Below are positions 1-33,585 of a stretch of DNA of 33,585 bases, piece by piece. Under the pieces are notes generated by a model. That model made no database searches, was not told the origin of the DNA, and saw only the letters and a list, made by a program, of their open reading frames with translations. Position 1 is the stretch's first letter; every line of letters starts with the position of its first letter. The stretch covers positions 1-33,585 of the forward strand of contig ONMJ01000006.1 in NCBI GenBank assembly GCA_900318955.1, written 5' to 3'. This DNA comes from an uncultured Bacteroidales bacterium. GTDB taxonomy: Bacteria; Bacteroidota; Bacteroidia; Bacteroidales; UBA932. The translations under genes were made by a program, and so were the position numbers.

Positions 1-170
1 GCGGTAAAGACAGAGCCTTTAGGCATTCCTTCAAGGGCTCCGAAAATACCGGGGTTGACAGCGAGGATATACGCCATCGTGAGGAACGTGGTGATACCCG
101 CAACTATCTCAGTGCGAACACTATGCTTTTCGGGATTGAACCCGAAAGCCTTTGTAAGGATATTTGCCAT
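1..170 (-). CDS. AzgA-type NCS2 purine permease, N-terminal part only
   Basis: Only the first 56 codons are in the window; the gene runs off the left edge. The reverse strand from position 170 reads MANILTKAFGFNPEKHSVRT followed by EIVAGITTFLTMAYILAVNP. The block GITTFLTMAYI(L/I)xVNP is the hallmark start of the AzgA subgroup of NCS2 permeases, which import adenine, guanine or hypoxanthine by proton symport through the inner membrane. It lies 12 bases downstream of the outer-membrane barrel gene and on the same strand, so it is very likely the third gene of a nucleobase-uptake operon headed by the UraA-type permease. Substrate specificity cannot be told from this fragment. Confidence 0.85.
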   Translation of the reverse strand, partial: MANILTKAFGFNPEKHSVRTEIVAGITTFLTMAYILAVNPGIFGALEGMPKGSVFT

Positions 171-182
171 ATAACCGAAGTA

Positions 183-896
183 TTAGAATGTCCAGCGAAG
201 ACCGGCGCAAGGATTGCACTTGAATCCCTTGTTCCCGGCAAAATTATATGAAAGCTCGACCTCACCACCGACATCGAGGTGATTGTCAAAGACGCTGCCG
301 AGGTTGAACCAGAGCTGGGGTTCGGTAAGAACGGAGAACTTAGCGGTGGAACCGTCAAGGAAGATGGAATTGTTGCCCCAAACATCGATGAAGCCCTTGA
401 AAACCAAGCCCTTAAGACCGAAAAGGTCGTTGAGTCCCCATACACCGGTAAGTTTGATAGGCACATCAGCCGCACCGACTCCGACGTGGAGATCATACAT
501 AAGGGCAATAGTGAAAGTCTTGGAATAGTCCGCTGAGTGGAGGAAGTACTTGGCACCGAAGCACCAGATGCCTGCTCCCCAGGTGCTTCCGTCGTATTCG
601 ACATGACCGCTCAAATCTTTCAGATTAGAGTCCTGCCAGAAATTGATACCCCTTTCGATCTCGAAATAACTGCCATTAATGGCACTTGAGGTACCGTTCT
701 TACGCTGATCGGCAGTAGAGTAGTAGTGATCAAGGAAGAAGAAGGTGTCTCCGAATTTGTCTCCCTTGAACATTTCGACTGTGGATGTCGCATAACCACG
801 GCCGAAATCATAGAAGGACTGGATGTTGGTCTGTGCGTTCGCAGCAAAAGCGAAAGCGGCTACGGCTACTGCCGAAAGAAAGAGTTTTTTAATCAT
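183..896 (-). CDS. Small outer-membrane beta-barrel, DUF5020/Tsx-like, candidate nucleoside/nucleobase channel
   Basis: A 237-residue protein with a clear signal peptide (MIKKLFLSAVAVAAFAFAANA, cleavage before QTNIQ). The rest is made of alternating aromatic and polar strands and ends in WTF; a terminal Phe is the usual outer-membrane barrel signature. Length and composition recall the DUF5020 proteins of Bacteroidota and, more distantly, the Tsx nucleoside channel; this is by memory, not by search. The gene lies between a UraA-type permease (34-base gap) and an AzgA-type permease (12-base gap), all on one strand. From this I infer that it lets nucleobases or nucleosides cross the outer membrane before the two inner-membrane permeases take them up. 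No transported substrate can be read from the sequence itself. Confidence 0.75.
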   Translation of the reverse strand: MIKKLFLSAVAVAAFAFAANAQTNIQSFYDFGRGYATSTVEMFKGDKFGDTFFFLDHYYSTADQRKNGTSSAINGSYFEIERGINFWQDSNLKDLSGHVEYDGSTWGAGIWCFGAKYFLHSADYSKTFTIALMYDLHVGVGAADVPIKLTGVWGLNDLFGLKGLVFKGFIDVWGNNSIFLDGSTAKFSVLTEPQLWFNLGSVFDNHLDVGGEVELSYNFAGNKGFKCNPCAGLRWTF

Positions 897-930
897 AAGA
901 CGTAGATTATGAATTGTTTATGTATATGGA

Positions 931-2295
931 TTAAGGTTTTTTTACACGGTTGACTTCGAAGTCAACAGATTCATCTCCCTTAGGATTGACACCGAACTCG
1001 TAGTCTTTTCCGGGGAGGACGGCATTGAGGATAATACCTGTAAGGGCTGCTACCGCAAGACCTGAAAGCGAGATGTTTGCGGAACCGATATGGAAGGAAA
1101 TCGAACCGGGGCCGTAGTTGATACCGATTGCGAGTACCAGGATGAGGGCTGCAATGATAACATTTCTGGAGGCAGTGAAATCTACCTGATTCTCGACTAT
1201 GTTCCTCACACCGACAGCAGCGATCATACCGTAAAGTACAAGGCTGACTCCGCCGATGGTAGCTGCCGGCATGACGCTGATAACAGCTGAGAATTTAGGT
1301 GAGAATGAGAAGAGGATTGCAAGGACAGCTGCGATGCGGATAACCCTGGGGTCGTAAATCTTGGTAAGATTGAGAACTCCGGTATTCTCTCCGTAAGTTG
1401 TATTCGCAGGAGCGCCGAACATTGAAGCGATTGAAGTTGCAAGACCGTCGCCCATGAGTGTGCGGTGGAGACCAGGATCCTCGAGGTAGTTGATTCCGGT
1501 GGTCGAGGATATTGCACACATATCTCCAATGTGCTCTACCATTGTGGCGAGGGAGATTGGGATGATCGTGATGATTGCGGTCAGTACAAGTCCCCAGTTA
1601 GGATTCTTGAAGACAGCGAAGGCTGTATTCTGCATCTCGAAGGGGAGGCCGACCCATGAAGCCTTGGCAACGGGGGAGAAATCGACCTGCCCGGCGATTG
1701 TAGCAAGAATGTACGAGCCGATTACACCGAGAAGAATAGGGATAATTTTGATCATGCCCTTGCCCCAGATATTGCAGACAATGATGATGAGGATTGCCGA
1801 GAGGGCAACCCACCAAGAAGCCTGGCAATTGTTGATTGCAGAGCCGGAGAGAGTCAGACCGATTGCGATGATAATAGGACCTGTCACAATCGGAGGGAAG
1901 AATCTCATTACCTTCTTGACGCCGAATGCCTTGATAAGGGCGGCGAGGATGAAGTACATGAGTCCCGCGAAGAACACACCGATGCAGGCGTAGGGGAGAG
2001 AAGCGGCCTGAGAAAGTCCTTGGGTTTCTCCGATCGCAACAACAGCTGCATACCCACCTATAAAAGCAAATGAAGATCCGAGAAAAGCAGGGACCTTCAT
2101 TTTAGTGAGTATGTGGAAGATAAGTGTGCCAAGACCGGCGAAGAGAAGTGTTGCGGATACCGACAATCCCGTCAGTGCTGGGACTAAGATAGTCGCTCCG
2201 AACATTGCAAATAGATGCTGGAAACCCAGAAGAAGCATTTTTGGACGGCCTAGCGTCCTCGCGTCATAGACTGCGTTTGTTGAGTTGTTGTACAT
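931..2295 (-). CDS. uraA: Uracil permease UraA-type NCS2 transporter
   Basis: A 454-residue polytopic inner-membrane protein of the NCS2 (nucleobase:cation symporter-2) family. Near the N terminus GFQHLFAMFGATILVP (24-39) matches the UraA TM1 signature. Two substrate-binding acidic positions of UraA are conserved: E254 in MVEHIGD and E303 in NTTYGENTG. The stretch LEDPGLHRTLMGDGLATS between them is also typical of UraA. Expected role: proton-driven uracil uptake, although UraA and xanthine permeases share much of this signature and specificity is inferred. First gene of the apparent uptake operon, with a perfect TAnnTTTG promoter box about 40 bases upstream, back to back with the promoter of the divergent GTPase gene. 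Confidence 0.88.
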   Translation of the reverse strand: MYNNSTNAVYDARTLGRPKMLLLGFQHLFAMFGATILVPALTGLSVSATLLFAGLGTLIFHILTKMKVPAFLGSSFAFIGGYAAVVAIGETQGLSQAASLPYACIGVFFAGLMYFILAALIKAFGVKKVMRFFPPIVTGPIIIAIGLTLSGSAINNCQASWWVALSAILIIIVCNIWGKGMIKIIPILLGVIGSYILATIAGQVDFSPVAKASWVGLPFEMQNTAFAVFKNPNWGLVLTAIITIIPISLATMVEHIGDMCAISSTTGINYLEDPGLHRTLMGDGLATSIASMFGAPANTTYGENTGVLNLTKIYDPRVIRIAAVLAILFSFSPKFSAVISVMPAATIGGVSLVLYGMIAAVGVRNIVENQVDFTASRNVIIAALILVLAIGINYGPGSISFHIGSANISLSGLAVAALTGIILNAVLPGKDYEFGVNPKGDESVDFEVNRVKKP

Positions 2296-2335
2296 ATTGA
2301 ATAGTTAGGAATAGCTTCAAATACAACTACGTCTA

Positions 2336-2343
2336 CAAAGTTA
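2336..2343 (-). promoter_or_regulatory. Bacteroidota -7 promoter box for uraA operon
   Basis: On the reverse strand this reads TAACTTTG, a perfect match to the Bacteroidales TAnnTTTG box. It would start transcription near 2329, about 34 bases before the uraA start codon. No good TTG -33 element is visible at the ideal spacing. Confidence 0.6.
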
Positions 2344-2364
2344 AAAAAATTACTAATAAAATAC

Positions 2365-2372
2365 TATCTTTG
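2365..2372 (+). promoter_or_regulatory. Bacteroidota -7 promoter box for the CobW GTPase gene
   Basis: TATCTTTG, a perfect TAnnTTTG box. Transcription would begin near 2379, which rules out an in-frame TTG at 2370 as start and supports the ATG at 2394. The box lies only 21 bases from the divergent uraA box, so the two promoters probably interfere or are co-regulated. Confidence 0.6.
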
Positions 2373-2393
2373 CATAAGAAAAAAGTTATTAAC

Positions 2394-3539
2394 ATGACTA
2401 TTAACATTGAAAGGAAAGAAGTGCCGGTCCTTCTCCTGACCGGATATCTCGGAAGCGGGAAAACGACTCTGGTGAACCGCATCCTCGCAAACAAAAAAGG
2501 AATCAAATTCGCCGTGATTGTCAATGACATAGGCGAAGTAAATATCGACGCGGACCTAATTGAAAAAGGAGGTATTGTCGGACAGGGAGAGGACAGTCTT
2601 GTCCCTCTTACAAACGGTTGTATCTGCTGTACTCTCAAGATGGACCTCATCGCACAGATCTCCGATCTTACTTCTACCGGCAAGTTTGACTATATAGTGA
2701 TCGAGGCTAGCGGCATATGCGAGCCGGCTCCTATTGCCCAGACAATTGCCAGCATTCCGGCGCTTGGTCCTGTATATATTAAGGGAGACACGCCTTATCT
2801 CGATTGCATAGTGACTGTGGTCGACGCTCTCAGAATGAGGGATGAATTCGGCTGCGGCAAGGCTCTTGAGAGGGAAGATCTTGATGATGAAGATCTGGAA
2901 AGACTTGTAATAGAGCAGATTGAGTTCTGCAATATGGTCATTCTCAACAAGGCCTCCGAGGTTTCACCCGAAGAACTAGGAAAGGTCAAGGGAGTTGTAA
3001 AAGCGATCAACCCCGGTGCCAAGGTGCTTACCTGCGACTATGGTGATGTGGATCTCGATGAAATCATCTATACCGGCATGTTCGATTTCGATGCAGTTGC
3101 GACTTCCGCCGCCTGGATCGCTGCTATAGAAGGCGAAGAGGATGAGGATCATGAAGAAGGGGAAGCACTTGAGTATGGGATAGATACATTTGTCTATTAT
3201 GCACGCCCGGCCCTCGATATCAATAAGTTTGACAATATGATTGCCAAGCACTGGCCCAAGGAAATCATCCGTGCAAAGGGCCTCTGCTATTTCAGCGATG
3301 ATACCGACAAATGTTATCTCTTCGAGCAGGCAGGAAGCCAGAAGAGCGTTCGCGACGCGGGACTTTGGTTCGCTACGATGAGCCCCGAAGACCTCGCTCA
3401 GATGATGCAGAGGGACAAGAATCTCCGCCGCGACTGGGATCCGGTCTATGGCGACAGAATGCAGAAAATAGTCTTCATCGGCCAGCACCTTGACAAGGAT
3501 AAGATTGAGAGCTTGATGGACTCTTGCCTTCAGGAGTAA
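2394..3539 (+). CDS. CobW/COG0523-family (G3E) GTPase, putative metallochaperone
   Basis: A 381-residue G3E GTPase. Walker A is GYLGSGKTT (17-25) and the family metal-binding motif CxCC is present as C76-I-C78-C79. The usual NKxD guanine motif appears as NKAS, a variant. An acidic, His-containing stretch (EEDEDHEEGE, around 240-255) separates the GTPase domain from a CobW C-terminal domain and could add metal ligands. Family members deliver Zn, Co or Fe to client enzymes or act in low-metal stress; the client cannot be predicted here. I chose the ATG at 2394 because the upstream promoter box sits at 2365-2372. The stop codon overlaps the next gene's start as TAATG, so it is translationally coupled to a GH92 enzyme. 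Confidence 0.88.
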   Translation: MTINIERKEVPVLLLTGYLGSGKTTLVNRILANKKGIKFAVIVNDIGEVNIDADLIEKGGIVGQGEDSLVPLTNGCICCTLKMDLIAQISDLTSTGKFDYIVIEASGICEPAPIAQTIASIPALGPVYIKGDTPYLDCIVTVVDALRMRDEFGCGKALEREDLDDEDLERLVIEQIEFCNMVILNKASEVSPEELGKVKGVVKAINPGAKVLTCDYGDVDLDEIIYTGMFDFDAVATSAAWIAAIEGEEDEDHEEGEALEYGIDTFVYYARPALDINKFDNMIAKHWPKEIIRAKGLCYFSDDTDKCYLFEQAGSQKSVRDAGLWFATMSPEDLAQMMQRDKNLRRDWDPVYGDRMQKIVFIGQHLDKDKIESLMDSCLQE

Positions 3540-5866
3540 TGACCCTTCCGGCCATAATATCGTCACTCGTCGTTGCCCTTTCCCTTTCAGGGCCTTCTCC
3601 GGTGGACTATGTCAACTGTTTCCTCGGAACGGGCGGGATGGGCCATACCTTCCCGGGAGCAACTGTCCCTTTCGGCGGGGTTCAATTGAGCCCCGATACA
3701 GATACTATTCCCCATAATGTCAATGGGCAGTACCAGAAGAGGGCCTATGAGTATTGTGCAGGCTATCGCTATTCTGATAAGACCATAGTCGGTTTTTCTC
3801 ATACCCACCTTAGCGGCACCGGCCATTCCGATCTTGGAGATATCCTCATCATGCCCGGTACAGGGCAGGTCAGGCTCAATCCGGGTACAGCGGACAATCC
3901 TGACAGCGGTTATAGGTCGAGATTCGACCATGCTACCGAAAAGGCTTCGCCCGGCTACTACGAGGTTGTTCTCTCTGACGATGATATCAAGGTCCAATTG
4001 ACTGCAACAGAGAGGTCCGGAGTGCATAAAATCACTTTTCCAAAAGGGGAGGATGCACATCTTGTCATAGATCTTGTCCATGGAATATACAATTACGACG
4101 GCAAAGTTCTGAGGGCCTGTATCAGGGTCGAGAATGATTCTCTACTGACAGGATACAGGATTACCGAAGGTTGGGCTAAGACAAATTATACTTATTTCGC
4201 AATTTCTTTTTCCCGTCCTGTCATCGAGTATGGATATGAGGAAAAAGAACTGCCTTTGTACAGAGGGTTTTGGCGTAAGTTCAAGACGGACAGGAACTTC
4301 CCGGAGATGACAGGGAGAAAGATTGTATCATGGTTCCGATTCGGCGAGCTGGATAGGCCCTTGACGGTGAAAGTGGCTCTTTCCGCTACCGGGGCGGACG
4401 GTGCTCTTCGCAATCTCGAGGCCGAGTCTTTAGGAAAGAGCTTCGAAGAAATCGCTTTGGAGGCTAGGGGAAAATGGAATAGGTCACTTGGGATTCTCGA
4501 GGTGGAAGGAACTGAGGATCAGAAGACTATGTTCTATACCTCGCTCTATCACACTATGATAAATCCCTCAGTCTATATGGATGTCGACGGCTCATATAGG
4601 GGAATTGACCACAATATCCATAAGGCTGAAGGCTTTACCAATTATACGATATTCTCTCTTTGGGATACTTATCGCGCTCTTCATCCTTTCCTTAATCTGG
4701 TTTCTCCATCAAGGAACCGAGATATGATTGCCTCAATGGTTGCCCATCAGAAGCAAAGCGTCCATGGAATGCTTCCGGTTTGGAGCCTTATGGGCAACGA
4801 GGGATGGTGCATGAGCGGTTATCATGCTGCTGCTACCGTTGCAGACGCTATTGTGAAAGGGGTATACGACGATGCTGCGGGAGAAGGGCTGAAAGCTATG
4901 GTCAGTACTTCAAATGTGCCGTATTTTGACGGTATCGAAGATTATCTTAAACTTGGCTATGTTCCCTTTGAAAAGAGTTCTACCGCGGCTTCCACTACTT
5001 TGGAATACTCTTTTGACGACTGGGCGATAGCCTGTGCCGCCGAATTTGAAGGAGACAGTGAGATTGCTGCTGAGTATTATAAAAGGGGGAAGAATTACAG
5101 AAATGTTTTCGACACCTCTATAGGATTTGCGCGGCCTAGATACTCCGATGGATCATTCAAGAAGGATTTCGATCCTCTTCAGACGTATGGCGAGGGCTTT
5201 ATCGAAGGCAACTCATGGAATTTCTCTTTCCATGCTCCCCAGGATGTCAATGGACTTATCGGTCTAATGGGAGGAGACAAGGCTTTTATCAAACGCCTCG
5301 ACGATCTTTTCACAATGGACCTACCGGAGATCTACTATAAAGATAATGAGGATATTACCAAGGAGTGTCTTCTCGGGGGATATGTCCATGGGAATGAACC
5401 GAGCCATCACGTCCCTTATCTTTATGCATGGACCAGCCAGCCTTGGAAAGGTCAGAGTCTTCTTAGAAAGATAATGACAAGCATGTACCGCAATTCTATG
5501 GACGGTCTTAGCGGCAATGACGACTGCGGGCAGATGTCAGCATGGTACATCTTTTCTGCCATGGGATTCTATCCGGTAGCCCCAGGATCTGACCAGTATG
5601 TGTTCGGCGCCCCATATCTTCCGTACATTCTCCTTCATTTCGAAAACGGGAACAATCTGGAAATCAAAGCGGAAGGTCTTAGCGAAAAGAATTGTTATGT
5701 AAAATCCGTAACTCTCAACGGTAAAATACTTGAGAGACTTTATATTACACACGCTGAACTTATGGAAGGGGGAGTGCTGGAATATGAAATGAGCTCCAAA
5801 CCGTCTAAGAAAAGAGGCCTTCGCCCGGAGGAAAAGCCATATTCGCTTACAAGTATCTCGCGATAG
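3539..5866 (+). CDS. GH92 alpha-mannosidase, secreted
   Basis: A 775-residue glycoside hydrolase of family GH92, calcium-dependent exo-alpha-mannosidases that trim N-glycans or yeast mannan in Bacteroidota. Recognisable blocks in order: YVNCFLGTGGMGHTFPGA and VPFGGVQLSPDT near the N terminus, FSHTHLSGTGHSDLGD, LWDTYRALHPF in the catalytic domain, GNEPSHHVPYLY and SGNDDCGQMSAWYIF near the C terminus. The N terminus is a short hydrophobic export signal (MTLPAIISSLVVALSLSG) without a lipobox, suggesting periplasmic location. The ATG at 3539 overlaps the GTPase stop and is preceded by CAGGAG, so it is preferred to the in-frame start at 3524. No SusC/SusD pair lies beside it. The 3' end overlaps the convergent GH3 gene by 20 bases. 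Confidence 0.92.
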   Translation: MTLPAIISSLVVALSLSGPSPVDYVNCFLGTGGMGHTFPGATVPFGGVQLSPDTDTIPHNVNGQYQKRAYEYCAGYRYSDKTIVGFSHTHLSGTGHSDLGDILIMPGTGQVRLNPGTADNPDSGYRSRFDHATEKASPGYYEVVLSDDDIKVQLTATERSGVHKITFPKGEDAHLVIDLVHGIYNYDGKVLRACIRVENDSLLTGYRITEGWAKTNYTYFAISFSRPVIEYGYEEKELPLYRGFWRKFKTDRNFPEMTGRKIVSWFRFGELDRPLTVKVALSATGADGALRNLEAESLGKSFEEIALEARGKWNRSLGILEVEGTEDQKTMFYTSLYHTMINPSVYMDVDGSYRGIDHNIHKAEGFTNYTIFSLWDTYRALHPFLNLVSPSRNRDMIASMVAHQKQSVHGMLPVWSLMGNEGWCMSGYHAAATVADAIVKGVYDDAAGEGLKAMVSTSNVPYFDGIEDYLKLGYVPFEKSSTAASTTLEYSFDDWAIACAAEFEGDSEIAAEYYKRGKNYRNVFDTSIGFARPRYSDGSFKKDFDPLQTYGEGFIEGNSWNFSFHAPQDVNGLIGLMGGDKAFIKRLDDLFTMDLPEIYYKDNEDITKECLLGGYVHGNEPSHHVPYLYAWTSQPWKGQSLLRKIMTSMYRNSMDGLSGNDDCGQMSAWYIFSAMGFYPVAPGSDQYVFGAPYLPYILLHFENGNNLEIKAEGLSEKNCYVKSVTLNGKILERLYITHAELMEGGVLEYEMSSKPSKKRGLRPEEKPYSLTSISR

Positions 5867-7037
5867 CTTTCTCTTTGAGTTTCAGAATCTTCCTGACGCT
5901 CTGATCTATTCTTTCCTCGGGAATTCTACCTGTCTTCACGGCTGCTACAATAGCGTCAACCGCTTTGCGATAATCAAGAGGCATAAGTACGATATCCGAC
6001 CCGGCAAGAATTGATAGAACGCATGCTTCCGGAACGCCATACATATTTGAGATTGCCCCCATCTCCATTGCATCAGTGATTATGATGCCATTGAATCCTA
6101 GTTCTCCCCGAAGTTTATCTGTGAGAATGGCCTTGGAAAGAGTTGCGGGGGTGGATTCTCCGGTAACTTGTGGGGCGGAGATGTGGGCTGTCATTATCAT
6201 TGATACTCCGCCGTCAATCCCTTTTTTAAATGGAATCATCTCGCAATCAAGCATTTCCTTCCATGTCTTAAGGGTCTCGGCATATCCATAGTGAGAATCG
6301 GTCGAAGTATCGCCGTGACCGGGGAAATGCTTATAGCAACCTTGAATCCCGTTTTTCTTAAGCGCATCATAGAAAGTAAGGGCCATATCTCCGGCAATGA
6401 CAGGATCGCTGCTGAAGGCCCTTTTGCCGATGACTGTATTCTCGGGATTGGTGAAGACGTCTGCAACGGGAGCAAAATCGACGTCAATTCCGTATTTATA
6501 TAAATAAGAACCTATATTGTCTGCAGCACTTTCCACCCTTACCTTGTCCCCGTAGTTTCCAATATCGTAGCAACTTGAGAAATTGCTGATACCAAAAGCG
6601 GAATTCCTTGCTATCCTGGCAACTGTTCCTCCTTCTTCGTCAATACAAACGAGGGGAAAATCTTTAAGGGAGTGAATCTGCCGGCAAAGATCGCTAAGCT
6701 GGAAAGGTCCGGTTATATTATGAGCAAACAAGACAACTCCGCCTGCGGGATACTCTTTCTGGGACTCCCGAATGACATTTGTGACATATCTAAGCGGATG
6801 AGATGTATAATTCTTAAGTTCCTCGGGTGTAAGTGTCGCATTGAGCGATTCTCCTCTTACAAAGACCATTTGAGAGACCTTCTCTAGAAGAGACATCGAC
6901 GAGAGGCTGTCGACAGAATAAGTAAAGGTCTCTTCCTGAGGCTGTGGAGTCGGCTCGACGGGATTGTGCACAGGCTCCTTCTGACAAGCAGTCAGAAGGA
7001 TAAAAAAAGAAAAGAAAAATAATAGTCTTCTTTTCAT
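5847..7037 (-). CDS. NagZ-like GH3 beta-N-acetylglucosaminidase, lipoprotein
   Basis: A 396-residue lipoprotein (signal MKRRLLFFFSFFILLTAC, lipobox LTAC, C18) with a single GH3 TIM barrel. NagZ-type motifs are present: CIDEEGGTVAR, the KHFPGHGDT block followed by STDSHYG, which supplies the His/Asp acid-base loop typical of NagZ, and ITDAMEMGAI, whose Asp is the expected nucleophile. Family members release beta-linked GlcNAc from peptidoglycan fragments or glycans. Classical Gram-negative NagZ is cytosolic; a lipoprotein form would act in the periplasm or at an outer-membrane leaflet. It is the last gene of a closely spaced minus-strand run that begins with lipid genes at 13345, 12 bases after a small unknown protein, so co-transcription is likely although the functional link is unclear. 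Confidence 0.88.
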   Translation of the reverse strand: MKRRLLFFFSFFILLTACQKEPVHNPVEPTPQPQEETFTYSVDSLSSMSLLEKVSQMVFVRGESLNATLTPEELKNYTSHPLRYVTNVIRESQKEYPAGGVVLFAHNITGPFQLSDLCRQIHSLKDFPLVCIDEEGGTVARIARNSAFGISNFSSCYDIGNYGDKVRVESAADNIGSYLYKYGIDVDFAPVADVFTNPENTVIGKRAFSSDPVIAGDMALTFYDALKKNGIQGCYKHFPGHGDTSTDSHYGYAETLKTWKEMLDCEMIPFKKGIDGGVSMIMTAHISAPQVTGESTPATLSKAILTDKLRGELGFNGIIITDAMEMGAISNMYGVPEACVLSILAGSDIVLMPLDYRKAVDAIVAAVKTGRIPEERIDQSVRKILKLKEKAIARYL

Positions 7038-7049
7038 TATTAATCTTTA

Positions 7050-7301
7050 TCAGTCTCCGTAAGGATTGGCATCAGTCCACTCTGAGCGGACATAGCCGTG
7101 GCGATTGGTGCAGTGGGCATAAATCCACTCTTTCCTTTCGGGAGTAAGGGATTCCCACCACCTTGTGCAAGCGGGATACCTAACTTCCGCCTCGTCGAAA
7201 GAATGATTGGCAAAGCCTTTTGTAAGGCCTTTTTTTGCGATTTCTTCTTTTCTTGTAACTGGGAGCGATGCCCACCAGAGTTCAAGTTCATTAATATCCA
7301 T
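7050..7301 (-). CDS. Small hypothetical protein with internal WW-SL-RKE repeat
   Basis: An 83-residue protein that I do not recognise. It has no signal peptide or membrane segment. Two halves carry the same pattern: WWASLPVTRKEEI (residues 9-21) and WWESLTPERKEWI (48-60), i.e. WWxSLxxxRKExI, suggesting an internal duplication of a short helical module. It also has two cysteines and many aromatic residues. It sits 8 bases behind the small membrane protein gene and 12 bases before the GH3 gene on the same strand, which supports it being a real gene of the operon. A competing overlapping frame (7040-7291) lacks such organisation and was rejected. Confidence 0.65.
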   Translation of the reverse strand: MDINELELWWASLPVTRKEEIAKKGLTKGFANHSFDEAEVRYPACTRWWESLTPERKEWIYAHCTNRHGYVRSEWTDANPYGD

Positions 7302-7309
7302 ATAGCAAA

Positions 7310-7591
7310 TTATTTGTTTTTATCTTTTCTTCCGCGGTCGATCCTGATCCATAGGCGGTACATCAGAAATCCCCATAGAATGAACAACAATATATGTGCC
7401 CAGAGGGGGACTTTCGTGAAAAAAGAAGGCTCGTACTTTTCGAAATCAGGGATATCTGCATAGTAATATGCTCCTGCACCGAAATCAAGTGAGTCTGAGA
7501 GACCGATACCTCTAATCATGATATAAAGCGCTGCCGCTGCCACCGCAATTGCGGTGACAGCAGTAACGACCTTATATATTTTATGATTCAT
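7310..7591 (-). CDS. Small two-TM membrane protein coupled to the YeiH-family transporter
   Basis: A 93-residue protein with an N-terminal hydrophobic helix (about 7-26), a loop with an acidic/tyrosine-rich segment (DFGAGAYYYADIPDFEKYEP), and a second helix (about 62-82) followed by a strongly basic tail (RIDRGRKDKNK). I do not recognise a family. The start is placed at 7591 because this ATG overlaps the stop of the upstream transporter gene as TAATG, the classic arrangement for translational coupling; a longer in-frame version would begin inside that gene. Coupling and membrane topology suggest an accessory subunit or partner of the transporter, which is inference. Confidence 0.7.
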   Translation of the reverse strand: MNHKIYKVVTAVTAIAVAAAALYIMIRGIGLSDSLDFGAGAYYYADIPDFEKYEPSFFTKVPLWAHILLFILWGFLMYRLWIRIDRGRKDKNK

Positions 7592-8931
7592 TATGAAAGT
7601 GTCGGGATAGGGAAGATCTTTCCTGAAAGAAGTAGCCAAACGGCGAAGAATGTAAGGATGATATTGAAAGTCTGACCGATAATGTAGAGCCAGAGGACCT
7701 TACCGCCTTCCATTTGCTTAACTATATCTTTGAATCGGGTGTCGAGTCCGATGCTGGTGAAAGCAAGGACGAAGCACCAGTTTTTGTACTGATCGAGAAC
7801 TTTGTTGATAGCACCTACCTGGTCGCCTCCGAAGATGGGCTGGATGATGAAGGATGCGATAAGGGAAGCAACGAAGAAACCGATGATGAATTTCGGGAAA
7901 CGGGTCCAAATCTCGCCGGCTCCGACTTTCTCGCCGCTGCCTTTATTGATATGGGTTGCGAAATAGATTGCGACGAAGAATGCGATGAAGCCGATAAGGA
8001 TGTTCTGGATCATCTTGACGAGGACGGCTGCCTTTTCGCCATCACCTCCGAGGACGGATCCTGCAACAGCAACTGCACCGGTACTGTCGACGGTACCTCC
8101 GATCAGCGCACCACCCATGATGGGGGACATTCCTACAGCCTTGATGATAATAGGCTCGAGAACCATCATAAGGACTGTGAAAATAATCGAAATGGAAACG
8201 ACCATGGTGAGGTCTGTCTTTTTGCAATTGGAGGCAGCGCCAGTGGCAATTGCTGCACTGGTACCGCAGACACTGGTTGCCGATGCCATGGTGATGACAA
8301 GCGGTTTATTGTCAATCTTGAGGACCTTTGTACCGAACCACCAAATGAAGAGAATGACTATCGGGGTGACAATCCATGCGATTCCAAGGCCATAGAGGCC
8401 GAATTTGGCGATATTCGAGAAGAGGACCGAGAAACCCATTATTACGAGACCGGTCTTGATATAGAATTCTGTCCTGACTGCGGGGCGGAGCCAGTCGGGT
8501 ACACCGACAGTGTTGGAAATGAGAAGACCGATAATGAGTGCGCAGAAAGCCCACTCTAGATAGCGGTTGAAGGTGTATTCGGCGCTTATCAGTCTTACGA
8601 GGAATGCAAGTGCGAAGAGCACGATGAATGCGGGGATAAATTTCTTTACCTTCTCTCCCTGGAGCTTGATTCCGAGAGTGAAAAGACCACCAAGGACAAT
8701 GATTGTAACAAGGGTCTTGCGCCAGAAAGCCCAGGTTGCGAATTGCTGCCCGAGAGGGACAATCTTGGCTGCAGCAGCCTCAGAGAGGTTTTCGCCCATT
8801 GCCCATGTGCTGAACTTGAGCGCCGAGAAGTCGAACCAGCCGGTCAAGACCGCGACAATTGCGATGATGATGACCGCAAATCCGATCCATACGGACAGCC
8901 AGTCTTCAGTTGAAAATAGTTTTGATTTCAT
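7591..8931 (-). CDS. YeiH/COG2855-family putative sulfate (sulfur oxyanion) exporter
   Basis: A 446-residue integral membrane protein with about ten to eleven hydrophobic helices, of the family often annotated 'YeiH family putative sulfate export transporter' (PF03601). Diagnostic blocks are SATSVCGTSAAIATGAA and GGALIGGTVDSTGAVAVAG, and the long N-terminal extension with an extra helix is common in Bacteroidota members. Relatives such as TauZ accompany sulfonate metabolism in other bacteria and are proposed to move sulfate or sulfite. Here it follows cysteate synthase by 6 bases, so it may handle the sulfite used or formed in this pathway. Direction and substrate are not experimentally settled for the family in general. 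Confidence 0.85.
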   Translation of the reverse strand: MKSKLFSTEDWLSVWIGFAVIIIAIVAVLTGWFDFSALKFSTWAMGENLSEAAAAKIVPLGQQFATWAFWRKTLVTIIVLGGLFTLGIKLQGEKVKKFIPAFIVLFALAFLVRLISAEYTFNRYLEWAFCALIIGLLISNTVGVPDWLRPAVRTEFYIKTGLVIMGFSVLFSNIAKFGLYGLGIAWIVTPIVILFIWWFGTKVLKIDNKPLVITMASATSVCGTSAAIATGAASNCKKTDLTMVVSISIIFTVLMMVLEPIIIKAVGMSPIMGGALIGGTVDSTGAVAVAGSVLGGDGEKAAVLVKMIQNILIGFIAFFVAIYFATHINKGSGEKVGAGEIWTRFPKFIIGFFVASLIASFIIQPIFGGDQVGAINKVLDQYKNWCFVLAFTSIGLDTRFKDIVKQMEGGKVLWLYIIGQTFNIILTFFAVWLLLSGKIFPIPTLS

Positions 8932-8937
8932 GTCGTA

Positions 8938-10218
8938 CTAGAAAAGTTTGTTTATTTTGTTGATAATTTCTTCTGCCGGGAGATCGGGGGAAAGGATGAG
9001 ATCAGGCTCTTTGAATATGAATCCCTTACTCATTGCGGCGAGGGTGCCTCCTCCGGTGCAGTTTAGCATAATGTACTCGTCTTTGCGGACTTTACCTTCT
9101 TCGATAGCTTTTGCAAGAGCCGTGACAGCGACGCATGCAGCGGGAAGGAGTTCATAACCTTCGAGATTGCGATACTGAATCATCCAGTACATGATGTCGT
9201 TGTTGTCAGCAAGGAAGGTGTCGCCGCCGCTTGCTTTCAGCACATCGTATAGACCACCGGCGAGACTGTATGGAGGTTTTCTGTTGGTAAGAACCTTTGC
9301 AAGAACTATTTCCGCCTCGTGCCGTCCCTGCTCCGGGGTGAGATCGACAAGGGCTCGTGAATCTGCCTTGAATGAATCGTGCATAAGGGTGAACGGCTTG
9401 TTCTGGGCGACATATACCCTCATGTGATTCTCTCCAAAACGGCCGTCAGCTGCCAGTCTTTCAGCATTTTCCCATGCTGCGATGGCTCCGGTACCGGACC
9501 CTACAGCCTGGAAATATGCATCGGGGATACGGCCTGTTGTTTCAGCAAAGCTCAGAACAGTTGTCCCCATTCCATCCCTTCTGGCAACGTTTTTCGCTCC
9601 GCCTTCCAGGAAATATCTGGGGTCCTGAGCGAGTTTCTCGCCAAGGGCGATGGCGTCATAGTAATCACATCCGTGGGGAACAGCAACAAGCTTTACGCAG
9701 CGGCGAAGTTTCTTCCTGAACCAGAGGTCATGAATGCTATCCAGAGGTACGCATATTACTACCGGGATGTTATTGTCAGAGCAGACCTGAGCAAAAGCAC
9801 GTGCAGTATTGCCGGCAGACTGGACAATCAATGTCCTTTTTTCGCTGCTGTCCATTCTTGCAAGGACACTGTAAGCCTCTGTTTCCTTGAAAGAGCAGGT
9901 CTTCATTTTCGCCCCGATCTTCGGATTCCATCCTGAGAAAGTGATATATAGATTCTCCAATCCGAGGAATTTAGCCAGCCCTTTTGACTTGTATGTAACT
10001 GGCGCTGAGGACTTTCTGAGAGTTCTCTTTATGGGCATCCAATTGGCATAGCGGTAGATTCCGTCCAGATGCTCACAAGGGTGGAACTCCTTATTTTCAT
10101 ATACGGCCCTAATGAGAGAAGGATCTCCGCCTTCAGGATCATTGAGGGTCCAGCCCTCATCTTCGAATACCCTTCCTATCTTTACGTTGACAAGGGAATA
10201 CTTTGTGGGTTTGAACAT
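8938..10218 (-). CDS. Cysteate synthase (PLP-dependent, threonine-synthase-like)
   Basis: A 426-residue fold-type II PLP enzyme resembling the cysteate synthase described in Methanosarcina, which converts O-phosphoserine and sulfite to L-cysteate. The PLP lysine is K111 in CSFKETEAY and the phosphate-binding loop includes SAGNTARAFA (134-143). The N-terminal part (FKPTKYSLVNVKIGRVFED and the following CEHLDGIYRYANW) is characteristic of cysteate synthases rather than threonine synthases. I chose the ATG at 10218, 4 bases after the SDR stop, over an upstream TTG at 10248. In Bacteroidota, L-cysteate is the head-group precursor of capnine and sulfonolipids, and the two flanking upstream genes fit the next steps. 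Phosphoserine versus another acceptor substrate is not determined. Confidence 0.85.
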   Translation of the reverse strand: MFKPTKYSLVNVKIGRVFEDEGWTLNDPEGGDPSLIRAVYENKEFHPCEHLDGIYRYANWMPIKRTLRKSSAPVTYKSKGLAKFLGLENLYITFSGWNPKIGAKMKTCSFKETEAYSVLARMDSSEKRTLIVQSAGNTARAFAQVCSDNNIPVVICVPLDSIHDLWFRKKLRRCVKLVAVPHGCDYYDAIALGEKLAQDPRYFLEGGAKNVARRDGMGTTVLSFAETTGRIPDAYFQAVGSGTGAIAAWENAERLAADGRFGENHMRVYVAQNKPFTLMHDSFKADSRALVDLTPEQGRHEAEIVLAKVLTNRKPPYSLAGGLYDVLKASGGDTFLADNNDIMYWMIQYRNLEGYELLPAACVAVTALAKAIEEGKVRKDEYIMLNCTGGGTLAAMSKGFIFKEPDLILSPDLPAEEIINKINKLF

Positions 10219-10222
10219 AGAT

Positions 10223-11005
10223 CTATACTGGTTTAATTGACCTTCCAATCCTTGCGCAGAGGCCGGGGAAGAAACGTTTTATATATACCATCACGAGCTC
10301 CTTTCCTCCGACAAGGACTTCGCGTCTGCCCCTCGAAATGGCTTTTACAATCTTTCTGGCGGCCTTTTCCGGTGAGATTCCTCCCGCCTGTCCGGGATCC
10401 ATTTTCCCATACTTTTCTCCGTTTTTGCCGATGGAGTTGATGGAAATATCGGTTCTGACCCTTCCGGGGCACACTATTGTAACCCTTATGCCTTTATCGT
10501 AGTACTCGGCTCTCAAGGTTTCATAGAATCCGTAGACGGCATGTTTTGAGGAACTGTAGGCGCACCTGAGCGGAAATCCGAAAAGGCCTGCGATCGAACT
10601 TGTCACGGCTATTCGTCCTCCGCCGGCTGCAACCATGCGGGGGAGTATGGCCTTTGTCATGGCTACAGGAGCGAAGTAATTGATCTCCATCAACTTGCGA
10701 ACGGTCTCCATAGACGTCTCTTCAACGGTTGTCCGTTGACTTACTCCGGCATTGCAAAAGAGAACGTCTATCTTCCCGAAAGTGTTCCATGCTTTTTCGG
10801 AAAGATTCTCAATACCGTCAGGGTTTTCGAGGTCGTAAGGGAGGATGCTGACCTGACCGGCGCCTTTTTCAAGACACCGTCTGGAGACTTCGGCAAGTTT
10901 ATTATCTGAACGGGATGTCAGGATAAGAGAAGCTCCTTTTTTCGCATATTCCAGCGCGCAAGCTTCTCCTATCCCGGAGGATGCCCCTGTAATCCAGACA
11001 ATCAT
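10223..11005 (-). CDS. SDR oxidoreductase, candidate 3-ketocapnine reductase
   Basis: A 260-residue classical short-chain dehydrogenase/reductase. Cofactor motif TGASSGIG (6-13), CNAG at 84-87, and catalytic Ser (S136/S137), Tyr150 and Lys154 (YSSSK) are all in place. It resembles the 3-ketodihydrosphingosine reductase/DHRS7-like branch, and the C terminus (VYIKRFFPGLCARIGRS) is basic and hydrophobic, consistent with membrane association. It starts one base after the AONS/SPT-like acyltransferase and ends 4 bases before cysteate synthase. In this context I infer reduction of the 3-keto long-chain sulfonate made by the acyltransferase, giving capnine. Sequence alone cannot exclude another ketone substrate. 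Confidence 0.82.
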   Translation of the reverse strand: MIVWITGASSGIGEACALEYAKKGASLILTSRSDNKLAEVSRRCLEKGAGQVSILPYDLENPDGIENLSEKAWNTFGKIDVLFCNAGVSQRTTVEETSMETVRKLMEINYFAPVAMTKAILPRMVAAGGGRIAVTSSIAGLFGFPLRCAYSSSKHAVYGFYETLRAEYYDKGIRVTIVCPGRVRTDISINSIGKNGEKYGKMDPGQAGGISPEKAARKIVKAISRGRREVLVGGKELVMVYIKRFFPGLCARIGRSIKPV

Positions 11006-11006
11006 T

Positions 11007-12269
11007 TTACTTAATCAGGGCCATATCAGGAATTTCCTTATCGTAATCGCCTCTTGCCAGACGCTCTTTGATGTCTTTGAAAGCAGCGAGAGTGCGGTCC
11101 ACATCTTCGATGCTATGGGCAGCGGTAGGGATAATCCTGAAAATTAACATTCCCGGAGGAATAACCGGATAAGTAACTATTGAACAGAAGATTCCATAAT
11201 TCTCACGGAGATCGACCGCGATATTGGAAGCCTGGTTGATGCCGCATCTGAGGTGGACGGGAGTGACGCAGGCCTCGGCCGGTCCGATCTCATATCCAAG
11301 TGAGCGGAAGCCTTCCTGGAGACGATGGGTGACCGTCCAAAGTTTCTCGCGGAGAGCATCTCCTTCTGCGCTTCTTATGATTTCCAGACGTTTGAGGCAG
11401 CCTTCGACAATGGGCATCGGAAGAGCCTTTGCATACATTTGCGAACGCATGTTGTAGCGTAGGTATGTGATAATATCCTTCTCGGAAGCGATGAATCCTC
11501 CGATAGTAGCCATTGATTTTGCATATGCGCCGATATAGAGGTCGATTCCGTCCATTACGCCGAAATGCTCAGATGTTCCCCGTCCGTGAGGGCCCATTAC
11601 TCCGAACCCGTGGGCATCGTCGATCAGGATTCTGAAATTGTATTTTTTCTTCAGGGCAACAATCTGGTCGAGGATTCCGAGTGCACCGGTCATTCCGAAG
11701 ACTCCTTCGGTGATGAGAAGGATGCCGCCACCAGTCTGCTCAACTTCTTCAGTAGCTTTCTTGAGCTTCTGTTCGCATGAGACTATATCATTGTGTTTGA
11801 ACTTATAAGTCGATCCCATATGAAGTCTTGCTCCATCTATGAGACATGCGTGGGCTTCAGCATCAATTACCAGGACATCATGGCGGCTCAGAAGAGCGTC
11901 AATAGCAGAGACTATACCCTGATAACCGAAGTTGAACTCGAACGCAGCTTCCTTGCACTCGAATTCGGCGAGTTCTTTCTCAAGTTTTTCATGAAGGGCC
12001 GTATGTCCGGTCAGCATTCTGCTTCCCATCGGATATGCCATACCCCACCTTGCTGCGGCTTCTGCATCTATCTTTCTGATTTCCGGGTGGTTTGCCAGTC
12101 CAAGATAGTTGTTCAGGCTCCAGCAGAGCACTTCTTTTCCGTTAAAACGCATGTGGGGGCCAAGTTCGCCTTCAAGCTTGGGAAAGGCAAAATAACCGTC
12201 CGCTTTCTCCCGGTATTGGCCGATAGGACCGCCGGTGGATTTTCTAATTTTGTCAAAAATGTCAGTCAT
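11007..12269 (-). CDS. AONS/SPT-family PLP acyltransferase, probable cysteate acyltransferase (3-ketocapnine synthase)
   Basis: A 420-residue alpha-oxoamine synthase with the full family signature: NNYLGLANHPE, the histidine that stacks on PLP (H140), DDAHGFGVMGPHGRG (217-231) and the PLP lysine K251 in GAYAKSMATIGGF. The closest type is serine palmitoyltransferase and the related cysteate fatty-acyltransferase (called SulA in Alistipes) that makes 3-ketocapnine, the first step of sulfonolipid synthesis. I prefer cysteate over serine as substrate because cysteate synthase is two genes downstream in the same run. It begins 5 bases after the VOC gene. The other AONS enzyme in this window (17593-18783) is a clear Kbl and differs around the active site. 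It is unrelated to the SOS protein also called SulA. Confidence 0.85.
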   Translation of the reverse strand: MTDIFDKIRKSTGGPIGQYREKADGYFAFPKLEGELGPHMRFNGKEVLCWSLNNYLGLANHPEIRKIDAEAAARWGMAYPMGSRMLTGHTALHEKLEKELAEFECKEAAFEFNFGYQGIVSAIDALLSRHDVLVIDAEAHACLIDGARLHMGSTYKFKHNDIVSCEQKLKKATEEVEQTGGGILLITEGVFGMTGALGILDQIVALKKKYNFRILIDDAHGFGVMGPHGRGTSEHFGVMDGIDLYIGAYAKSMATIGGFIASEKDIITYLRYNMRSQMYAKALPMPIVEGCLKRLEIIRSAEGDALREKLWTVTHRLQEGFRSLGYEIGPAEACVTPVHLRCGINQASNIAVDLRENYGIFCSIVTYPVIPPGMLIFRIIPTAAHSIEDVDRTLAAFKDIKERLARGDYDKEIPDMALIK

Positions 12270-12274
12270 TGTCT

Positions 12275-13345
12275 TTATTTGATTTTTTCTCTGGATACAA
12301 GTCCAATCATTCTGAATAGGAATTTCGGAAGAGACTTTTTCGGGTCACGCTTTTTCATGTCAAGGAACCATCCGAGTTTCTTGACAATAGGTATTTTATG
12401 GGTCTCTACGAACTCGATAAGCGTGCCGTCAGGATCCTCTATATATGTGAAATGTCCGGAAGCGTCGCCCATGTCAAATTCGATGTCCCCTGGGCAGCTG
12501 TCGACAGTGAAAGGATGGCCCTTTGAGGCGCAGAATTCCCCAAGCGCCTTCATTCCGCTGACATCGAAGCAAATCTGGATGAAGCCGGGGTCTCCCCAGT
12601 AACGCCCTTCATATATTTTTGCAGGAGTTCTGTCCAGCGCTTGGACGAGTTCAATGGTGCTATCTCCGAAGAGGCCGGCGAAAGCTCCATGTCTTGGTGA
12701 GGAGGTTCCTATAATGACTCTCCGATAATTCTGATCGCCTCCCGGGAGGAAATGAAGGTCATCGAAGGTGCCGCTCTTGTCTACGATAATATGGTCATAT
12801 CCAAGTATTTCCGAATAGAACTTTATCGAAGCTTCCATATCGGTAACCCCCACAAGAGCTCCATATATACCGCCGGTAATCGCTCCCTCGTCTATGAAAA
12901 TTTCCTTTACTTCGACAAGCTGGAAAGCATTTCCGTAAAGATCCTTGACATACATGCAGCGAGTCCCGTCGGGAAGAAGAGAAGGACGGCTACATTCCAG
13001 TTCTTTTGAATATTTATTGTAGTATGCATCGACATCGCGGCATCTTACTTTTGCGGCGAAAACTCCGAGGTCACCGACACTGATCTCAAATGGACATGGT
13101 ACAGGCTTTCTTTCAGAATACTGCCATACTTCGAACCCGCCTCCGCCTTGAAGGGAAACGGTAATGCAGGCATGTCTTTTCTGAGGTTTGCCTCCTGTGT
13201 ATGGGAGCATACGTTCCGCGACAGTATCATCCTCAAGGATTTTGACGTCAGCGCCAAAGTATTTGATAACCCAGTTAAACGTCGATCTGAAAGACTCAGT
13301 GCCGACTCCTACTTGCTGAATGCCTGAGATATTGAATTTACTCAT
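12275..13345 (-). CDS. Tandem-VOC (glyoxalase/HPPD-like) protein at the head of the sulfonolipid operon
   Basis: A 356-residue soluble protein with four VOC half-modules, i.e. two VOC domains: about 6-70 (GIQQVGVG to FEVWQY), 75-150 (to GNAFQLVEV), 155-240 (GALVGVTDMEASIKFY to STIELVQ) and 250-335 (to DPDGTLIEFVET). The glutamates ending several modules, usual metal ligands, remain. The His expected in the first strand of modules 1 and 4 appears to be Gln (IQQVGV and FIQICFDV), as in some glyoxalase I enzymes. A basic tail with repeated Lys/Arg (KKRDPKKSLPK) could touch membranes. It is the first gene of the operon, just behind a perfect promoter box. Possible roles are a metal-dependent hydroxylase or lyase on the lipid, or a binding protein; none is proved. 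Confidence 0.75.
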   Translation of the reverse strand: MSKFNISGIQQVGVGTESFRSTFNWVIKYFGADVKILEDDTVAERMLPYTGGKPQKRHACITVSLQGGGGFEVWQYSERKPVPCPFEISVGDLGVFAAKVRCRDVDAYYNKYSKELECSRPSLLPDGTRCMYVKDLYGNAFQLVEVKEIFIDEGAITGGIYGALVGVTDMEASIKFYSEILGYDHIIVDKSGTFDDLHFLPGGDQNYRRVIIGTSSPRHGAFAGLFGDSTIELVQALDRTPAKIYEGRYWGDPGFIQICFDVSGMKALGEFCASKGHPFTVDSCPGDIEFDMGDASGHFTYIEDPDGTLIEFVETHKIPIVKKLGWFLDMKKRDPKKSLPKFLFRMIGLVSREKIK

Positions 13346-13370
13346 TAATCTTATGGTCTATAATATTATA

Positions 13371-13378
13371 CAAATTTA
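13371..13378 (-). promoter_or_regulatory. -7 promoter box for the eight-gene sulfonolipid run
   Basis: Reverse strand TAAATTTG, a perfect TAnnTTTG match, 26 bases before the VOC start codon. No equally good promoter box was seen between the genes down to 5847, consistent with one long transcript. Confidence 0.6.
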
Positions 13379-13499
13379 TTAATTTTTCTTTAAAGTCCAT
13401 ATAAAATCTTTAACGGAAACAACATTCTGAACTTAATTATTGGGTACGGATTTTGAAGGAATTAATAAACACTAAATAACCATATAACTTATCACAAAA

Positions 13500-13928
13500 G
13501 TGAAAAAGGCGATTAAATCGACTATTTATTACATCCTGCTGGGCGCTGGACTAGTTCTCATGATTTTTGCTGGATGGAAGTTTGCGGATCTGAAAAATTC
13601 AGAGAAGGCTATTGAACACGAAGTGGAAGAAGCCCCTGTCGAAGATCTCTCCTTTATGGATGACCTTGAGGGAAATTATTCTTTCTCACTTAAAGCGGGA
13701 GAAGAGGTGTCGTATTCGACAGCTGTCGTGAAATTAATCGCAACTCACATGTATCAGGTCACAAGGATGACGGTCTACGGTCCCATGCACTACAGCTTCG
13801 AAGTAACCGGAGGCAAGAGTCTCTACTCTGAAGAGATGGGTGAGGGAACAGCGTCTTACAAGCCTGAATTGGATAAGACAATGTTGCATTTTGAGAAGGA
13901 GAACGTAGTATGCGAATTATCAAAATAA
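13500..13928 (+). CDS. Hypothetical membrane-anchored protein (GTG start)
   Basis: A 142-residue protein with one N-terminal membrane helix (about 9-27, IYYILLGAGLVLMIFAGW) followed by an acidic linker and a C-terminal domain of about 90 residues predicted to be beta-rich and extracytoplasmic. I do not recognise a family. The only possible start is the GTG at 13500, since an in-frame stop lies 15 bases upstream; GTG starts are infrequent in this window. The last 19 bases overlap the next gene, a coiled-coil lipoprotein, so the two are probably co-translated and may work together in the envelope. No perfect TAnnTTTG box was found upstream. Confidence 0.7.
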   Translation: MKKAIKSTIYYILLGAGLVLMIFAGWKFADLKNSEKAIEHEVEEAPVEDLSFMDDLEGNYSFSLKAGEEVSYSTAVVKLIATHMYQVTRMTVYGPMHYSFEVTGGKSLYSEEMGEGTASYKPELDKTMLHFEKENVVCELSK

Positions 13929-14683
13929 CCTTATCGGCGCTTATCATTGCCGGTTTGACCTCATGTGCTGAGAATCATGAGGGGTATGTTCCTGAATCAG
14001 ATTATCAGGAAATCGTTAAAGAGTATAAGGAGCTTAAGGCAAATTCTGATGCTACCCGTGAGCAGTTTATCGAGGAAGCGGAAGCAATGGACAGCATTCT
14101 TCAGGAGCTCTCAGGTATATCAGGAAAGACTTCTGCTCTGAGAAGTAACATAGAGCAGGGAACTGCCCGGATCACCCAGGCCGAGCAAATTGAAGAAAAC
14201 ATCAAAGATATTAAGAAACGGCTTTCCGATCTCGATAAACTCTCCAGCGAGAACGCTTCTTATAAAAGACTTGTGAAGAGTCTCAGGGAGGTGATTGCAG
14301 AGAAAGAGAACGAGATTGAGTCCCTTAAATCCGCGATAGCTTCCCGTGACCGGAAGATTTCCGAACAGAATGAGACTATAAATGCCCAGCATGGGACAAT
14401 CCAGAGTCAGTCTGAGACTATTTCTTCTCAGCAGGAAGAACTTAGGATAGCTGTTCAGGAGCAGGCTAAACTGCTATATCAGGCTGGTGTGGACTTCGAA
14501 GAACTGGGAGACTCTTCGCCATCCGTTTCATTCCGTCGAAACAAAGAAAAGCTGAAGGGTCTGACGCGTGAGATGTACGAAAAGTCCATTGTATATTATT
14601 CTAAGGCTCTTGAAACCGGTTATCCTGAGGCCGAATACAGAATCTCCGCAGTCCGCGAGAAGATCAGCATGCTATCTGAATAA
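13910..14683 (+). CDS. Coiled-coil lipoprotein of unknown function
   Basis: A 257-residue lipoprotein: signal MRIIKITLSALIIAGLTSC with lipobox LTSC (C19). Residues about 30-185 are almost entirely charged heptads with repeated Glu/Lys/Leu (LREVIAEKENEIESLKSAI and neighbours), a long coiled coil. The C-terminal 70 residues form a short helical domain with ALETGYPEAEYRISAVREKI, reminiscent of a single TPR/Sel1-like helix pair. Such proteins span the periplasm or brace envelope complexes, but no specific function is known to me. It overlaps the preceding membrane protein by 19 bases and is followed by a strong terminator, so the pair forms its own transcription unit. Confidence 0.75.
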   Translation: MRIIKITLSALIIAGLTSCAENHEGYVPESDYQEIVKEYKELKANSDATREQFIEEAEAMDSILQELSGISGKTSALRSNIEQGTARITQAEQIEENIKDIKKRLSDLDKLSSENASYKRLVKSLREVIAEKENEIESLKSAIASRDRKISEQNETINAQHGTIQSQSETISSQQEELRIAVQEQAKLLYQAGVDFEELGDSSPSVSFRRNKEKLKGLTREMYEKSIVYYSKALETGYPEAEYRISAVREKISMLSE

Positions 14684-14737
14684 AACGCGACAATTTCCCG
14701 GGGTTTCCGCAGGTTTTCTGCCAGACCGAGCATTATT

Positions 14738-14771
14738 TCCCACGTTTTTCAGGCCAAAACGTGGGATTTTT
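14738..14771 (+). terminator. Rho-independent terminator after the coiled-coil lipoprotein gene
   Basis: Perfect 11-bp stem TCCCACGTTTT / AAAACGTGGGA (14738-14748 with 14756-14766), 7-base loop, then TTTTT. It starts 55 bases after the stop codon. Confidence 0.88.
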
Positions 14772-15178
14772 GCATAGGCCCGCTCTATTAAGCATTTGTT
14801 ATTTCGACCACTTCAACATTATTCTATGCCTAAAAGATGTCACAGAGGGTAAAAGGTTGTTATTCCAGTACATCGATCTTGGTTGTAGAAGGACGTCTGT
14901 GTTTTCTGACTACTTCTTGTACACCAGTTCCGTTCTCCGGTGTACGGCCGACGGGTTCGAGCTGTTGTTCTCTGAAGATTAATCATTATGGCGATAAAAA
15001 CGGGGGCAGAAAGCCATTGTTTCGCCCCCAAATGGGGTTCGGTAATTCTGGCAGTCACGTCCTGAGCACTTGGGAGCTGGAAAGAGGTGTTCCGACCTCG
15101 AAATCATAATCTGTCGGATATCATGGACACTGTTTTGGCAAGCAGAGCTACAAAAGAAATCTTGGCGGTACAGGAGCT

Positions 15179-15264
15179 GGGGAATGGTAACGGGGGACTG
15201 GGAACTTGGGAAATGGTAACTTGGGAACTGTGAACTGTGAATTGTGAATTAGGAACTGTGGAAG
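15179..15264. repeat. Degenerate heptanucleotide repeat tract
   Basis: About twelve units of a G-G/T-G/T-A-A-C/T-T heptamer, for example GGGAACT at 15200 and 15223, GTGAACT at 15230, GTGAATT at 15237 and 15244, and AGGAACT at 15251. Two single-base insertions (15207 and 15222) break the phase. It resembles the short tandem heptamer repeats known from intergenic DNA of several bacterial groups, including cyanobacteria. Confidence 0.75.
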
Positions 15265-15312
15265 GGAAAATGGCATGTCGTACCACAAAACACCCTTCTT
15301 ATCGCTCAACAT

Positions 15313-15347
15313 GGCGCAGGAGCGAAAAAAAGCTGGGGACCTGCGCC
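15313..15347. repeat. Inverted repeat element, copy 1
   Basis: Arms GGCGCAGG (15313-15320) and CCTGCGCC (15340-15347) separated by 19 bases that include an A-run. The arms and the spacing are identical to the element at 15397-15431. It lacks a T-run, so it is not a normal terminator. Confidence 0.7.
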
Positions 15348-15396
15348 GCTTACAATTATTAATATCCTGAGAGTCAGAATCTTATCTTTTTCTAGT

Positions 15397-15431
15397 GGCG
15401 CAGGAAACCCCGAAAAAACCGCACCTGCGCC
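15397..15431. repeat. Inverted repeat element, copy 2
   Basis: Arms GGCGCAGG (15397-15404) and CCTGCGCC (15424-15431), extended by a T/A pair outside (15396 and 15432), again with exactly 19 bases between, containing CGAAAAAA. A third right arm CCTGCGCC occurs at 15530-15537 with only a partial left arm about 20 bases upstream. Confidence 0.7.
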
Positions 15432-16087
15432 ATCAGGCACAGGACAATGTGCAATATAAAGGACGTGATATCTCCTGCATTGCAACGAAACGCCCTTACC
15501 ATGTTATAAAGCAGAGAAAAAACATGCCTCCTGCGCCTGCCCGGTATCTTATTGCATATAAGTGATATATGACTTTTTCCCTAAGGCATGTCGGGTAGGG
15601 AAAATACTGGAAGCAATTGAGTATTAGCCCTTTGATGAGCAGGCCCTCAGGCGGGGAGATGTCTATTATGTCAAAAAAAACCACCACATTGAGGGAGCCG
15701 CAGACGCCTCCTTGGCGCCTCCTTATAGAGAAGGTGTTTACTCTTACGGCGAAATCGTTCTTTTAAAGGGGAAGGGAGCATGCCCCGTGAGTTGTAAACT
15801 CTTGATACTGAGTTAAATACATAGATTAACATTGTGATTGCGCCAAGTTTAAAATCAGGAAACAACTGATAATAAAGGAGATACTCCTCACGGTGCAGGA
15901 ATTCTTAGCGGTAACTAGGAGCGAATCGACGAAGCCCCTTCCTTGAGTGGAAAGCATATGGGGAGAAGGTCTGGGATAAAGGTCTGGGGAAGAGAAGGGT
16001 ATGCGAAAGAGGCAATATGGATAGGGATCTTTGCCTAAGAAAATGCAACACAACCGAAAATCAGCAAAATATAAATGTTTTACCAAC

Positions 16088-16125
16088 CAGAAATGGCAAT
16101 TATATCCAGAAATGGCAATTACATC
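16088..16125. repeat. 19-bp tandem direct repeat
   Basis: CAGAAATGGCAATTATATC followed at once by CAGAAATGGCAATTACATC (one mismatch), then a decayed third start CAGAAAGTG at 16126. It lies just beyond the attenuator terminator. Confidence 0.8.
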
Positions 16126-16152
16126 CAGAAAGTGTGGTAGGGAAATAATATC

Positions 16153-16194
16153 AAAAAAAAATGAGTGACGACGCATCACGCGCGGACCACTCAT
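16153..16194 (-). terminator. Terminator of the orphan leader/attenuator
   Basis: On the minus strand ATGAGTG (16194-16188) pairs with CACTCAT (16167-16161). A short GC-rich inner stem (16172-16174 with 16182-16184) lies inside, and nine T residues (16161-16153) follow. A strong intrinsic terminator placed inside an open reading frame, as expected for transcription attenuation. Confidence 0.75.
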
Positions 16195-16311
16195 ACTAAC
16201 CACATAATTAATAACACTAAAACTAATAACCAATAGGTTGATTCGTAAGAAGAGAACCTTCATCATCCTCAACCCGAGTACAAAGGTACGACAATTTTTT
16301 GTATTTGCAAA
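16162..16311 (-). promoter_or_regulatory. Orphan attenuator: promoter plus branched-chain-amino-acid-rich leader peptide
   Basis: On the minus strand a near-ideal Bacteroidota promoter is seen: TTTG (16311-16308), exactly 19 bases, then TACCTTTG (16288-16281). About 18 bases later, after a GAGG ribosome site, ATG (16263) opens a peptide beginning MKVLFLRINLLVISFSVIN, then YVV. Twelve of its first 22 residues are Val, Leu or Ile. The frame continues through the terminator hairpin at 16153-16194. This is the layout of an ilv/leu-type attenuator, where stalling at Val/Leu/Ile codons would decide on termination. No branched-chain amino-acid gene follows; the DNA downstream on this strand holds no gene for almost 3 kb. 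The assignment as BCAA-sensing is inference from composition. Confidence 0.6.
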
Positions 16312-16440
16312 TTTTTTCAAAAGATTTTTTTGAAAATTTTTGAATTATTTGCTAATTGTCTGATAATCAGTATGTAATTATTTGGGAGTGATGGCTGATG
16401 TGAGTTTCTAAAGAATTTAAATAAGCGATATATTACAATA

Positions 16441-16462
16441 AAAGGGCTTTTTGAGGCCCTTT
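16441..16462 (-). terminator. Terminator after the threonine dehydrogenase gene
   Basis: Stem AAAGGGC / GCCCTTT with an 8-base loop; on the minus strand it is followed by TTTATTG. It lies 66 bases past the dehydrogenase stop. Confidence 0.65.
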
Positions 16463-16527
16463 GTTAATACTATTTGTAAAATTGGATTACAAATTGAAAG
16501 CAAGATGGACGAAAATGATTTAAATAA

Positions 16528-17481
16528 TTAACCAAACCGCTTTCTGAGCGATTCAATCATGTCTCTTGTCATAGAATCAAGATCGTAAGAAGGCTTCCAT
16601 CCCCATTCTTCGCGGGCACAACTGTCATCCATCATGTCCGGCCACGAGTCGGCAATGGCCTGGCGTACAGGGTCAACTTCGTAACGCATCTTGAATTCGG
16701 GAATGTATTCAAGAATTTTCGCCCTTAGCATCTCCGGCTCGAAGCTCATTGAAGCTATGTTAAATGAATTGCGATGCTTAAGCTTTGAAGGGTCAGCTTC
16801 CATGATATCTATTGCGGCTTTAAGCGCATCGGGCATGTACATCATATCCATGAATGTGCCGGCAGCGATAGGGCAAACGAATTCCTCACCTTTTACAGCC
16901 GCATAATAGATTTCAACAGCGTAATCAGTCGTTCCGCCTCCCGGGAGAGTGACATTGGAAATGAGGCCTGGAAAACGGACGGATCGGGTATCGACGCGGA
17001 ATTTATTGAAATAATAGTCGCTAAGGAGCTCAGTAGCCACTTTTGTAACTCCGTACATTGACCTCGGACGCTGAATTGTATCTTGCGGGGTACCCTTTCT
17101 GGGTGTTTCAGGACCGAAAGAGCCGATAGAGCTAGGGGTAAACACCGCACATCCCTTTTCTCGGGCGACTTCCAGAATAGCTAGAAGGCCGTTAAGCTGG
17201 ATATCCCATGCCATCAATGGCTTTCTCTCAGCAACGGCCGAAAGAAGAGCGGCAAGGTTATATATTGTGTCAATCTTATAATTGGAGACAATCTCGGCAA
17301 TACGGGCGGCATCTCTCACATCTACAATCTCATGGGGGCCGCTTTCCAGAAGCTCACCCTTCGGCTCAGCCCCTTGAATATATCCGGCAACGACATTTGC
17401 TCCACCCAGTTTTCTTCGAAGCACCATCGTAAGTTCTGAACCAATCTGGCCTGTGGAGCCGATAACAAGTACGCTTTTCAT
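16528..17481 (-). CDS. NAD-dependent epimerase-type L-threonine 3-dehydrogenase
   Basis: A 317-residue extended-SDR protein of the type used as L-threonine dehydrogenase in flavobacteria and others, unrelated to zinc-type Tdh. Cofactor loop is GSTGQIG (8-14), and NLAALLSAVAERKP plus the catalytic YGVTK (in SMYGVTKVATELL) match this group. The stretch SVRFPGLIS and the GGGTTDYAVEIYY motif are also typical. The reaction is L-threonine + NAD+ to 2-amino-3-ketobutyrate, which the divergent neighbour Kbl cleaves with CoA to glycine and acetyl-CoA. I chose the ATG at 17481 because the promoter box at 17504-17511 would start the message near 17497, excluding the upstream in-frame ATG at 17502; this would give a nearly leaderless message of about 15 bases. 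Confidence 0.88.
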   Translation of the reverse strand: MKSVLVIGSTGQIGSELTMVLRRKLGGANVVAGYIQGAEPKGELLESGPHEIVDVRDAARIAEIVSNYKIDTIYNLAALLSAVAERKPLMAWDIQLNGLLAILEVAREKGCAVFTPSSIGSFGPETPRKGTPQDTIQRPRSMYGVTKVATELLSDYYFNKFRVDTRSVRFPGLISNVTLPGGGTTDYAVEIYYAAVKGEEFVCPIAAGTFMDMMYMPDALKAAIDIMEADPSKLKHRNSFNIASMSFEPEMLRAKILEYIPEFKMRYEVDPVRQAIADSWPDMMDDSCAREEWGWKPSYDLDSMTRDMIESLRKRFG

Positions 17482-17503
17482 TACGAATTGTTTATTAATC
17501 ATA

Positions 17504-17511
17504 CAAATTTA
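17504..17511 (-). promoter_or_regulatory. -7 promoter box for threonine dehydrogenase
   Basis: Reverse strand TAAATTTG, a perfect TAnnTTTG box 22 bases before the ATG at 17481. It sits back to back with the kbl box at 17555-17562. Confidence 0.55.
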
Positions 17512-17554
17512 AATCTTTTTGACGATTATTGGTATAATTTCAATGGAAAATCAA

Positions 17555-17562
17555 TAAATTTG
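17555..17562 (+). promoter_or_regulatory. -7 promoter box for kbl
   Basis: TAAATTTG, identical to the divergent box at 17504-17511. A TTG at 17529-17531 is a possible -33 element with slightly long spacing (23 bases). Confidence 0.55.
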
Positions 17563-17592
17563 GAGATAGAAAAATATCAAATCAGTATAACC

Positions 17593-18783
17593 ATGTACGG
17601 AAAATTCCAAAAACACTTGCAGGATGAGTTATCGGCCATTGAACAAGCCGGTCTCTATAAGCATGAACGCAACATCGTGTCCCCGCAGAGCGCTGAGATA
17701 ACTCTCGAGGACGGCAGTAAGGCGCTTAATTTCTGCGCCAACAACTATCTCGGACTAGCAGATAATCCAAGACTTATCAAAGCTGCCGAGCAGGCAATGC
17801 TTTCCCATGGATACGGGATGTCTTCTGTCCGCTTCATCTGCGGCACTCAGGATATGCACAAGGAGCTGGAAAAGGCAATTGCCGAGTATTTCCACACTGA
17901 GGACACAATCCTTTATGCAGCCTGCTTCGATGCCAACGGCGGTGTGTTTGAGCCACTTCTGACGGCGGAAGATGCAATTATTTCCGACTCATTGAACCAC
18001 GCTTCTATCATCGACGGCGTCCGTCTTTGCAAGGCTCAGCGTTTCCGCTATGCCAATGCTGATATGGCCGACCTCGAAGAGAAACTCAAGGAGGCTCAGT
18101 CTTGCAGGTTCAGAATCATCGTTACCGACGGTGTGTTCTCTATGGATGGAAATGTCGCTCCGATGGACAAAATCTGCGATCTGGCAGAGAAGTATGAGGC
18201 TCTTGTAATGGTAGACGAGAGTCACTCTGCAGGAGTTGTCGGAAAGACCGGCCACGGAGTTGCCGAGCAGTTTGATTGCTATGGAAGAATAGATATCTTC
18301 ACCGGCACTCTCGGAAAGGCCTTTGGAGGAGCCGTAGGCGGTTTCACTACCGGCCGGAAGGAGATTATAGACATGCTGCGTCAACGCTCCCGTCCTTATC
18401 TTTTCTCGAATTCTCTACCGCCTATGATTGTCGGAGCCGGTCTTGAGACCTTCAAGATTCTCAGGGAGAGCAACGCTCTCCATGACCGCCTTGTCGAAAA
18501 TGTCAACTATTTCAGGGACAAGATGATTGCAGCCGGATTCGATATCAAGCCTACTCAGTCGGCAATTTGTGCCGTGATGCTTTACGATGCCTTCCTTTCG
18601 CAGAAATTCGCAGCTGCAATGGCAGAAGAAGGCATTTTCGTGACGGGCTTCTATTATCCGGTGGTGCCGAAAGGACAGGCGAGAATTCGCGTCCAGCTTT
18701 CGGCTGCCCATAAAAAGGAGCATCTCGACAAAGCGATTGAAGCTTTCATCAAGGTGGGCAAGAAACTGGATGTAATTAAATAA
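17593..18783 (+). CDS. kbl: 2-amino-3-ketobutyrate CoA ligase (glycine C-acetyltransferase)
   Basis: A 396-residue AONS-family PLP enzyme of usual Kbl length. Key features: NFCANNYLGLADNPRL (46-61), the substrate-ordering block SSVRFICGTQDMHKELE (77-93), SDSLNHASIIDGVRL with the PLP-stacking His136, VDESHSAGVVGKTGHG (207-222) and the PLP lysine K242 in TGTLGKAFGGAVGG. These are all characteristic of Kbl rather than BioF or SPT. It cleaves 2-amino-3-ketobutyrate with CoA into glycine and acetyl-CoA. It is divergent from the threonine dehydrogenase that supplies the substrate, and is followed after 8 bases by a flavodiiron protein. The start at 17593 lies 31 bases past the promoter box; an in-frame upstream extension to 17488 is not plausible. 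Confidence 0.93.
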   Translation: MYGKFQKHLQDELSAIEQAGLYKHERNIVSPQSAEITLEDGSKALNFCANNYLGLADNPRLIKAAEQAMLSHGYGMSSVRFICGTQDMHKELEKAIAEYFHTEDTILYAACFDANGGVFEPLLTAEDAIISDSLNHASIIDGVRLCKAQRFRYANADMADLEEKLKEAQSCRFRIIVTDGVFSMDGNVAPMDKICDLAEKYEALVMVDESHSAGVVGKTGHGVAEQFDCYGRIDIFTGTLGKAFGGAVGGFTTGRKEIIDMLRQRSRPYLFSNSLPPMIVGAGLETFKILRESNALHDRLVENVNYFRDKMIAAGFDIKPTQSAICAVMLYDAFLSQKFAAAMAEEGIFVTGFYYPVVPKGQARIRVQLSAAHKKEHLDKAIEAFIKVGKKLDVIK

Positions 18784-18791
18784 GCCCGGTC

Positions 18792-19976
18792 ATGATAAAG
18801 AGAATAAGTAGCTCACTCATATATATTGGCGTCGATGATCTCGATCTGGATCTTTTCGAAAGCCAGTACGCCGTACCTGAAGGCATGGCATACAATTCCT
18901 ACTTGATAGAGGACGAAAAGATTGCTATCCTGGACACTGTAGATTCTCGGAAAGGGGAGGCTTGGAAAGCCAATCTCAGCGAGGCCCTTGCCGGGAGAAC
19001 CCCGGACTATCTTGTCGTCCATCATATGGAACCGGACCATTCAGGCCTTATTGCAGATGTGATGAAGGTGTACCCGTCAATGAAATTGGTAGCTTCTACT
19101 AAAGCTATAAGTATGATACCGCAGTTTCTTGATGGAGAGACTTTTGAAGGACGAACAATTGCAATAAAGGAAGGGGACGAGCTCAACCTTGGAAGTAGGT
19201 CCCTCAAATTCTTCATGGCCCCAATGGTCCATTGGCCCGAGGTGATGGTAAGTTTCGACACCGAGGATAAGGTTCTTTTCAGTGCTGACGCTTTCGGTAA
19301 GTTCGGAGCTCTCTCCAAATGTGGATTCTTCTCTGATGAGGATGAGGACTGGGCATGCGAAGGCCGTCGCTATTATTTCAATATCTGTGGTAAATATGGT
19401 CAGCCGGTCCAGATGCTTCTGAAAAAGGTCGGCCCCTTGGCGCCTGAGGTGATTGCTCCTCTGCACGGGCCGATTCTTCGCGGTGACTTAAGTCAATTTC
19501 TTAGTCTCTACAATACATGGAGTTCCTATGGGGTAGAGACTGAAGGAGTTTTTATCGCTTATGCATCTATTCACGGTGGCACTGCCGCTGTAGCAGAGAA
19601 GCTCTCCGAATTGCTGAAAGCCAAAGGTGCACCTAAGGTTGCTCTCGCAGATCTTTCAAGGGATGATATGGCAGAGGCGGTCGAGGATGCTTTCCGCTAT
19701 GGAAAGATGGTCGTCGCTGCTGCATCTTACGATGGGGGACTTTTCACTCCCGCATTTAATTTCCTCCATACTCTTCAAATGAAGGCCTATCAGAAAAAGA
19801 CGGTAGCCCTTATTGAAAACGGCTCATGGGCGCCTTCTGCAGGAAGGGTGATGAAAGAGATGTTCGCCGCGATGAAAGACATTACTATCATAGACCCGAT
19901 GGTCACTATCCGCTCGAGGATGAAAGAAAGTGATATTCCTCTTCTTGAATCTCTGGCTGACGAGATTCTCAAATAA
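18792..19976 (+). CDS. Flavodiiron protein (FprA-type A-flavoprotein; O2/NO reductase)
   Basis: A 394-residue class A flavodiiron protein. The metallo-beta-lactamase-like N-terminal domain has the diiron motif H78-M-E80-P-D82-H83, followed by MAPMVHWPEVM (His ligand), FSADAFGKFGAL (Asp ligand) and PLHGPI (His ligand). The C-terminal flavodoxin domain begins near residue 253 with GVFIAYASIHGGTAAVAEKL, the FMN phosphate loop. These cytosolic enzymes reduce O2 to water or NO to N2O and protect anaerobes. It lacks a rubredoxin or other C-terminal extension. It probably shares the kbl transcript (8-base gap), an unexpected pairing of amino-acid catabolism with oxidative protection. Confidence 0.93.
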   Translation: MIKRISSSLIYIGVDDLDLDLFESQYAVPEGMAYNSYLIEDEKIAILDTVDSRKGEAWKANLSEALAGRTPDYLVVHHMEPDHSGLIADVMKVYPSMKLVASTKAISMIPQFLDGETFEGRTIAIKEGDELNLGSRSLKFFMAPMVHWPEVMVSFDTEDKVLFSADAFGKFGALSKCGFFSDEDEDWACEGRRYYFNICGKYGQPVQMLLKKVGPLAPEVIAPLHGPILRGDLSQFLSLYNTWSSYGVETEGVFIAYASIHGGTAAVAEKLSELLKAKGAPKVALADLSRDDMAEAVEDAFRYGKMVVAAASYDGGLFTPAFNFLHTLQMKAYQKKTVALIENGSWAPSAGRVMKEMFAAMKDITIIDPMVTIRSRMKESDIPLLESLADEILK

Positions 19977-19992
19977 GAGAGCTGTACACAGA

Positions 19993-20034
19993 CAAAAAAG
20001 GCCGTATTCCTAGGATAAACTTAGAATACGGCCT
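19993..20034 (-). terminator. Terminator between convergent flavodiiron and gpmA genes
   Basis: Perfect 11-bp stem AGGCCGTATTC / GAATACGGCCT (19999-20009 with 20024-20034). On the minus strand it ends in CTTTTTT, making it the gpmA terminator, 24 bases past its stop. It may also stop plus-strand transcripts weakly. Confidence 0.85.
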
Positions 20035-20057
20035 CTTGCGTTTATGTTGATTCAGAA

Positions 20058-20807
20058 TTACTTCTGAGCTTTACCTTGGTTGGCAACAGCGTTCATCTTG
20101 GCTGCGATTGCCTCCTGATCGCCAAGGAAGTAGTCCTTGAGGAGATTACCCTCATTGTCGAACTCGAAGACGTAAGGAACTGCGGTCGGAAGGTTGAGAG
20201 AGACTATATCCTCATCGGAGATGTTCTTCAGATACTTGATAACTCCGCGGAGAGAGTTCCCGTGGGCAACAACAATGATATTGTCCATAGTCTTGATACC
20301 GGGGAAGATAACTTCCTGCCAGTAGGGAACAGCACGTGCGATTGCATCCTTGAGGGACTCGGTGCGAGGAAGGTCACTGTCAGCGACACCTGCATAACGG
20401 GGATCGAACTTAGGATTGCGAGGATCGTCTTCCTCAAGAGGGAGAGGAGCAACGTCATAACTACGACGCCAGATCTTGACCTGGGCATCACCATACTTTA
20501 CAGCTGTTTCTGCTTTGTTGAGACCCTGGAGGTTGCCATAGTGCTTCTCGTTGAGTTTCCAGCTCTTCTCTACCGGAATCCAGTCGAGATCCATTTTGTC
20601 GAGAATGTTATTAAGGGTCTTGACAGCTCTCTTGAGATAAGAAGTATAGGCCTTCTCAAAGGTAAAGCCTTCTGCCTTAAGGAGCTTACCGGCCTCTTTG
20701 GCCTCATTCTCGCCCTTAGGAGTCAAATCGACGTCTGTCCAGCCGGTGAAACGGTTTTCGAGGTTCCAGGCGCTTTCGCCGTGTCTAACGAGTACTATTC
20801 TTTTCAT
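20058..20807 (-). CDS. gpmA: 2,3-bisphosphoglycerate-dependent phosphoglycerate mutase
   Basis: A 249-residue histidine-phosphatase-superfamily enzyme of standard GpmA length. The phosphohistidine motif is [10 protein letters not shown] with H9, followed by [14 protein letters not shown]. The second catalytic His is in [15 protein letters not shown], and the [17 protein letters not shown] and [11 protein letters not shown] blocks are typical. It interconverts 3- and 2-phosphoglycerate in glycolysis and gluconeogenesis. It is a single-gene unit with its own promoter box (20850-20857) and terminator (19993-20034). A 246-codon frame on the opposite strand over this gene is a shadow. Confidence 0.96.
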
Positions 20808-20849
20808 TATTTTTAAAGGATTTATGATTTGTCCAACTTAATGCGGACG

Positions 20850-20857
20850 CAAAATTA
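20850..20857 (-). promoter_or_regulatory. -7 promoter box for gpmA
   Basis: Reverse strand TAATTTTG, perfect TAnnTTTG, with a TTG 21 bases further upstream. It overlaps the promoter region of the divergent envelope operon. Confidence 0.6.
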
Positions 20858-20889
20858 CTCATTTTTGCCGAATAATCGCAATTAATTCT

Positions 20890-20897
20890 TAAATTTG
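20890..20897 (+). promoter_or_regulatory. -7 promoter box for the envelope operon
   Basis: TAAATTTG, perfect box, with TTTG at 20864-20867 as a possible -33 element (22-base spacing). It places the start of transcription near 20904 and supports the ATG at 20916 as the first start codon. Confidence 0.6.
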
Positions 20898-20915
20898 ACC
20901 CAGCAAAGAAGAAAG

Positions 20916-21770
20916 ATGAAAAAAGTAGCAATCATAGCAATCTTTGCCGCATGTATGATATCCTGCAATTCCAATAGGTATGCATACGTTGATGTGGCAT
21001 CCTCAGAAAGGACGGCTGAAGAGCTTGAGAACGGATTCAGGAATGTCCCGGATTCTATCAAGGACGGGAGAACCATTTTTTTGATGTCACAAGGCATTCC
21101 TGTTGCAGATATTCTTTTGTACAAAGGACGTCTCAATAATCCTACTCTTCCCGCAGTCCCGTATGGTTATGACTATGAATTTATTACTGAGGATCAGCTC
21201 ATCAATGATTTGGAAGTCGGGTACGGAAGATTATATACAAAGTCCGGAATAAACGCGCGGGTGCTTGTTATTCTGGATAAGGATGTCACCGTCTCAGAAA
21301 TGACCAAGATTGCACGTCTGGCGCAAAATGGTGCCTTGATCGGTGGTGTCCGGCCGACAAGATGCCTAGACTCTGCCGACAGTCTTGTGTTCAAACGCAA
21401 TGTGGAAAAGGTCTGGCAGAATGGGAACGTCATGTCGGGAAAGACCTTGGAATCTATCCTCAGGGCTGCAAGAGTGCCTCAAGACGAAAAGACGAGTACA
21501 GACTCTCTTATTTTTTCTCACAGACACCTTCCGGATGCAGAAATCTATCGAATATGCAACCCGACTTCGAGGAATGAGCGGATCAGAGTGAAATTCAGGG
21601 TTACTGGTAGGAGACCGATGCTATGGAATCCGGATACCGGTGAGATTGAGCCTCTTTCTTATAACATAAAGAAAAAAGGGACCAGGGTGCGCTTTAATAT
21701 TGTTCCCAATGACGATATAATAATTGTCTTCGGTCCGTACGCCGATAAAAAGAAAATGAAAATTAAATGA
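20916..21770 (+). CDS. Lipoprotein consisting of a GH106-like C-terminal domain without a catalytic barrel
   Basis: A 284-residue lipoprotein (MKKVAIIAIFAACMISC, C17). The body resembles the C-terminal third of GH106-type (alpha-L-rhamnosidase-like) glycoside hydrolases. The same order of elements is seen: YDYEFITEDQL, a block like the family's 'vLvLPdvd..t....i..l...GG.v.G.rP' (RVLVILDKDVTVSEMTKIAR then GALIGGVRPTRC), FSHRHLPDAEIYRICNPTS (family HR..g.d.YFv.N), FRVTGRRPMLWNPDTGEI and a final IIIVFG. In complete enzymes these follow a large catalytic domain, which is absent here. The lipobox and its own promoter argue against a simple truncation. It may bind glycans or be a domesticated remnant. 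The PAP2 gene overlaps its end (ATGA). Confidence 0.7.
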   Translation: MKKVAIIAIFAACMISCNSNRYAYVDVASSERTAEELENGFRNVPDSIKDGRTIFLMSQGIPVADILLYKGRLNNPTLPAVPYGYDYEFITEDQLINDLEVGYGRLYTKSGINARVLVILDKDVTVSEMTKIARLAQNGALIGGVRPTRCLDSADSLVFKRNVEKVWQNGNVMSGKTLESILRAARVPQDEKTSTDSLIFSHRHLPDAEIYRICNPTSRNERIRVKFRVTGRRPMLWNPDTGEIEPLSYNIKKKGTRVRFNIVPNDDIIIVFGPYADKKKMKIK

Positions 21771-22525
21771 GACGGTTTCTCGCTTTATTTCTCTCAATCG
21801 CCTTATTCACAAATCTAAAAGCTCAAGATTCGCTTTCTGTTCTTCCGCCAGTCAACCCGGATGAGAGTTTCAAGGTTACAAAAATGATTGCACCGGCCGC
21901 TTTGATGTCTGTCGGGGCCTTTGGTGCAGGGAATCCGTGGTGGAAAGAGAATATAAATGAACCGATAAAAGAATATGCCGCCGACCTACGAAACGGAGCA
22001 TATTTCCATGCCGATGATTATATTCAGTACATACCGGCGGCCGCTTTCTTCGGAATCGCCCTTTTGCAGGGGCCAAAGCACGAAATAAGGGAGATTGTCG
22101 CCCTTGAAGCCACCTCCTGGATTGTTATGGGCGCCCTGGTAAACACTATAAAATACACTGTGAAAGAGATGAGGCCGGACGGATCCAAGCGGAATTCATT
22201 CCCATCCGGCCATACGGCTACTGCGATTATGGGAGCAGAACTCGTCCGTCTTGAATATGGACCATGGTGGGGAGCCGGCGCTTATGCAATTGCATTGGGT
22301 GTTGCCGGGCTCAGGGTTTACAACGAAAGGCACTGGTCGAATGACCTTCTCGGGGGAGCGGCAATCGGAATCCTCAGTGCCAATGCCGCTTACTGGCTAT
22401 TGCCTCTGGAAAGGAAGATTCTGGGATGGGACAAAGAGTCTCCGAGGGCCACAATAGCTCCCTCAGTCACTTCAATAGAATCGGGTGCGGCAGCATACGG
22501 CGTATCACTTTCTCTTGCTTTCTGA
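21767..22525 (+). CDS. PAP2-family phosphatase, exported
   Basis: A 252-residue protein with an N-terminal signal sequence (MRRFLALFLSIALFTNLKAQ) and several further hydrophobic segments. The three PAP2 motifs are present: KEMRPDGS (motif 1, KxxxxxxRP), FPSGHTATA (motif 2) and RVYNERHWSNDLLGG (motif 3, with the catalytic His). Members dephosphorylate lipid phosphates such as undecaprenyl pyrophosphate, lipid A or phosphatidic acid derivatives in the envelope. The start overlaps the stop of the GH106-like gene by four bases (ATGA). A TonB-dependent receptor follows after 34 bases. The C-terminal ending in SLAF and beta-like segments could suggest a link with the outer membrane, which is uncertain. 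Confidence 0.88.
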   Translation: MRRFLALFLSIALFTNLKAQDSLSVLPPVNPDESFKVTKMIAPAALMSVGAFGAGNPWWKENINEPIKEYAADLRNGAYFHADDYIQYIPAAAFFGIALLQGPKHEIREIVALEATSWIVMGALVNTIKYTVKEMRPDGSKRNSFPSGHTATAIMGAELVRLEYGPWWGAGAYAIALGVAGLRVYNERHWSNDLLGGAAIGILSANAAYWLLPLERKILGWDKESPRATIAPSVTSIESGAAAYGVSLSLAF

Positions 22526-22559
22526 TGCAAGATTTCGCCGTAAAAGAATTTCCTCATAT

Positions 22560-24998
22560 ATGAAAAGAATCTTAACTATTTTTATACTGTCATTTGCTGC
22601 CACGATTCAGGGATTTGCGCAGAAAGGAGGCAGCGCTACGGTCAGCGGCTATATTATTGACGAATCTACAGGAGAAACCCTCATAGGAGCCGGAGCCCTT
22701 GTGAGGTCAGGAGCTAAAAGCGGTACCGGGGCGGTGACAAATGTCTATGGCTATTATACATTGACAATCCCAAGAGGCGATGTGTCACTCCAATTCAGCT
22801 ATGTCGGTTTTACGGATGAGACCCGCTCGTTCCGACTACGCTCGGATACTACAATAAACATTGCTCTTACGCCATCATCTGTTCTAAAAGAATCGATGGT
22901 GGTTGCACAAAAAGATGCGGGTATCCAGTCGACCTATCTTGGCGCTATTGATGTTCCACTCGCTCACATCCGGAATACTCCCGTCCTGCTCGGTGAGGCA
23001 GATGTCCTCAAGGCTCTCCAGATGATGCCGGGGGTTCAAGGCGGAAACGAAGGATTTACAGGTCTTTACGTGCGCGGAGGCGGTCCTGACGAGAATCTCA
23101 TTCTCCTTGACGGCGTACCGATCTACAATGTGGACCACATGCTGGGGTTATTCTCGATTTTCCAGCCTGAGGCAGTAAAAAAGGTGACACTCTACAAAGG
23201 ATCGTTTCCCGCCCGCTACGGTGGCAGGGTGAGCAGCATTGTTGACATCAGGACAAACGACGGTAATCTCAAAGAGACACACGGAAGTGTCAGCATAGGG
23301 GTCGTGAGCGATAAATTCCACCTTGAAGGTCCGATAATCAAAGACAAGCTCAGTTATTCCATAAGTGCCAGGGGCATGCACACAGCACTCTGGGACCCTT
23401 TTATCAGGCTTGCCCTCAAGAATCAGAATGTATATGGCAACTATTTCTTCTATGATCTCACCGGAAAATTATCATGGAGACTTAGTGACAAGGACAGGTT
23501 CTTTCTCGGAGCATACAGTGGAAGGGATCGGCTTGGAGTGAAAGAAGAGAACGAAGGGGAGTACAAACTAGGGATAGATGAAGATGCGGTGACATATCAT
23601 TCTTTTGACCGCGCCAAAGTCGGCCTTTCCTGGGGTAATGACGTTGTCTCGCTTCGATGGAACCATATTTTCTCACAAAAACTCTTTGCCAACACAACTG
23701 TTGCGTTCAATAAGTATCGGATGAATATGAGTTCTCTTTCAACGGAGGAGACCAGGAAAGCAGACATGACGGAGCGTTATGAATACGATATAAAATATAA
23801 CTCCGGCATACGCGACTGGAGCGGTAAGCTCGATTTCGACTATGTCCCGACTCCCCAGCATCTGATAAAATTCGGAGCTGAATATGTGTTCCATACATTC
23901 ATTCCCGAGACTGTCTCACTCATCACCGCCACCATGGAATATGGAGGAGAACCGGTCAATAGCAAGATGGATCTGTCTAATACTGATTCTTATACCGGCC
24001 ATGACTTTTCTGTCTATGCCGAAGATGATTTCTCGATTGGAGACCATCTCACTGTCAATCCCGGAATACATGCTACCTTATTCTCAACAGATGGAAAGAA
24101 CTATTTCAGTGTTCAACCCAGAGTATCGGCCAAATTATCCTTTGACCCCGGAATATCGCTAAAGGCCGGTTATGCCAGGATGGCCCAGTATGTCCATCTT
24201 CTAAGTTCAGCTCAAATTTCCCTTCCGATTGATCTATGGGTTCCAATTACAAAGAATATACGCCCCGTAACGTCGGATCAATTCTCTGCCGGAATATACT
24301 ATGACGGTCTGAAAGGATGGGAATTCTCGATTGAAGGCTATCTTAAGTACATGAACAATATCCTCGAATATAAGGATGCTTCCATAGTTATCGCTACTAG
24401 CGGAAATTGGGAGGAAAAGGTTGAAATGGGGCAGGGAAGAGCCCGAGGGATTGAGTTCTTTGCTCAGAAGACATCTGGTAAAGCTACCGGATGGGTCGCA
24501 TATACCCTTGCAAAATCTGATAGAAGATTCCCGGACGGGAGCATAAACCTTGGAGAATGGTTCCCATATAAATACGACAGAAGGCACAATATCAATATCT
24601 GTCTCAATTATGAGATAAGCAAGCACTTTGACCTTAATGCGACATGGTCTTACATGAGCGGAATTGCCACCACTCTTCCTCTCCAAAAGACTTCTGTACT
24701 CACTCCGGAAGGGGCATCTTATACGGCCGATTATGTGGTCAACAGGAACAACTATCGCCTCCCTTCGAGCCATAGGCTCAATGTAGGAATGAATTTCCAT
24801 AGGAGCAAAAAACATGGTGAGAGCATCTGGAATCTCAGCGTGTACAATGTCTATAACCGTATGAACCCCAACTTTGTTTTTCTCGGTTACGACACGAGAA
24901 AAAATGAGTCCACCGGCCAATATGAGACTGTTCTTGTGATGGATAAATACACAATTCTTCCGATAATTCCTTCTATCTCATATACAAGAAAATTCTAG
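22560..24998 (+). CDS. TonB-dependent outer-membrane receptor with CarboxypepD_reg-like N domain
   Basis: An 812-residue outer-membrane receptor. A signal peptide (MKRILTIFILSFAATIQGFA) is followed by a CarboxypepD_reg-like beta-sandwich (about 27-110, SGYIIDESTGETLIGAGALV), then the plug domain (about 135-235) with LKALQMMPGVQGGNEGF, LYVRGGGPDENLILLDGVP and FPARYGGRVSSIVDIRT. The remaining 570 residues form the 22-strand barrel ending in YTRKF with a C-terminal Phe. It is followed after 7 bases by a DUF4249 lipoprotein rather than SusD, so it belongs to the receptor/DUF4249 type whose ligands are mostly unknown. I use the ATG at 22560, after the PAP2 stop, because the signal peptide starts there. 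Confidence 0.93.
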   Translation: MKRILTIFILSFAATIQGFAQKGGSATVSGYIIDESTGETLIGAGALVRSGAKSGTGAVTNVYGYYTLTIPRGDVSLQFSYVGFTDETRSFRLRSDTTINIALTPSSVLKESMVVAQKDAGIQSTYLGAIDVPLAHIRNTPVLLGEADVLKALQMMPGVQGGNEGFTGLYVRGGGPDENLILLDGVPIYNVDHMLGLFSIFQPEAVKKVTLYKGSFPARYGGRVSSIVDIRTNDGNLKETHGSVSIGVVSDKFHLEGPIIKDKLSYSISARGMHTALWDPFIRLALKNQNVYGNYFFYDLTGKLSWRLSDKDRFFLGAYSGRDRLGVKEENEGEYKLGIDEDAVTYHSFDRAKVGLSWGNDVVSLRWNHIFSQKLFANTTVAFNKYRMNMSSLSTEETRKADMTERYEYDIKYNSGIRDWSGKLDFDYVPTPQHLIKFGAEYVFHTFIPETVSLITATMEYGGEPVNSKMDLSNTDSYTGHDFSVYAEDDFSIGDHLTVNPGIHATLFSTDGKNYFSVQPRVSAKLSFDPGISLKAGYARMAQYVHLLSSAQISLPIDLWVPITKNIRPVTSDQFSAGIYYDGLKGWEFSIEGYLKYMNNILEYKDASIVIATSGNWEEKVEMGQGRARGIEFFAQKTSGKATGWVAYTLAKSDRRFPDGSINLGEWFPYKYDRRHNINICLNYEISKHFDLNATWSYMSGIATTLPLQKTSVLTPEGASYTADYVVNRNNYRLPSSHRLNVGMNFHRSKKHGESIWNLSVYNVYNRMNPNFVFLGYDTRKNESTGQYETVLVMDKYTILPIIPSISYTRKF

Positions 24999-25005
24999 AA
25001 AGACT

Positions 25006-26022
25006 ATGAAAATCAGATTGTTCCCATTGTTGATCGCGGCATTTGCAGCCTTCCTCTCTTGTGAAAACGAGATAGTCATCGGCGTCGACGAGGTCGACCC
25101 GTATATTATCATGAATGCTCAGCTTCATACGGATGACTCGACGCATTCAATTGTTCTTACGATCGGACGTCGGGACGGCACTGACCCTTGCAGCGGAGCC
25201 GATGTAAAAGTCTTTCTGAATGATAATCCTGCGATCAGGGCCGTAGAAGTCGAGATGGAAGAAATGTATGAGAAATCAGTGTATATGTTCGACGCCAAGA
25301 TTCGCCCGGGGGACAGGGTGAGGATTGAGGCACGGGTAGGCTCCATGCTTGCCAAAGCCGATGTAACAGCGCCAGAAGCACCTGTCATAGAGGATGTTGA
25401 CTTTTCCATGAAAGAAAACCCTGCGGCTGAGGACCCGGATAATAGAAGGTATTATGCTCTCAAAACTAAGATAAAGGATCTTCAAGGGAAGTCATATTAC
25501 CGTTGCAAGATAGGAGCGGAATATGAGGCTGTGACAGATACTTCGTCCAGAATGCTTTATACCGATATGAATATTCTCGACCAATCGGCAGAACCCTTGC
25601 TTACTGCAGGGTGGGCAACGGGAGAAGAGGATTTTAATCTCAGTAACATTTTTTCTACAGAGAATTCATACTCTATTTTCACTGACGACTCATTCGAAGA
25701 TGGGGAGTATACTCTCAATCTGAGAGCACCTGTAGTGTGGGTTAATTCTCCGTGGTTTAACGATCCCGATTATGTAATCTCCGATAAGGTATTGATGAAG
25801 CCGACGGCCGTTGTGAAGCTATACTCAATGTCTTTCCTTCAGTATCGCTATATTATCTCACTCTATAACTATGATCTATTCGGATACGAGGTATCTATAA
25901 TAGCGGAACCCGTGTCTCTCCCTTCCAATGTCGAGGGAGGACTCGGGTTCGTAAGCGTGGAATCTTATAGCGAGTATAAAGTTCCTCTGCCTGAATTTGA
26001 ATTAGGCGGTCGTTATTATTAA
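25006..26022 (+). CDS. DUF4249-family lipoprotein, receptor partner
   Basis: A 338-residue lipoprotein (MKIRLFPLLIAAFAAFLSC, C19) of the DUF4249 type. Its beta-rich sequence starts with VDPYIIMNAQLHTDDSTHSI and an early ADVKVFLNDNP strand, the usual DUF4249 opening in which a first Ig-like domain is followed by a larger beta domain. Members sit next to a TonB-dependent receptor, as here (7-base gap), and probably cover or assist it at the cell surface. It closes the operon that began at 20916. Its stop overlaps that of the convergent codB by three bases, with no terminator between them. Confidence 0.82.
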   Translation: MKIRLFPLLIAAFAAFLSCENEIVIGVDEVDPYIIMNAQLHTDDSTHSIVLTIGRRDGTDPCSGADVKVFLNDNPAIRAVEVEMEEMYEKSVYMFDAKIRPGDRVRIEARVGSMLAKADVTAPEAPVIEDVDFSMKENPAAEDPDNRRYYALKTKIKDLQGKSYYRCKIGAEYEAVTDTSSRMLYTDMNILDQSAEPLLTAGWATGEEDFNLSNIFSTENSYSIFTDDSFEDGEYTLNLRAPVVWVNSPWFNDPDYVISDKVLMKPTAVVKLYSMSFLQYRYIISLYNYDLFGYEVSIIAEPVSLPSNVEGGLGFVSVESYSEYKVPLPEFELGGRYY

Positions 26023-27269
26023 TTCTTTTTGCTTACAGCCTGGCCGATAAGGTAGCAAACTGCGGCCACTGCCATTCCGTTGATGGCAGGGAAACCCCAA
26101 TGGAGGAGATTGGCTACAACTGCGCCAAGGACAACTCCTGCAACAGCCCACCAATCTACAGTCTTTTCGGGAAGAGAAGAATCAAGATACTGCTTCCTGT
26201 GAGTGAAGTAACTGATTATTAGAATGATACCGATAGGAGGCAGGGTACAGTTGAGAACATTCAGCCAGCCGCAGAAATTCCAGTAAAGCCAAACGGCAGC
26301 AACAGTTCCGATAAGTCCGGAGAGGAGGACCATTTTTTTCTTGTCCGCTCCGAATATGTTCGAAAGTCCAAGACCTGCAGTATAGAGAGCATTATCATTT
26401 GTGGTCCAGATATTCAGGCCAAGGACGAGGACTGCGACATAGAAAAGATTGAGGTTGAGCATGACCTCGAAAATATCATTTCCCCCAACATAGATACTGG
26501 AAACGGCTCCAAAGAGGAACATGAGGCTATTTCCGATGAAGAAAGCGATAACTGTAACAATTAGACCGATTTTTCCATTCTTCGCGAAGCGAGTGAAGTT
26601 TGGTGTCGCCGTTCCTCCCGAGACGAAGCTTCCGATAACAAGACCGGCGCCGGCAATAACTCCAAGATCTTTTGCTCCTTTGGAGAACTGCTCAACAAGA
26701 CCGAGATCTCCCCGGTTAATCGCCATAATCATGGCAACGGTTCCGAGGATTGCCACGGCCGGAACAGCGATGTAACTGACTATGGTAAGACTCTTGATTC
26801 CGAAATATGCACTGGCTGTCATAAGGATACCGGCGATGGCTACAAGCAGATATCCCTGCCAAGGCATGCTGTCCGGAGTGACTTCAAGTCCCATCAGTTC
26901 TTTTGCAACGGGGATTGCAAACATGGCGAGACCAACGCCGAACCACCCGATCTGGGTGAAACTGATCATTGCACTTGGAAGGTAACTGCCTTTCTTTCCA
27001 AAACTTCCATGCGCGAGCATGTCGAGAGAAAGACCGCTCTCAGCTCCGATGTAACCGAGAGTTCCAGTGTAAGCGGCCAGGATAAGTCCTCCAAGAAGAA
27101 GGGCCCATACAAAGCCCCACCAGTCAAGACCTGCTGCGAGTTGCTGCCCGACCCACATGCTCGCTGAGAAGAAAGTGAATCCGAGCATGATCATAAACAT
27201 GCTGAGTGTCGATTTGCGACCGAGACGGTCTACCGGTCTTCCGGTGTAGTCTGCATCATTCGTTTTCAT
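26019..27269 (-). CDS. codB: Cytosine permease (NCS1 family)
   Basis: A 416-residue NCS1 transporter with 12 likely membrane helices. The N-terminal part (DYTGRPVDRLGRKSTLSMF, then SASMWVGQQLAAGLDWWGF) and the middle part (VSGGTATPNFTRFAKNG) match CodB-like cytosine permeases. It would import cytosine with Na+ or H+. The gene overlaps the upstream phosphoribosyltransferase-like gene by 14 bases; no cytosine deaminase (codA) is next to it. The N-terminal region therefore lies in a two-gene nucleobase unit with its promoter at 28375-28382. Other NCS1 substrates such as hydroxymethylpyrimidine or allantoin remain possible. Confidence 0.85.
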   Translation of the reverse strand: MKTNDADYTGRPVDRLGRKSTLSMFMIMLGFTFFSASMWVGQQLAAGLDWWGFVWALLLGGLILAAYTGTLGYIGAESGLSLDMLAHGSFGKKGSYLPSAMISFTQIGWFGVGLAMFAIPVAKELMGLEVTPDSMPWQGYLLVAIAGILMTASAYFGIKSLTIVSYIAVPAVAILGTVAMIMAINRGDLGLVEQFSKGAKDLGVIAGAGLVIGSFVSGGTATPNFTRFAKNGKIGLIVTVIAFFIGNSLMFLFGAVSSIYVGGNDIFEVMLNLNLFYVAVLVLGLNIWTTNDNALYTAGLGLSNIFGADKKKMVLLSGLIGTVAAVWLYWNFCGWLNVLNCTLPPIGIILIISYFTHRKQYLDSSLPEKTVDWWAVAGVVLGAVVANLLHWGFPAINGMAVAAVCYLIGQAVSKKN

Positions 27270-28344
27270 ACTGTTTTTTGATTAAATTGATACTGTTGAT
27301 TCTTCTTTCAGCTAAAGACCCAAGGTCAGGAACCGCCGCGAAAACTCTCTGCTCCTTTTCCCACAAGGGTATTGTTACTTCTTCTGGAAGCTCTTGTAAA
27401 TGAGTTATTTGCCTCCAAGTGTCAAAGGATACAGGCCACTTGTATCCAAGCTTTTCATCACGCAAGGCGACTGCGTCGATAATATCGGCGCGATCATTAA
27501 TTCCTTTCCAATACTCGAGCACCTCATCAAAATGATCCGGAATATTATATCTTCTCGCCCCTCCGTCGTAGATTATGCATTTTTCATAAATGGCATCCGG
27601 GTGGTCTGCGATAAAACTTCTGAACTCAGGACTCACTGCACCTGAATTCCAGCCAAAATCAATATCCGGGACATTGATTCCACTTACGCCTTTATCCTCA
27701 TAGACAGTGAAAATACCTTCAATGAAAAAACATTCAAACCCCTCAAAACCGGGGAATAGGAGTCTGAACTCTTCGGTGAGTTTCTCCATCAGAGTTATTG
27801 CCTTGGAACCTCCGATAGTAAAGAAAATGACTTTTCGGATACTTCCACCGCCTTTGTGGAAAGCATCTGCGACATGTTTTATGCAGTGCCTTAGGGTCTC
27901 TCCGCTGGCAATTATATCTCCGATAGCAATAATCCTGTCTTTTGTTGGACGGATTTGATCATATTTAATCTCAAGTCCGGTAATAACATGGTCCTTGATT
28001 ATTCTCTCGCACGAGACAAAGTGCATATCCCTGACCCTTATTCCGACCTTAGACGCCGCTTCCTCGAGAGGATAGTTAAGACCTCCACGAAGGATAGTCA
28101 GAATATCAATATCGCCGCTCTTGCCTGAAGGGAAAAGGTGGCGTAGAGCGGCGATAGTTTCATCGAGAAGAGCTGAGTAACAGGGGAATCCGACAGTTTC
28201 GGGGGAAGAAAGGAGTTTGCGGCTCCCGGGACCGCTCAAGACGAAATATCTGTTTTGAAGTCCTTTGGACTCCAGCGAATAAATATTCGTACTTTCGTAC
28301 AAGCCGACATTACGAAGGCTTGCAGTATCGAGTATAGTGGACAT
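27256..28344 (-). CDS. Unusual phosphoribosyltransferase-like protein coupled to codB
   Basis: A 362-residue cytosolic protein. Residues 138-150 (IIAIGDIIASGET) have the shape of the type I PRTase PRPP-binding motif (hydrophobic strand, acidic pair, SGxT loop), but with GD in place of the usual DD/ED pair. An upstream element ILRGGLNYPL (84-93) resembles the uracil/hypoxanthine PRTase loop after the second strand. About 150 residues beyond the PRTase core have no similarity I recognise (conserved-looking YDGGARRYNIPDHFDEVLEYW). It overlaps codB by 14 bases and would process the imported base by attaching ribose phosphate, or have a regulatory role like some PRTase-fold proteins. I am confident of the fold, not of the substrate. 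Confidence 0.68.
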   Translation of the reverse strand: MSTILDTASLRNVGLYESTNIYSLESKGLQNRYFVLSGPGSRKLLSSPETVGFPCYSALLDETIAALRHLFPSGKSGDIDILTILRGGLNYPLEEAASKVGIRVRDMHFVSCERIIKDHVITGLEIKYDQIRPTKDRIIAIGDIIASGETLRHCIKHVADAFHKGGGSIRKVIFFTIGGSKAITLMEKLTEEFRLLFPGFEGFECFFIEGIFTVYEDKGVSGINVPDIDFGWNSGAVSPEFRSFIADHPDAIYEKCIIYDGGARRYNIPDHFDEVLEYWKGINDRADIIDAVALRDEKLGYKWPVSFDTWRQITHLQELPEEVTIPLWEKEQRVFAAVPDLGSLAERRINSINLIKKQYENE

Positions 28345-28368
28345 AAAAAAACCCGATTAGATGTAACC

Positions 28369-28386
28369 GGATTACAAAGTTAATCC
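28369..28386 (-). promoter_or_regulatory. -7 promoter box inside a palindrome, possible operator for the PRTase-codB unit
   Basis: Reverse strand TAACTTTG at 28382-28375 is a perfect -7 box 30 bases before the start codon. It is embedded in the inverted repeat GGATTA-6-TAATCC (28369-28374 with 28381-28386), which could be a repressor site covering the box. The palindrome may also be chance. Confidence 0.5.
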
Positions 28387-28412
28387 AATTTTTTATTTTT
28401 CCCACATTTTTT

Positions 28413-29696
28413 TCAATTCTTGGAAAGAATTTTCTGGCTCTGCTCTTTTATCTTGTCAAGGGCTTTTCTCAGCGGTTTGTCGCTACGGAGACGGAAATAT
28501 GCAATCAGATGCTTCCAGTCATTGATATACTCATAGAACACTGTCGGTGCGGCTAAAGAGCCGACGATCATCAGCGGACATACCCACCACGGAAGGAAGA
28601 AAAGCGATACAAGAGAAAGGATTATCTGAATCGGAACATTGATAATATAAAGGGCTACGTGCCGGATAGAATTGATAAAGGTCTTGTCTTTAAGTTTCGG
28701 CTTAATTATCCCGATTAAGATTAGCGCGGGGATTAGGAGAATAGAGAAAAGAGCGACCAGGGGGAAAATGAGAACAAGGATGGCGGCTTTCCCAATTCCT
28801 TCCAGTGGAGTTCGTTTCGAAGTCGAAGCTTTGAGACTGATTCCGCGCTGCTCTCTTTTCTTTGCAATCTTTTCCGCCCACTCTATAAGTTCGGGATTTC
28901 GTTTTATCATCATCGAAGCAGCGTGCTGCATCCACCTCATCCTGCCATACAGAGAGTTTACCTTATGGTCGGAATAGCCGAGATTCATCAGCTCCCATAG
29001 ACCAGTATATCTTTCGTCATCCGGGAGATAAATGATAGTATCTTTCATCCTCTCTTCGAGAGTCAGGAGTATCTTGTGATATATTTCATTCTCGGTTTCA
29101 CCCTTATGCTCCGATAGGAAATCCTGGAGTTTAATGGGCTCGGCAATATTTACTAGAAGAGTCGAACGGTATTCGAAATAATCTCCATACTCCAGTCCGA
29201 TTGGCACGATATAGACCGGCATCTTGTCCCCGGCCCTGTCGATAACACCCATTGCAATGCGTGCAATGCCCTTTTTCAGTGGGAGAAGACTGTGTTTTGG
29301 ACGATGGGCACCTTCAGGAAGAATGCAGAAAGGGACACCGTCACAAATGGCGGAGATACTTTCCTCAATAGTGTCTCCGTTGTTCAGAAGAGCTTCTTTT
29401 CCGTCACGAATCCTGCTGATTGGCAGAATCTTTATGAAGCGGAGAAACTTTGCAAGCCTTGGCTTTTTGAAGATATCAGCGCGGGCAACAAAGACTTTTG
29501 GATCATTATTGATAGAAAGGACGGCAAGAGCGTCCATCAGAGTGTTGCAATGGTTTGGAGCAAGAATAATTGCTCCGTCGGTCGGGAAATTTGAAAGGCC
29601 GCGATACTCGAGCTTGTTGAAAGCCCAGTGAAAGGTCATGTTTTCGTAGCGGAGTAAAAACTCGTAGAGTCTGTCTCTGTCTTGAATCCTAGCCAT
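28413..29696 (-). CDS. PlsC-family lysophospholipid/glycerol-phosphate acyltransferase with C-terminal membrane helices
   Basis: A 427-residue acyltransferase. The catalytic histidine motif is PNHCNTLMDALAVL, the NHxNxxxD variant (five residues between His and Asp instead of four) typical of one bacterial branch of the LPLAT superfamily. The second motif region is ILPEGAHRPKHSLLPLKKG (PEG). After the enzyme domain, residues about 300-395 contain two to three membrane helices (VLIFPLVALFSILLIPAL and the next ones). Such proteins transfer acyl groups to glycerol phosphate or lyso-lipids at the inner membrane. It is the last gene of the lipid operon and overlaps the SDR gene by 8 bases. The acceptor is not determined. 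Confidence 0.85.
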   Translation of the reverse strand: MARIQDRDRLYEFLLRYENMTFHWAFNKLEYRGLSNFPTDGAIILAPNHCNTLMDALAVLSINNDPKVFVARADIFKKPRLAKFLRFIKILPISRIRDGKEALLNNGDTIEESISAICDGVPFCILPEGAHRPKHSLLPLKKGIARIAMGVIDRAGDKMPVYIVPIGLEYGDYFEYRSTLLVNIAEPIKLQDFLSEHKGETENEIYHKILLTLEERMKDTIIYLPDDERYTGLWELMNLGYSDHKVNSLYGRMRWMQHAASMMIKRNPELIEWAEKIAKKREQRGISLKASTSKRTPLEGIGKAAILVLIFPLVALFSILLIPALILIGIIKPKLKDKTFINSIRHVALYIINVPIQIILSLVSLFFLPWWVCPLMIVGSLAAPTVFYEYINDWKHLIAYFRLRSDKPLRKALDKIKEQSQKILSKN

Positions 29697-30504
29697 TGTA
29701 GAGTTTCTTTAGAATTGGAAGTTTCCATCCTTCGGGAAGAATGCGTACGATAAAACCGACAGCCTTATAGTCGAGGCGTGGAATAACCCTGACTTTCATT
29801 TTGGAACGCTGCAATTGCCTAAGGATTGCCTTTCCTATTACCAAAGGCTCCATTCCGGTAGTCTCATCCTTTTCAATCTTGGCGAGATTGTGCTTCATTT
29901 CTTCTTTGTACGGGCAGTCTTCTTCCTGGGAATATGCCGTAAACTTTCTTGCGGCAGTGAATCCTGTCTTGACATCACCTGGAAGAACACTGCAGCACTG
30001 AATTCCCGTCCCCTTAAGCTCCATAGAGAGACTCTCGGAAAGAGAAAGCATTGCGGCTTTTACGGAAGAGTAGAAGCCCTGGAAGGGGAGTTGCAGTATA
30101 GCCATTACGGAAGTCACCGTAATAATCCTTCCAAAACCTTGTTTCCTGAATATCGGCAGGCAGGCTTCGATACACTTTAAAGCGCCGAAATAGCAAGTTT
30201 CGAACTGGAAGCGGGCTTCTTCCTCAGTTGTGCCCTCGACGGGGCCGTAGATGCCGTTCCCCGCGTTGCAAACAAGAGCATCGAGGTGGCCTTCATTTTT
30301 AAGAACCGTCTCGACAGCGTCTTTTACAGAAAGGGCGTCATTGACATCGAGTCGTATAGGTATGATCCCATCTGCAGGATCTCCTGCGGTCCCTCGTCTG
30401 GAACCGGAATAGACTTTCATCCCGTTTTCGGCGAGAAGCTTCGCCGTAGCGGCCCCGATGCCGCTGCTCCCGCCTGTCAGGAGCACAACTTTTACTTTAT
30501 TCAT
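29689..30504 (-). CDS. SDR oxidoreductase in the lipid operon
   Basis: A 271-residue classical short-chain dehydrogenase: TGGSSGIG (10-17), CNAGNGIYG, catalytic SVMAILQLPFQGFYSSVKAA with Tyr and Lys in YSSVK. The Arg-containing SGSRRG stretch after the second strand points to NADP(H). It lies between two acyltransferase genes with 4-base (ATGA) and 8-base overlaps, so it very likely acts on an acyl or acyl-glycerol ketone, for example reduction of a 3-keto or dihydroxyacetone-linked group; this is inference from position. It is not closely similar to the SDR of the sulfonolipid run in substrate loop or C terminus. Confidence 0.85.
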   Translation of the reverse strand: MNKVKVVLLTGGSSGIGAATAKLLAENGMKVYSGSRRGTAGDPADGIIPIRLDVNDALSVKDAVETVLKNEGHLDALVCNAGNGIYGPVEGTTEEEARFQFETCYFGALKCIEACLPIFRKQGFGRIITVTSVMAILQLPFQGFYSSVKAAMLSLSESLSMELKGTGIQCCSVLPGDVKTGFTAARKFTAYSQEEDCPYKEEMKHNLAKIEKDETTGMEPLVIGKAILRQLQRSKMKVRVIPRLDYKAVGFIVRILPEGWKLPILKKLYNG

Positions 30505-31367
30505 AAATCAAGTTCGCTTCTTGGTATGAACGATTCTGGAACAGGCATATCATAGACCTTCGAACGAAGGAATGCCTTGAATTCCTGAAGGTCAGTATAT
30601 TGTTTCTGCTCTTCAACGCTGATAACCTCGCCAATGCCAACTCTTACGGGTTTGCCTTTCTTGTTAGTAATCTCATGACAGAGTCTGAGAAGACGTACTC
30701 TGAAATCTATCAGGCCAAGAATATAATAGAATAATGAATTGCGATCGAAAAAGCGGACTGGAACAATAGGGACTCCAGCCTTCATTATCAGCTTGATTGC
30801 TGCGTCTTGCCACTCCCTGTCGCGGATAATCCATCCTTCGCGCGGTTTAAGGTCCGAGACGGCTCCTGCAGGGAAGAGACATAATGGTTCTCCGTTTCTG
30901 ACTGTCATAAGGGCGTGTTTCACCCCGTTGATAGACTCCGAAGTAGCTGCTTTGTGCTCATCTCCTGTCGGATCCACAGAGATGAAAGAAGGAGCAAGGC
31001 AGCGTATAAGCATCAGAAGCTTGTTGACCATGACCTTTAATCCTGGTCTCTTATGGCCTATCATATCGACCAGAACAATACCGTCAATATGGCCGTATGC
31101 ATGATTGCTGATGGTAATGAATGCACCTTCGGGAAGGTGTTCAAGTCGCTCCGGATGACCGACGAGGTAGTCTATCCCTACATAGTCAAGAATACCTTTA
31201 GCCGCGTCCGGCCCGAATTCAATGCCTGCATCTTCGACACTCTGGTGGATTCTATTGATTTTATCAACACCTGCGAACCGCATTAGACCTTTTAAAAAAG
31301 CGTTCCCCACTTTTCCGCGGAAAAGCGGGGATAATTTCTCAAGGTCTTTGACGGTAATTACTCCCAT
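30501..31367 (-). CDS. OlsA/GlsA-like lysophospholipid O-acyltransferase (hemolysin-like)
   Basis: A 288-residue LPLAT protein of the group once called putative hemolysins. The catalytic motif is SNHAYGHIDGIVLVD, corresponding to NHPFGGIDG in relatives, and FPAGAVSDLKPREGWIIRDREW is the typical second block. In Bacteroides a similar enzyme (GlsA) adds the O-linked acyl chain in glycine lipids together with an N-acyltransferase GlsB, which is not in this window. It starts immediately after the CDP-alcohol phosphotransferase stop and overlaps the SDR gene by four bases. Whether it makes glycine/ornithine-type lipids or acylates a lyso-phospholipid is open. Confidence 0.83.
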   Translation of the reverse strand: MGVITVKDLEKLSPLFRGKVGNAFLKGLMRFAGVDKINRIHQSVEDAGIEFGPDAAKGILDYVGIDYLVGHPERLEHLPEGAFITISNHAYGHIDGIVLVDMIGHKRPGLKVMVNKLLMLIRCLAPSFISVDPTGDEHKAATSESINGVKHALMTVRNGEPLCLFPAGAVSDLKPREGWIIRDREWQDAAIKLIMKAGVPIVPVRFFDRNSLFYYILGLIDFRVRLLRLCHEITNKKGKPVRVGIGEVISVEEQKQYTDLQEFKAFLRSKVYDMPVPESFIPRSELDL

Positions 31368-32072
31368 TTATTCATCTTTTTTGAGCGGATCAATCTTGGC
31401 AAAATACCTGGCATCCTTGATAACACTCACGAAGAACATCATGAAAATGATGAGGCCTATTGCAAGTCCGATGAAGTCGAATATCCCAAGTCGCATTGTT
31501 GTCCCTAGCAGGGTCACCTCGGTGAAAATCTCGCTCAAAGGTTTGATGAATATGAATAGAGTATTGACGATTACGACGATTATCCTGAACTCGGTTGGTC
31601 CCAAACCTGCATAAGTAAGCTTGAACTCATTTTTGAGGTGGGCTGCTATATAGACATATACGGACAAGAGAAGATATGTCACAAGCACAAAGAGGGAGGT
31701 TGTGATATTCAAAAGCGGGGAAAGACCTACTCCTATGAACATAATAGTCTCATTCAGGCAGTCTACTGTATGGTCCAGGAAGAAACCGTACAATGGCCTT
31801 TGCTTATTGCGCACTCTAGCAAGCGAACCATCCAAAGAATCTCCATACCAGTTTACGAGAAAACCGAACGAGGCAAGCCAAAGCCAATTGAGATTATAAT
31901 TCGAAAGAGCGTAGCCGACAGCAATGATAATGGCCCCAAGGGTGCCGACGAAAGTAAGCATATCGGAAGTCACCCATTTGGGCATTTTCCCGGCGAGATA
32001 GACCAATAGCTTTCTTTCTGGTCCGTTTAATATTGATGTCAATATTCTTTGAGACTGTTTCCTTTCTTCCAT
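31368..32072 (-). CDS. CDP-alcohol phosphatidyltransferase family protein
   Basis: A 234-residue membrane protein with about six helices and the CDP-alcohol phosphotransferase signature: DSLDGSLARVR followed by GFFLDHTVD (DxxDGxxAR...GxxxDxxxD, all four Asp present), coordinating two metal ions. It joins a CDP-activated lipid to an alcohol, or CDP-alcohol to a lipid, in phospholipid synthesis. I use the ATG at 32072; a TTG one codon upstream is less likely. It is the first gene of a four-gene run with two acyltransferases and an SDR, with zero or negative spacing throughout, so the operon likely builds one lipid class. The alcohol substrate cannot be read from the sequence. Confidence 0.87.
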   Translation of the reverse strand: MEERKQSQRILTSILNGPERKLLVYLAGKMPKWVTSDMLTFVGTLGAIIIAVGYALSNYNLNWLWLASFGFLVNWYGDSLDGSLARVRNKQRPLYGFFLDHTVDCLNETIMFIGVGLSPLLNITTSLFVLVTYLLLSVYVYIAAHLKNEFKLTYAGLGPTEFRIIVVIVNTLFIFIKPLSEIFTEVTLLGTTMRLGIFDFIGLAIGLIIFMMFFVSVIKDARYFAKIDPLKKDE

Positions 32073-32103
32073 CAAATATAGTGTTTTAGTAACTTGTATG
32101 ACG

Positions 32104-32111
32104 CAAATTTA
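32104..32111 (-). promoter_or_regulatory. -7 promoter box for the phospholipid operon
   Basis: Reverse strand TAAATTTG, a perfect box 32 bases before the ATG at 32072. It sits in an AT-rich near-palindrome (CAAATTTAATC next to TAAATTTTG). No good -33 TTG is seen. Confidence 0.5.
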
Positions 32112-32192
32112 ATCTAAATTTTGATAATATAATGTAATCTGCCTATAAAACGGATTGATTTTTGGCTATTAATGTGTACTTTTTGGAAACTA

Positions 32193-33107
32193 TTATCCAA
32201 CCCATCTGTCGAGAGTATCGGCTATATCTTCCCAAACAGTTTCTTTACCGATCTCGTTGTGGATTTCGTGCCTCATCTTAGGATAGACCTTGCTGGTAAC
32301 AGAAGAGTAACCGACTGATCGGAAGAAACTTACCGCCTTGGAAAAGTTATTAATCCCGTCAATGCAAGGATCCTCGGACCCTGCAATGAATAGAACGGGA
32401 AGAGAGTGGTTCCTCACCAACCATCCTTTGTTGGAATAGACGTCTTCCAAAAGGTTAAACAGGGCAGTATAGCCGTTGACTGTAAAGGGAAAACCGCAAA
32501 GTGGATCCCTGTTATAGGCGTCTACAACAGCAGGGTCAGAGCAAATCCAGGCATTGGGGGCCTCTTTCCTGAATTTCTTGCCATATGCCCCCGTTGTGAG
32601 CTTAGTTAATAGGGGACTGCGGAATCTATTGCCCTTGAAAAGTTTGATGCATGAGGCGATGAATTTACCCGTCCCCACGAGAGGATTCGCACTAGGCGAG
32701 CCGCATACTATAAGTCCACGGATATCGTTGTCAAAAGTCTTGCAATAGCTTCTGACAATAAGAGAACCCATACTGTGGCCAAAAAGAAAAAGAGGAAAGT
32801 CTTTATACTCCTTCTGAATCCACTCTGTCACATCGTGCTCATCATGGACAAGACCCTTCCAGCCGACCTTTCCCATATATCCTAAATCATCGGGAGTCGA
32901 GACGGATTTACCATGTCCTCTAAGATCGTTGATGACACAGACGTACCCCCTGTCGGAAAGGTAATTCATAAGAGGAATGTATCTCTCTTTATGTTCGGCC
33001 ATTCCATGGACTATTTGAAGAACTGCTTTAGGTTCCGAGGAGGGCTCTGTCACTATTGTGGAAAGGGATATTGAATCGCTTGAGGAGGGTATGATAAGTT
33101 CTTTCAT
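32193..33107 (-). CDS. Alpha/beta-hydrolase, monoacylglycerol-lipase-like (Hydrolase_4)
   Basis: A 304-residue serine hydrolase of the Hydrolase_4/monoacylglycerol lipase group. The oxyanion region is VHGMAEHKERY, the nucleophile elbow GHSMGS, the catalytic Asp is in AGSEDPCIDG and the His in MRHEIHNE. NDLRGHGKS is also typical. There is no signal peptide, so it acts in the cytosol on monoacylglycerols, lysophospholipids or similar esters. The start codon overlaps the stop of the upstream pseudouridine synthase gene by one base (TAATG), so the two are translationally coupled. It lies 120 bases before the lipid operon, with no clear terminator in between. Confidence 0.9.
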   Translation of the reverse strand: MKELIIPSSSDSISLSTIVTEPSSEPKAVLQIVHGMAEHKERYIPLMNYLSDRGYVCVINDLRGHGKSVSTPDDLGYMGKVGWKGLVHDEHDVTEWIQKEYKDFPLFLFGHSMGSLIVRSYCKTFDNDIRGLIVCGSPSANPLVGTGKFIASCIKLFKGNRFRSPLLTKLTTGAYGKKFRKEAPNAWICSDPAVVDAYNRDPLCGFPFTVNGYTALFNLLEDVYSNKGWLVRNHSLPVLFIAGSEDPCIDGINNFSKAVSFFRSVGYSSVTSKVYPKMRHEIHNEIGKETVWEDIADTLDRWVG

Positions 33108-33585
33108 TATCTGATTTTTTTATTGTAAACTTCGGGTAGGGGGGAAATGCAACGGACAGTCTTTCCGGAGTATGGATGGTGGAATACCAAAGTGGAAGAA
33201 TGAAGGGCAAGCCTTTCGAAAGGATCCCAGTATGCTCCATATTTTCCGTCTCCAGCTATCGGATGTCCTATGAATTCTGCCTGAGAGCGAAGTACATCGG
33301 GGCGGCGGGAACGGGTACCGATAGTGACAACTGTAAAAAGGACTTTTCCCTCTTTGGACTTTCTTATATAATCGATTGTTTTATAGAAACTTACCTCGCG
33401 TTTAGACTCTTTTATCTCATCTGTTGGATAAGAAACCAGCTTTCTTGCCTTCTCGTCCGGGACGATCCATGTTTCAATAGTTCCGGAAGAAGGATATACT
33501 TCGCCTTCCAGATAAGCAGTGAATGAATGCTCTTCAATGAGGGTATCCCATTTACTCTGAAGGAGGTCCTTTGTCCTCTCATCCT
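33107..33585 (-). CDS. RluA-family pseudouridine synthase, C-terminal part
   Basis: The last 158 codons of a gene that continues past the right edge. On the minus strand the C terminus contains LRSQAEFIGHPIAGDGKYG, then FERLALHSSTLVFHHPYSG, which match the C-terminal half of RluA-type synthases (IRVQLAHIGHPI.GD..YG and RLALHA..L.F.HP.tg). These modify uridines in rRNA or tRNA. The strongly conserved TGRxHQIR motif is replaced by TRSRRPDVLR. That may be a lineage variant or may change RNA binding; the catalytic Asp lies in the missing N-terminal part. The stop codon overlaps the next gene's ATG. Confidence 0.8.
   Translation of the reverse strand, partial: DERTKDLLQSKWDTLIEEHSFTAYLEGEVYPSSGTIETWIVPDEKARKLVSYPTDEIKESKREVSFYKTIDYIRKSKEGKVLFTVVTIGTRSRRPDVLRSQAEFIGHPIAGDGKYGAYWDPFERLALHSSTLVFHHPYSGKTVRCISPLPEVYNKKIR

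Follow-up and report, generated by a model that had tools for sequence, protein, structure and literature searches.

A six-gene Bacteroidales operon predicted for capnine synthesis, with a putative sulfite-handling module and a conserved VOC-superfamily protein

The window considered here, a 33,585-nucleotide stretch of contig ONMJ01000006.1 from an uncultured Bacteroidales bacterium (GCA_900318955.1), carries an operon of six genes on the reverse strand (13345-7310), all of them present at the coordinates collected in Table 1. These encode, in order, a VOC protein, a cysteate acyltransferase of the SulA/CapB type, an SDR, an archaeal-type cysteate synthase, a PF03601/YeiH-like transporter and a small two-helix protein. 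Read from the sequence, the VOC and acyltransferase genes are separated by 5 bases, the acyltransferase and SDR genes by 1 base and the cysteate synthase and transporter genes by 6 bases, and base 7591 is common to the transporter stop codon and the ATG of the small-protein gene (a 1-base overlap). The SDR and cysteate synthase genes lie 4 bases apart given an ATG start at 10218, whereas the TTG start listed for the synthase at 10248 would make them overlap; with the former start, these junctions confirm the initial annotation, in which the acyltransferase, SDR and cysteate synthase genes were described as consecutive with gaps of 1 and 4 bases. Its placing of these genes behind one promoter box holds only in part, as a TTTAAA-18-TATAAT match does exist at 13394-13365 but does not rise above chance, the scan having returned 7 promoter-like sites against 8.2 expected by shuffling. 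The Bacteroidetes-type -33/-7 promoter pattern was not found in the region 5' of the operon.

Table 1. Features of the operon and its surroundings, with coordinates in the window and the basis of each assignment.
Feature	Position	Strand	Basis
Intergenic, likely operon promoter site	13346..13499	.	Between the operon and the divergent gene pair 13500-14683
Two-domain VOC/glyoxalase-superfamily protein, 356 aa, operon gene 1	12275..13345	-	PF00903; linkage to SDR and CFAT
Codon of VOC residue 257, predicted metal ligand; Gln in 84/84 close homologs, His in 23/23 more distant	12575..12577	-	Position calculated from ORF start
Cysteate acyltransferase (SulA/CapB/CFAT), 420 aa, predicted to form 3-ketocapnine	11007..12269	-	PF00155, bit scores, Lys251/Lys281, tree
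Codon of acyltransferase Lys281, separating SulA from serine palmitoyltransferase	11427..11429	-	Position calculated from ORF start
SDR, candidate 3-ketocapnine reductase, 260 aa	10223..11005	-	Motifs, profiles; adjoins VOC or CFAT in relatives
Archaeal-type cysteate synthase (predicted to make cysteate from O-phosphoserine and sulfite)	8938..10218, ATG at 10218	-	TIGR03844; 9k3c
PF03601 (YeiH-like) membrane transporter, 446 aa	7591..8931	-	PF03601 profile
Small protein, 93 aa, two hydrophobic segments	7310..7591	-	ATG overlapping transporter stop

The acyltransferase is assigned to PF00155 and scores 560 and 546 bits against the solved cysteate acyltransferases (7u7h and 28eh, respectively), compared to 218 bits against the best serine palmitoyltransferase (SPT; 3a2b, 8guh). 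It presents both Lys251, the PLP lysine, and Lys281, as in SulA, for which the two residues are described as diagnostic, the Lys281 position being occupied by an alanine in SPT (PMC9304779). Both lysines are found in 123/123 CFAT-like rows (106 distinct), and in the tree the enzyme shares a group with 47 further CFAT-like proteins, from which five paralogs stand apart, among them the genome's own SPT (NF047600, 662 bits against a cut-off of 640; Ala281). The acyltransferase might nonetheless be imagined as an SPT and the operon as leading to sphingolipids, the two enzymes sharing a superfamily and an SPT model heading the NCBIfam matches of the acyltransferase, albeit at 285 bits, far below the cut-off of 640. 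Such a role is very improbable given the cysteate synthase in the operon, and the SPT assignment was rejected on the bit scores, Lys281, the tree and the separate SPT encoded elsewhere in the genome. The grouping with SPTs that the initial annotation had weighed against its own capnine reading did not occur, the genome's own SPT falling in another part of the tree, and the prediction of a cysteate-using enzyme of the SulA/CapB type is supported. Because a separate SPT exists, both lipid classes are probably encoded in this genome.

The SDR reaches 184 bits against PF00106 and 226.6 bits against NF004825 (cut-off 215), and its translation contains TGASSGIG and YSSSK, the hallmark motifs of SDRs being TGxxxGxG and YxxxK, making it a candidate 3-ketocapnine reductase. 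The cysteate synthase matches the equivalog TIGR03844 at 411.9 bits (cut-off 324.9) and the solved cysteate synthase 9k3c at 467 bits. TIGR03844, the CFAT bit scores, the paired lysines and the tree together support the capnine pathway proposed at first for these core enzymes. A cysteate synthase, a Lys251/Lys281 acyltransferase and an SDR-family (here putative) ketocapnine reductase are shared with CapA/CapB/CapC of Capnocytophaga and Ornithobacterium and with SulA of Alistipes finegoldii, but the window operon joins all three core genes, and adds the VOC protein, PF03601 and a small membrane protein to the CapA/CapB/CapC pathway. The verified reductases of A. finegoldii and Chryseobacterium are reported not to be clustered with cfat and cys (PMC11211663). 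A further difference from CapA/CapB/CapC is the archaeal type of the window's cysteate synthase, a trait described likewise for Alistipes and Odoribacter (PMC10191378).

Relatives were sampled within the class (295 Bacteroidia genomes, with CFAT in 256 and VOC in 119), the order (247 genomes, with CFAT in 175, VOC in 82 and hdrDE in 76) and the genus (41 genomes, 27 with CFAT, regions being taken from 25 besides the window and G015 left out). Counts over 80 named loci refer to L102-L181 only, L022-L026 being duplicate records of L167, L160, L128, L111 and L119. The exact order VOC-CFAT-SDR-cys-PF03601-small is found in 5/80 of these and is rearranged in further loci; the search for the cluster in relatives that had been proposed at the outset recovers the gene order, and this recurrence argues that the arrangement is not chance. 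The initial annotation was right to keep the VOC protein and the transporter apart from the core steps described so far, but gave no explanation for them; their conservation now links the two to the pathway.

For the VOC protein, this linkage takes several forms. An SDR gene lies directly upstream of it in 13/20 loci, chosen non-randomly across Bacteroidia from the 119 class genomes with VOC, with no adjacent SDR in the other 7, and an SDR of the window's kind is present in 70/80 named loci. Genomes with VOC nearly always have CFAT (115/119 in the class, 75/82 in the order), in counts whose tests, like all those of co-occurrence among VOC, Hdr and CFAT, ignore shared descent. Conversely, 141/256 CFAT genomes of the class sample and 100/175 of the order sample are without VOC, which is therefore dispensable for capnine as such. 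The two genes lie within 15 kb of each other in at least 8/74 co-carriers besides the window, where about 0.6 would be expected, the distances being lower bounds picked by eye and the expectation assuming 3.5-Mb genomes. VOC, SDR and CFAT also come together in several gene orders and in separate families. The idea that the extra genes are passengers was rejected on the SDR adjacency, the co-occurrence with CFAT and the loci of relatives. The VOC protein and SDR might instead serve another metabolite or lipid, with co-regulation as the sole reason for their common operon, since VOC-SDR pairs occur away from CFAT (L082-L101) and 18/80 named loci hold VOC and SDR with no other sought gene in the stretch, some of these stretches ending early; the near-constant company of CFAT and the joining of the three genes in unlike orders across separate families make this rather unlikely.

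The glyoxalase profile PF00903 matches the VOC protein at 31.9 bits (cut-off 20.6) and is found in 27/27 aligned members of its family (E 0.001), and Pfam and NCBIfam naming of the members scanned stops at the superfamily. In NCBIfam the protein matches glyoxalase I alone (TIGR00068; 25 bits, short of the cut-off of 120), its alignments to known enzymes are weak (E 0.0013 for 6bu2 and E 0.59 for 1f9z), a PDB sequence search with the protein gave no match, and matches of the VOC alignment profile are likewise weak (best E 8.6e-6). Four residues, Q11, E72, E232 and E311, are present in 107/107 homologs. The ligands of a glyoxalase I-like metal site are Q/H, E, H/Q and E, and the C-terminal positions taken as metal ligands here are G162, E232, Q/H257 and E311, only one of them being a His/Gln. 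These residues suggest a glyoxalase-I-like metal enzyme. Although VOC domains by profile and, putatively, residues at likely ligand positions are shared with glyoxalase I and methylmalonyl-CoA epimerase of the VOC superfamily, the window protein has two VOC domains in 356 aa, falls below the cut-offs of all NCBIfam subfamilies matched and shows a replacement of His by Gln that marks the operon clade alone. Extradiol dioxygenases and HPPD also bear two VOC domains per chain, and on this likeness the protein could be an oxygenase or hydroxylase of either type acting on the base or acyl chain, a role that is distinctly improbable. These enzymes present a C-terminal 2-His-1-Glu triad, but by alignment the presumed ligands here include one His/Gln rather than two His and one Glu; HPPD and extradiol dioxygenase were rejected on these residues and on the sole NCBIfam match being glyoxalase I. 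The named close relatives of the VOC protein are, moreover, largely gut MAGs and probably anaerobes.

The transporter matches PF03601 at 159.1 bits (cut-off 24.5), and no other protein of the genome matches this family. With the YeiH subfamily model TIGR00698 it reaches 76.5 bits, so far below the cut-off of 232.6 that substrate and direction cannot be transferred from YeiH. The small protein accompanies it, being found in 12/18 named loci with PF03601 and 0/62 without. The YeiH proteins of Salmonella and Hyphomicrobium, members of PF03601, share with the window transporter their family and a sulfite-linked setting, whereas the latter sits behind a cysteate synthase, and none of the neighbouring proteins that were scanned is a regulator. 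YeiH is described as the main sulfite-resistance factor of Salmonella (PMC12880088) and, in Hyphomicrobium, as the protein held to export the sulfite formed by sHdr (PMC12423496). The YeiH proteins studied so far work in resistance or export, not import. A PDB sequence search with the window transporter gave no match, and a profile search of the window genome found no member of the sulfate-assimilation (PAPS-reductase, PF01507) or sulfite reductase (PF01077) families. From its family and genomic setting, the transporter is probably a sulfite-handling module that works like YeiH.

A second sulfur-related feature appears in relatives, where a five-gene heterodisulfide-reductase-like cluster, a putative electron-transfer complex scored by hdrDE, is present in 32/80 named loci, 28 of which have it between the SDR and cysteate synthase genes. 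In the order sample, CFAT is present in 72/76 genomes with hdrDE and 103/171 without. The cluster is the immediate neighbour of cysteate synthase in L183 and L184, whose CFAT lies elsewhere, adjoins CFAT or lies within 1.4 kb of it in L195, L081 and L196, and adjoins VOC or is one gene removed from it in L064, L066, L193, L194 and L196; CFAT, cysteate synthase and VOC are all absent nearby in 14/23 Hdr loci examined. As in sHdr, HdrA-, HdrB- and HdrC-like subunits are clustered, and are tied here to a sulfite-using step, but the set in relatives is hdrC-hdrB-hdrA(337 aa)-hdrC2 with a membrane/DsrMK-like fusion, and its proteins fall below every curated Hdr cut-off matched. The cluster is a feature of relatives only, no hdrDE-like gene having been found in the window genome beyond a 29-bit match. 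A search of the open-licence literature for heterodisulfide reductase and sulfonolipid returned no paper with both terms.

The Hdr cluster and PF03601 may alternate. Where the sequence continues for 1.4 kb or more past cysteate synthase, PF03601 follows within 1 kb in 11/13 loci without Hdr and 0/7 with Hdr (p 5e-4); counting in five shorter loci that have both, the figures become 5/12 for Hdr and 11/13 for non-Hdr loci (p 0.04). A start of PF03601 within 450 bases of cysteate synthase is seen in 5/29 Hdr and 5/14 other loci (p 0.25), the sequence of most Hdr loci stopping inside 0.8 kb. All 43 loci regardless of length comprise 24 with Hdr only, 11 with PF03601 only, 5 with both and 3 with neither (p 1.7e-4), a comparison that is unfair because Hdr loci mostly stop soon after cysteate synthase. 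The alternation is less clean than it first appeared.

These patterns bear on what the transporter carries and in which direction. It may be a safety valve that exports sulfite (or sulfate) unused by cysteate synthase from a cell that lacks the sulfite-reductase family tested (PF01077), as the protective role of YeiH in Salmonella and its presumed export role in Hyphomicrobium would suggest, and five loci do combine PF03601 with the Hdr cluster, an arrangement that would suit a sulfite-producing cell in need of such a valve. The window genome, however, has neither an Hdr cluster nor PF01507 and so, among the sources tested, no source of sulfite, leaving less to export, and PF03601 follows cysteate synthase in none of the 7 Hdr loci with sufficient sequence there; export is quite possible, if still short of even odds. 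Less likely again is a sulfonate cargo, be it cysteate, sulfolactate or another, in place of sulfite: the position directly 3' of cysteate synthase and the score outside the YeiH subfamily would fit it, but cysteate is predicted to be both made and consumed by the neighbouring genes, and the presence of the Hdr-like cluster in these operons of relatives points to inorganic sulfur.

The whole is best explained, with a probability of roughly 0.57, as a self-contained capnine operon accompanied by a module for sulfite supply or homeostasis and by a VOC protein that acts as a pathway enzyme. Gene content, order, conservation and diagnostic residues are read from sequence, and from these we infer for the window organism that cysteate synthase would form cysteate from O-phosphoserine and sulfite, that the SulA-type transferase would produce 3-ketocapnine by condensing cysteate and an acyl thioester, and that the SDR would reduce the latter to capnine, the sulfonolipid base. 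The PF03601 transporter, probably partnered by the small membrane protein, would move sulfite across the inner membrane, feeding cysteate synthase and limiting free sulfite; uptake would be the more economical direction here because the sulfate-assimilation and sulfite-reductase families tested are absent. In relatives, the Hdr-like cluster may, by analogy to sHdr of sulfur oxidisers, convert reduced sulfur to sulfite. The VOC protein would be a metal-dependent non-oxygenase of the glyoxalase I/epimerase kind working next to the ketoreductase, most likely shifting the proton beside the ketone of 3-ketocapnine as a C2 epimerase or isomerase.

A broader and more tentative proposal, against which the odds presently stand, is that the sulfonolipid operons of gut Bacteroidales bring their own sulfite supply in two interchangeable forms, either a PF03601 importer or a quinone-linked Hdr-like complex for the oxygen-independent oxidation of reduced sulfur to sulfite, and that the conserved two-domain VOC protein is an additional enzyme of the capnine pathway, with a metal site in which Gln has replaced His within this clade. 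The word sulfite is absent from four sulfonolipid papers compared, which thus leave aside where the bacteria obtain it for cysteate. Among the matches listed from titles and abstract beginnings in the open-licence literature, a role of VOC, YeiH or Hdr proteins in sulfonolipid synthesis was not found; one paper, PMC11719660, mentions sulfonolipid, glyoxalase and VOC family. Gut bacterial sulfonolipids are reported to affect host inflammation (PMC11211663). Were the sulfite module to prove true, the origin of sulfite for cysteate would become testable, sulfonolipid output would gain a genetic handle, and a role would be suggested for the Hdr-like cluster found in 76/247 order genomes. Likewise, the VOC family, present in 119/295 sampled Bacteroidia, would gain the status of a defined lipid enzyme that can be assayed.

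The six minus-strand genes form the compact arrangement that the initial annotation described, with successive junctions of 5, 1, 4 and 6 bases from the VOC gene (encoding a two-domain VOC/glyoxalase-superfamily protein) onward and a 1-base overlap before the small protein. The promoter box proposed in the same annotation fared less well, its match being no better than chance in promoter-pattern scans. The core of this operon is very probably a sulfonolipid locus (probability about 0.93).

Coordinates of the operon genes and of divergent PLP enzymes in related loci (L numbers)
Feature	Position	Strand	Remark
VOC protein	13345-12275	minus	first of six genes
Cysteate acyltransferase (CFAT)	12269-11007	minus	
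SDR, candidate 3-ketocapnine reductase	11005-10223	minus	
Cysteate synthase	10218-8938	minus	coordinates from ATG start
PF03601 transporter	8931-7591	minus	
Small membrane protein	7591-7310	minus	
Threonine-synthase-like PLP enzyme	L105:11346-12560		between CFAT and SDR; 127 bits to TIGR03844
Threonine-synthase-like PLP enzyme	L062:3425-4714		133 bits to TIGR03844
Threonine-synthase-like PLP enzyme	L064:9939-11195		121 bits to TIGR03844

The acyltransferase scores 560 and 546 bits against solved cysteate acyltransferases versus 218 against serine palmitoyltransferase (SPT). Lys281 distinguishes SulA from SPT (PMC9304779), and both Lys251 and Lys281 are present at the equivalent positions of the window enzyme, as in all 123 extracted CFAT-like rows above 450 bits (106 distinct). 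The genome's own SPT (G000:C42; L003:1465-2655; NF047600 662 bits, cut-off 640) bears Ala at 281 and, along with four other paralogs, falls outside the CFAT clade; the grouping with SPTs that the initial annotation had set against its own reading was thus absent. Encoding an SPT as well, this genome may, judging from its genes, make sphingolipids in addition to sulfonolipids. A second lipid cluster on the minus strand (window 28413-32075), consisting of consecutive PF01553 acyltransferase, SDR, PF19576 acyltransferase and CDP-alcohol phosphatidyltransferase genes, could serve amino-lipid or sphingolipid synthesis.

The cysteate synthase exceeds its equivalog cut-off and matches the solved enzyme 9k3c; a review assigns the archaeal-type cysteate synthase to Alistipes and Odoribacter (PMC10191378). 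In or near the sulfonolipid operons of L105, L062 and L064, where the usual cysteate synthase was not seen, lie divergent PLP enzymes, all under the TIGR03844 cut-off of 324.9, that are possibly another kind of cysteate synthase. In Alistipes finegoldii and Chryseobacterium gleum the genes of the verified reductases do not cluster with cfat and cys (PMC11211663), so the clustering in the window offers a positional reductase candidate for its lineage.

Within the genus sample, CFAT occurs in 27 of 41 genomes (E <1e-100) and VOC in 13, the two being adjacent in 5 of 25 fetched CFAT regions, window not counted. The closest acyltransferase among 80 named loci is that of Candidatus Cryptobacteroides choladohippi (L105; 90% identity), which makes this group of gut bacteria the probable origin of the window. 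In the tree, the window enzyme clusters with enzymes from other families (first f74, then f150, f77 and f90) and not with eight same-genus enzymes lacking an adjacent VOC, a position for which operon transfer or an uneven genus are possible explanations.

The VOC protein is itself probably an enzyme of the pathway. Among 295 Bacteroidia genomes, VOC was found in 119 and CFAT in 256, with CFAT in 115/119 VOC carriers versus 141/176 others (Fisher 1.7e-5); the order sample gives 75/82 versus 100/165 (1.3e-7), and, the window aside, the pair lies within 15 kb in at least 8 of 74 co-carriers of the order (about 0.6 expected), all three comparisons being uncorrected for shared descent. Of 20 class loci picked for VOC, 13 have a same-strand SDR directly upstream and 7 no adjacent SDR. 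Of the 80 named loci, some of which end early, 70 contain a window-kind SDR (≥250 bits), one of these on the opposite strand; 50 have CFAT, 46 cysteate synthase, 18 PF03601 and 12 the small protein. VOC and SDR stand without the other sought genes in the available stretch of 18 of them (e.g. L113, L127, L133, L138, L142, L146).

Neither Pfam (27 members scanned, all aligned) nor NCBIfam (4 scanned) names the VOC family more finely than superfamily. Gln11, Glu72, Glu232 and Glu311 are invariant in 107/107 distinct homologs with at least 320 aligned residues, and residue 257 is Gln in 84/84 close homologs and His in 23/23 others. With HMMER, one homolog (L083) has its Gln11 opposite a His in glyoxalase 6bu2 at E 0.0013. 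Its His257 and Glu311 align with His74 and a C-terminal Glu in glyoxalase I 1f9z, at an E of 0.59 that is not significant by itself; these positions of 6bu2 and 1f9z are presumably metal ligands. The simplest reading of these residues would be a glyoxalase I- or epimerase-kind metal site across both halves, rather than a 2-His-1-Glu oxygenase. An epimerase or isomerase activity as such is a tentative assignment with less than an even chance.

In relatives, a five-gene heterodisulfide-reductase-like (Hdr) cluster, hdrC, hdrB, hdrA, hdrC2 and hdrDE, is present in 32 of the 80 named loci and sits between SDR and cysteate synthase in 28 of these; its proteins score below all curated Hdr cut-offs that they matched. 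hdrDE occurs in 76 of 247 order genomes, with CFAT in 72/76 of these versus 103/171 others (3e-9). Among 23 surveyed Hdr loci, 20 of them new and 3 from an earlier set, L183 and L184 have the cluster next to cysteate synthase; it lies near CFAT in L195, L081, L196, L064 and L066, and near VOC in L193, L194, L196, L064 and L066; CFAT, cysteate synthase and VOC were all absent from the examined stretch in 14. Distances under 15 kb were found for Hdr-CFAT in at least 5/72 co-carriers (0.6 expected) and for Hdr-VOC in 5/35 (0.3 expected). An alternative order, hdrC hdrC2 hdrDE hdrB hdrA, in L134, L064 and L066 still adjoins VOC, near CFAT.

That PF03601 and the Hdr cluster replace each other is suggested, not established, by the counts that follow. 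The raw tally of 43 named loci with at least 450 bases behind cysteate synthase (24 with Hdr alone, 11 with PF03601 alone, 5 with both and 3 with neither) is biased, as most Hdr loci stop within 0.8 kb. PF03601 starts within 450 bases in 5/29 Hdr loci versus 5/14 others (p 0.25); where at least 1.4 kb is available (18 named loci, L183 and L184) it occurs in 0/7 versus 11/13 (p 5e-4), and adding the five short loci with both gives 5/12 versus 11/13 (p 0.04). By acyltransferase, the two nearest named relatives are L105 (90%) and L103 (89%); both carry the Hdr cluster, and their stretches contain no PF03601, which is present in L140 and L152 (86%).

The window genome (98.9% complete) yielded nothing for hdrDE above one 29-bit match, and neither PF01507 (PAPS-reductase family; controls 14/14) nor PF01077 (sulfite-reductase family; controls 11/14). 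The operon transporter is its sole PF03601 match and falls below the YeiH subfamily cut-off. An Hdr-like complex releases sulfite in Hyphomicrobium, where its export is ascribed to YeiH (PMC12423496), and YeiH is the main sulfite-resistance factor of Salmonella (PMC12880088), so that each of the two gene sets next to cysteate synthase has a sulfite connection in other bacteria. By this indirect analogy, a sulfite link for the transporter has a slightly better than even chance, with import rather than export taking somewhat under half of that likelihood. As cysteate synthase consumes sulfite, it is proposed that these neighbouring gene sets would constitute a sulfite module of the sulfonolipid operon.
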